Positions 1-64,000 of a stretch of 64,000 nucleotides of DNA are shown here, one piece after another. Numbering within the stretch: position 1 is the stretch's first letter; every line of letters begins with the position of its first letter. The position numbers were made by a program, and so were the translations under genes. Below the pieces are notes generated by a model that did not search any database, was not told the origin of the DNA, and was given only the letters and a program-made list of their open reading frames with translations. Origin of the DNA: Onchocerca volvulus (lineage: Eukaryota; Nematoda; Chromadorea; Rhabditida; Onchocercidae); NCBI GenBank assembly GCA_000499405.2, contig HG738138.1, positions 2,840,368 to 2,904,367 on the forward strand. Reading direction: 5' to 3'.

Positions 1-63
1 AAATTTGCGAAATTTAAAGGAAAAAAAAAGTTCCTGATAGTTTCGCAAAATAATTTATCACAG

Positions 64-2914
64 TATTTGAAGGCGACTGATATTTGGGTCAATGATATAT
101 CTACGATGAAACAGTAAATATGAATAATGATATTTTACAAATGAAGTAGGTAGTGGATACCTCATCATAATGTTCTTTTAATTTTCAGAATTTATTTTCT
201 CTTTTCTTTTTTTTTTTTTTTTTTTTTAAAAAAAAGAAAAAGCAAACAGAAACGTTGATAAGATTATTTTGCAGAGCTTGCCACAATCAGATCCAGATGA
301 AGATGAGCATAATTCCTCACAGTGGCGTATTACAGTTAATCCATCAGCAAATTTTTTCTCAACAAGCGACGAATTGAAATCATTAATTAACAAACTTTAT
401 CGGTCACAGGTTCACTTTGATTTTATTTAGGAAAGAAATGAACTGATGAATTCACGATTGAAGGGATTATTTTAATTTTGCTATTCAGAATTATTGTTTC
501 TTCTAGAAACTGATTACACCATCAGAAGCAAAATATCTATGTACAGCATTAAAATGCATCGATATTTCCTCGGATATACTTCTGCCGCTATTGACGGTTA
601 TTTCAAATGCTACTGCTTATACTGCAAATCAGGTTAATCATATAATTTGATCATCATTATGTTTAAAATTTGATATTCAAATTTGAGCAGTTATCAAAAT
701 TCTTTCGAATGAAGTACTTGAGTAATCCGATATGATTACATCTAAAATATTTTGAAAGATTAGTCGTTCATAGTGCTATCGGTTAATCGATTATCGCCTA
801 TTCAGGTCATCGGTAATAATGTTTTGTTGAAATTTTACAATTTTACAGTACTTATTTGCCCAATTTGGTATAACCGAAAGGGTGGCATCAATGATGAAAA
901 ATTATCATGCAGCTTTACCAAATTCTTCTAAGGTTTAATATTTGATTTTTTTACTTTTCAATGTCTTAAATAAATTTTCTAACTCAATTCATGCATTTGA
1001 ATGAAAATATTGTTTAGAAAAAAAAAAAGCATTCATTCTTTCTACTAAAAAACAGATCATGCTATTGCAATGCATCGCGAACATGGCTGCATGCAAAGAA
1101 AATACCGAAATGCTACAGCAAACGATTCCACTTGTCGTGAAACGTTTGAATTCATCGTTAGATGTGGAGCGAACGGTTGCATTTCAAGCGCTTACTAATC
1201 TATCCTACACAATTACACGATCACAAGTTGAGATCATTTTACCAGCCATACCTATTTGTCTCAAAAGGTATGGCTTTTCCATTTTATTGCCTTGTCAATC
1301 CATCTATATAAATATAAATGTAAGCCTTCGTTGTTACTTTTGACACAACGTCGCAAATTCTTTACCGTTTGTTTTGAAATTTTGATACAACATTGCATTC
1401 GAATGAGCGCATATTTCTATGTAGATATACCTACTTTTTTATTATCTGTAAGGATAAACATGTTTCTCGCCAAAACGCCGTAAGAATAAACATGTTTCCC
1501 GCCAAAGCGCTCCGATTAACAGATGAACAAAATGGGGTCAACCAATTATTGATTCACTGCAAGATAATAGTCGACAAATAATCCGTATAAATAAAAATGT
1601 GAATGTTCGTTGTGGTTTTTGACACAACGTTTCAAGTTTTCCACCGATTGATTTGAAGTTTTGGAACAACGTTGCATTGGAATAGACATGTGTTTTTATA
1701 TAGCTATACCTACTTCTTTTTTTACCTGTTACACCTGTGATAGTTAAAAGTAAGTAAAGTAAGGGCGGACATTTTTATTTCTGTAGACTAGTTTCATATA
1801 AATTTTATGAATTTCTGGAATTTTTTTAAAAATTCTTTAATACAATACAAAATTTCAAATATTGAACTGTTGTTGTATAGCTAAATTAACTTTGCCTTTG
1901 ATTTTTTTTTTTAACACGAAACTTAAAGCCATATACGCATTAATTTTTGTAGGCTTTGGGAAAAAGGTGAAGCAAACATCAATTCACTTCGATTACTAGT
2001 AAATTTATCATGTTGCCCTGATATGGTCCCGCACATTTTAGCTGCTAAGGTAATTTTTATATGTTTTCCAGACAATATTTCAAGAAAATTTCGTTTATCC
2101 AGTTCAATATATCTTCCCGTAACAACATAATTCGATGTTGTCACGAAAAAGATTTTGTAAGGCATGAGACGATTTTGTTTAATCTTATATGCTTATCAGG
2201 ATGTCAGGTGATTTGCATCATTTGATTTTACCTAATCATTTCGAAGCAATATTTTGGTTTACTTTCAATATTGTAGACAGTGACAGGCTTATTATCAATT
2301 CTGGATACGGATAAATCGGAAATCTTGTTACGCGCAATTACTTGGTTGCTGTGTATGTCATCAGCAGTGCATGCATTATCTTTGACTTATGAAGTTATCG
2401 CTCCATTGAATCAAGATCCTTTCGCTAATCCGAACTACACCATTTATTTCTCCATTTATGCCCCGAAGGTGGAACTTTAAGCTAATTGATTTTTGGATAA
2501 TTGCAAGTAATTATGATTTTTAGAAGTTAGTGAATGAAAAGTGATATTCAACTTATATATTTCTTGCATGAATTCTTGGTGATGAATTTCTCGAGAGATT
2601 ATTCTCGAACTGCAGAAGAGCATGTTCAAAAAACTAAACAAGAGTAAAACTAAAATACTGCTTTGCATTTGCCAAATTTCTGAAGCAGAAATTTTTTATG
2701 CAAGTTGGGTACATGAAATCCGAACAAATGATACTTCAAAAATCATCAAGTAATTTAACTTTCTATATTTCAGGGTAGGAAAGAATTGATCGAACGTTTG
2801 AATAATATAGCTATGGGAAATGATGAACCAGCGATGAAAGCAAAAAGATTACTTGAAATATTGGCTAAAATTCCGGAAGCACGATCATTACTATCAAATC
2901 TTAATCGATTATAA
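64..2914 (+). CDS. Armadillo repeat protein of the ARMC10/ARMCX type (5' end outside the window)
   Basis: Exons read as 64-113, 277-409, 507-632, 849-932, 1056-1267, 1953-2049, 2277-2468 and 2774-2914 (stop TAA 2912-2914); all junctions are GT/AG and in phase, giving at least 344 residues. The first visible exon starts at an acceptor, so the true start lies upstream of the window. After an acidic linker (PQSDPDEDEH) the protein is a run of helical repeats. The best match to the ARMC10/ARMCX Arm_2 domain is the stretch with LRLLVNLSCCPDMV and KSEILLRAITWL, close to the family pattern of a hydrophobic LLxNLSxNPxM helix followed by an EILLRxLTL helix. Family members are mitochondrial-outer-membrane or nuclear proteins; any N-terminal membrane anchor would be off the window. 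The 685-bp intron before exon 1953 carries a duplicated repeat. Family assignment is fairly secure; function in worms is inference. Confidence 0.8.
1297..1742. repeat. Duplicated repeat unit inside an intron, with ATAAACATGTTT motifs
   Basis: Two diverged direct copies about 280 bp apart, roughly 1297-1454 and 1576-1742. Both contain TTTTTGACACAACGT-like and ACAACxTTGCATT-like blocks and end in CTATACCTACTT-like sequence. Between them lie two copies of an ATAAACATGTTT(C)CCGCCAAA-type motif (about 1455-1512). That motif reappears in reverse orientation inside the inverted-repeat element at 37928-38117, so this is probably the remains of one dispersed repeat family. Confidence 0.7.
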
Positions 2915-4058
2915 TGTTTTATATTTTGCCATGTATTTTGTCATCCCAGTAATTCAACTTTTGAAATTATCCTCTCATAAATTTTGAAAATGCTTCATTT
3001 TAAATATCTTGTTCCAGTTGTTACTAAAGCAAATGAGAACACTTTAAATTCACAACAATTTTTGCAGCAAATGTTTTTATCAATATTTTACAAAAGTTGA
3101 AGTACCATGCAGTATGCTTAAAAATTCTTAATTTTTTTTTACGCAGTTTTATCATCCTGAAAAATTTTATCTTGCAAATGGTTCTTCCATATTTTTACTA
3201 CATTTTTACATCAATTCTCAATTCTGCATTGTTTCAAAAGCTAAATTTCATGTCACAAGACGACTATTTCAAAGTATATTTTATTTGACAGCAAATTCAT
3301 TTTTTAAGAAAGCTACTGGAAAGATGACTGACAGAATGTTGGAATTAATAGCCTTGTATGATAGATTTTTCATTCCATTGCCCTTTTCTGCAATCAGTGC
3401 ATAAAAGTGCAAAATGCAATAGTTGCATTTCTGCCATACAAAGCAAAAAGAGAAAAATTGACGAATTTGTGACAAAATGATTACATCGTTAAGAATTGTA
3501 ATAAAGTTCTATTAAAACAAATTTATCCATTGGTTACCAGAATTAACTTTCTTAAAAATTTCACTAATTGCAGAATATATCACAAAATATGAAGGCACAC
3601 TACAAAATTCTGATAAGAAGAAAATAAATGATTGCATCAAAAATTTTTATCAAATTAAAATGATTTCTTTGATGCATTGTAAAAATAAGAAATTAAAGTA
3701 AGATAATTCAAATAATTTACTTTGTTAGAGGAAATTTAAATGAATTCTGTCCTTTTCAATGAATCAAACTTGAATAGGAAATATTCCGAAACTAAATTTA
3801 GAGGAAGGATATCACAAATGCATTGAATGATTTAATCGTTGTAATGATATTAAGTCGATGTGATTAGTAAATTTAAGCTTTCAACTTTAATTTTGCAAAG
3901 TATTAGCTATTTCTCTATAAATATATAATTTTGGAACTATAGCTAATGATTAATTTGATCGATCGATTTATCATACTTTAAGATAACATTCAATATAGAG
4001 ACAGTATTAATAGAAGTTTCTGTTAACAAATAATTGAAATGATCATCTGGATATGAAC
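2915..4058. other. Convergent intergenic region
   Basis: About 1.1 kb between two gene 3' ends. It is very A/T-rich; no splice-site-flanked open frames on either strand stood out. It should hold the 3' untranslated regions of both neighbours. Confidence 0.6.
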
Positions 4059-7000
4059 TTAAGTTGCAGAAGTAATATTTGATAATCGATTAGAAATTAA
4101 GCAGTAATTTGAGTCTAAGCGATGAGTTGCCAAATAATCAAGCATTGAATTTTGCCAATACCACATTGCTATAAAAATTAATAAATGCCACCACTGATGA
4201 CTGTATCCCACCAAATCAAAGACACCTGAAAATTTGGTATCAGTGAAATATGATAATGAATCGGAGGAGTTTGGACAGCAAAATTATGTCATTTGGTTGG
4301 AATTCATTTAGATTATCACATTATCCAGGTCATTTATTTAACAGTGATTAGCCAAATTACACATCGGATATGTGAATACGTAGGTTTCTTGAAATATGTT
4401 AACAATTCAACGATTAAACAAGTCAGTCTACCTGCCAATCAAATTATCAGTTAGTGGTACTTTGATTGAGAAAGATATTACCAGGTTTCAGCCTTTCCGG
4501 AAACATCGAAATATAAAATAAAAATGCGCTTCCCGATGTCGCGTACAAAACAAAAAGGTTTGGTAACCATTCCTAAAAAAAAAAAGAAAAATCATTTGTT
4601 TCACGAGAATTTTTTTTAAAATCATTATACACACTGAAGGAAAAATGTTTATTAGAACAATAAAGTTAATAAATTTATCAATTACTGTTCTTCAACTTTT
4701 TAAAAATTAATTTGTCCCTTCGCATGATCTTATGTAGTTAATAAAAAGCTAATATGATAAAATAATATCTACAATAAAAAAATTTATCACCTTATCTTTT
4801 ATTATTTTATCACGAATTTGTTTTTATCCAATTACTATAGAAAGAAAGAAATTTTAATTAGTAATATCAATGATTATCACTTACCATGACATATTCACTG
4901 CTAATGCCACCGTGTAGAAAAATCCAATGAATTGTCGGTCCAAAACCTAATGTTACAATAGTCAGATAAATTAAATGAGTACATTTGAATGGAGAACCGA
5001 ATAATACAACTTTTCTAATATTATTACTTAATGGTAAATATATTGCCACCAATGATATTCCGAATAAAAAAGCGAAGTAATGATTTTGCCACTCCTACAA
5101 ATAAGGAAGGAAAAAAAATGCTTAAATTCAAATCATTGTAATATAATTAGTCGTTTTAACGCTTATCATACCATTATATTAATCACTATCAATATTAAGT
5201 ATGGTACATTCGATAAAGAAACAGCAACAAATATAAAATCAAACGAATGATCGATGATTGTTACTTTGATTTTCTAAAAAACGAAATTTTTTAAGTTATT
5301 TTGCAAAAAGTTATTTCCTATTAAAGTTATTTTTTGTCATATATTATGGATATATTATTACTCGAACTTATCACCAAATAATGTCAAACATCGAGAAATC
5401 GGAAAAATTCTGTTTAACTCCAAACGTCCTCATCATTTTAAGCGATTAATTGCAAACATTAAATCAAATATTTATCTGTCTTATTTTTTTTTTTTTAAAA
5501 TTAATACTATTTAATTCCATGTCTACAGTATTATTCTTATGTATATTTTTTTGAGATATTATTTATTAATAGTTTGATAACATATTTTCTAAATCATGCA
5601 ATGCAGTTGTTTACATCGAATTTTCAAAACCAGTTTAGTGAAATTTTATTGCTAACAAACCAGTTCTATTAGTTGATCATTATAAAATCGTTATTTTCAT
5701 TTGAAATTAACTGAAGTTCGTCATAAACGTTGATATAATTCTGTATGTGAAACTACTTACTGGTATATGTAATTATCCAAATTAGTACGCAATATATAGA
5801 TAATCGTATTAATAAACAGATATTTATGTATTATTATATGTAGAATATTTTTATCAAAAGACAGAGAAAATTTATTAAAAAGAAACAAATTATTTTTATA
5901 GATTTATTTTCTTAAAAATTTATCGATTTAGAACTATTGAAAATGATTTACTAATATAATTAGATATATGAAAAAGAATAAAATTATTAGAAGTTACATT
6001 TCCTGCGCTTTATATTTTGTATAGTATCATCCGATATACAATGACATGATTTAGTTTATGTTTTTTAAACGTATACTTATTGCGAAAGTAAACAAAATAT
6101 GTTTACTTTCGGCAAGTTTTAGAATTAATGTTTCTGGAAACTGTGAAATTTCCGCACAGGCTTCTTTTTTAGCTATACAAACTTGAATGATTGGCTAATC
6201 AAATCAAATTAGCTCATTTGCATAGTTTAATTAGTATCAAATTAAAAACACAAAGATTTTTTCTTAATTTCAAACAAAATTCCTTCATAGATTTATGACA
6301 TAGTGAAACTTTTTCCATACCATATATTTATAATATACAACTGAAAAAAAAAAAAAAAACTAATAGCAATAATAAACAAAACAAAAAGACATTTTAGTAT
6401 ATTTTCCTATTTAAAAAAATGCATTAGTATTAAATTTCTTTTATCAGTAAAAACTTTAATTTTTATCGCGATATGTAAAGAAAATAACGATTTATTGTAA
6501 ATTTTCCTAAAAAAAAACTCTTTCTCGAATTATTTTAGCTTTCTATAATTGATTGCATTTTTTGCACTAAAATTACTTCGAGACGAGATTTCTGGAGAAA
6601 CAAACCTCAAAACATAGAAATGCAGTATAAATACCCAATAAATAGATGCTAATTAGTCCTGCTGATATGCCAAAGGTATCCAACCGTAAAAATCTACGTC
6701 GTTGTTCAGCATTTATGGCACCGAAGACATGGTAAAATGTTGATAAAAGCATGCATATCTGAAGGATTCAACAAGTTTTGTTAATATAAATTACGGAAAA
6801 TGTATGAAGATCTAAAGTGTACGCGAAAGTTTGAAAATTACTGGAATTTTTATTCCAGAAATTGAAATGAAATGATTGGACATTCAAATGAGTTGAACCA
6901 ATTCATCCAGAAGATCTCAGGATATATCAGGAGATTCTTGAGCACCAGGAAACATTCTGGGATGCTGTAAAGGCTTTAAGATTTCATAAATTTCCTGCAC

Positions 7001-8401
7001 GCATTAATATTATTTTCAGTGATAACAGACTACTAGTAAATTTTTATTTACTTTTTTTCCTTTTTTTCTTTTTTTTTTTTGCTCAGTTTCTGACATAAAA
7101 AGTAATTTTCTACTGAAATTGCTGTTAATGTTCTGTTTATTTGGCACATGTATGTGTTTCAAATTCTTTATTTAATTCTAAACAAACTGAAGATAGTGAT
7201 TTGAAATATAACTATTTAATTTGAAACATCTTTTTACAAACTTACAGTTTCTTTCCTAAATTTAAAAAATTTTTAACTCCATCATTACTGAATATCATCC
7301 TTGTCAAAATATTCCTTTAAATTTTATTTAAATTGTTCGCACAAATTTCATCTGTTTAAACACGGATGTTTCATTTTTTCTAATCAATTAATTGAAATGT
7401 TTACAACTTCGTTGACCAATTGTCGTTTTACTTAACAAATTGAAATGAAGAAATCATACGTTGTCTGTCATTAATATCATCCAATAATTTTTTTTTCTGG
7501 TTAAACTGGTGTTTCCATTCATTTCTAACTTCATCCACTCTGTTATAATTAATTCTTCTCACAACTCTTCTTTGTTTACCAAATTTAATCATTTTAACCA
7601 GTTTAGTGACGAAATAATTTGAAAATTTTGAAAATTAAAAATTATTTCAAAACAGAGGAGAAGGTTACCTGTAAACCAAACAAGCATGCAGAAATGATGA
7701 TATAATCCGTTGGATTAGCATTTGTTGCAGGTAAAAAGTAAACATTTGTTGTATATTGACGCCAAGTGAAGTAGAAGAAACCGATCAAATGAGTCCATAT
7801 ATTGATTGTTTCATTATTCCATTGAAATATCCTGAAAATTTGAAATTAATAAGAAATTTTAAAGTTTATAAATTTAACATTGCTTCGTTGAACAACCGTG
7901 ATTTGTTAATTGAAGGAAATATTTGTCAATGTTATATTAAAGATTGCTATGATGGCGATTTCTTAAAATTGAACAAAAATATAATTCAAACTACAAATTT
8001 TGTTTGAGAATAGTTTCATTTCTTACTCCTAGAAATCTATTCATCATCAATCAAAATTTGATTCACATAATCATTCGATTAAAAATTATAATTGATATTT
8101 TCATGATAATTAATCAAAATTTGAAGGATAATTAATCAAAATTTGAAGGAATTAATCAAAATTTGAAGGATCTGTTTAAATCAGTTTTAAATTAACCAAT
8201 CATAATTGCTACAAAAGTATATCCTAAAATAGAGTAATTTGATTATCGTTTTAACCATTTCACGTATTGCATTGTTGATAAGTGCGGTGGTCGATAACCA
8301 GTATGAACATGTTCGTTTATCCAAAAACAAGGTTCCAAATCAGTCTTCCGTAATAACTTGCAATTATTCGGAATGCATTTATCAGTAGAAGTATCAGTCA
8401 T
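4059..8401 (-). CDS. paqr-3: PAQR3-like progestin/adipoQ receptor family membrane protein
   Basis: Exons (minus strand) 8401-8256, 7831-7669, 6758-6606, 5273-5172, 5094-4885, 4572-4482 and 4225-4059, all in phase, 343 residues; the ATG is at 8401. It has the family hallmark NNETINIWTH (residues 54-63), and all zinc-site positions of the PAQR/haemolysin III fold are present: S109xxxH113, D130 in RLDTFGIS, and H298xxxH302 in GYSHQWWH. Seven hydrophobic segments follow the usual order. MFPERLKPG before the last loop, together with FYHVF and LDTFGIS, fits PAQR3 (the Golgi Raf-trapping protein of vertebrates, paqr-3 in C. elegans) better than the adiponectin-receptor branch. In vertebrates PAQR3 holds Raf at the Golgi; that role here is inference. 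The start is the first ATG in the N-terminal exon. Confidence 0.88.
8109..8171. repeat. Short tandem repeat, three copies of a 20-22 bp unit
   Basis: The unit AATTAATCAAAATTTGAAGG is repeated three times in a row with a 2-bp length difference, in the first intron of the PAQR gene. Confidence 0.85.
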
Positions 8402-8934
8402 GAATCTAGAAAGACCAATATTTTATGATATATTTATTAATACTACTGCTTCTAAGAATATCACAAATTGTACATGACGAAAATAAAATTTCTAAAAGAT
8501 GCAAATTTTTATGCAAATTCATTCACTCTCTTATTCTCCACACAATTATTTCAGATTTAAAAAAAAAAAAAAAAAAAGGGAAAGAGACAATGGAAAAATT
8601 GTCATTTTTGATGGAACAATGTAGCAAACATACAGAACATTTTTTCCCTCCTCAGATTTTGTTAAAATACTCAGGTGGTACGGATATTTATATGTCTTTT
8701 TCCACCTGAGACGTTAAAAATAATTTGTCAAAATACTAAATTGATACTTTCACTAAACAAGATATTTTCACCTTTTTTTTTCCACCTAAGATGTTTAGAG
8801 GAATTTGTTAAATTACTAATGTAATACGAAGTAAACAACATTTTCGGCCTGTTCAATACAAATTGGCTTAAACATATTAGTATCAGTCAAAAATGGAAAT
8901 AACTCTTAAAGGCATCTTGCGCATGTCGCTGATT
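8402..8934. other. Upstream region of the PAQR gene
   Basis: About 530 bp between the PAQR start codon and the transposase remnant. It holds two similar TTTTTCCACCT(G/A)AGA blocks (near 8698 and 8777) and poly-A/T runs. No gene was seen; the PAQR promoter should be here. Confidence 0.45.
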
Positions 8935-9690
8935 TTAGAAATGTCTTCTTTGCAAAAAGTTGTCGAAATGATAATCGATCGATGAGAGATCAGATAAATG
9001 AGGATGAGATAAAACTCCGTGGATCAGTTCGTTCAATCTTTTGAAGCGTTCATTGTCCGATGCAGAATCGAGCATTGTCGTCAGAAGAATTGGGTTCTTT
9101 TTGTTATTGAACAATGCCGGCTTGCTATAGGCATTACAATTTTCGATGCATTTAATCGATATATTTGGCATACTTCCGAGAGTGATGATTTCGCTTAAGT
9201 CGAGAAAGCTTTAAATGAATCAAATCGCGGAAATCAATCATCAAACAAGTGACCGTGACCTCTTTCAGTGCAAGTTTGATTTTAAGGCTTCTTCTTTTCA
9301 CCGATTATCTTATAGGATCCATTTTTCGTCTACTTCACAATCCAGCCAAGAAATGACCTGTCGGTGCTATGCACGACAAGAGCAAATGACACTTGAAAAG
9401 GATGATTTTTTTGACTATTGATTAGCTTTGGGACATTAAACTTATCGAACTTTTTTAGCATTTACAATTTTAAATAAATTTAAAATGTCGAACTATGAAA
9501 CAATGGTGCAGGTTTGAATTCTCGCTTCGAAAGACATCTTTGACAATTGCTTTCGATTGGTCATCATCAACTTTCAATGACCGATCATTGTACTCTTCAT
9601 TTTCAAGACTCTCGCTCTTTTGCAAAATTTCCTTCATCAATGAACTATCATATTTCTTATTAGTTTCTGAATCAAATACATAGATTTAAT
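8935..9690 (-). pseudogene. Decayed mariner-family transposase
   Basis: Three frame-broken pieces occur in the right order on the minus strand. At about 9680-9480 a frame contains SLENEEYNDRS followed by KVDDDQSKAI, matching the linker after the mariner DNA-binding domain (SLEDE..GRP..VDDDQLKAL type). At about 9360-9300 DEKWIL-stop-DNR matches the catalytic TGDEKW..YDN block that carries the first Asp. At 9171-8935 a frame contains SKPALFNNKK, then ERFKRLNEL, then SHPHLSDLSSIDYHF, matching the HPPYSPDLAPSDYHLF block with the third Asp. Stops, frameshifts, loss of the N-terminal helix-turn-helix and of much of the region between the linker and DEKW, and loss of the second-Asp QHDNARPH motif (now TTMLDSASDN) show it is dead. 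No convincing terminal repeats or target duplication were found. Confidence 0.8.
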
Positions 9691-9764
9691 AAATATTCGT
9701 AAGGTTACTGATTATTTCAAGTTGCTTAATAAATATTCGTAAGGTTACTGATATTTCAAGTTGC
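9686..9764. repeat. Tandem duplication of about 40 bp
   Basis: TTAATAAATATTCGTAAGG followed by TTACTGAT(T)ATTTCAAGTTGC occurs twice head to tail with a 1-base difference, at the 5' edge of the mariner remnant. Confidence 0.9.
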
Positions 9765-11487
9765 TTTCATTAGTTTATGGCCCATTTTGAACTGAGAAGG
9801 AAAAGATCACATGATGAATTTTTTACTTTTGTTTTAAAATTACTTCTTGATGAAACAGGAAGTAATAAACCTTTGAAATTATTCCTTCTTCAAAATTATT
9901 TCTTCTTTAAAAATATTTTTTAAAAAACAGTAAGCAATAAATCATCAGCAAAAAAAGGAAAAAGACACAGGAGCAAATATCAAAGACAAAATAAAAGCAC
10001 CGAATGAAACTATTATTTACAATTTCTTTTCTTTTTTCTTTCTTGCAATTATTATCGAAATCGATTAATTTTGTTGAATTGTCTATTTAGTTTGATTGTC
10101 TCGACAGAGAGTATTGTGCAAATTTTTCTTGTACTTTCGAAATTAGCAATCTTTTTTTTTTTTTTTTTTTCAAAAAAAGAGAAATTAGGATAGCAAAAAA
10201 TATTAGTGTTATTTCTTTTCAGATTACCTTTATGCAATCTTAAATATTAAGTGTGCTATATAATACACAATTTTGGACGATAGTATGAATGCATTCCAAT
10301 ATAAAAATTCGTAAAATCTTTCCGCTTGGATAAATTTGAAATTAATAGTTTAAGAAACCAAAGATTGAGTTGTCTAATACTTTATTTAATCTCCAAAAAA
10401 TTATCTATTAATGATTCAAATTTAGTGACTGTTTAAGTTGCCTAATGCATAACATTATTTTCCGTGCTTGATAGAAACCAATAGTATGTTTGAATATTAA
10501 AAACGCAAACAACGAGTTTGTATTCTAAAAATCACAATTACGAAGGAATAAAATGATCATTTCAACATGTTTCAAAGTAAGGTAATTTCGTAGTTGTAAC
10601 AAATATCAAAATGAAATGTATAATCGTTTTTTTTCTTTTTTCTTTTTTTTTTTTTTTTTTTTTTTTTGCAAACAAAAAGGGGTAAAAATCATCAAAAATG
10701 AAAAATTTTCAGTGATTAATTTTATAAAATTAGTCATTTCCAGAAAATGTTATTTACTGTCAGTTGATCCCTTTCAAATCATTCTTTTTGGAACAATATT
10801 TCAAGATTTTTAAATCAGTCAGTTACAATAAATCAATTATTTAAAATTTGTGAAAAATTCAAAAAAGAAAAAACAAATTTAATAAAAGTTCAGAATTTGC
10901 GAATCCTTCCAGTGCAAAGTTTTTTTTTTTTTCGTATTACTTTTGATCATTTTCAAATATAACCTGCCATTAACTTCTTTAATTAAGCTTGCAATGCTAA
11001 TTGGCACAAGCATCCAACTTAATCCACCTGCTATCTAACAGTCGGTTTGATTCAATTGGTCATAATCGGTCAATACAAAAACTATTGCCATTTCATCGCG
11101 ATATGTAATTATTTGACGAAAGAAAATATTTTTGTAGATTTAAAAAATTAGAAATTTTTATGATAAAAATCACAAAACTCAACAAGCATAAAATTCATTA
11201 AGTTGTCTTCTTTTAGTTAATTATTAAATCGAATTAATTTTCTTTTTCCTTTTGAGGAATCTTTATGAATGAAGAAATAGATTTACTATGTTATTAAGGC
11301 ATAGTAATTTGTCATATTTGATACTTTTATTTTAAAAATCTACCGTAAATTTTATAAAATGAAAAATGCATCTGACAAAAAAATTTAGAAAAATTACTTT
11401 TTTTTTTTGCTTCTCATCCTATTCCATTGTTCCCTAATGATAAAATTGGATAAATGATTTAAATTTATAAATATCGTCCGATTGAAA
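9765..11487. other. Intergenic, no gene seen
   Basis: About 1.7 kb, very A/T-rich with several long poly-T/poly-A tracts (for example 10151-10170 and 10640-10667). No splice-flanked open frames were found on either strand. Confidence 0.5.
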
Positions 11488-12299
11488 TCATTTAATAATT
11501 CTTATTTCCAAGGTCAACCAGATTGAACTTTCACCATGAACATCCATTTCCTGCTTTCTTGCTCTCCAAACTATATCATTTTAAAATAAGAAAATTTCAT
11601 AAATTCGACTTCATGAAATTTTATAACGGAAAAAATGGAAAAAATGATGCAATAAACAATAACTGATGAAATAATGTGAAAACATAAAAATTTAACAGAG
11701 GCAAAATGAAAAGGACTGAAACGAGAAACTTCAAAATGAACAAAATGTACTTATTTCGTCTTTTCTCTCGTCCTTTCTCAATACATGGAAATACTACATA
11801 TATTAATTTATTGAATTATTGCAGAAAGACAACCCACTACTTCCTGCAGTGACCTCTCTTCCATCACTTCTATCTTTTGTAGTGACCATTGTACCTATCT
11901 GGGGATATAATATGAATGATGTCCATTCAAAAACTGTTTACTAAATGATAATTGTCATTAGCAACAATAAAAGTTCAATGTAAGTAGATACAACATTCAA
12001 ATCCTATCACTCAATCGGTAATTCGTAGATGAATTATTGGAATTTGCTCAATTACCCAGTTGCACATTAAACCATATTAAAGAAATCAAAACTTTCGCGA
12101 TGAACAAATTACGGACAAAATTTCTCATGTCCACCCTGTCGAACATTCACCGCCAGTTGAGATGCAATTAGTCTCATGCAAATGCAAGCTCATTTCTATT
12201 CTGTTGATGAATTTTTGAATCCAAACTCACATTCAAATTTCCGTACTGCATTTCCTTCCTCCTGTCCATCATTAGACTAAATTTAACGCTTTCTCTCAT
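11488..12299 (-). CDS. Tentative small three-exon gene of unknown function
   Basis: Three exon-like pieces join in phase: 12299-12231 (ATG; MRESVKFSLMMDRRKEMQ...; ends at a strong GTGAGT donor), 11898-11841 (after CCCCAG; IGTMVTTKDRSDGREVTAG), and 11570-11488 (after GATATAG; IWRARKQEMDVHGESSIW...; TGA 11490-11488). The product would be 69 residues, hydrophilic, with no recognised domain. Support is only splice-site quality, phase agreement and protein-like composition. The opposite strand is also open over the middle piece. It could be chance. Confidence 0.25.
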
Positions 12300-13545
12300 T
12301 TGTGTTCACTAAAGATTCGAAAAATCTAATCAAACCTTAAACAGGTAAAACTTTATTTGTGCAAATAAGTACAACATAAGTGCCAAAGAGAGTTCTCTTA
12401 AAAAATCACTGATATACATATTCGAAATGGCGACTATGAAAAAACAACAAAAATATTGGTACATAAAAAAAATCCAACAATATTTTATCTTGAAAATATA
12501 AATGATGACAGTTTCACATTCAAGTTGACAGATATAATCAAAACTTTTCCTAAACATTTGTCAAAAAATACGTAACAGTAATAAATCAACAATAACAAAA
12601 TTCAATTACTAGAGATCAGTCACCTAAGGCGTCCATTTATATCGCTTAGAGTTTCAGATTTCATCTAACGTTTTCATATCTTATAATCCTAAAGAATTAG
12701 ATAACTGTTTTTTAATCTAGCACATTTCTATAGATGCAGTGAAACAAGATACTAAGCACAGAAGGTACCACTAAAAAACCATCGAAAGATTGCAAAGTTT
12801 TGTTAAACCATGTGACGTAGAAATTTAATAAATATGCAAATTGACGAAATCATATGAGTTACACTATCAAGGGATTCAGATCAGCCATAATCAAGCCCAA
12901 TTTTAATCTTTAGTTAAAAAAATCAAATCAACCAGCAACTTAGCAGTCAATATAATGCAAGAGTTCATAAATCCATTAATAATTCAAAAAAAAAAAAAAG
13001 AAATTTTCTGAATTTTTTGGTCACTCCAACTCAAAAAAAAAAAATGAAGTCTTCCTTCTAAAGCTAACCAATACCAAGAAAATTAGAATTTCGTGAAATC
13101 TTTGCATTTATAAAGACTTACATGGATTATTTTTTGATATTTACAAATCGATTAAAATATTACATTAAGTCTTGCATTAAAATAAAACCCGGGAAAACAC
13201 ACCGAGTAGATTCAAAAATATTGGAAAGTGGGTCTGTGGTTAAAAATTTAAACATAATTTCCGACAACCTGAACCTTTCTGCTGACTTTTTCTCAATCAA
13301 CATAAAATAGCCATCAGAATGAATCCCTTTTAAACATTAGAAATCTCCGTCCTACGTCTATCTCATCCTGTCCTGCTTAAGAGCAGAATACGAAGAAAAA
13401 CTGCGCAATTTCATACTGCGATAATACACATTATTTATGCTTAGCTCAAATATTTCAAATCATCTTATCAGAGCTGAGCACAAAAAAAACTAACTAACAA
13501 CGAACTGCAACTGGAAAAAAAAAAAGAAAAAATCACCGGCAAAGT
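12300..13545. other. Intergenic / 3' region of Nup155
   Basis: About 1.2 kb upstream of the tentative small gene and downstream of the Nup155 stop. A/T-rich with poly-A tracts; nothing convincing as coding sequence. It probably includes the Nup155 3' untranslated region. Confidence 0.5.
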
Positions 13546-16500
13546 TTACATATTTTCTAACATATTTTGCAAAGATTTGAACGTTTCGGCGAGTTTCTTC
13601 TGGTCAGAAGCAGTGGATTGTGCCTGCGAGAGATTTATCAAAAATGCTGCTATTAAATCTAAGCATTTGCTAGCCAGTGCTGTCCTACTGCAAGAAAAAT
13701 ATCAATTATTATAATACTTCAATAAATAAAATTCTGAAACATATGCAAAATATATTTTGCATAAAAATTGTCGATGATACTTCAAATAGTTGCAATAGAT
13801 TTTAATTAGAATTTCTTCATCTGACTTTGTTTGATTAATTTTCCTGCTCTGCTATTCTTGTATCTTTTAACAAAATATTCTAGCACTTTTCAGACAGAAA
13901 AATACAATGTGAAAGTGATATCAATAAATCTTACCTTTGCTGATAAGTATAAGAGGAATTTTCCACAAACTTCGTTATGACATGTAATGCTGATCGCATT
14001 AAGTAACGAGAAGCTGTATTATTCTTCTGATAAAAGGGATCTCTCCTGCAAACAGATTAATGTCTGATATCAAAAATATAGCACTTTATCTATGGGTTCA
14101 AATTATCATACTTAAATTGGAATCATAACTGATCAAATTAAAAACTACATATAAAACTTATTTTACCTAAACATATTCGACAATGTATCAATCATAACAT
14201 TTAGTGGTGCATCGATTCTTGTCCCAATGAAATGAAAAAACGAAGGTGAGAAGCCTTCACGCATCCCTCTGTTCAACAATTTCGACAGTATCATTTCTAA
14301 AAAGATAATACAACATATCATCTTTATATTAAAAAAAAAAAAAAAAGAATCCATTTTTTTATTCTAATTCTCTCCAAATATTTCTGGCAAACAACACGAA
14401 ATCAAAAATTTTTTGCAAATGCACAATTAAAAATATGTCAAAAAGTGAAAAATAAGTGCCGATAAGAGCATCAAAAATCTGTTCTATTTTCGGTATAGGT
14501 CGTCTACCAAGTCTTAAGCAATAATAATGATAAAGAAATAAGGAAAATTCTACTCCATATCTTCTGGCAAGTAGAAAGTCGGCTAAATTATTTGTTTCAG
14601 CCTTTTAACCTCGGTTACATACTTCTCTTATTCCAAAATATCCTACAATCCCATTTTTTTAAAAATCATGTTGAATGGAAGAACGACGTTTTTGATCTAA
14701 ATTAAGACCATCAAAAACCTACCGAGAGGATAATATTTTGGTACCAGCGAATACTTCTTTGATAAACTAGCTATTCGTGTACCTAGACGCTGAATACGCA
14801 CTTCACGTGATTCACCTTCAGATGAGAACAACTCTGTAAAACAACATCATTAGTCAAACATAACCGGTAATTTCAAACCAATTTCTGGAACTTGTTTAGT
14901 AATTGCAACCAATATCACACACATACCACATTCTTAATACACCATAAAAAGAAAATCAAAATAATGGCTACAGAAGACGAATATCTGCTTCTCTTTTTCT
15001 TCATCCTGCTTTCAAAATTTTATTAAATTTGCAAAGTGAGACAAAAAATTGCATACACAATAAGATCTATATTTAAAAAATAATTTTTTTTATTTGACAA
15101 ATTTTAGGACTTTAAAAAATAACCTCTATCAATTATTTCTGTATAGAAATCTTCGATAGCATTTTCATCATAAGTTGATGAACAAAAACAAAGAGCAAGT
15201 TTGATATCTGGTAAATCCAACGGAACAGCAAATTCTTCGAAAAGTTCCTGCACCGTATACAATTTCTTTTCAAGATTATTTTTGGCTGTAATCGTTTCAC
15301 GAGTCTGCGGCATTGATTGTACCAAATCCCTAATTTTTGTTTCCATATTAATCATTAATAAATGCTGCTTTTTATAACGAGTGGAGCTGATACATGGAGG
15401 AGATTTAAAAAACGAAAAATTATAAAACTGAGGATCGCCTTCAGTGCTGCCGACTAGTGTAAGACAGATGGAACGATCTGATACATTAAACGTTATTCTC
15501 ATTTAAGTAAGATTGAAGATGCAGTATTTTTTCTCTCCTCTTAATCCAAAGATAAGAAGACGGATGGAGATAGGAAAGGTGAAGCCAGTAACAACAAAAA
15601 AGAAAAGGAATTCTAACTGAGCATAAAATTATATATGACAATAAAATATGTGATGAAGAAATAAAGATCTAACTGACCTTGCAGCAAGCTGAATTTGAGC
15701 AACATCAAGCTTATCACGTATTTCTAATACCAGATCATGTAAATCGGCATCTCCATCAACTTGCGGACCTGCTGACTGAATACACATTGCTGCTTGTGAC
15801 AAATATGCAACACGACGCTGAATGTCGAATGTATCCCTTAAAACAAGAAGAAACATCGTGAAGTTATCAGAACGGTATTATAAAACTGCATGATACGGAA
15901 AACATACGTTTCGCGTTGAGCAAGTTGGAACAAAAGGCTAGCTGCTTTCACATGATCACCGTTGCGCTCATGAAATCGCCACAAAAGATCTAAGTAACGA
16001 CTTGAGCCACCTTCTTCAACACAACGATGAAGGAATGCTTCTAGGAATGGAGATTTACTCTGAAATGAACGCAAAACCTTAAAAATAACTTCTGCCAATT
16101 TTAAGGAAATAACTTATGTACCTTCGAAATAAATTTTCCTCAACCATTTTTTCTGCAAACTGAAGTGTCACGGAACATTGATAGTTGAAAAAGAAAAAGC
16201 AAAGTGAACGACTGACCTGTAAAACAACGCTGCTAAAATCGTTGTCTAGAAGCCATTTAAAAATGGCTACATTCGCAAGTTCGTCTTTCGACTCCAGAAC
16301 TTTGCGGATGATAAGATCTTTCGCTGGATTAAGTAGATCTAATGTACCCGCAGCTTTTTGATCATTCATTAAACGATCCAGAGTATCGATTATACACTTG
16401 TATGCATCCTTTCTACAAATTTTTTAATTAAATCGTGGTCATATTATATGGTGCTTAAAAAAAAAAAAAAAATGGTCGTAATATACGGCAACCAATCTAA

Positions 16501-19500
16501 AGCTTAGACAAACCTTCTTGCAAATGCTTCCTGGGCAAATATATCATTTTCTCCACAGTGATTTTTGTATGCCATTACAGCCAGTAACTTTGAATCATCA
16601 CGTTCCGCGCGTTCCAAAGCCAAATCTACTATCCCTTCTACATAATCTACTAAAACAATTACACATTACTAAAAAAAACAACAAATAAGACTTTGGAGAT
16701 ATTAATAAAAACAAAGTCAGTACTAATAAAACTGAATATTTCCTTGATAGTAAAAGCGACAGCAACATATTTACCTACTTATTCCCAACCCGTCTTCTTC
16801 TTTTCTTAATCGTTTCTAGAAAGATAGTTATTCGATTATGAATTGGTAAAGCCAAATCTCCTTCTTCTATCTACCGTGCTACAGTCACATGAATGATGAG
16901 ACAGTTTGATAATGATAATGTCAGTTTCATGTCATATCTTAATATTCAGTGGTTACGTTTTTTTTTAAAGCCCAAAGTGTGGGATGGAACACTTACTATA
17001 AAAACAGAAAACTTCGTAAATTAATTTAGACATACTGAAATTATTTTTTCGCTCCAGTAAAACTGTGATTCACATTTCCTACAGAAAGACTTCATAAAAA
17101 TAAAACAGAAGTCATATAAATCAATAATAAATAAGCTATTCTTACCTTCATAGAGAAGTTGACAAATCACTGGCAAATTGATTTTCTGAATTCCCATTTT
17201 CAACAGTTTAACGGCTTCTGCCAATATTTCTGTTCGTGCCGAACATGGCGGTAAACGACGCACTTCCTCGATCATTTCTGTGGCCTGAAATTCGCAACAA
17301 ATGATGATTTGCAACAATGATGTTTCTTACATGCCCATCATAATGCTTTACAAAAGTGCAAACAAATGTAAGCCAGACTTGTAGACTACAAATATAAATT
17401 TAATACTAAATCCTTCATAAATCGTCCATAATTACTGCAAAGTGAATGGAGAAAAATAACAACAAAGCGAAAATGTTTCTTATTCTTTATGTATTCAGAT
17501 ATACTCAAATAAAAAATAACTTCTCGTCAGCAACTTGCAACTGTGAGTTAAACATTATTGGAAAGAAAGTTGTATTTAACTATGAAGAAGATATATAATA
17601 ATCCTACCTTCGTTGTATTGGCATCATCCACAGAAAAAAGTGAAGGACAACAATCACGCAATTCGTTGCATAACACAGTCGTTGTTGCATTATCACCCAA
17701 ATAGTGTCGAACTAGACAAGTTATCAAATCGGCACACAGCTAAAACAGAATAATTAATTCTTTATTTAGTGATCTGATTAAGACCACGTAATCAGAAAAA
17801 CAGTGGCATTCTCCAAAGTTAATGAACTGAAACACGTTCATCTAGCTTTAATTCTTGTAAAATTACTGCACTGTGAATTAAAAAAGCCAATAAAAAAAGT
17901 ATCATCTTTTCGAAATATCATTCATGGCTATACAGTCGTATTCAGCGTATGATTGTTGTTGCTGTCAGAAAATGTATTCCTCTTAATGACCAGATCATTT
18001 TCGTATTCGTGGTGAAGAGCACTAAAACTTTACCTGTTGACCACTCAATACTATATTGCAGAAATTTGTGGCAGTCAGAGAGCTCCGATTTTGTGTACTA
18101 AGAAGGGATGCTATAACGTAAAATTGATGCTCGCATAGAATTTTCCATAACATTAGCACCTCCACAGTTAACGAAAGAAGTTGACGGAAACTGAGTAATG
18201 AACGGCGTTCGGAATGCGATGCCACTGAAGCAATATTAGCATTTGCAAAGAACATTCAAACAAAAAAAATAAATCCGTATGTAATTAAAACGAATGCACT
18301 AGCTTAAAACTATTAGTCATTCACTTCATACATCATAATTCTAAATCAATACCTTCAATGTGAGAGTTTGGAGTATCTCCATCGAGTGGCTGTATATATT
18401 CCTGAATATTTCCAATCAATTTGTAGTCTTCGATGATCTTTTTGAATGGTGTCAGCTGGTTTAGTAACCACTCCAACTCATCAACACCATAAATACTAAT
18501 AAGCTGAAGCAAAACACAATTAAAGATTAATTTTAAAAGTTAATATTCCAATAAATTTAACAATGAGTGATAAAACAATAATAAAAATACAAAAAAAAGT
18601 CATCCTCAATACTTTGTTGTCTGGAAGCAACTGGCATAAAGGTTTGCTCCACAAATTTCCAACAATCCGAGAAAAATGAAGAAAGAGCGCATCATGTCGA
18701 CAACTCATCGATGCCTGCAACCAGAAATCATTATAAGTCTGAAGAGACACATGTTTTTGAAATCTTTTTAAAGAAAAGTTGAACTTAACAATCAAATAAA
18801 TTTTCCCCTTGAATTTTCAGTCAATCAATTAGCTTACGTATGTTTGAATTTCGCTGGATAGAGAAGTTTCGTCACTGCTTAATATCTGCTGCATCTCCGG
18901 AAAAGAATCTCTAACTGAATGAAAGCGTTTCTGTTGCTGCGGAGTGGATGACAACAGTGGAGCTGCAATAACTATCAGATACTCCGAACCATTTTAAAAC
19001 AAAAATAGAATTTCGATAACTGAAGTGTCGGATAATATTTGATTTAAATGAGGAATCTGAAAATTCTAAACTACTTGTATTAGTAGTTTTCCGATGAAAT
19101 TCTTTAATTCAACAAATTCAGTAGTGAATATTCCTTTGTCTGTTGTTGATTTAGGCAAAACAGATTGTAAAAGTGAGAACGTCTTTATCCCCGAAAATGT
19201 ATTTTTATCCTCAAGATTAAAACTTACAGCGAATCTGCAGAGAAATATCAGAAAGTGACTCGCTAGCAGGTGACGACCACTGGCTCAAATTGCCTGCCCG
19301 AAAAGGAAACATAAAATGTCTGCTCCGGACTTTTTCATTGCTCAACATAAAAAACAATCGTAAAGCTGAATCCTGAAAACGGTCAACTGTCATTCCAAAA
19401 ACTAAACAGTTGCACACTGTTTCAGAAATTTACAGCTCTGACGCCTAAACTTTCGTTGTTATAAAAAGCTGGACAATACGGCTATGCATCTGTTTCTTTC

Positions 19501-22500
19501 ATAGGATGACTGAATACAGTTAACCTTCACTGCACTGCTTGCTCCGCATTCTGTACGAAGAATTGTGAGAGCCATATCGCCAACATTAACTAATCCATGC
19601 AACTGAGTGAAATAGCTAGCATGTGATGAGTCAGATCCAAATTGAAGAAGGATATTACGTAGCATATCAATGGGAGAACGATGATCAATGATTTGTATTC
19701 CCTGGGATTTCAATTTCATTTAGAAGTGTGAAGATAACCATTTAAAATGCAATGAAAAGATCTAAGCAGTGATCACATAAATCGGAATTGATGTTAGGAC
19801 AACTGCATGCAAAACATTAGTCTTTGAAAAGAAGCTCACAACTCTATCTGTTCACTGTCTAGCTTTAGCCTACTTATCATTAATCTGTAGATGTAAATCT
19901 ATTGCACACGAAAAAAAAAATCATATAAAATGAATACCTTTTCGCATAAAACAATGAATTTTCCAGATGTATCTCGAGAAAGTGCAAGATCATGATGAGA
20001 GGCCGTAGTTGTCTGGAATACAATTATACAACATATCTTTAAAAATGTGAACACATGTTGAAAATTCTCCTAACAATAAGCACAAAAAGTATTTATGTAA
20101 AAAAAAAAAAACGTGCCGAAAAGGATGCTCTGGACACAGTTTTTGTTATCGTCATTACCAAACTTCTAAGACGTAACTGTGTCTGAAATATATTTGTAAA
20201 ATAAAGTATTCAACAAGTCAGCAGTACATCTGAAATGGCAAACATCATTATACTGCGACAAAAACTACTCTAAATATTTACAAGTTTATATTACTCAAAT
20301 AAAAAAAAAAATGAGTTTGGTAAACTGACTGCCGAGAATTTCACAGTTGAAAAATTTAAGGAAAAAATCCAGTTATAAACATGAACAGAGAAAAAATGAT
20401 AACAGTTTTACAGTGAAAACGCAAATAAAGATAGCTGAAGCATCTAGAAGCGATAAAAATGAAACAAACCACATTCTCTATAAGACATTCAGAAGTTGGA
20501 AAGTTTGATGAACAAAAGACCGAAAGATTGGAAATATCGATTCCAGCTTCGCCAGCCATAATACCAATTTCTGTAAAATCACGGTCTTCAGAAATGCTCA
20601 TAAGATCCATATTATTTAACTGTATATTATTCACTGTTTCACTCACTTTGAAAGATCTCACTTCTTCAGGTTGATTTTTTTTTTTACTAGATATCCTATT
20701 CCTTTCTCACTTTTATGGAAAAAGAAAGAGAAAAAAAGGTCAAAAAAAAAAAAAAAGAATTATCCAATATGCCTATGGTAATACTGCTTGTGAACCAATG
20801 TTAATGCTCCAATATATATTAGTGAATCCAGCTAATTTTACATGCTCCATATTACAAATTATTGGGAATCAAAATTTAAGAAATATATACCATGAGCGTA
20901 AAAAGTGTCGTAAATGGAGAGCGGATGAAAGGACACCGGTGAAATACCATATCCTGGAGGAAGACGAACATGCTTTAGACGTAAGCAACTAGGTCTCATG
21001 CCCTCCTAAAAATTTTTAATTTCACCGTTCAAATGCATAACAACGCTTCACCTCATATTCTAAAGTTTCCATAAATCCTGTGATTTGCCAATCGACTATT
21101 TCTTTTTCACTTCTTTTTTTTTTTTAAAATCAAATATAGACTTTCACGAAATTTGAATTTTAAGATAAAGAAGAGGGCACACCATCCAATTCATCACAGA
21201 TGATTTCGATGCCACTTGATAAGTGTTCTTCGGTACTGGTGGGAAACAACTAAAAAATAAACGAACACCCTTCCTTGTTGTCGCAATCTGAATATAAATC
21301 AAACTTTAAATGAATAATTAAAGTTCACTGAGCAAGAAATATTTGAAATGGTTGAAGTAGTTGACTCTAAAAAATGCACTGGTTTTATGAAATAAGAATA
21401 AAGAAGTGTTCCTTTCACCTAACTTCGAAAGATTCTAGAAATTAAGTAATATATATTCATTGAAACAACGAAACGGAGCTTTGAATTTTTATAACATTTC
21501 TGTAAGGTCTGGATAGTATGATGGTGATTTTTAACTTACAAGATGTAGATATCGGGATTGCGTATAAGGTACTGGACTAATACCTACAATGTCGGCAAAA
21601 AAAGAAGCATCCACGGATCGGCATTCTGCTGCAGCAAGCTCCTAAATTTAGATCATTTATAGCAACTGAAAGGAGTTGTCCAATCAGATCATCATGACGG
21701 CCCGATTCAAAGCAAGGGTCAAAAGTGCGACAACGATAACATAGCCATCAAACACTCTGCTTCATTAGGCTGACAATGATTGTAACATCTAAATCTTCCA
21801 AATTCAAAAGTTTGGATGCATAGCTATCAAGCACATTTCCAAAAAACCCGCGCTGTTAAATCGAATAAATTAATGAAATTAGAAATTATGAAAATTGAAC
21901 CTGAATATGCCCATGGCTGAGCGATGCCACTTTAACTATTGAATTTCCATCAGCACGCAAATCATAAACTTGTATGGAACCATTTTCGGAAAGACTGTAT
22001 AAAATATGCCTAGTATCATCCAAACATAACCGTACCAATCGTTCTAAAATATTCACGTTATTAGGAATGCAACCAATATAAAAAAAAAACTTCGTTTTTT
22101 CCCTATTTCTTCTCAACAGTTGTAAAAGTCAAGATAATTGATAATTAAAAAAACAATTGAAACTATAGAAGATGAATCCAAGATAATTAGAAAACACAAA
22201 CTGAAACTATAGCTGTATCTAATAGGGAAAAACTACCATTACTACAATTCTTTTTCCAAAGTTGCCTGTTAATAATAAAATTAGATGGAGCTACTACAGA
22301 AGAAAATCTCAAAAAATATATAATGACCAAGTAAAATATTACCTTCTTTCCCTGTGATCAAAGATACGGAAGGTAAAAAATAACTAATAAAACTTTTGGA
22401 ATGATTTATCTTACGACATCGACGACTGAACCAGCCTTTATCCTAAAAAAAAAAAGAGAAAAGTTCTTGATGAGACTTCTTCTTCTTGAAGAACCGATTA

Positions 22501-25004
22501 AAGATTTATTCTATTTGCTTTAACCAAACTAAAGAAGGAACTAAATATGAAAAAAAGATATAAACTTTAAACAATAATGTGAAGTGAAAATACTACATGA
22601 AACGAATTCAACATTTAAAACAGAAAAAAAGAGTGTCTAAAGTGTTTTAAAATTTGCAAATAACCTGATAATCAAGTTCATACAAAATTTCTTCTTCTGT
22701 GAAAAAAATACGACCATTTGATGTTGCAATTATATCCGATATAGTTGTGTCGTCAATTGGAACCTAAAACATTCAGATTTATGATCTTATTCTTGTGATG
22801 AAAGAAATTAAATTAAAATAAAATGAAGACGTAACTATTCAGTTTGGGTGCCACTATTTCAAATACTGGAATTTTGCTCAGAAATTGCTAGTAACAGTTG
22901 TAAACGCTGTTCTCTTTTGAGGAAGCTTATCTTATGAAGAAAATAATAGAAACAATGCACATGAAACTAATAAAATTTTGCATAAAAAATAGTTGGAACT
23001 ACGAACTACGAAAGGATAATTATCTAACATGAAAAAAAAAAAAAAAAAAAAAAAACCTTAAAAAGCGCATCTGGAAGGAGATACATATCGGCTTGCCGAA
23101 AATCGTTCGGTAGACAGGATATATCTGTGACTGTCATGTTATTAATTGTGAAGCTTGCTCCTAATAATACAATTTCTTTTGTTGTTGCCACAATAACCAA
23201 GCAATGAATGTGTTTCTGGAATTATCGCAGAATTAACAGTTGAAGAACAGAAGTTCTGAATGGGACAGAAGATCGGTAGCTTGTGTTCCACTGCATTAAG
23301 TATCAAAAGATCTCTCAAATTAACTCTGTAAAAGAAGCGCTCGCTTCCGCACAGGATGTATTAGAAGGGATGTAGTACGAATACAAAATTGGAATAAAAA
23401 ACACTCTAGATTTGTAAGAATCGGAACAAAGACTGTTCGAAATTCAAATTAGCTAGGAAAAAGCTAGTAAAGCGTTAGTTATTTAAGCTTTTAAAATGTA
23501 AGCATTAATGGACGAATTACATTATTTTGATTTTCAAAATCTATAATAAAAAAATTTGACATAACTTGGTTGCAATTATTAAAAAAGTATGATGAATGAA
23601 ATTAAGAAGATTAATACAAAAGATAACAGTTAGACTTCCAAATGTACACGGAAAGTGTATAATCAACACTCTTCCTTATAATATCTGTCAACACTATTTT
23701 AAATAAATTAAAACACATCTAAAGAATCGATCGCGACATATTTATAACAACTATGGCTAACGAAAACTATTTTAGACTAAGTTTAAGTGGAGGGTACAAA
23801 TGGCTCAGTGCAAATAGAACTCCTAGCCCTAGGTGTCAATAAACAATTATATCTACTATGACAAATTACTTGGAACACTCCAGCCTTCGGTTTCGCGATC
23901 GCCACTTTGGTAATTGTATTAGGTATTCCATCGAAGTAAGCTAAATCCGAACTGAAAATAAATGAAATAAGACTTAACAATTTTTTTTTTATTTACAAAA
24001 ACTATTAAAAACGGTTAAGAAGGGAACTTGTCGCTAATCGAAATCTAGCAACGTCATGTACAGTACTGTCTTAATGTTGCTAAAGGAACTTCCTTTGCTT
24101 CTCAATTTATTTGATAATGCATGATCTTGGAGGAGAACAAGAATATATTTTGAAGCCTGATCTTTATATAACATAATAAAAAAATGATGTACCATTCTTT
24201 TTTATGGAAAGAAAAAATATGTAATAACAATTGAATATGACAAATTTACAGCTAACTTATCATTTGATTTCATTGAACTGGTCTAATTATGTGATATCTG
24301 AAGCATATAATTATTTCAGGAAAAGAAGAAACAAGAAAAAAAACTTACCTGTCTTCATAATTCCAAACATATAGATCGGCATCAATTGTCATATAAGCAC
24401 GTCCAATTTCGGGTAATAAACCCAATGTACAAATGCTTTGTGTACCTACAAAATTCATCAGCGTCTCGACTATTGCATGATAAATAATTATACAGACCCG
24501 TTCATATTCCAAAGTGTCGAGACTTTTTTTGCACAGTGGATCAGGAATACATACATTAATAAAAGAAATTCAATTCAGTACTTGAGAGATAAACTTACTG
24601 TTCAGCTGATCTCTCAGCTCCTGTGGAATTGGTTTCAAATGACCATGAACAAATTCAGGTATCTCCAAGTCAGTCAGTGGTTGATAATCTCCCGTAGCAA
24701 GACCAGATATTGTCACTTTGTCTATAACAAATATGTACTTTCTCAGTCTTTTCAATTATTTGACTCAATGTTCCAAAGGCAATAAGGCACGATCATACAT
24801 AAGCCACCATGATAACAATCGTCAAACCATGTATATTCCAATCTATCGTATAAATCTGAACAGAATAAACTAACCTGGTTGGTAGGGGTCGTACTTCAAT
24901 TTGTAGTATAAGTCAGAATCTTCACAGATTTTTAGAATGGATCGCTGTACATAGCTTGCAGCACTTTCCAAAGCGTCACCGGCAAGTTGTCCATGTAATT
25001 CCAT
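13546..25004 (-). CDS. npp-8: Nucleoporin Nup155 (inner-ring scaffold of the nuclear pore)
   Basis: Exons, 5' to 3': 25004-24875, 24721-24599, 24445-24349, 23951-23870, 23215-23057, 22763-22665, 22442-22343, 22043-21901, 21641-21540, 21287-21183, 21005-20891, 20831-20785 (end uncertain), 20686-20470 (start uncertain), 20012-19938, 19701-19525, 19372-19228, 18962-18838, 18714-18613, 18503-18353, 18224-18034, 17739-17608, 17284-17146, 16649-16514, 16412-16217, 16159-16122, 16057-15908, 15836-15678, 15386-15124, 14833-14723, 14296-14167, 14045-13935, 13687-13546. About 1,397 codons, the size of human Nup155. Clear family landmarks: EIGRAYMTIDADLYVWNYED, DLAYFDGIPN, DKGWFSRRCRKINHSKS, LKHVRLPPGYG (N-terminal propeller), then GIQIIDHRSPIDMLR, LWKILCEHQFYVI, SSRYLDLLWRFHER, DTFDIQRRVAYLS and FRDPFY (C-terminal helical domain). 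A possible extra exon 20174-20112 has no in-phase donor and was left out. The ATG follows an acceptor (TTACTAG) by 2 bases, suggesting trans-splicing or a 5' UTR intron. Confidence 0.93.
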
Positions 25005-27332
25005 ACCTAGTAATTGAATTAAAGCTTGGAGAAAAACTTTCATAATTAATACCAAAAAGAAAAGACAAAAAGACAGTATGATAACGTTTTGCGTGATATT
25101 TGAATAGAGCAAACATCATTACCAAATGTTCTTCTTGAAGAATATATGTATTATTTGCAACATTAAGAAGTCCAAAGAAATCAAATTTCGAAATTAAGAC
25201 GAAAAAATTTTATCATATAGAACTTATAATACTCAAATCTAAAAATAAATATTAATTATTCGGCGAATTCAATGAAAGATAAATAATACCTATTTTTGCT
25301 AAAATGAGAAAGAAGTTAAATGATAAATTTAATAATTCAGGTATATCAGTAATGCGACTAAAGAAACGACATCTTCCAGCTTAATATATTTCTCGCACAG
25401 CTTACTACAGTCTCGTCACATAAAAATCTAACCTACAATTAAACGGATGACTCTAAAAGATACGAGCAATTTTCATATTGGGTTTTTCGATAATTTATTT
25501 GAACACATGTTGCCACCGGCATTCGTATTTTCTTCCGTGCGCAATAAAAACTAAATTACTGTAATTGGAAAGTATTCGTAATGTATCTCAGCAGAATCTG
25601 AACGGACTCTGATATTATCCATGAGAAAAGATAAAGCATGATAAAAGAAATACGTAGTGCTATGATGTCCTCGGGCAGCGAGATGAGACTAGATGGAAGA
25701 TGCCGCTTCACTTCACATTACTTCGTTTAATTTGAGAGCAATTTTATTTCATGACTTTTTCATTTATCCCTTTAACTTCATGTTAAACATAAAATGACGC
25801 CAAACAACTACGCAGACATTTCATATGTTGTGAATTTTTGATTGGAAAAAAAATGATGCTTGCTATGAAAAACAGTGAAACTTAGCAGTGTTCATAGCAT
25901 GACTAATAATTAGTTCACCTAATAAGTAATAATTAACTAATTTAGGCAGCAAATAATAGAATTAAGTAAAATATCTATCTCATGTATTGTAACATGTTGT
26001 TTTCAATAAAAGCATAAAGATTTTTAAACTTCAGAAACTTTTTTCTTGCTCCATGATTTCTAAACTTACGGCATGCCATCATTTTTTTGTTTCAACTATA
26101 ACATAAGACAACTGACAGATGAGTTCAAAAATGACCGTAAAAATGAATGACCTTTTTTTGCATACTATGTCGACAGAAGTTAAATAAATTGATAACAAAA
26201 ATTCTCACAATGAGTCACATATAAGAAATCTACCACATACTTTATCTACCATCATAAAATTGTATTGAAAGAGATTAAATCATTGCCAATTTTTCATAAT
26301 GTTACGACAGAAAATTTGGAATATTTCATAAAGCGTATCAGATCATGGATTCGTTTCTTTCTTAGTCCAGAATTTTCAAGAATAAAATAAGTCCGAAAAC
26401 AGAAATTTTAAATTTTGGTCTTCTTTTTATATTTCCTAATTACTACAAATTCTATTGAGAATTCAAATCCACTAACTCACGAGATCATTAGGAACAACTC
26501 AAGAAATTTGAAAAGTTTCAAATACAGTTACACCAAGTACCCCCACAACAATACTATACTCACGTAATCACTCCCAAGTCGTCATCCTTTTCATCCATTC
26601 AATTCAAATCTTCGTACATATTTACCTGCGGTATTTTGCGGCTTACCGATGATGACGATGAGAAATGAAGAGCGCTGAATGATGATTGATATGAATTGTT
26701 ACGAGATGATATGTGCTCTGGTGATGTCAGCGTTTATCATTTCTTTTAACTGGTCATACTCCTCTTTTTTGTAAAGATCTTATATAAACATTCTGCGACA
26801 TCGCGATATCCGGGAGTGATGTCTTATAACGTCGTATATTGCGATATTCATGCGAATCATTTTTAAATCATTTTTAGAAAATATTCTTTAGACGCTAGCC
26901 AGAAGAAACATTAAATGACAAATTTTGTAAATTTCATGTTAGAAGTGATAAATACTACATTACGGATTTTTCTAGTGACAAGAATATGTCGAATTTACTT
27001 GGATTTATCTTATTTCTTTTCTCATATATCTCTTATATTTATGGTATTAGTGCAAGTGAGAAGCATAATAAGATCTCAGAATGCAGTCTTTAATGTGTTA
27101 ATGAATCCGGGGATTCCTGGGAAATTAGAAAGTCGAACTTTTATTTCTAAAGCATAACATCTCATAAATTTGCTTGTCGCTGATACTCTGAAGAAAAGTA
27201 ACATATTACATGACATAGAAGTGGTTTTTATTTAGGTTTGCAGAAATTCTGGCGATTATTTGTTCTATCAATTTCTTCTGAATTTTCAAAGTGTTTTCTT
27301 GCATTCCTAATATTTTCAGGACCGGGCTGTAA
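25005..27332. other. Divergent intergenic region between Nup155 and the lyase gene
   Basis: About 2.3 kb serving both promoters. On the minus strand near 26690-26630 there are two good donors (TCATCG|GTAAGCC and CCGCAG|GTAAATATG) without an upstream open frame. They could end a 5' untranslated exon of Nup155 spliced to the acceptor just before its ATG at 25004. A plus-strand frame at 26915-27157 was judged spurious. Confidence 0.4.
27318..27332 (+). promoter_or_regulatory. Likely spliced-leader acceptor of the lyase gene
   Basis: ATTTTCAG ends at 27319, followed by 13 bases and the ATG at 27333, with no donor-bearing exon recognised upstream. This is the usual look of a nematode trans-splice site and supports the chosen start. 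Confidence 0.55.
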
Positions 27333-30300
27333 ATGGATGAATGGTGGACATTGGATGGTGGGCATACCTGGCGTTTAGTTGCGCAGGTTGTGGATGATGG
27401 TCGTGTTGCGTTCAATCGAGCATTTGTCCATCTGGAACCGTGGCAAATCGTCTCGTACACTTTATCCATTGCTTGTCTCTTCATTTGGCTGCAAAGACTG
27501 CTGAAAGCAGACCGTCCTCTTTCCACCCGTATTCGTGCTGCGGTACTTTTTCCGACAATTTACTTTCTTAAGTTTAAGAGGTCATGAATTTGATGTTTCC
27601 ATCAGATAAAAGCATGCTTATGTAAATTTATATTTCCAGATATTCTCCGCATTTCGCATGATACCATGGGTAAAGGTCCAAATAAAAGAAGAAATGGAAA
27701 AGGCAAGAAGAGATCTTGAAGAAACGATACATCAGTACGACAAGAAAAAAGTACGTTTGAAAAAATTACATATCGTGCTGTCCTGATGTTTCTATCATTG
27801 TATCACTTTGAAGTGTTTTAATTGATTCACGTGGAAATAAATAAGGAAAAATGAAGATAATGAAAGGTTCCTGAACTATTTATCTTGAAACATGTTTGAC
27901 ATTGTTTATATACTAGAGTTGTTCATGATCTTCTATTTCATGTGATATATTTTGCAGGAATTTTATAAGTTCTTGCCTGAGCATGGGCTTGCGAGTAGTA
28001 ATATAATTCATGAAGCAGAATTATATAAAACAATGAGTGAATTTTCTTTTTACGATGGTCGCGTTTCCGGAGTAATCTTTGCAGATGTTGATGAAGAACA
28101 CCGAGCATTACTGCAAAAAGTTAGCAAATAATTTCAGAATTGTTTGATTACTTCTTGATTTAAAATGAAATTCCTAATAAATTGGTTGTTTTTACAGATG
28201 TTTGAACTTTTCGCATATTCGGATCCTCTGTATCCTAATCTTTTTCCCGGCTGTCGGAAAATGGAAGCGGAAATTGTGCGCATCATTGCGTCACTTCTTC
28301 ACGGTGGTCCAGGTTCTTGTGGAACAGTTACTTCCAATGATACAGAAAGCAATATGTTGGCATGTTTTGGTGACTGTTTTTCTTCACTTTCCTGAAATCA
28401 GTGTTATATTAAATGTTTGAGGTCTTATTATTTTTTGTTATATTTGAGGAAGTATATATGTAATTTTTAGTTTTTTTTTTTTTTTTTTACACTGTGTAAT
28501 GTCGATGGTATCAATTCTCACATGATAGAGAAACGCAATTGTCAGAGTTCTAGACACTAAACTTTTTTTTTTGTTTTACTCAGTTTGAGTCCTTACTACT
28601 TAGCAGAGAGGCATAACTTAAAAACAGAAATATTTAGCGAAAAAGCATAATTGCCTTTAGATGTTCTGTGCAACTTGCTCCAACATTTCAGCTTATCGGA
28701 ATCGCGCGTTTGCTCGTGGGATCAGGCATCCAGAAATGTTGGTACCGGTAACTGCTCATGCTGCATTCGATAAAGCAGCGAAAGTATTACAAATGCGTAT
28801 TCGCCATATTTCCGTTGATAAAAACCACCGGGTTGATGTAGGTGCAATGAAACGCGCTATCAATAATGAAACTTGTATGGTATGTTTGTTATTCATAATT
28901 TTCTGAAATTCAGACCCATTGTTTTTCTGTCATGATTCAACAAATTTATATATATGTCTTGTATTTTACATGCTTATGTTTATGTTTCTAATTTATTTTG
29001 TTCTAGCTCGTAGCATCAGCTCCGAACTATTCATTTGGTACTATCGACAACATTGAAGCGATTTCTGAGGTCTTTTTGCATTCCTTGTGAAATTCTTGCA
29101 ATGCAGTAGTAAATGATTTAGGATATTGATTGTTCCTACTTTATACTTAAGTACAAATACCCATTCCAAATTATTCTTCTAGTTCATTTTCGCAGATCAG
29201 ATAAAGTGACTGAAGCTGTCCCTTATTATTATCATTTTGATTTTGATGAGAACTAATATTAACTGTTCATTAATTTAGTTCTTAATATATGATGCTTAAT
29301 TACTTCATAATTTCAAACCTTTGGAATACTAGTGGTTATTAATTTCAGCTGAGTCAACGATACGGCATTCCTTTGCATGTTGATGCGAGTCTTGGTGGTT
29401 TCATCCTGTCCATCATGGAACGATGTGATTTTGCAGTTAAATCGTTCGATTTTCGTGTACCCGGTGTTACATCGATTTCTTGTGATGTCCAAAAATATGG
29501 TTTTGCCCCGAATGGTAATTTAACTATTTCCTTATTTCTGCTTTTCACGACATTTCAAAATTTAAATAAATCATTTCTTACGTCCCAGTAGCTATTACTT
29601 TCACTGTATTTATCAGTTCATCACAAAAATTGTATCTATTAGGTACATCGCTGATATTGTACCGCGATTCCTCCTTACTTCATCACCAGTATTTTTGCAA
29701 CAGCGAATGGCCTGGTGGCATATATATGACACCTACCTTAGCTGGTAATAGAGATGGATGTGCAATAGCTTTAACATGGGCTACTTTACTTTACAACGGA
29801 AGACAAGGGTAAGTAAAAAGTTACTAGCTAGCCAGTAGCTGTTTATTTGTGTACGTTTCTGTAATCTATTGGAGAAATTTTTTTTTTCTTTCTTTTTTTG
29901 TGAAACCTGAAATCTTTCTTTTTTTATTATGGAGCCGTGATGATTTCACGTTAATTGTATGCCTTCATGTAATTGTGGTGTGCACATTTCCACTAACTTG
30001 ACGATGTGCTTGAATTATTCTACTCATCACATTCTATAAGTTCTTTGTGCCATATGACTGTTGATCCAGTTGATAACAAAGAAAACATCGGTCAAAGATT
30101 TTTTGGCAACTTTTCAGATTCTATAGTATAGGCTTAGTTTTGAATTTTAAGAATTATATAATTTATTTAAAAATTTTACTGTCTTTTTCTTCAGCTATAC
30201 AGAACGAATCGAGGCAATTATCAATACAGTGCGTGAAATACGAACCGGCATTGAAAAATGTCCGCACATGCAACTGTTATGTGAATCAGATGTTGCAACT

Positions 30301-30967
30301 GTTGTGTTTACGACGAGGGGTCTCAATGTTTACGCCTTAGCGGATCGTATGAATAAACTAGGATGGGTTTTGACTACTCTTCAGAATCCACCTGCGTAAG
30401 TAACTGTGATCAATTTTACCCAATTTACTGCATGAGTCAAAGAATCCAGATGTTCAAGTATTCTTTGCGGCTTTACAATTCAAAATCATTTCATTTCTAC
30501 TTTTATATTGTATTCTTCTAGAGTTAATGTATGTGTTACACTGAATCACACGAAATCAGGTGTTGTGGAAAATTTCATTCGCGAATTGAACATGGCATGC
30601 GAAGATCTTGTGTTAAATCCTGAATTCAGCCAACAGTCAAGAACTGCTGCGATCTATGGTCAGTATCATTTCAAAAAAAAAAAAAAAAATTCTTTTGATT
30701 TTTGAAGTTGATCGATAATCTTTTATCAGATAATAAATCATCTTTAATATTTTAGATGTTGAAGCATTACTGATATATATTAATTTCTCAGCTTTTCTTG
30801 CTATTTTATTCTTTGTGTATTGTTTTCTAGGTATGGTATCTGCTGTACCAGATCTGGTAGAGGAAGTTTCTCATATGTATCTTGATAGCTGCTATGCAAT
30901 GCCGTTACCACCAACTGGTCGTACATTGAGTTTTGAGGGACGGAAAAAAAGCCTCATTCCAGATTAA
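27333..30967 (+). CDS. Sphingosine-1-phosphate lyase family protein with altered cofactor-site motifs
   Basis: Exons 27333-27542, 27640-27750, 27958-28119, 28198-28369, 28692-28879, 29007-29069, 29349-29514, 29643-29808, 30195-30395, 30522-30658 and 30831-30967, all in phase, 570 residues. Layout matches the family: N-terminal lumenal part, one hydrophobic anchor (about residues 32-50), then the PLP type I fold. Landmarks: [25 protein letters not shown] (Asp314), [13 protein letters not shown] with the PLP lysine Lys351, and [16 protein letters not shown]. The family enzyme splits sphingosine-1-phosphate into a fatty aldehyde and phosphoethanolamine at the ER. Oddities: the phosphate-binding TSGGTES loop reads TSNDTES (206-212), the His before the lysine is Gln350, and the residue after AP is Asn rather than Lys. 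It could be a divergent paralogue (C. elegans has spl-1, spl-2 and spl-3) or a catalytically weak or inactive one. Confidence 0.92.
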
Positions 30968-31567
30968 ATTACATTATCGATTTTTAAAAATAAGTGGAAT
31001 ATACTCCAGGAACATCGCAGCGATAGCGAAATAATTTTAAATTAGGAAATGAGATTAAGAGAATGTAATTACATTTTATCGTCACTATATGTGGATCATC
31101 ATTTTATGCTATCATTTGTGGCGAGATTTTCAAAATTTTCTGTAGATATACTGCAAATGGAAATTGGGAGCAGTAATATCTTGGAATCAGTATTTATAGA
31201 TCTTCTCATCATCAGATGATTGTCCCACCTTAACGATCAACTTCAAGGTTTAGGTTGTATTATTTTATCCCTTATCAATTTTCAATACTGCTTTTCCCCT
31301 TTTTCTCATAAACTGATAATTTAGGCATGAAACATAGAGATTTCGTTTCATTTTTTCTTTTGCCTTATCATTTGTGACATGCACTGCTTAATTTGTTTAA
31401 AATTATTTAAATTTTAATTAGAGTGATTATGTTTTGTTTTTTGCACAAAATATCATTAATCGGATGGAGAATTTCCTTGAATTTTAGATCTTCCATTTAT
31501 GTTTCACATGTTTTAAAAAATTTGAAATTTGATTTCTGATTCTGAGATGCATATTATTCGATATCCA

Positions 31568-31610
<43 letters not shown>

Positions 31611-32685
31611 CACATTGGATATACCAGTTAAATCATTTCATAATTCTCTTACATCTTATTTGGTGGTTTATCACAAAAACCATGTGGGGTACTTATTTCC
31701 GTTTGCCCACCTGTTCGTATATATGTTTTTCAGAATTTCTGGTAGAGATGAAATGAAATGATCGACTCTGAGTCATCCACTTTAGTCGAAGAACAATCCC
31801 ATTTTAGTATAGTTACGTTGATCTGCTTGTGAACTGTCTTTAGCCAAGTAGTGTAATTATATCTAAACATTACTTTGAAAAGGCATGTTAGATGCCAAAA
31901 CGTTAAGAAGAGTAGATATGATCATACTGTTTCAGTTGAAACTATTTCCCGATTTTTATTTGAACATTTTACATTGGTCAATTTCTTAATGTGGAAATTG
32001 TAATTCTTCGAACTTCAAATATCATAATTTGTGTATATTTCAATTAGTTTCTGATGAAATTCTGTTAGATTTATTGTTTTTTTAAAGAATTTATTAAATT
32101 GCGGAAGTTTCTGGAAAAGATATTCCTCACTGATATTATTATAGTTTATATATGACTGCTAGCTTGGCATATGTATAGTTTTTTTTTTTTAAGGTACGCT
32201 GTGCTCATGGTAATTTTAGATTTAACGACAAAATGTACTTTATTTCTTAATATGATTTTCATGTTTGCAGTCCTTACTTTGCGAAATTTTCATTATACTC
32301 GAGTAAAAAATTTAGCTACGTTCAGTTCATTTACTAATTTGCTGCATATAACAGAAATGTCTGTTTTGAATATATTGGTTATGAAATATGCTATTATTCA
32401 TACTAGCCGCTTGTTGAGTTTTCTGGCTTATTTTGTGATTTCGGCCTAAAATTTACTTATTCGCTTTGCCTCAGAAGTGGGATTATTCGTTTATAACGAT
32501 TGGGCCCAAACTTAATCGTCCAAAACAACTTCGCTCTGCTATTGGAAATATCACTGAGGTCGATGATGTATTTTCGCATGCATAATTGAAGGAAGTTGAG
32601 TAATATTTCAGCTAGATGGTTGTAATTATTGATTGGTAGATTTCACTTCAATGTGGTACTTGCTGTTTCTTAATAGCAGTGACAT

Positions 32686-32771
32686 TTTATACTGAAGGAA
32701 GAATTTTTCTATAAATCGAGTTTAATGATATTTTATATTGAAGGAAGAATTTTTCTACAAGTAGAGTTTAT
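32686..32771. repeat. Tandem duplication of about 44 bp
   Basis: ATTTTATA(C/T)TGAAGGAAG followed by AATTTTTCTA(T/C)AA and (A/T)CGAGTTTA-like sequence occurs twice head to tail with a few substitutions. Confidence 0.8.
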
Positions 32772-33176
32772 GTTCAAATATATAACCTTTAGTTCAGATT
32801 GCGCATGAAGTTTTTGACCGCACTTGTTTTGCTTTAGTTAATACTGTTTATAAATAATGGGGATTTTTTTTTAATGATATCAGATTTGTTCATGTTTTGA
32901 GTAATATACCACTGTTTATTCCTTTCAATATGTAAATCCTCGTTCTCATGAGATTTAAGCGATTTCCTTAAAATTCTTGTCCAAATTCAATAATTTTGAT
33001 AATCGTGGTTTTAGATTGTAAATAAGTTAAATTATGTGAGAACTGGTGACAATTACGCAGCATTTCTTGGGTAATTTTTCCGATTCTAATGTTGCATTGG
33101 CATTTGCAAGGAAATTTTCCCTATGTCGGCACAAAAAGATTTTTTATTAGCAACGAGCGCGATACGTAATAACCTG

Positions 33177-33221
33177 AAAACTTGAATCATAGATTGATTT
33201 AAAATCTATGATTCAGGTTTT
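33177..33221. repeat. Near-perfect hairpin
   Basis: Inverted repeat with 19-bp arms: AAAACTTGAATCATAGATT pairs with AATCTATGATTCAGGTTTT with one mismatch and a short A/T loop. It lies just upstream of the small membrane-protein gene. Confidence 0.8.
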
Positions 33222-33291
33222 CAAGCAATTAAAAAAAACTAACATTAACAGCTATGATTATTTTCCAGATTAACGATAGTGCGATGTTCAT

Positions 33292-34058
33292 ATGGATTTA
33301 TTGCTAGCATTTTATGCAGCGGCAGCTGTTCTTTTCGTACTTTTAACCCTTTTTATAATCATTTTGCTTATCCTCAGTTGTTTTCATATCCTCAGGTGAT
33401 TTTGCTGAAATTTATTTTTTAATCTTTTTTTGAATCTTAAAGGGATCGGCAGAATGTTTAAAAAAATAAGGTTTTTTTTAAAAACTGTATGTTTTGTTCA
33501 TGAATATTATATATTTTTCCTGGACTTTTCACTCATTTTCTTTACATATACACCTGTATATCATATTCAGGAATCATAGGCTTACGTGGAAAAGCTCAGT
33601 CAGTTCGTCGAATCTGGTACCCAGATCGTTGGATATGGCGTTCGATGGCGTTATCGAACAGGTAATATTTTTATGTATTAGCTGATTGACGTAAAAATCA
33701 TTTTGAAAAGTTATTATTAATTGAGTTTCACTGCTTGAATTATGAAAATAAAACAACCATACTACCAAAATTAAATATAGGAAGTCATAGTATTAATATA
33801 AAAGAAGTCAAGAACTTTCAGATTGATGTAGACCGGATAATAAGTCGTCGTCAGGAAAGAATAGCAGAATCTGTCGAAAAAACTAATAAAAACGAAGATC
33901 GTACGAATCCATTAGAACATATTGATAATGATACGGCAACAGTACTTGCTGTAGATCAGTTGTTAGACACTTCTTTTCTTATATCCGATGAGGAACTTGC
34001 CTGCTATGCACCACCTGTTGATATGAAAATTGTTGGTGCTCGCAGAGATCATGTTTGA
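33292..34058 (+). CDS. Small single-pass membrane protein, unknown function
   Basis: Exons 33292-33395, 33571-33661 and 33822-34058 (TGA), all GT/AG and in phase, 143 residues. The first 35 residues are a strong hydrophobic segment (begins MDLLLAFYAAAAVLFVLL), a signal anchor or uncleaved signal. The rest is hydrophilic: a basic/serine stretch (WKSSVSSSNLVPRSLD), then a charged, likely helical tail (DVDRIISRRQERIAESVEK) and an acidic segment (DTSFLISDEELACYAPP). I do not recognise a family. An acceptor (TTTTCCAG) ends at 33268, so trans-splicing 24 bases before the ATG is possible. Gene reality is supported by phase agreement across three exons and protein-like composition. Confidence 0.65.
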
Positions 34059-37000
34059 GGGTACGGGTTTTACTTTAATGTTTACATTCGCTTAATTTAC
34101 TTTCAAAACCAAAGCAGATCAATTCAGAAAAGAAAGCCGATTCAGTAGATCAAATTTGACTTGTTATCAATGAGAAGTTATTTGCTACTTTTGTTAAGTT
34201 AATTTGCTGCTTTTGCTACTTCACCGTCTTCCTTGTACTTTTTTTTCTGAGATATATTTGTAACAAATCCATGTTTATTATAGAGAAGGACTTTCGAAAT
34301 TTCGTAAGATAAATGCATGATACCATTTTTGATCTTTTCATCCTTACTTGATCAATGAATATTTTATAGATATCACTGTAAGATATGTAGATCAAAACCT
34401 TTTTTTGGTTGTTCTGCTATTAACATTTCGATAGGTTTGTTTGGAAAGTTTTCAGTCGAATAACAATCGCATATCATTTATTGGTTTGTATAGATGTACA
34501 TAATTGGTGGATACTTATGTCTTTAATTTTGAAATAAATCGAATCGCTAATCTTATCATAAATTTAGACTTGGAAAGTTCATGTATTGTGGAGATGATTA
34601 CTACGATAATGCCAAAATGTAATTTGCTTGTCCTCAATTTCAGAAAGATATTATTACGCGTAATTAAGGCAAGTAATTTTAGGAATTGCTCAACGAATAA
34701 GTAGAGATTAAAATAGTTAGAGGAAGAAATCTGGTGGCTGCATTGTATTGGTTGTGTAATTCTGGTTAATCTTGATGATATACACTGCTGATCACGCTGG
34801 TGGACCATATTTGAGAAATTATGAAAGCATCTTTAGCAAGGGTTTTGTAACAATGGTTGTATCATAATAAGATCTGAAAATTTCTTTTTAGATAAGCAGA
34901 AGTGAGACTGACATATTCAGCAGTATGAAGTCGCATCACTTATAGTGTGTACGCTATTCTAGATGAATATATAAATCTTCTTTTTTAAATTTTTTAAAAA
35001 TTCTCTTAAAAGAGAATTTCATGTTTCTCCAACCATTCGTTTGTTTTTTTCGATACCGTTAATATATATCTTGTCTAGCTCTGAAATTAATTGTCTAGCT
35101 TTGAAATTAATAATTTTTAAATCTAAACGATTATCGAATATCAGACTGAAATTACATTTGTAATTAGGATCGTTAACATGCAAGAAATCTTCGGAATATT
35201 GGCAAGTTTTTTTTGGAATGTTTTACACTTTTCAAAAGAAAAGTTTTTACTGCACGGATAAGTTCAATATTATTATCAAAATTCACATCTACTGAATGTT
35301 TTCTAGTGAATATCGCCCATTAGGATAGAATTCTCAGATCTGATACCCGTTTATTAGTTGTGACTAAATCAAAGAATGCAAATGTTTCAAACTTTATTCA
35401 TGTTTTGTTTAAATAAGATTCTAAGACTTGCAAAATAAGATTCTGTTGCATAAATCAAAATGTATAAGCTTATAAACAATATGAATTACATATTTTGTAA
35501 AATAGTATGGCACGTTGAAATAAATTGTTTCAAATTTTTAAAAAACCTAATTTTTTAAGAACTATAGGATAAATAGAATAAAAAAAAGTATTGCAGAGGA
35601 TAATAAAATAAGACCGCAGCTATGTTTTTATGATACGGAATGGATTTTCGTGATTTCATATGTTGACTGTAACTATAATGTAAAAAGAACTCAAGAATTT
35701 TCGGATAAATTTTATAAAGGTATAATTTCTCTTTCTTAATGATGAATAGACGATTTTCAACAATTTGATATTAACAATCATAAAATTATATCTAAATTTA
35801 ATCGATGATGAATTAATTCTACAGTAATAATTTGTTGATGTCTATTGCACAGGAGGAATGCTTCATACTGTAGCAAACAAGTGAATATTTTTTGATCAAT
35901 TTCGTCAGTAAATTTTGCAACCTTTGATCATTGTTATCAGTTTTATGACATGATATTTTACAAAACTCTGATAAAAATTTTATGGAGTAATATAAATGTA
36001 ATATTCTCAAAATATTGTGTCAAATAAGAAAGCATTGTATGGCGTCATTAATTGCTTTTAAAATGCATAATTCAGAAACTTATATACTACATCTAGTACT
36101 GAAAATACTAAAAATCGGTCAAAAAAAAAATTTTGCACTAATAAAATACAGAATTTTGAAACTAGAAGAAATTTGCAAAATTCTATGTCTATAATTTTCG
36201 GTAAACAAACTTGAAAGCATTTTTTAGTATGGTTGGCATTTCCCTGAGCTTACAAATTATATTTAAAAAATCCTAAATATAATATTACAATGGAAAACTA
36301 CACATTTTTGAAAAAAAAAAGGTTTAGTAAGAAATTTCAGAGCTTTCCAACAAATACCTGAACAAAAATAACAATTATAATAGCGAGAAGGAAGTGAAAT
36401 ATTCTAATGTCGATTACGAATTGTAAGGATTCATCAATGAAATGCATCCAAAAAACTTGGCTGAATTTCGCTCGATATACAAGGTTCTAATTGATTACAA
36501 ACTAAGATTAATCATCGAATTCAAAATAATAATTTAAACAAAAATAGAAAGAGCTGATAAGATTTGTCAGTTGTCTGGTTCAAAATATTGTTCAGTACTT
36601 ATCTTTAACACAATAACTTTCCCACTGAATTATTTGAAGCTGATTAGAGGCAATAACTTTACGATTAAAAATAATGAGAGGAGTTGGATTATATAACTGG
36701 TACAGCTCTTCAATGAGATTTTAAATTACGAACAATTCTTTAATACAACTATTCTATCCAAAGATGAAGAGCAGACAGTAATACGTTCAAAAATTTGATG
36801 TAATAGAAAAAAAAAAGAAATGAATTATCAAATTGGACAAAAAGCTGAAACTTATTTATTTTCACATTTTAATCTTTTTCTTTCGTCTTCATCTTCTCTT
36901 AAGTTAACAGTTAGCAAATCTTCTATGCATGAATGACATCAGTTGAAAAAAGAAAAAAAAAGAAAAAAAAATAATAAATAAATTTAAACGAAAAAATTTT

Positions 37001-37927
37001 CGACTAATATCTGGCATCGAACACATAATCAAATCTGGTGACAAGCAAATAAATTGAATATGCCTTTTATTGATTACCATAAATTAATTTTATATGCCAG
37101 AAATGTCATAAATAACTTATTTCTTATATTGAGTACTATTTCATATCGCATGAATATTTTTGGAGAAATGAAGCAAATCAGATTTATCTAATCATTCCTA
37201 TGATAAGCACTAATATAAAACTGGTGTAAACATCAGTGTTAAATGTATTATTTTCATTTAAATGTAAATTTAAAAGAATTATCTTAACATAGGTAACTAT
37301 ACGAAATTTATTTGTTTACCATGCTTAGGTAGGTTTGAACTACGAATGTTTAGTTGGATGATAAATTAAAATAAAATAATTTCATGAATGACTTAATGAG
37401 ATTCTCCCAAAAAGCTACTGTGTTCATGTTCGATCTGAAAATCATATCACTCATACTGTTAAATGATATTCTACTCAAATAAATACTGCAGGTAGCATTT
37501 ATTAATATAAGTAAAGTGGAAAATAACTTCTCTTCGGAGTAGAAGTTTATGATAATTGTTTGCAAACTTAGCCTGCTTTTGAAGAAATATCTTTCAAAAA
37601 AATACTCTTCCTTACACTCGTAGTCCTTCATTAGCAATGATAGCGTGATTGTAATAATGATAAAATGATGAATAAAGTGAACGAAGTATGATAAAATATG
37701 GATGGAATGAATTGTGTTGAACCTATATTGCAATAATCGCTTCCTTTACAATAATATGCTTCTCCTGCAATAATCGATGAATTTCATATTTTTCTTTTTT
37801 AAATATCATCATAACGAAGAATTTTAATTTTACATTTTTTTTTAATTTCAATTTTCGAAATTTGCATTCAGATTTTTAAAATTTCAAAATTTTATCTAAT
37901 TTATTCGAAAAAATAGTACTTCAAATA
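34059..37927. other. Intergenic, no convincing gene
   Basis: About 3.9 kb, very A/T-rich. A 19-bp tandem duplication (TTGTCTAGCT(C/T)TGAAATTAA, 35071-35110) and a small palindrome near 35003-35020 (ATTCTCTTAAAAGAGAAT) are visible. Open frames such as 37350-37733 on the minus strand are low-complexity Ile/Phe/Ser runs. Confidence 0.5.
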
Positions 37928-38117
37928 TTGTCGGAAAATTCCGAAAGATGGTTTATTATAAGTAAGGAATGTTAAAATTTAAGGTGAAAGGAATTTTCAT
38001 AATGGACCAACAAGGATAAACATGTTTATTGTTTTGGCGTGAAACATGTTTACTTTTCTGTTAATTGTTTGGACGTTTCTTGCTTATAATAAATCATCTT
38101 TCGGAATTTTCCAACAA
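37928..38117. mobile_element. MITE-like element with 39-bp terminal inverted repeats
   Basis: The left end 37928-37966 (TTGTCGGAAAATTCCGAAAG...) and the right end 38079-38117 (...CTTTCGGAATTTTCCAACAA) are reverse complements with 3 mismatches in 39. The 190-bp element has no coding capacity. Its interior holds two ATAAACATGTTT/GAAACATGTTTAC motifs in opposite orientation. No clean target-site duplication was identified (AAATA occurs at 37923-37927 and again at 38121-38125, three bases beyond the right end). It lies 11 bp beyond the modelled stop of the cysteine-rich gene, so probably in its 3' UTR. Confidence 0.8.
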
Positions 38118-38128
38118 AACAAATAAAA

Positions 38129-38569
38129 TTAAAATTTATATTTAAGTGAATGTCTTAGCAGACTAATAGATATAATATTTCCTGAGATTGCACAAAACTC
38201 TAAAAATATGCCCTTTGCTATATTTATTACTTTATTCAATTTTTTTTTTTTTTTTAAGAAATTCTTTAAAGCTTTAAAAGCTTTTTTTCACTTCCATTGA
38301 CATTTTCCAAATATATAATCGCTAAAAAAAAAGAATAATAATCGATAAGATTTAAAAAAAAAAAAAAAAAATTATGAAAGTACCTGTAACTTTCTCATTC
38401 TGTGCCCAATATAATCGTATTTCAAATGTCTTTCTTTTCATACTGCCATCTTCTTCATTTTCATTCGTACAACCTTTCATTATCAGATCATGCTCTAGAA
38501 ATTTTCGAAAAAAATTGTACTTTTTGAACTTAAACTTTGGAATTTCAAAATCCAAACTTTCTTATAAAA

Positions 38570-38601
<32 letters not shown>

Positions 38602-40061
38602 ATGAAATTTCTAACAAATACTGAGTAAATTCATCCTGCACTATTAAACTGAATAAATCTTTGTGATATCATTTATGCATTCCTTTTCAAATTAAATATT
38701 GAAATTAGCCATAATCAAGATTATCTGATCAATATAGTTATTGGAAAAATAGATACGATTTTTATTATGTAGAAAGTTTCCTGAAAGAAACTTATGATAT
38801 CATCAGATCTGCTCAGTTCCATTTAAATGGAACCAATGTTCAAAAATACTCCAAGAGTTACAAATATTGACATCAAAAAAAAAAAAAAAAAAATGTCAAT
38901 TAATCATTTTTATCGTTCAAAAAATTTCTTTTCTCTTTAGTTTAGTGATGCTTGAAATTTTTAACAATTTTAAATGATATCACTCACTCTCAGTCAGCTA
39001 CTTCCCTTCAATCTTCTACGAAAGATTTAGCTATTTTTGCTCAAAAATTATCTTTCTAAGGGAATAATAATAATACTTCTGCTCTTCGTGAGAAATAACA
39101 AAAGCATGAAATGACGAAGTTTGCTAGTTAAAATATTCGCCTTTTACAATTATCATTGATTTGAATAAGAAGAAAAAAAAAAAGTTTTTTTTTGCAATTA
39201 TTTTGATAAAAAAAATAGGATAAAAAAGTGAAAGAAAAGAAAGAAAGGAGCAACGAAATAGAAAGATAAAAATTCGAAATTATGGATAATATTTGAAATA
39301 GAATATTAATGGACAAACTTCTTTGCCACTTCCTCAATTTCATTTTAAAAGCAATCGTTTTTCTTTGAATTGAAAGAAAAAAAAAATAAATAAAAGTGCT
39401 ACTAACTTTTATCGATAAGTTTAAAGCAGGAACCACGGCAGCATACGGTACCGGTTTCACAATTTTCCATATCTCTACCCATACAAGTGTAACATGCATT
39501 TGTACCATCTTTTACCGTACAATTAACCACTGTTTCAAGTGCATTATTTGTTTCTTAAATATCTTTTTTCTTTTTTTCTTTAATTAGAAGAAAAATTTTT
39601 AATTTAAATTAATTTTAATTTTTGTAATTCAAAATAATATACTCATCACTAGCTACTACCATTATTTATCCATTGGCTGAATTTGCTTAAAATTTGCGTA
39701 GCATGATAAAATTATTCAATATCATCAATTTGCTATAATTAGGCAAAACAATGTTAATTATCAGTTAATTATTCATCATTTATTCGAAAATTTCGAATAG
39801 ATTATTTAAAATGAGGAGAAGGGAGAGAGATTAAAAAGAAATTCTTCATTTGTAGAAGAAAAATGAATCTTTCAGATTTTAAAAAGTTTTATGTGAGATT
39901 ATTTTTGAAAAATTTATATTTTTTAAGAAAAATCAATTTGTAAGTTTAGTCTTTGCTATATACTAGTTTTTAAAATTCGATAAAAAAAAAAATTCATACT
40001 AGTAACACTCACCCAAGTAAAACAGGATGAAAAGGCCAACATGAAGAATTTCCAATTGCAT
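38129..40061 (-). CDS. Small secreted cysteine-rich protein (Ly6/three-finger-like pattern)
   Basis: Exons 40061-40013, 39553-39407, 38494-38384 and 38199-38129 join in phase, 125 residues. The ATG follows an acceptor (TTTCTTTAG) by 2 bases, suggesting trans-splicing. Residues 1-16 (MQLEILHVGLFILFYL) form a signal peptide. The mature part has a dense cysteine pattern: VVNC, NACYTCMGRD, ENCETGTVCCRGSCFKLID, then KGC in the third exon and FC in the last. CxxC, C, CC and C spacing recalls nematode Ly6/activin-receptor-like ectodomains, but I cannot name a family. The last exon (ends SLKYKF) is the weakest part: its length is short and a different 3' exon is possible. No long open frame marks this gene; it is visible only through splice sites and cysteines. 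Confidence 0.6.
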
Positions 40062-40957
40062 TCCTAAAGAAACCAATATCGTTTGATGTAAAATTTTTTT
40101 TGTATTATAGACAATATTTTACGCGTATTTCAGATAATTCAGCTTTTATCTTTTTCTTTTTTTTTTTTTTTTTTTTTTAATCGTTCAGTTTTTTTTATCC
40201 CATGTTATATTTTAGAAACTTGGAAATTGCAAAAGGTTGGCTAAAATAAAAAAATTTTGAGTTAATGACTTATCATCGCCTTTCCACCTACTTTCTTTCA
40301 CAGATTTTATAGTTGAAAATTGACTGGAAATCTTTTGAAAATGCAAAAATTAACGAAAATTTATTACAATTTTTTTTATCACCAATTTTCTTCTAAGCTA
40401 AAAATTCATAGCAATCATTTACGTTATAAACGATTCCAACCAGTGCACTTTCTTTTTTTGTATTTATAAATAAAAAATTTTTTTGGTCTATTTTGATAAG
40501 AAATATTCATCAGCAACTTCAGTTCTGTCATATTATGAGGCAAAGACGAGAAGTTGAAAAGATCGATCCATCACTATCATCATTATTTTCTTCTTAGCAG
40601 ATTTCAGTTTTATAAAATAGAACTTATGGAACTACAAGCAAAAAAATTCAGAATTTATTGTGTAGAATATTACTGTGAAGAATTGATTTAATGCATTACT
40701 ATATTTAAAATATTAAATCGAAAAAACCCTATGCATCCGAGCAAAAAACTTGTTTAGCTAGATTCATCTTGATCAAAGATTTCGACTTTCATAAATTATT
40801 TTAAGTGAGAAAGCTTGTATCATTCGTTATTAAAATTTTAAGTGAATGTCACGAATAAAATAAAAAGAAAATTAAAAGTTAAGCAAAGGGTAAAATTTCA
40901 CATTTAAATGACATATTCAAATGGAACATCGACATAATAACAAAGGCATGGAATGAT

Positions 40958-41025
40958 TTGTGTATTATTTTCGAATATTCAATACTGAAATTTGAAAATA
41001 ATACACAAATATTCAATACTGAAAT
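40958..41025. repeat. Compound inverted and direct repeat
   Basis: GTGTATTATTTTC (about 40958) is inverted at GAAAATAATACAC (about 40993). ATATTCAATACTGAAAT occurs twice in direct orientation (about 40974 and 41009). Confidence 0.75.
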
Positions 41026-42256
41026 AAATAATACATTTGAACAGTAAGGCAGTATACAAGAGGAAGATTTAAAAAACGAAAAATAAAAAAAGTAGAGCAA
41101 CAAAGAGAAATTGAATGGAAAAAAAAATCCTCAAAAAGTTCATTAAAATGACATGAGAAAATGAAGAGAAGGAAAATTGGTAAGAACATCTAAATTCTAT
41201 AATAAGCTATTCCCAAAAATAGTCTTCCTTTATTGGTTTAAGCTATTTAAAAATTGATGGAAATGTATCATAGCAACATAAAAACCGAAATAAATGTTTT
41301 AAAAGAAGAATCAAATTTTGAAGATGGCAAAGATTTTCTGCTAATTAATAATTATAATTTTTATGAAATATACAACTTTTAGCAAGGTTTTCATTTTCTT
41401 TCTTTAATTTCTAAAAAAAAAAAGAAAGAAAGAAAGAGTTTCCAATTTAAGAAAAAATTGATTTTGTTGAAATTTTAATCAAACCCAAATCATACAATTA
41501 AAATAGTAATTAGAAAGAAGATGAAGATTTAGCTAACGAATGAAAGATGTCACGAATGAAGAAGACAGCTATCAAAAAAAAAATCTGGAGATGATGATGA
41601 GATGATTACATGTTAATGTGTAAAATATCAACTAATAACATGTGGGAAGAGAGAGATTTTTTTTTTGAAAAACAAAAACACCAACACAACACTTTCCATC
41701 ACACTTACTCATCTCTTTTGGTGTTTATTTTGTCAATCATATCCTACATTTGTATAAAAATCATAAAACATTACATTGAAAAATAAATCGAAAAGTGAAA
41801 TATGTCTGACTGCTGCTAACTGCTTGCTACAAACCACTAGATGATTGCTGGCTGTTACGACTACAGCAGCTATTACTCATTTCATTTCATTTTCATTTCA
41901 AATTGGATTGGATTTCGTCATGAAGAAGAAAAGAAACGAAAAGAAAAAATAAATAAATAAATAAGGTAGTTCGAAATTGATTTCCCTCTAAAAATATTAT
42001 ATAACAAAAGGAAAAAAAAGAAAAAAAAAAAAAAAAAGAAAAGCAGAAACGAAAGTTTTGTGCAAAAATAATGTTTCTTCTTCTTCTCTCTTTTCTAAAT
42101 ACTCGTTAGAATATCAGTTGCAAAAAAAAAAAAAAAAAATACATATATATCCATATATCCTATTCATTTTATCCAGACCACGAAACATGTCAGAGTTTCA
42201 ATAATATATCAGCATTTAAAATGAAAATATATCTACTTTCAACTAGATACACATGT

Positions 42257-42272
42257 ACACACACACACGCAC

Positions 42273-42330
<58 letters not shown>

Positions 42331-42360
42331 CTACACATACACATACACACACAGACAGAC
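42257..42360. repeat. CA/TG dinucleotide microsatellite
   Basis: About 100 bp of nearly pure AC repeats interrupted by a few GC and AT steps. Confidence 0.97.
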
Positions 42361-43410
42361 ATATAAACATGATAAGTTTGGTGACATTCTCATCCCATCA
42401 TTCATTTATGCTATACTTCGTCTGCTTTCTCGAATGAACATGGATTGTGAGAGCTATATACCGTAGGTACTACAATTATTTGAATGTTTGAAAGGTGGCA
42501 TAATGAAGTATGTAAGAGCATGAAAAAAAAAAAGAAAAAAAAAAGGAATTCATAGTGCAATCTGTCTAGAAATCCTAATTTTGATGACACATTTAGAGTG
42601 AAAAAAGGTGGAAAGGTGTATAGATTGGTACAAACTATATTTGATTCCATAGAATTGATCAATTGATGAATAGATATTATCAAGCAACAATTGATTAGAA
42701 AAAAAGAAAAAAAATTCGCATTATTTTAATTTCAAATTTAGCCAAATTTAATCTAAGCTATTTTAATTAGTTTGATAATCGATAATTGAATTATATAATT
42801 GATAGTGCAAAATTTCTTATGAATAATACAATCATTAATTTCCCTTTTCCTTTTTTTTGATAAATACGAACAGTACAATTATTAATTTGCATCAAAAAGT
42901 TACGATCATCATAACGATAAATCCATAGAATTATGCGGTAGTCCAGTTTTCCAATTTCAAATAACTCTCATTTTTATAGTAATTTCTTTTCAGTTCACTA
43001 TTCTACTTCTGAAAAAAAAAAAGGAAATATCTTTCACTGCTTTAGAATATATGCTGTAACATTTAGACTATTCAGCCATATGATAAAGTATTTGAGCAAA
43101 ACAGAATATTATTTTATTGAAGAAAATAAGAAAAAAAAATATTCCGAAAATTTTAATTACAAAGCAATAAAATATTTTAAACAGGAAACAAGAATGGAAT
43201 GATTAATGTTAAGAACAGGTAAGGTATGTTTTCCTTATCAATTTGTTTGAATCTTTTAATACAGTTTAAGCTTTTTATATATGTTATCGATATTGTTATT
43301 CTAATATGTTTTACTTTTCAGTAATGGATGTCATGACAATTGCTATGATTTGAGATGAAAGTTATAGGACTCAATAATTTTATCGATTTTATGCTAACTC
43401 TAACTTTGCT

Positions 43411-46156
43411 TCAAGAGCATATAGCATATTTAGATAGTTTAGTTCGAAGCAAATATTGACACATAGATCCAGGTGCAATGCCACTTACTGCTTCTAGTTC
43501 TAATTTATTGCCATGTTGACGCATGCTTACCAGCTATAAAAACAATAATGCAAATATTCATGATGTGATGATGCATGCAAGTGAATTTTAAGGCCGTCAA
43601 AACAGAAGCTTCTTTTGCATAACTTATCTATTGATAATAGTAACTTCATATGATTAGCAGCTAATGCAAACCTCATTTTCCTAATGTCAATTTTTTCTTT
43701 TATTCCGGCTGAAAAAAAAAAAGAAAAGAAAAAAGAAGCAAGAAATAAAAAAATTTTCCAACATTCTAATATATAAACATCGGAATATAAAATGCTACTT
43801 TTAAAGACTGACATCTTAAATTATATGATACTAATTGAAAACATATATAAGCTGATCTAAAACTTGGAAATTCTTTTCGATGTACATTAAAGTAACAGAC
43901 AGACTTCTTTTAAGAGTATCTTATTTCCCAAAATGGCGATTCTTTGATAAAGCTTTTCCAGTTTTGCTAATTCACGCTTTTGAAGAGGAAGAAATTGAAC
44001 AACCGAAATAACAAATCTGAAAGCATATCGCTATTAAACCAGAATGCCGAAAAATATCTAATTAATTGCATAAGTGGAATACGGATGAAAATTTTCGTTA
44101 TTTTACACTATTTTTGAGAGAAAAACGCGTCACCCAAAATTATTTCAGGCGAAATTCAGCCTTTATTACTTCTCTTACTATGTACAACATCTCCAGAAAT
44201 GTTAAATAAAAGAAAGAAATAACTAAATTATTTTATTTTTTGGAAAATTATATTTACTTCGGTAATTTGCAACGCGACAACCCGATCCATTCAAAATGAG
44301 ATAATTCTCGATTCGCCACATCAAACTTTTTGCTACAATTACCATATTTATATGTCATCGCTATTTCAATGCCTAAAAAATAAAAATAGCAGCAACGATC
44401 ATCAAAAATAGTCTAGTTAGTAGTTCTGAATGAATCAAACGATATCTCATCATAAACATACCATGTGGATCACAATCCACCAAACCAAATAATGGAAGAT
44501 TGCTCAATTTCTTTAACATAATTCGCGTTGCAATATCCGGATAACCTCTACCCTTAAAGACAAAGTACAGCAATTTTAAAATTTTAGGATAGATAAAACG
44601 TGAGCATTCCTTGATATCAATTAACTAACCGTAACGAGAAGTGCATTGGGGAAAAGTTTCAAAAATCCTTCACCAATGAGTTCTTGAAAGATGGCATCTT
44701 TTTCGACCACTAATATGCACTGTGCGGTGGTAAAAAGATTTGAACGGGAAAAATCATCAATAATAGTAGCTTTGAGTGAACAATCCACTGTTCCAGTACT
44801 GCCATAAATTTTCAACTGACCAATCACGAGTCCATGACCAGATGAAAGCTAAAATTCAAAAAATTCTATTATACTGATTAGAATCATAGAATCATCGAGT
44901 ACTTTCAGTGTTGTTCATCTTTCAGTAATCTTTGCATGGACATCCTGAAAAAAACCAAATGTTATACCGACCAGTTAGGTTTTTAATTGATTATGAATAA
45001 TGAAATATCGAATCAATAAATTGATTCATGTTAATTAAGGTATCGTAAAGCTGCAAGATACGATGTAACCAGTTTACCAGAGGTATTCATAATAATTGTT
45101 TTTCACAACGAAGCATGGAGTACAAGTATATTAATTTGTACTTATTTTTGATGTTTCATGATAGCAATTCTCAAAAAAAAAAAAAAAAATTAAGTATATA
45201 TCTTATCGTTAAAACAAGTTTTCAAACAACTAGTTGAAATGATAAATCTAAATTATCTAATAATAATAAATCTAAATCATCTAACAATGATAAACGTAAA
45301 ATATCAAATAACTACAAATCCAGAAAATACTAGAAACTAGCCGCTTCTCATTTACCAAGCATCCAGAAGTCGGATCCATCCCAAGCCAACAATAGATTCG
45401 ACTGATAGATTTGTTCAGATTTCGCTGTTCACCAAACAAATTCTTTTGTTCATAAAAAAGATCCCTAAAAATACGAAATAATCTATTTGAAAATGCTTGC
45501 GGATATTTATCCTTTTTTTTTTTGGCAAAGTTCAAGTGAAAATTTCGGTATTATAATTTCTTTTCCGGATTTCAAAATGTGGCATATTGGTATTGACCAA
45601 CATTTCTATAGCCCAGTCGGTATCAAAAGTAGACTCGAAATATTCTAAGCTTCTTTTAATTTGGCAAAATGTTTAACAACAATTACCGTTTCGTTTTACA
45701 AGTCTTTGATACTCGCAACTGATATATCATGGAAACTGTTCGTAGCATTTGAGCAATCAGTCGAGAATTTTTTGGAGTTAACTTCAACTTATGTGCTTTA
45801 TTGTCAATCGCACTAAAGAAATCCTTTGAGATCAAATATTTGAATAAAAGTGCAATCAATTTGATAGGATTGCAACGCAGATGCATGGAAAATTTAGCTA
45901 CTTCAGATTTCTTTATCTTACACTGCATGAACATTTTAGAATCCTCGTCCATCAAATAGACTGATAATGGTATTTGCCAAATACAAAGAAGAATATAAAT
46001 AGGAAACCGTGGATTGGATAATATAATGTATCCACTTGGATTTTTGTTGATATCCACTAGTGATTTCAAAAATGCTAAGCAGCATTGTTCTATATGATAT
46101 AATACAGAATCAGCGGTATTTATATCAGAATTATCCCGCGAATTGAATAAAAACAT
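43411..46156 (-). CDS. spo-11: Spo11, meiotic double-strand-break transesterase (topoisomerase VI A type)
   Basis: Exons 46156-45687, 45464-45356, 44848-44630, 44552-44462, 44372-44258, 44016-43905 and 43533-43411, in phase, 412 residues. Motifs in order: MIYQL...KTKRDLFYEQ with the catalytic Tyr161 (codon 45454-45452), LFGEQR, SSGHGLVIG, the Toprim glutamate in LVVEKDAIF (Glu242), TGRGYPD, the metal-binding aspartates in LVDCDPHG (Asp292, Asp294), IEIAMTYKYG, and the C-terminal GNKLELEA segment. The family protein cuts both DNA strands at the start of meiotic recombination and stays attached through the tyrosine. The frame is open upstream to an ATG at 46228, but TCATTTTCAG|AA lies 2 bases before the ATG at 46156, a textbook trans-splice acceptor, so I prefer 46156. 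All catalytic residues are present, so it should be active. Confidence 0.9.
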
Positions 46157-48154
46157 TTCTGAAAATGACATAATATGTAAGAAATAAGAAAGAAATGAGA
46201 AAACTCGCTTTCGATTTTCAAAATTCATGTCATTGTATGATAAGAGCTCTACATTTATTTTTTCAAACTCGAAGTATCGTAGCTGATGAAAGCATCAGCT
46301 AATAAATGATAAAAGCTTAGCCGAAAGCAACGTTCGCAATGAATTTCTTCTTTTTGCAACGAAAATTACACGATAAAGATTAACGGCACTGGTGACTTGT
46401 ACATTAATCAACCAACTCAACTATTAATTAATGAAATCAAAAAAAAAAAAAAAAGGAAAGAAGAGATGTGTTAAAACAAACTGATACATCAAAGAATAAA
46501 AATCATGCTATATTAATTGAACAAGAAGAAAGCATCAAATTTGAAAACTAACACTCCATCTTCTCAATTTCTCCTCTATCATATTCCGATTTTTTTTGTA
46601 ACTAACTAAAATATTAGTGATCTAATCAACAAATTTGATTAATGATTTAATCAATAAATAGATTGAAAGTAATGGCTTGATAAGCTATTGTGGAACTTCT
46701 CCGAAAAAGACGAATCACTGACGGTTGTGCTCGAACATGCAGTTGAACGTTTCTCTTATTGCAGTTTATAATTTCTCTCATTAAACCAACACAAAAACTA
46801 CTACTCTACTAGAAAACCCTTCCAAAATTTAAGGCTGCTTTGTCAGTGTAAACTTTCAGGTATGCTCAATTTTGATACTCTCAACACCAATTTGTAACAC
46901 GCCAGTTCTTCTTGAATTTAACAGAATCGAAACAATTTTGATTTCGTGAATCCATTCTTCAACTTCTAATTCCGAGATGCGACATCATAATCGCTCATGC
47001 CTCAAATGCTATAAACGATATCACTGAGGCACGAATATTAATATGGCCGAAACCAAGCCATTCTTGTTTCCCTACTTATTCACTTAAAGGCCGCTATCGT
47101 GTTTAAGAGCTAACAAAAAAACTAAACTAAATTTATCGAATAAAGCTTAAGTCAATAGAAGATTTTTTATTGTCATTAACTTCAACCAAATTTTACTCAG
47201 CCTGAGCAATTAAAACTTAGATAACATGACTTTTCCTAGTTGTGAGCAACATCTTAGTAAAGTCAAAAAAGATGCAGCAATCAAAGAGCTAATGTTTATG
47301 CTAAATAATACTGATAAAGCTAATACTTTTTTATGTAGTTGTCCTTCCCTATAGCATCTCAGTGGTACTTGAGGAGATCGCAGCAGGAAAAGATAAAAAT
47401 GAAATAAAATAAATACAATAGAATATGAGATGATCACTACCTATCAGTGCCTATCAGCACTTTGCTGGGCCTTACATTAAATATCTCATCATACACTACT
47501 TTATAAATAATACTATATGGTACCGAAGAAGCCTGATACAAAGTACAAAGATTGGATGGAACTTATCTTTATCACTTAGAAAAGATAGAGCAGATTTGTG
47601 CCAAACCTGTTAAACCTTACCTTAATATAAGTATAAATCGTACGGTAAACTCGGATTTTTGTATATTCATGTATTATTATATGTAATGTTTCTGCTCATA
47701 GACTTATGTTTTTGTAGTTTATCTGACATTTTAACCTCATGTTCTACTATTCGAATAAATCTTGCTTTTTTTTTTTTTTTTTGTGAAATGCTCCTATAAG
47801 GAATAAAGAGATTTCCAAACAATAGTGTAAAGACTAAATATCTGAAGGAAAATATTACGTAATTAGTATGTTGCATTTAATTTTGTGTACTATGTGTTAA
47901 GATGTGCAAATAGTATACAAAATTGAACGAAAGACACCAACCTCATTAAGTCATATTAATTTTAATTTCATTATTATCATTAAACGAATAATACCAACTT
48001 TATAAAGATGTAAGTTTCAAGTTAAGTTTAAGTTTCAAGATTTTACTATATTAGCCTGAAACATGCTTCTAAAGCATTTTAAGGCAGTATCGAACAACAA
48101 GCTTACAAGAATAACTTAACTATTATGAGATTTCTTTTGTCTTCTTTTCCTATT
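46157..48154. other. Intergenic, with unassigned open-frame fragments
   Basis: About 2 kb upstream of Spo11. Parts look less A/T-rich than the surroundings and carry protein-like frames on the plus strand without splice sites: about 46957-47106 (contains PRCDIIIAHASNAINDITEA), 47226-47354 (MTFPSCEQHLSKVKKDAAIK...), a frame-shifted continuation ISVVLEEIAAGKDKNEIK (about 47358-47411), and TYLYHLEKIEQICAKPVKP (about 47561 onward). They may be decayed insertions, possibly more bacterial DNA; no identity was established. Confidence 0.35.
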
Positions 48155-48622
48155 CAGTAAATCTCTTTAACATCATATGAGAGTCAATGTTATCAGTCAC
48201 AATGTTTAGCTCATACTTTTGCAGCCCTTGAAAGCCAAATACTTTAGCATTCTCAACAACTTTCTTGCTAAAAATTTCAAACTTTGGCAGTGATGCTTCT
48301 TTAAATGCAACAACTTTTGCAGCCTATTACATGCATTTGTGGTCCACCTTGCAATCCTGAATAAACTGCAGATTGCACTTCTTCATGCAATGCTTCATCA
48401 TTTGTCATTATTACCCCCATTACAAGGGCCACGTAAACTTTTGCAAGTAGTGCAGGTTATACAACATGTGCATGTTCATCCCTGTAGTGAGCAATAACTG
48501 CAAGCAAATATGCATCCGCAATATCATTCGTAATCTCACGAAAACGTTTGGAATTTGTTTTTCTTGAATATTATTAACTTTGGTTTATGCTGGAACGCCA
48601 GTTTTATTACTTCATCCATATC
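48155..48622 (-). pseudogene. glyA: Decayed bacterial-type glyA (serine hydroxymethyltransferase), probable Wolbachia nuclear transfer
   Basis: Frame-broken pieces on the minus strand follow bacterial GlyA in order: DMDEVIKLAFQHKPKLII (48622-48569), REITNDIADAYLLAVIAH (48540-48461), [13 protein letters not shown] corresponding to the PLP-lysine region TTHKTLRGPRGG (about 48450), [20 protein letters not shown] and [11 protein letters not shown] (about 48412-48326), and [16 protein letters not shown] ... KVVENAKV ... TDNIDSHMMLK (about 48325-48160). At least four frame changes or stops separate them, there are no splice sites at the breaks, and both ends of the gene are missing. Similarity to the bacterial rather than the animal enzyme, intron-free structure and decay fit a nuclear insertion of Wolbachia DNA. 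It lies next to the 3' end of the Ctf18 gene. Origin from Wolbachia specifically is inference. Confidence 0.8.
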
Positions 48623-49110
48623 GAGCGAATAAATGTGTTGCGGCTTACTGTATACTGAATTAACTTGTACAAGTTAAATACTCCCAGAGCTTTTCCAATA
48701 TTACCTACCTGACCCTTATATCAAAGCCAGCTGATATAAGTCGCTCCTTTCTCTAAGATATCATCTAACAATGTATGACAACCACTAGCCATCCATAAGG
48801 TGATATACATCACTGATTCATAATTTATTTTTACATTCCTATTAAGTTCATTCACTCTCTGAATCAAATTTAGAACTCTCACTTCGCACTATAAGTTCCG
48901 TTAGCAGCGCATCTTTGCTACGGAAGTCTTTAAATTTCAAACAAGCACGCTCTATTTTCCTGCAAGATGAAATCCATCACAACAAAGCTTTTAACATTTT
49001 CATTCAATCTGTCTTTGTCTTCGTTTAATTGTTCAAGTCTGTTAATCACAATAAGAAGATCAAATTTTTTATGTGCTTTTTAACAAGGAAAATATAACAA
49101 TAAAAATAGC
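48623..49110 (-). pseudogene. Continuation of the bacterial-like insertion, second gene fragment
   Basis: The minus strand continues with protein-like but broken frames. LYKLIQYTVSRNT (about 48680-48640) could be the GlyA stretch before DMDEVIK in another frame. Further on, a frame at about 49075-48950 reads KFDLLIVINRLEQLNEDK then DRLNENVKSF, followed out of frame by CDGFHLAGK. That order resembles the small alpha-proteobacterial GapR/DUF2312 protein (ERIERLEEEK...GFD pattern), but the match is loose. Another frame gives KFKDFRSKDALLTELIV. Stops interrupt all of them. Best read as more decayed bacterial DNA from the same insertion event; identity uncertain. Confidence 0.45.
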
Positions 49111-49180
49111 AAGTAATCGGAAATATTTATAACGTAAAACATAGATGTACAAGAATAAGAACATAACAACATCTCTTTTT

Positions 49181-52100
49181 TTAGGATGAAAACAGGTTTT
49201 TTATCATGAGTTGTCGTCTTATGGCACTAGATGACCCCGAATTATAACAAAATGTAATTCCTGTCCCAAACTTGCCCGGTTTGATCAACTCTTCCTTCAT
49301 ATTCCTTGGTAAATTATCAACGGTTCCGTCAGCCAAAGCATCTACATTTCGCAGCTTTTCCTGTTCAATCTAAACAATGAAACAATCAAAGACATAATAA
49401 TTTTAAGCATACTTAGGCACAGTGGCCACAGATTGGATAAGATACAATATTCCAACAATGCTGATCATTGCCATATTCGCATTGTAATAACAATTAAATT
49501 AGCAAATGATTCAGCACGAAACAATCTAATGAAACTCAAACCTCATGTGCTATTAGCTGTCTCGCGCCATTGGACAATGTATTTGGGGATCGGTTATTGT
49601 GACATGCATCATCGTCAGCAAACATAACCAACTGGTCGATAGCACTGAAGGAGAAAAAAAAGAGTATCACCTAACTCGGTGGAATGTATTCGATAAAAAT
49701 TCACTGGAACTTACGGTTTAAAAACAAAGTTGATGGATCCATCCTGCGAAACAGAGGTAAAAGTCAGAGAATAAGTACGCATAATGGCAACAATCGAATG
49801 AAGAAGGGCAAGTTCTCGAACGCTGTACAACTGCATGTTCATCTGCAACAAACAAAACAGTTCGAAATATTTAGGTTGTCAGTCAGGAAGTTATTCATAA
49901 CATGATCATGAGAACTACGTGCTACTTGCACCAAGTCGTAAACATCTGGAGATATAAAGAAATTTTAAAGACTAACAGGCTTGAAATCCGGCTGCACAAT
50001 ACAGATGAGATATGGTAAAATTTCGAGTGCAACTGTTGACAGTGAAAGATTTTTCTGTGTTGCTCCAGCTCGCACGCTTTCCACTATTTCAACAGACTGC
50101 TCATAACGCTGTACTGCATTCTGAAATATACTTTAGCTTAAAAAGTAACAAACTTCTTTCAAGAGTCAAAATATGTTACAGTTACAAAGAAAAGTTAAAC
50201 AAACGAAATCATCATAGAAAGGACGGATTACATGATATTCTGTTGGTAAGTTCAGATGTGTTCGACCTCTGCAGCACAGAAGCATATGTATGCTAATGCA
50301 TACGGCGGATAAATATTTCAGCAAATTATAATCCTGAACACTATTCATGGATGTAACTATTCGATCATAATAACATAACTGACGAATCGCCATAGCAGCC
50401 TGAATATAGAATCATTGGTTAATCATGACTAGAAAAAAACTGACTAAATATTATGACACTAATATTATCAACTAGACGAGAATTTCACATGAAACCAAGA
50501 TTCTAATATAAAAATTGAAATTCGGATATTTATTCTGTATGACAGAAATACTTCTAAACTAATCTCAGCAAGCAAAAAGCGTAAATCATCGATCCATAAG
50601 ATCTCCTTTCAAAACTAACAAATATAGTACCACTTATTTTCCCTCAGCTATGGAGATAAAAAAAATGCCATTCATCACAGCCAACGACATTCTTTACAGT
50701 ATATTTTCAATCAGTACATCATTTTAAAATTAGCTTAATAATGCTAACTAATCTAATTTATTCATCGGAAGATTAGACTAAAGATGAATTTGAATCTTGA
50801 AATCTTGACCTCATTTGACCGATAATTGGTGATGCATTCTTAAGTTGTTAAAAGTTTTCATGAATTACCTCATTACGACTCAGCATTACATAATCGTTAG
50901 TATTTTCACAGCATGAGGAAGTTCGAAGTTGAGAAAACGACTCTAACTTCGTGAATAAAAAAGTCCATGAAATAGTTTACATGTGTTAGTACGCTGGCAT
51001 TTTTGTTATTCAAATAGTTGGTGAAAAGTCCCATATAGAAGCGATCAGTTTCGCTTCCGTGTAACTCCGAAATAAACGTAATTTGCTTGACACGTGAAGC
51101 TATAGCTTCAACGCGGCCATTTGCATCCAAATGTCGAGAAATTTCGAAGATTGAAGCCCACGAATCGAACAATGACTTGTCGCCAAATTGTTTCTCACGT
51201 TCGCAAAACTATAAATGCCTTCATTTGAACGAAACTGGTTGTCAGTAAATTTATTATGATCAAAAAAGTTGAATACAGGAAATCAAATACTGTTAACTTG
51301 CTTTAGCCTAGGATGCATTCAAAAGCAAAATCAGACAGAAAATACATACCTTAAGAACAGCTTTTCGATCGATTGTAGCACAATTTTTAGATGCAATAAA
51401 CTGCAAGTTGTTGATTGCGGAACGCAGATCGCATGAGCATACATCAATGATTTTCGACACTGCGCTTGATTCAACTTTCAAATGTTCTAATCTCGATATC
51501 TGGAAAAGAGTTTATGATTTTGTTAAATACATCAATAATGTGAATGAATTTGCTAAATTTCAATAAAAACAAGTTTTTTTTTTTTGATTTACATGCTTGA
51601 TTTCTATTCATTATGATTTTCTATTTACCATTCACTGATTTCTATTCATTACATATTCCACTGTTTTGAGAATTTTTAGATGCACCAGCATCATAATGAT
51701 GTAGGTCGTAAATCTTATTCACCATTGTAGATATAAAAACAAAAATTAAAGCGCCGGAAAATATATTATAACACAGTTAAATGCAAAATGAAGCCTAGCA
51801 TCTACTTACTCACTATATTTCATAAAATCAATGATCCGCAAAGATGAGCTCGCACTAAATAGAAAAACAAAGAAGCAAATGACGCTAGATATGCCACCAG
51901 ACCACACAGAGAATATAACTTCGTCAACGAATATATCTAAATCTGCTAGTGGAAAGTAAAATCAACTCAATTTGTTCAATTAAATAAGAGCGAAGAAAAA
52001 TGAGTGCCTGTTCGAGTCTTCTGGTTAAACGCTTTTCGTCAGTTCTCGACAACTGTAACACTAAAGCGATTAATCGTAATTCCCGCAGAGAGGGAGTGTA

Positions 52101-54597
52101 TCTGCAACAAAAATCCTAATAGTTCTATACCAAAAAATATTGGAGAGATATCAAATTTCACTCGAATTATCAAAATGACTGTTTTTCTCTGTATGGAGAA
52201 CATGTACTAACAGATTGTTGCATATGCATATTACAGGACGTCGCAGTGAATGTCTTCCAGTTGCAGTTACAGCTTTACACAAATAATGAATAGATTGCGC
52301 TGGTGCACCATCAATTTCATCCAAAATAAGACAATTTGGTTTGGAATCCTGCAAAAAAAATTTTCTACAAAATGAACCAATTCTAACCTATCAGATAACT
52401 CAAAAAAAAAAAAAACTCATCCTTACGGCATCCAGAGTCCTTGTGGTTCGTAATGCATCTTCAAAACACTTTTCGAAATCCATGGTATTTCGCTCATCAC
52501 TGAAAGGAGGAAAAAAGTGGGAAATGCCAAAAAATACAGTACATAAGCTCTTACATAATCGAGGAATTGTATCGGAAAAGTGATAACAAAAAAATTGTTT
52601 TAGCTAATCTTGAAGAATCTCAATAACAAATTAAGAGACTGTTAATTCAGGAAGAAAATAAGCTGAGGCAAAAAAGGACTGTGCAACAATTGTGTATCAA
52701 AATTAAGTGAATTTACCTAGCATTTAAACTCGCTACTCGATATCCAGCATGTTGCGCCACCAAAGTTGCTAATGTTGTTTTACCAGTGCCAGCAGGTCCA
52801 GCTAGGAGCACTACCTAAACGTATTTTCTCGAACCCCTTCAAATGTTTTTGCTCGGATGAAAAATTAATGAACATGAAATGTTTTCGGCAAAAAACGGAC
52901 TCATACTTTATGCGATGGGCGTCTTGGTTTTTCATTGTTCAAGATGAGGAGTTGTTGTTGATTTGAAGCACCTTTTAGGACAACATCCGAAATAGTCCTC
53001 TGAAAGACACACTCGTCCCATAGTCTTAACCAGTTCAGCAACAAACGATTCACAGTCTGAAATTGCTTCCCTCTCAGAAAATTCATTAAAATATGTATCA
53101 ACATAATCCGTCAAAAGTTTTGCTACCAGTCCAGATGTAAACTAGAGTTATCAAACTAAAGGAAAATTAAAGCACCTCATCACTAATAAGATCAGCATAA
53201 GTATGCGGCGCATATTTCTCAACCCACAACTTATTCTGAATGATCGCAGACTCCGCTTCCACATCTTTAGGAACAATATCAGAAACTTCAAAAGCAATCC
53301 CAGAATTTAACACTTTTTCGGTGTAACCAAACTTCATAGCATCACTTCTTAGTTTATCACTGCTGTGTTTATCAACCGTTTGTTCAGCACTCCTTAACAT
53401 TATGTAGAATCTGCAAACATTCTCCTCATAAAATGAAATACCTTCCTGAATCTGATTCAGGATTTCTAACATTCAGAGGTCATTCAGCAACAGCTTTCCG
53501 AATAAATAACGAAAATATTCTTAAAAATCTCCCTTCTTCGTACACGAAGATCTTCAATTTATTTATAATTTTAACCTCTGCAAGATTGTAGGAGCTGTGA
53601 AACCGATCCACGGCGTACCATCATACGGTGGATATAGCAATACTTCGCTTTTTCTCGACTTTGCTGATGTACTTTGTTTAGCCTCTTCTTCATCTGTTCG
53701 TAAATCTGTTAAATGACGTTTTCTACGAGTCTATAAACAATCATAGAGAGTTTATATAGGATTAGCTAATATATTTTAAAATTACGCAGGATGAAATTCG
53801 ATTTAGAAAAATCTGTCACCATCATGTACTGAGATAGGCTCATTATGTAGTTAGTCGAAAAATAACACAAGTTTCATAAAAGCAACCGAAAAATGGAACC
53901 CAAAAAATTTAAAAGCAATTCGAACTATGCATACCATTCTCAAATAAATCAATGAAATATCCTAACTAACCCACCCATAAAATGCGTCGTGTAAGACGTT
54001 CAACCATTTGATCGCTAAGAATCCCTCGTCTTATATCGCGTTCTTCTTCATAATTATCGCAATTTACTCGCATATGCCAATCTGTTAATACTCGTAAGTC
54101 CATTTTATGAAATTGAATTTCAAGTTTTGCTTGACATGAGCACTTCTTGATCATCACTCTAATGTTTCATCTAGTAACACGATTATAAACTGAAAGTATG
54201 TCTACAAATAAATGATCAGAATACCGACCATTGAATATTCAGTTTATTTTATAAGTTGTTGGTAATTATTGCGCTCATTTCAACATCCCAATCATGAAAC
54301 ATAATTAAGCAGAAAATTACATACCAAGTGCATCACAATCATCAGGTATCGATATCCGTTTTGGCGATCTCTGTAGAACGTCATTCAAAATATTTACCGA
54401 TGGGTCATTTTGTACATTTGTCTCTCTTCAAAAAAAAAAAAAAAAATTCAGATACGAGAATTAAACATATTCTACTACTATGAATTTGGCATTTATCACA
54501 TCACATGACGATGAAATCGAACAGAAAAAACTAACTCATAGTTCAAGGCGTCGTCAGCAAAATCCGCTTCAATCTCATTATAGACATCTGAATCCAT
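49181..54597 (-). CDS. ctf-18: Ctf18, large subunit of the alternative replication-factor-C clamp loader
   Basis: Exons 54597-54532, 54421-54325, 54156-53975, 53730-53576, 53410-53176, 53056-52907, 52814-52717, 52499-52427, 52348-52212, 52101-52008, 51499-51350, 51208-50981, 50940-50869, 50399-50232, 50120-49977, 49842-49715, 49644-49542 and 49369-49181; 822 residues. Landmarks: LWVEKYAPHTYADLISDE and LLNWLRLWDECVF before the ATPase, Walker A GPAGTGKTT (301-309), sensor-type NASDERNTMDF, Walker B LILDEIDG (359-366), RRPVICICNN, RLTRRLEQISRLE, CDLRSAINNLQF, and a C-terminal ITFCYNSGSSSAIRRQL tail that matches the Ctf8/Dcc1-binding end. EIDGAP distinguishes it from RFC1. The complex loads and unloads PCNA and supports sister-chromatid cohesion. 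The intron between 52008 and 51499 begins with GC (CAG|GCACTC). Exons 2-4 at the variable N terminus are less certain. Confidence 0.9.
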
Positions 54598-55203
54598 AAG
54601 TCTATTCCTGAAATAAATAAACAAGGAATAGAGCCCATTTTTTATTCACGATTTACACAAATAACCTATATATCATTCGGGAATTAGGCTTTTTATATTT
54701 TGTTCCCCGTTCCACAATCACCAACATTCCCCTCACTAATATGCTAGTTCTAGAACAGGACAAAACATTTTCAACATTTGCCAAATTTTTATGTTATTAA
54801 CAAACACTTAATATAATAGTAGGAATAAAGTATGATCGCCACAAATGATGCATACTCTTTTGATCTTTACACCTTCAAATGAAGTACGCGGGAAAAGGTA
54901 CACATTGGTAGTATGCCAATCCTGCAGGACTAAATGCGCAAATAGCCCAAAATATTTCTGGGAAATGAATTGGTGAATTGTTCAGAAGGAAATGTCGAGA
55001 ACAAACTCCCACAGCAATTAAACATGCACAGAAGTATTTTTGGAGGGATAAAATATAGTTTAATATTTTTGAAGGTCTATGATGCCCATGTGATGTGCAT
55101 ACCAAATTACTTTAAAAAATTTGTATTTAATAGAAAACGGCTCAACTTTAATAAAAACTTGACAGAGTTGCAAAAATAAAAAAAAAATGATAAAAATAAG
55201 ATT

Positions 55204-55263
55204 AGTAATAATAATAATCATAATAGCAATAATAATAATAATAGTAATAATAATAATAATAAA
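55204..55263. repeat. AAT trinucleotide microsatellite
   Basis: Imperfect (AAT)n with a few G and C interruptions, followed by more degenerate ATA/AAT sequence to about 55300. Confidence 0.9.
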
Positions 55264-57254
55264 AGTAAATAACAATAAGATAATGATGGTAAATAATAAT
55301 ACTTCCAAAACTGCATCCTGCATTTAGCATGTATAACATCGAGCAAATCACTGCAGGGGAACAACATACAGCTTCCTTTTCTGTCATTTTTTTTCATGTC
55401 ACATTTTGAAAGAATAAGAATGATGTGCAAAACAGAACAGGAAAAAGAACGATGCGCAAAAAAAACATCTGACAACAGACACGAATAAACAAACAGAATA
55501 AATGGTACGACGAACAATAAACAAAAAGAAAAGAGAGAATTGGATCACAGCGCACAACGGCTTAGAAGAGAGCAAAAAGAACAAACTATATCCGCATCAA
55601 AAAGTGTCTGACCTGGCAAATGGACACTAACAACTTTACCTATCAATTATAGTGACACATAATAATGACGCCACACCAGTTACATCCATCATAAGTGAAT
55701 ATTTTGTTCGGATCCAAACTTCATGAATTTCACTAATTCCCTCAAAATCCCAGAAATTTTACTGGATTTCTTAATTATTCGACTTCACCCTTCCAAGAAT
55801 TCCAAACTATAAACCCAAAAGATTCGTGACATGCTCGGGAACAAATCAGTTCAACAAAATTCATAAACAGCCAAAAAAATCAAAATGCTTCCCAGTAGCA
55901 GATGGGAGGTGCTGAATCAGTAAATGGGATACAAAATTAATGTATAAGCAAATTAAAGACTATTAGAGTAATAAAACTGTTATTACTGATGAATGAATGA
56001 TACCATATGCAATGCCAAATGTAATAAAAAGGATCCTTAAATTCTAGCCATTCCAAAAACTGTAAATTATTTAACCAGTACTATCTATAAAAGTTAGCTT
56101 ATAATAGTAGCTGTCAAACGTTTTAGCTGCATAGGACACTGCAGCTAAATGAACTACTGCTAACAATACTCTTATCAGAATAACCAGTCATTTACAGAAA
56201 ACGCTAAATAAAATGACTACACTAACAAAGAAAAGTATAAAAGATTGGACAATGCGAATGTTCTAAGATTATGTGAGAAATAAATCCAAACTGCCCAATT
56301 CAAAATCAAGACATTTTTTAGAATCATAGAGACATCTTCCTTGTGCAAAATACTAAGATTATACAAAAGAAATCTGATACCCTAATCGGAAAGAAGACAC
56401 ATTTAAAGAGTTACATGATAACCATTTTGGAAATTTACACTTATTCAAACAAACATATTAGGATTACACAGGAGATATCCTAAAAATTGTCGTCATTGAA
56501 AGCAATGACGCATCCAAGGGATCACACTGTTATATAAAAAACTGTCCACTAAAGATGAATGAATAAAAAGTTAAAAACAAGAATTACAAGATTGTAAAAT
56601 TCATATAGAAAAAAGGTCATGAAATTAAAAATCTATGGAAAAAAAAAAAAATTTAAAACTGATGGGAAAAAGTACAACCATTATGACGAATAGATTTCCT
56701 ACTGTAAGCGAATATTAAATGTATGCATGTTTGAATATGACATTTAAAATGCTTACATCCTTGAACCCTGTATCTGGGGTGGGTATAACATATAAACATG
56801 AGTGACACGTGTAGCAAAAATTATGAATTACCAGTGAAAAAAAAAAAAAAAAAAAAAAAAAAGAAACATAACATATAAGGCATATAATGGTGCCCCACAT
56901 CTACAACAACAAATGGGGAAAAAAAATGCTAACTAGCAAAAAACTGAAAACATGAAAAACTAAAAAGAACCTAACAAAATTTGTCACAAGCCAAAAGCAT
57001 CAGATTCTGCTTCCAACATAAAAACGAATTGTAAAGTATATGCTCCTACTAAAGAATCATTACTTTCCACGAAATCGTGATAATGAGGGAGCTAAAAATT
57101 AGTGGGAAAAACGAATCAAGTGAGGCACAGATTTATGAGAAAATTAAAAAATCAGATTTTGAAAAATAAAAACAAGTAAAAATGTGAAGGTGATTAAGAA
57201 GCTCAAAGAATCTTCCAAAAGAATTCACCTTGACTAACATCATGTGTATATCAC

Positions 57255-57315
57255 ATGAACTGTATCAAATTCATGTATTTTTAAAAATAAAAATACGTGA
57301 ATTTGAACAGTTCAT
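57255..57315. repeat. Long hairpin
   Basis: ATGAACTGTATCAAATTCAT followed by GTATTTTTA (57255-57283) pairs with the reverse complement at 57288-57315 (TAAAAATACGTGAATTTG then AACAGTTCAT) with two or three mismatches or bulges and a 4-base loop. It could be a small transposon relic or a structured RNA; the loop is short for a microRNA precursor. Confidence 0.7.
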
Positions 57316-57581
57316 TTTTTTAAAAGATATCTTGGAAAAAAAGTAGCAAGGAATTGATGCCTCCAACTCTGGACAAAAGTTAACTCATTATCACGATGGA
57401 AGATCACTGAGCAAAAATGTCTTCTGAGAATTCATAAAACAACAGAAAAAAAAAATAAAAATAAAAATAAAAAAGAAAAAGCAATGTAGGTTAGAGAATC
57501 GCATGTGTACACTACAGTTATGATTTGTTTGTTTGACTGACTGATGATCGCTGATTGATGGAGGGAGTTTACAGATAAATA

Positions 57582-60500
57582 TTAGTGCCGACCATGCTCG
57601 CTTGATTGCCGATATTCACTACCACCGTTATAATGTCGCAATCCTCGAGATCCTCCTCCTCCACCACCACGCCCACCACCAGAGCCATTACGCACACCAA
57701 ATCCGCCACGTGATAAACCTAAAAACATTCTTCCATTTTCCACATTGGGGAAAATGTAGGATAATCCTTTACACAAAAATGTTTCAACATGAACCGATTT
57801 TGAAAGCCACAAAACTCTTCTAACCAACTTACATGAAAATTATAGTGAACATAATTAAGAATAACGACTGAATTGTAACCTTGCAGTGGAGGGCCTCTAT
57901 GTATAAACGATGTACGAGAGTTCATCTGTCCACCCTTCTGTTCCGAAAGAGTGGCTTCGCCATCGAATCCAAGTGAATCAATTTTCAGATGTATAAGTGA
58001 AAGTGATCGTTCCTGAAAAACTATACTTCACATACTGTATGCATTTCGTGAGAGAAGAATAGAGTTATGAAATTGAATATATATAGACAAAAAAAAAAAC
58101 TTATTTCCCACAAAGATAATTTTTTTTGAGATTCAACTTTTCAATTTCCATTAAAGAAACATCTCTAATAATGCAGTTCATGCTTAACTTGATAATCTCC
58201 ACTGAATCACGGAAATTGGTTTAAAAATAATTTTAAATGACCTTTCTTGCAGCATTGAATGCATTTCTGGCACCTTCTGGTGTTCTCATAACCACAAAAG
58301 CAAAAATAGTCCGCTGTGGATCCGTAGAGTCCAGCACACGACGAGGAACATTTACCGCAGCAACGTGTCCGAATTCTAAAGAAAAAAACCAAAAATACAA
58401 GAAAACAAGTTCATGATGTGTCCTAAATCCATTTGAACAATAGTTACAAAAATAAATCATCATAATGTAGACAGACTTACTTTCAAACTCAGAACGTATA
58501 TCTCTTTCAATTGCAGCTGCACTTTCCGGAATAATATTACGGGTTATGCCGCCCACGTAAAGTCGACAGTTGTCTTCTATAAAGCTTTCAACATTTATAA
58601 TACGTAAATGAAAAATAGTAAACAATTTCCCCTCTAGTATCATGTACGTCAATTATTCACCGAAATTTGCGTGAAGGTTTGTACTGTTTGAAGCGGACAT
58701 CGAAGTCTGATTTTGAATTACAGGCAACCGCGCTGGTGGGTGGGCTGTCGTTTGATTCATATTCTGTAGCTGAGCAGCAATAGTTGCTGCAGTTGTCTGA
58801 TTACCACCGACTAATTTAGCCCAAGTCTTCGGTGTTGGGTCAATTGTAACTGAATTGGAATCTTCTGTCTGCAAATGAATTCACTTTTATAGTGATCGAT
58901 CTTCGATTCTGAGTTTCAACATTGCGATGAGTACAAGAAGAAACAATACACTTTCATATAAGTATAAAATCTTGGAATAAGGTTTAGAATCTCGAAACAA
59001 GTGACACGAAATTATTCCTAACTTACCTGTGCCTCTTCAGTGGAACTATCATCCGATTTGCTACTTGCTATGTCATTCATTTGATGCTTTGCATCATGAA
59101 CAATAGCATTCGCATTCACTGATGTAATGGGTTCAAGATGCTGCTCTTTCTTCAAGCTGTCCGGTGACTGGTCAATAGTCTCAATTTCTGAAATTCTCCG
59201 AAATCAGTTACACTCTCTTATACGCTTCTTTTCATCTCTACAAGTTAGCATTAGTAGGCAGTTTTGATGCAAAACTTTCTTGATAACTTATCTTTTCAGA
59301 CAATTATGTTATGCTGAGGCTATCATCAGAAATTTGAGTGATACAGTTTCATCTCCATGACAGAAAGTGAAGGAATAGGGGATAGAGTAACACTAAGAAG
59401 ACCATCATGAAAAGAAACATGTGAGGAGTCATGTAACGAACGATCGATGTAACCACTTAATCATCCAAGGCCTTGATAGATGAAACTACACACAAGAATT
59501 ATAAATACTAACGATTGTGATTTGCAGAGACAGTCTGAGTATGACCGTTGATTCCGCCAGCTTCACCATTTGCTGCAGCATTCTCTTCAATGGCAATTTG
59601 AGTCTGGACATCTGAAAAGCAAAATACATATCAATCATATTTCCAACAAGATGAATTAAATTTGGCTTTTGTATCCAATACTAGAGGCCACTACGGGAAT
59701 TATTTCAGTAGTGATGACTGATGAACTGTGTATTGAAATACTGTCAATCAAGCACTATGCTTTGAAATAATTTGGAATCAGAGCACCTTCATGCAGCACA
59801 TTTCCAATGAAAACGCGATCTTTTTTTCATGAATCAACTAAAAAAAGCTTCCATATTAATTTTCAAATCATTTTCTCTAACTTAGTGACTGTCCGGATTT
59901 ATGGTAGCTATACTGCAAACCTTACAAGTAACTTTGAGCTTCGGGAAATATATTCCATTATACTTCCGCAGCATCTATGCGCTTCCTTCCCACACAATGG
60001 TGAAATATAAAGAACTGGTTTTATTGTGAAAAAATGACTTGTAATTTATACTTTTCTTACATATGCACGAAACAATGAGTTATGAGAACAAGTATACAAA
60101 CCGTTCTTTTGCGGCTGAATGATATTGTCACCGAAGGCTCGATCAAGCCATTGAAAAACATCATTGTGGACATAGTATTTCTTGGGAGTTTGTGGACACA
60201 AAATGAACGTTTGCAAGAAACGTCTTCCAGGATTATCGCCGGTAGAAAGTTCACCACAAACCTTTAAAATTTTTTACTCGATATCCAATTTTTTGAAACC
60301 CAAAGAGAAAAGTCACTTTTAAGTCATAAAATGCTTACTGTAAAAGTCTAACATAAAGAAAAAACCATCCCACCAATAAAATTCCATAACTTACTTGTAT
60401 GACTAAACCATTGTTCATTGTGGCAGTGCCACTGACAGTATAAATCCGGGCTTTACAGTCAACAAAAGCCAAACGTTCGATTGCTTTCTGTATTTTCTGC

Positions 60501-61082
60501 AAATTAAAAAAACTATTATCTTCAATACTATTTCAATACATAAACAATTATCCTTTCATTTATAAAGGTTTTTGCTAAGACCTGCTGTCCTTGAACAGGT
60601 TGATCCGTATCGTGAGCAAAATATGATTCATGGCTATAGAAGCGAAAAACGTCCTGTGGCCTTTCTGATAGCATTGTGTAGTACTGACGAACGAATTCAC
60701 GTCCAATTTCTAAAAACATATAACAGTAGGAAAAATAGCCGGCAAAGTTAAAATTAAAGCTACCTGATTTAAAAAATTATGCTATATTTTCTCTGTCACG
60801 ATATCGAACTTCTAAAAGCATAACTTTTTTTGAAATGAGACGGTAACAATATATGATTCCCATAGTATATTCTGAGGACTCACTGAAGTTGACATGGTTC
60901 CAATAAACGACCAAGGGGGCATCATGTCCCAACATATGTGTAGAAATCAGTGTATCAACATTATGAAATATTTATATATTCAAATCGAAATTTAATATAA
61001 GACCTTTAGGCGATGGTTGTGGTGTCTTGGCAACTTCATTAGTACGGCCGTTTATAATATCACCAACTCCCTCCATCTTCAT
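57582..61082 (-). CDS. gtbp-1: G3BP/Rasputin-type RNA-binding protein (NTF2-like + RRM + RGG)
   Basis: Exons 61082-61004, 60709-60546, 60496-60395, 60261-60102, 59611-59513, 59187-59027, 58868-58661, 58576-58481, 58375-58242, 58012-57880 and 57718-57582, in phase, 490 residues. N-terminal NTF2-like domain about residues 27-160: EIGREFVRQYYTMLSERP, FYSHESYFAH, FVDCKARIYTVSGT, GRRFLQTFILCPQ, YYVHNDVFQWLD. Then an acidic/polar linker (about 165-325), an RRM at about 326-405 with RNP2 RLYVGGI and RNP1-like TIFAFVVM, and a C-terminal glycine-arginine tail (GGGRGGGGGGSRG) ending SSEHGRH. G3BP proteins nucleate stress granules by binding RNA through RRM/RGG and dimerising through NTF2. The C. elegans orthologue is gtbp-1. 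The ATG lies 18 bases after a TGTTTGCAG acceptor, consistent with trans-splicing. Confidence 0.93.
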
Positions 61083-62531
61083 ATTGAACAAGAAAGACCG
61101 CTGCAAACACGCGATTCCTGAATAATGTGCTTACAATAATCAATGACGAACGCTCTCTTGATCTTAACGTTATACGTAATACGATGAGCGTTTATCGGAT
61201 AAAAGGAATGGATTAAAAAGAAATCTCTAATTTTATAAAAACATCATTAATGCCAATAGAAACTGAAAATATTAAATTCTTATGCAGAGAAAAAAATACA
61301 TTTATACGAATAGCAAGGATTTTTAAGCGATACTGCTATCCAATATATATAGAAACTACAACATGGACATGCATGCTATTCCATGCAGTAGTGCACGCAC
61401 TTTGAATTCCTTTATCAAAATATTTAATAAGAAAAAATCTGATTCTTGCTATACATAACATATTCAGCGTAGTACACTGAATGACTGCAAGACGTTCGCT
61501 ATAGCAAAACCTCTTTTTTACTTTATTGATTTTGATTTGCTAAATCCGCACCATCCCAAAGCGATTATCTGATAATCGTAAGAAAGCGAATTAGCAACAT
61601 TCGTCTAAATCAATGGAATTTACGCTTTAATATAGTTCTGGGAAGCAATTATGACAACATGGCACGCAAGATAGAATGACCGAAATATTATATAGCCCAA
61701 GATTCACTACTTTCTTTACCTATTACACCATTCTGACATTGAGTAATTTAATTATCTATTTCCTTTATCTCAAATATCAATTCGTGTTAAGCAGATGTCA
61801 CACATTACTGTGTGTATTTGAAGGAACAAGATCATAGAACAGATGACGAAAATACGTATGTAACCAAAAGTACCCGTCATAAGTGGTAAACCTCTCAAGA
61901 AAAATGGTTAGCAACAGATACCCTTGACACCAAGATGATACTAAGAGCCATAAATCATGGATCAATAAGATTTTAACCAATACCTGCCGAATCTGAGCAA
62001 CATGATCAAAACCAATTACACATTTCAGAAAAAAAAAAAGCGAAGAGCTAAACAAATTTAACATGGTCGTAATGAGTACAAAAAAGCTTATATTTCTGCT
62101 CTACCTTACTTCTGCAAAGTGTATCTGCAAAGTATGTCTAAGGAACTGACCACTTTCCACAGTCAACTTCAGTCAATTAGCAATAACATGCGATGAACTG
62201 CATAGCATGATCCTAACTGTATACGACTGTTTTTGTTGATGCCAACTAATTCAAGCCATCAAAGTTTGTTTATCCAGAATAAAATCCTGATAAAATGTAG
62301 TAAAATTACACAGTAGAAGGTGTGAAATGAATAGGAACTATAAAATTAATCATACAACCTCTTTAACACAACTTACATCAATTTGCAAAAGTCTGACAAG
62401 AATGTTTGCTGAACCTAAAACTAATTTTTTTTTTCCTTATGATATGATATTTCGATAAAGTTAAACACGTTGTACTATACTATCTCATAAGGAAAACGAA
62501 ATCCATCCAAAACGACCTTTTCATAGGACAA
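61083..62531. other. Upstream region of the G3BP gene
   Basis: About 1.45 kb. It includes a minus-strand open frame at 61798-62064 (annotated separately) and a plus-strand frame at about 61797-61908 (contains VYLKEQDHRTDDENTY) that runs into stops. No complete gene could be built. Confidence 0.4.
61798..62064 (-). other. Unassigned 88-codon open frame
   Basis: After a low-complexity Phe/Ser start, the frame contains VIGFDHVAQIRQVLVKILLI and WLHTYFRHLFYDLVPSNTH, rich in Trp, Tyr and His, with no stop for 88 codons. An acceptor-like GTTGCTCAG lies inside it. No partner exon or family was recognised, and the opposite strand also has broken but protein-like frames, so this may be a decayed insertion or chance. 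Confidence 0.2.
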
Positions 62532-63146
62532 CTATGCCGACACCGCATCTGCCTGCCATACATCCCACTTTGCGTACAGCCCCACGGCATAAAATACGGC
62601 CCGTCCTAAAATACGATGGTCACGATGTGCACGATAAAATCCCTAACAGTTTCGAAAAAAAAGTTCTGGTTGCCAGTTGAACTTGACGAATCGGAAATCT
62701 AATAAATAATCAGGCAAGAAATGTTTCCTCCAGTGTCTTCATGACTCTCAGAAGATTCTATAAGCAACGTTAAGCTATCGCCATTTGCCAAACAGTTACA
62801 AAGGACGATATTTGGAGAGCTATTTCAAGAGATCGTTACATCCCCTCTTCGTTTGCTTTCTCGACAGTAAAGATATTCAAAAGTAGATAAAAATAACGGG
62901 GTAAAATAATTACTACTGTGACATAGTTTTAATTTATTTAACTATGTTGGGACCGTATTGCTGTTAACTATGTTAAGTAGTGCATTTACTGTTATAAAGC
63001 TGTAAACGATTCTAACGATCGCAATATACTTCATAAAATTCACTAAATCCTGGATTCATGTCATGATTATTGCATTCCGTAATCATGTCATATATTGTCG
63101 CCTTTCGAAGTGTAGCACTGTTGCGTCTAATTGTCGACATGGACAT
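62532..63146 (-). CDS. Very small two-exon gene, unknown function
   Basis: Exons 63146-63030 and 62642-62532 join in phase and encode 75 residues. The ATG (MSMSTIRRNSATLRKATIYD...) lies 7 to 10 bases after an acceptor (TATATTTCAG), consistent with trans-splicing. Exon 1 ends GFSEFYE at a GTATAT donor; exon 2 follows CTGTTAG and reads GFYRAHRDHRILGRAV then FYAVGLYAKWDVWQAD, with TAG at 62534-62532. The product has a basic start, an acidic middle and one moderately hydrophobic stretch (about residues 54-63), so it could be a small membrane or organelle protein. I do not recognise the family. The exon 2 DNA is clearly more G+C-rich than its surroundings, supporting coding function. Confidence 0.5.
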
Positions 63147-63466
63147 ATAAATTCTGCTGAAATATAAACACATGGTGTGCATAGTAATTTTCAGATCCCA
63201 TTAAAACGAAAAGAAAAGAAACATGTTCTTTTTTACTGAAGCAAACAACACATCGTTTATTTTTAAAAATCATACTTCCAGAATTATCATCGAACTCGCC
63301 TTTAAATCTTCTTATCTCATCCTTATCTATATCTATTATCCCTGATATGAGAAAAAAAACTAGTCTGCCGTACGGAAACTGAAAAATCTAATTACGTAAA
63401 ACGCGAAGCTCTCAAGTGTCACGAAACAACGCTGAAATCCCATACTCGCAAAAGGGTCAAAATTAT

Positions 63467-63890
63467 TCATGACCCACGGCAGTCGCAAATTAATCCAAAG
63501 CCTGTGGTGCCTCTCATTGCGCAACACCCGCCTCCATCATAATAGTGCTGTGAATGTATCTTTAAGAATCCCACTGGAAATTGTTAGATGGGATATGAGG
63601 CGATGATTAACATAGTTAAGTAACTTACTTCTTCCTCAGATAGCTCGAGTAATCGAATCCTTTCTGTCTGAAATTTTAAAATTTGTCAGTTATCAAACAC
63701 GGACACATTGTTTATAACTATTCTCTACCCAATTTTATAAATTTATTATGATAAATCCTTATGAATTAATTTGATACATAAATCGAAAAAAGTTCGAAAC
63801 TTCGGGAATTTTTCTTTGTACGAAGAAAAATCATGCTCCAATCAGATAATGTAGAGGCGAAAAACATACTTCCGATTTCACCCGCATCAT
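63467..63890 (-). CDS. Very small three-exon gene with a Cys-rich C-terminal tail
   Basis: Exons 63890-63870, 63667-63629 and 63547-63467 join in phase and encode 46 residues. Exon 1 gives MMRVKSE, ending at a GTATGT donor. Exon 2, after AAATTTCAG, gives TERIRLLELSEEE and ends at a consensus GTAAGT donor. Exon 3, after TTCACAG, gives HYYDGGGCCAMRG then TTGFGLICDCRGS and TGA. The N-terminal half is charged and probably helical; the tail has four cysteines (CC...CDC). No family was recognised. Its stop is 321 bp upstream of the next small gene on the same strand, close enough to consider co-transcription. A longer gene with other 3' exons is an alternative. Confidence 0.45.
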
Positions 63891-64000
63891 TTTTCTCCTT
63901 AACTTTATATAAGTTTCAATTTGTGGATTTATTCAATTAGATACATAGGAGAAGCTTGATTCTTCGTCGATAATATCAGTGTTTCAGTTATCGCAATATT
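63891..64000. other. Window edge, no gene seen
   Basis: Just upstream of the small gene ending at 63890; presumably promoter or outron sequence. Confidence 0.4.

Follow-up and report, generated by a model that had tools for sequence, protein, structure and literature searches.

The window, as we call the whole 64-kb stretch of Onchocerca volvulus DNA analyzed here, lies within contig C3 (25,485,961 bp) of an assembly of 94.68 Mb in 115 contigs. Between two host genes it carries a series of pieces of Wolbachia DNA (Table 1), which we compare mainly with wOo, the Wolbachia of Onchocerca ochengi (NC_018267.1). On the right, a Ctf18 exon at 52154-52387 matches Ctf18 chains in the PDB (E 1e-6); the last Ctf18-like exon, which has no PDB match of its own, ends with a stop codon at 49181-49183. 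An earlier note on this DNA had placed a bacterial remnant 560 bp beyond this stop, and the figure holds. The Spo11 neighbor named by the same note on the left stands by its Pfam match, whereas its PDB matches are weak (E 0.04 and 0.22). Elsewhere in the window, we observed nucleoporin exons (15629-16113, minus strand; Pfam Nucleoporin_C), an exon with an NTF2 domain (60528-60776, minus strand), presumably G3BP-like, and an exon weakly matching pyridoxal-dependent decarboxylases (29343-29591, plus strand; E 2.5e-4, below cut-off), which we take to resemble sphingosine phosphate lyase. The window gave no Rfam match at gathering scores and no tRNA.

Table 1. Features at the locus, in window coordinates. 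The strand given for each Wolbachia piece is the orientation of the wOo plus strand.
Feature	Position	Strand	Basis or counterpart
Host Ctf18 gene, exons (right neighbor)	49181..53472	-	outer limits from ORFs, not a gene model
Wolbachia glyA piece, decayed, internal	48167..48676	-	blastn, wStur, protein search, codon-position test
Second Wolbachia piece	48028..48167	+	wOo 621322-621468; 75%, E 1e-16
Possible 37-bp piece, weak	47800..47836	-	wOo 860330-860366; 89%, E 2e-6
Possible 59-bp piece	47671..47729	.	wStur 85%, E 1.4e-9; weakly wOc 76%, E 0.009
Third robust Wolbachia piece	47365..47609	-	wOo 167116-167353; 67% over 245 bp, E 6e-17
Fourth robust Wolbachia piece	47077..47330	+	wOo 809826-810074; 76%, E 1.7e-42
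Host Spo11 exon, Toprim domain (left neighbor)	44373..44624	-	Pfam PF21180, E 5e-9

The Wolbachia glyA piece and its decay

By blastn, window 48666-48167 aligns with wOo 380491-381028 at 74% identity (E 1e-96), gaps making up 62 of the 550 columns, and a DNA match to wStur carries the right end to 48676; the best chance match of the reversed window has E 1.4e-5. The piece spans about codons 144-327 of 425, the remainder of the gene being absent at this locus. Its fragments follow GlyA order on the minus strand and are broken by stops and frameshifts, and the Pfam SHMT model (PF00464) scores above cut-off at window 48123-48329 (G000:C3:2888490-2888696; E 1.3e-6). This confirms the decayed bacterial glyA of the earlier note; of the span given there, 48155-48622, the locus is right and the 5' side too short. 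The neighboring stretch 48677-48888 was also considered as GlyA and rejected: it has no GlyA match, and we dropped it from the tree and later tests.

A protein search with the joined read, a query including about 70 residues later found not to be GlyA, returned Wolbachia GlyA first, the best being that of the Dirofilaria immitis symbiont (E 2e-52). Twelve of the best 19 of 2,750 rows (E <=1e-3) are organism-named entries, all Wolbachia, and the other seven are unnamed; among the matches listed, the first row named for something other than Wolbachia has E 1e-36. By tblastn, the joined read scores 201 bits with wOo (61% identity), 196 with wStur, 145 with Neorhizobium, 116 with Arcobacter and 47 with the host SHMT (29% identity), the host score being lowered by introns that split the match; at the DNA level, the host SHMT gene scores 40 bits versus 350 for wOo. 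The glyA piece is Wolbachia-derived, nearer to Wolbachia than to the host or other bacteria, so that both the Wolbachia origin and the alpha-proteobacterial rather than nematode best match expected earlier are borne out. Descent from the host SHMT gene by copying and decay would agree with the PF00464 match, this domain being common to both, but the tblastn scores and identities refute the idea.

In a maximum-likelihood protein tree, wOo, wDi and the nuclear piece stand apart from the rest (support 82), and the nuclear piece joins wDi (85). AU tests on 168 sites give p 0.28-0.68 for three placements in supergroup C, 0.078 for a placement with wBm/wBp/P0018 (D), 0.099 with P0006 and 0.010 with wOc and wStur; wOo, wDi and basal C are not separable, and D is not rejected at 5%. 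The supergroup letters of the strains in the tree and AU test are those we assume, in part after Vancaester 2025. On these sequences, the donor would most likely be a supergroup C Wolbachia. Where three outgroups agree in the untrimmed alignment, the nuclear piece shares 12 wOo changes and is without 13, which probably dates its insertion to some point within the wOo lineage.

Differences between the nuclear piece and wOo are even over codon positions 1, 2 and 3 (28/165, 31/163 and 32/164, that is, 0.170, 0.190 and 0.195 over 492 sites; p 0.82), in contrast to those between live wOo and wStur (16/165, 9/163 and 50/164, or 0.097, 0.055 and 0.305; p 1e-10). The even pattern indicates that divergence took place mostly without coding constraint, after insertion. 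We found no open frame over the GlyA catalytic core, only the middle of the gene with its stops and frameshifts, and the insert is, to judge by its sequence, without function as GlyA. The inactivation claimed in the earlier note is thereby upheld by codon positions, indels and stops, and the old age it proposed for the insertion is suggested by the low identity to wOo.

With Ctf18 and Spo11 exons on either side in a 25.5-Mb contig, the locus is placed inside a nuclear chromosome, as had been supposed. An assembly chimera with live symbiont DNA seems extremely unlikely: 74% identity with frameshifts is unlike a live Onchocerca symbiont, and a DNA search finds the locus once, inside the 25-Mb contig. 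The filarial host named in the note agrees with another glyA piece of the same genome, 98.4% identical to wOo.

Unlinked Wolbachia pieces at this locus and elsewhere

The glyA piece is one of four robust tiles, of about 140 to 510 bp, that run from 48676 to 47077. They match wOo at 167, 380, 621 and 810 kb, mutually at least 188 kb apart, and their orientation alternates along the row. The second piece, which abuts glyA at 48167, corresponds to wOo sequence between surE and a GGDEF response-regulator gene (by Pfam of the neighbors); the third, which gives 71% over 179 columns in a second alignment, to sequence flanked by a sigma-70 gene and a long ORF that Pfam does not recognize; and the fourth to a stretch about 150-400 bp upstream of metK (ORF positions; MetK by Pfam). 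In the intervening 47610-48027 (about 420 bp), only the two short weak pieces were assigned. The 37-bp piece would come from an lpd-like ORF (pyridine nucleotide-disulphide oxidoreductase, Pfam), and 36 of its bases also match wOc (E 9e-6) and wStur (E 0.004); the 59-bp piece has no wOo match. Positions 47766-47782, between Wolbachia pieces, are 17 consecutive T; poly(A) runs of more than 20 bases near Wolbachia-like sequences in filariae are reported by McNulty 2010 (PMC2882956).

Between the glyA piece and the Ctf18 stop (48677-49180), there is no convincing match to wOo or other Wolbachia DNA. A GapR-like Pfam match at 48933-49079 (E 0.0095, below cut-off) was rejected, the family's wOo match at 264.8 kb having no match in the window. 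The rest of the window has no match at E <=1e-10 to 800 kb of wOo, the last 158 kb having been compared only with window 46900-49400, and a DNA search of the genome found no second copy of the patchwork. Highly permissive blastn scoring gave hundreds of AT-rich chance matches and was replaced by stricter scoring with the reversed control; window matches at E 1e-4 to 1e-3 do not surpass this control and are not counted as pieces.

The locus thus reads as a complex nuwt (a nuclear insert of Wolbachia DNA), with non-neighboring donor fragments joined in one place. Of the single decayed glyA insertion seen in the earlier note, glyA stands; the patchwork of unlinked Wolbachia tiles around it was missed. 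Donor order is read from wOo and may differ in the real donor; a donor rearrangement could join two places but would hardly produce breaks within glyA together with tiles every few hundred bases.

The genome holds four further glyA pieces, at C3:24.37 Mb (L002), C3:15.90 Mb, C75 and C1:1.62 Mb, whose surroundings we compared with 800 kb of wOo. A piece of another wOo region lies 1, 152, 179 and 1 bp away, respectively, so that all five glyA nuwts found have such a piece within 200 bp; those of the window, L002 and L068 abut an unlinked piece with at most one base between. L002 consists of tiles of 200, 246 and 97 bp at 100, 98.4 and 97.9% identity to wOo. Its first two tiles are separated by one filler base without microhomology and at the other junction about 11-15 bp of filler are present; these junctions do not single out one repair pathway. 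Junctions in the window patchwork are too decayed to read. With 67-76% identity, the lowest of the five, the window patchwork is probably the oldest of those with glyA. Around L002 (G000:C3:24365277-24366600), the fresh 98-100% patchwork lies about 430 bp from an old 74% Wolbachia piece, and this site may have been hit twice.

We surveyed the genome with five 20-kb wOo blocks across the first 800 kb, fixed before the search, at a cut-off of E 1e-6, scoring 40 candidates per block of 51, 72, 67, 78 and 58. The blocks gave at least 44, 41, 45, 40 and 41 matches, at least 211 in total. Among the 211 matches listed, the median length is 169 bp, with 10 longer than 500 bp and one of these longer than 1 kb; for the 22 pieces at >=95% identity, the median is 197.5 bp. 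Six pairs among the 211 come from non-adjacent places in wOo (separated by 10 to 572 kb on the linear map) and meet within -4 to +5 bp, a seventh unlinked pair is 155 bp apart, and seven pairs less than 200 bp apart are collinear in wOo. Random placement, for which starts less than 220 bp apart served as a proxy, yields a mean of 0.1 pairs and a maximum of 3 in 10,000 trials. A 20-kb Arcobacter block (30% GC) has a single match in the 94.7-Mb genome, the glyA piece of the window, because that block holds glyA.

Pieces within a patchwork at first seemed alike in identity to wOo: 29 pieces in 11 groups gave F 12.0, reached in 0 of 20,000 shuffles (p 5e-5). This set left out a 73.6% and a 28-bp piece near L002, a weak 57-bp piece at L004, the two weak window pieces and the pair 155 bp apart. 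With the left-out pieces back (36 pieces, 12 groups), F falls to 1.9, a value reached by 1,761 of 20,000 shuffles, which removes this argument for a common age within each patchwork. The five glyA loci alone give F 3.3 (772 of 20,000), and the six survey pairs alone show no likeness of identity (F 2.1; 4,241 of 20,000). That each patchwork arose in a single event is plausible, with L002 as the best case.

How the pieces may have been joined

We think it quite probable that short unlinked Wolbachia fragments were joined and sealed in between Ctf18 and Spo11, likely by end joining. The fragments would derive from a pool of degraded symbiont DNA; those at this locus, drawn from four widely separated parts of the symbiont chromosome, would have been ligated to one another and inserted into the host chromosome, presumably in the germ line. 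Complex numts suggest that the most likely route is repair of a double-strand break by end joining. The insert would then have decayed free of coding constraint. That short, abutting and unlinked pieces are many genome-wide, and that fresh ones are among them, argues for small fragments joined at or before insertion.

One could instead suppose that a single large Wolbachia insert was later fragmented and reshuffled by nuclear deletions and rearrangements. The seven collinear survey pairs are explicable by small deletions or insertions within one insert, and McNulty 2010 (PMC2882956) treats a large piece later scattered and separate small fragments as undecidable for filariae. However, pieces at 95-100% identity do not exceed old ones in length, the fresh L002 pieces already abut unlinked ones, and identity correlates negatively with length in the survey (Spearman -0.31), which is the reverse of progressive break-up, with the caveat that long old pieces are easier to detect. 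A large insert is therefore unlikely. Independent insertions into one hot spot at different times, which we hold to be rather unlikely, would fit the old piece beside L002, the within-patchwork likeness that vanishes once all pieces are counted, and the association of nuwts with Pao and helitron elements (Vancaester 2025, PMC12693587). Yet a hot spot does not readily account for six survey pairs that meet almost to the base, or for three abutting L002 pieces so close to one another in their identity to wOo.

Copying of Wolbachia RNA by retrotransposons has been proposed for Brugia (Ioannidis 2013, PMC3849323). In its favor, the coding share of matched bases is 0.667 versus 0.609 expected among the 211 pieces listed (p 0.054), 53 of these 211 are less than 20% coding versus 70.7 expected, and the T run of the window lies between pieces. 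The 59 pieces at >=90% identity have a coding share of 0.735 versus 0.640 expected (p 0.11), all these shares resting on rough ORF-based gene calls. The bias is neither significant nor strong, however: a quarter of the pieces are mostly non-coding, and three of the four robust window tiles lie clear of any ORF of >=100 aa, two of these having converging ORFs on either side. Pieces crossing oppositely directed genes number 2 of 211 versus 2.2 by chance, a weak test of the RNA route. Template switching between RNAs could still yield patchworks, but we consider this origin improbable.

Whether the joining of small fragments goes further, patchworks of randomly ligated fragments sealed into one break being the usual way in which Wolbachia DNA enters the Onchocerca genome, we see as evenly balanced. 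As a very rough estimate, 45% of piece ends would adjoin another piece, given 12 of 422 ends seen to do so and about 6.4% of neighbors detectable (the search covered 100 of 958 kb, and 200 of the 326 candidates were scored). If true, each patchwork would record a single episode of germ-line symbiont lysis.

Relation to known nuclear transfers

Hundreds of O. volvulus nuwts are known: Cotton 2016 (PMC5310847) counted 531 and Vancaester 2025 (PMC12693587) 653 regions, 96% of them assigned to supergroup C. The window locus, which may well already be in their supplementary nuwt tables, resembles these in being short, fragmented, mostly nonfunctional Wolbachia DNA in a nuclear chromosome. Unlike our description of a patchwork, however, the searched parts of both texts count gene-based regions, with no mention of patchworks; the pipeline described in Vancaester 2025 is blind outside protein-coding genes, so that such tiles would be missed. 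The searched passages of PMC12693587, PMC3849323, PMC4046930, PMC2882956, PMC5310847, PMC5429809 and PMC4299567, and the nuwt passages sought in PMC7181701, describe no nuwt patchworks. Unlinked pieces that abut one another are not mentioned in any of these passages.

The nearest precedent is in O. flexuosa, where Table 1 of McNulty 2010 (PMC2882956) gives 114 Wolbachia homologs, with a mean of 159 bp, on 92 fragments, four of which are drawn in a figure; some fragments must therefore carry more than one homolog. The searched passages do not give the linkage in Wolbachia of homologs that share a fragment. Complex numts and nupts (Portugez 2018, PMC6215612) likewise combine several cytoplasmic-genome fragments at one nuclear locus, for which end joining is the proposed mechanism; here, in contrast, very short tiles from a bacterial symbiont lie in an animal genome. 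In Brugia malayi, most nuwts are similarly of 100-200 bp, by a histogram in Ioannidis 2013 (PMC3849323), and it is the RNA route proposed there that sets them apart from our reading of the window.

These observations bear on the form, intact or fragmentary, in which symbiont DNA arrives, a question testable in existing assemblies, and suggest that it can enter a worm genome as small stitched fragments. If patchworks are single events, several gene trees per event would allow sharper dating and supergroup assignment for the history of the symbiosis. Brugia nuwts reach 29 kb (Vancaester 2025, PMC12693587), and by far the longest of our 211 listed survey matches (C3:196410-198699), at 2,290 bp, is 99% identical to wOo and perhaps very recently transferred; it shows that longer Wolbachia pieces also arrive.
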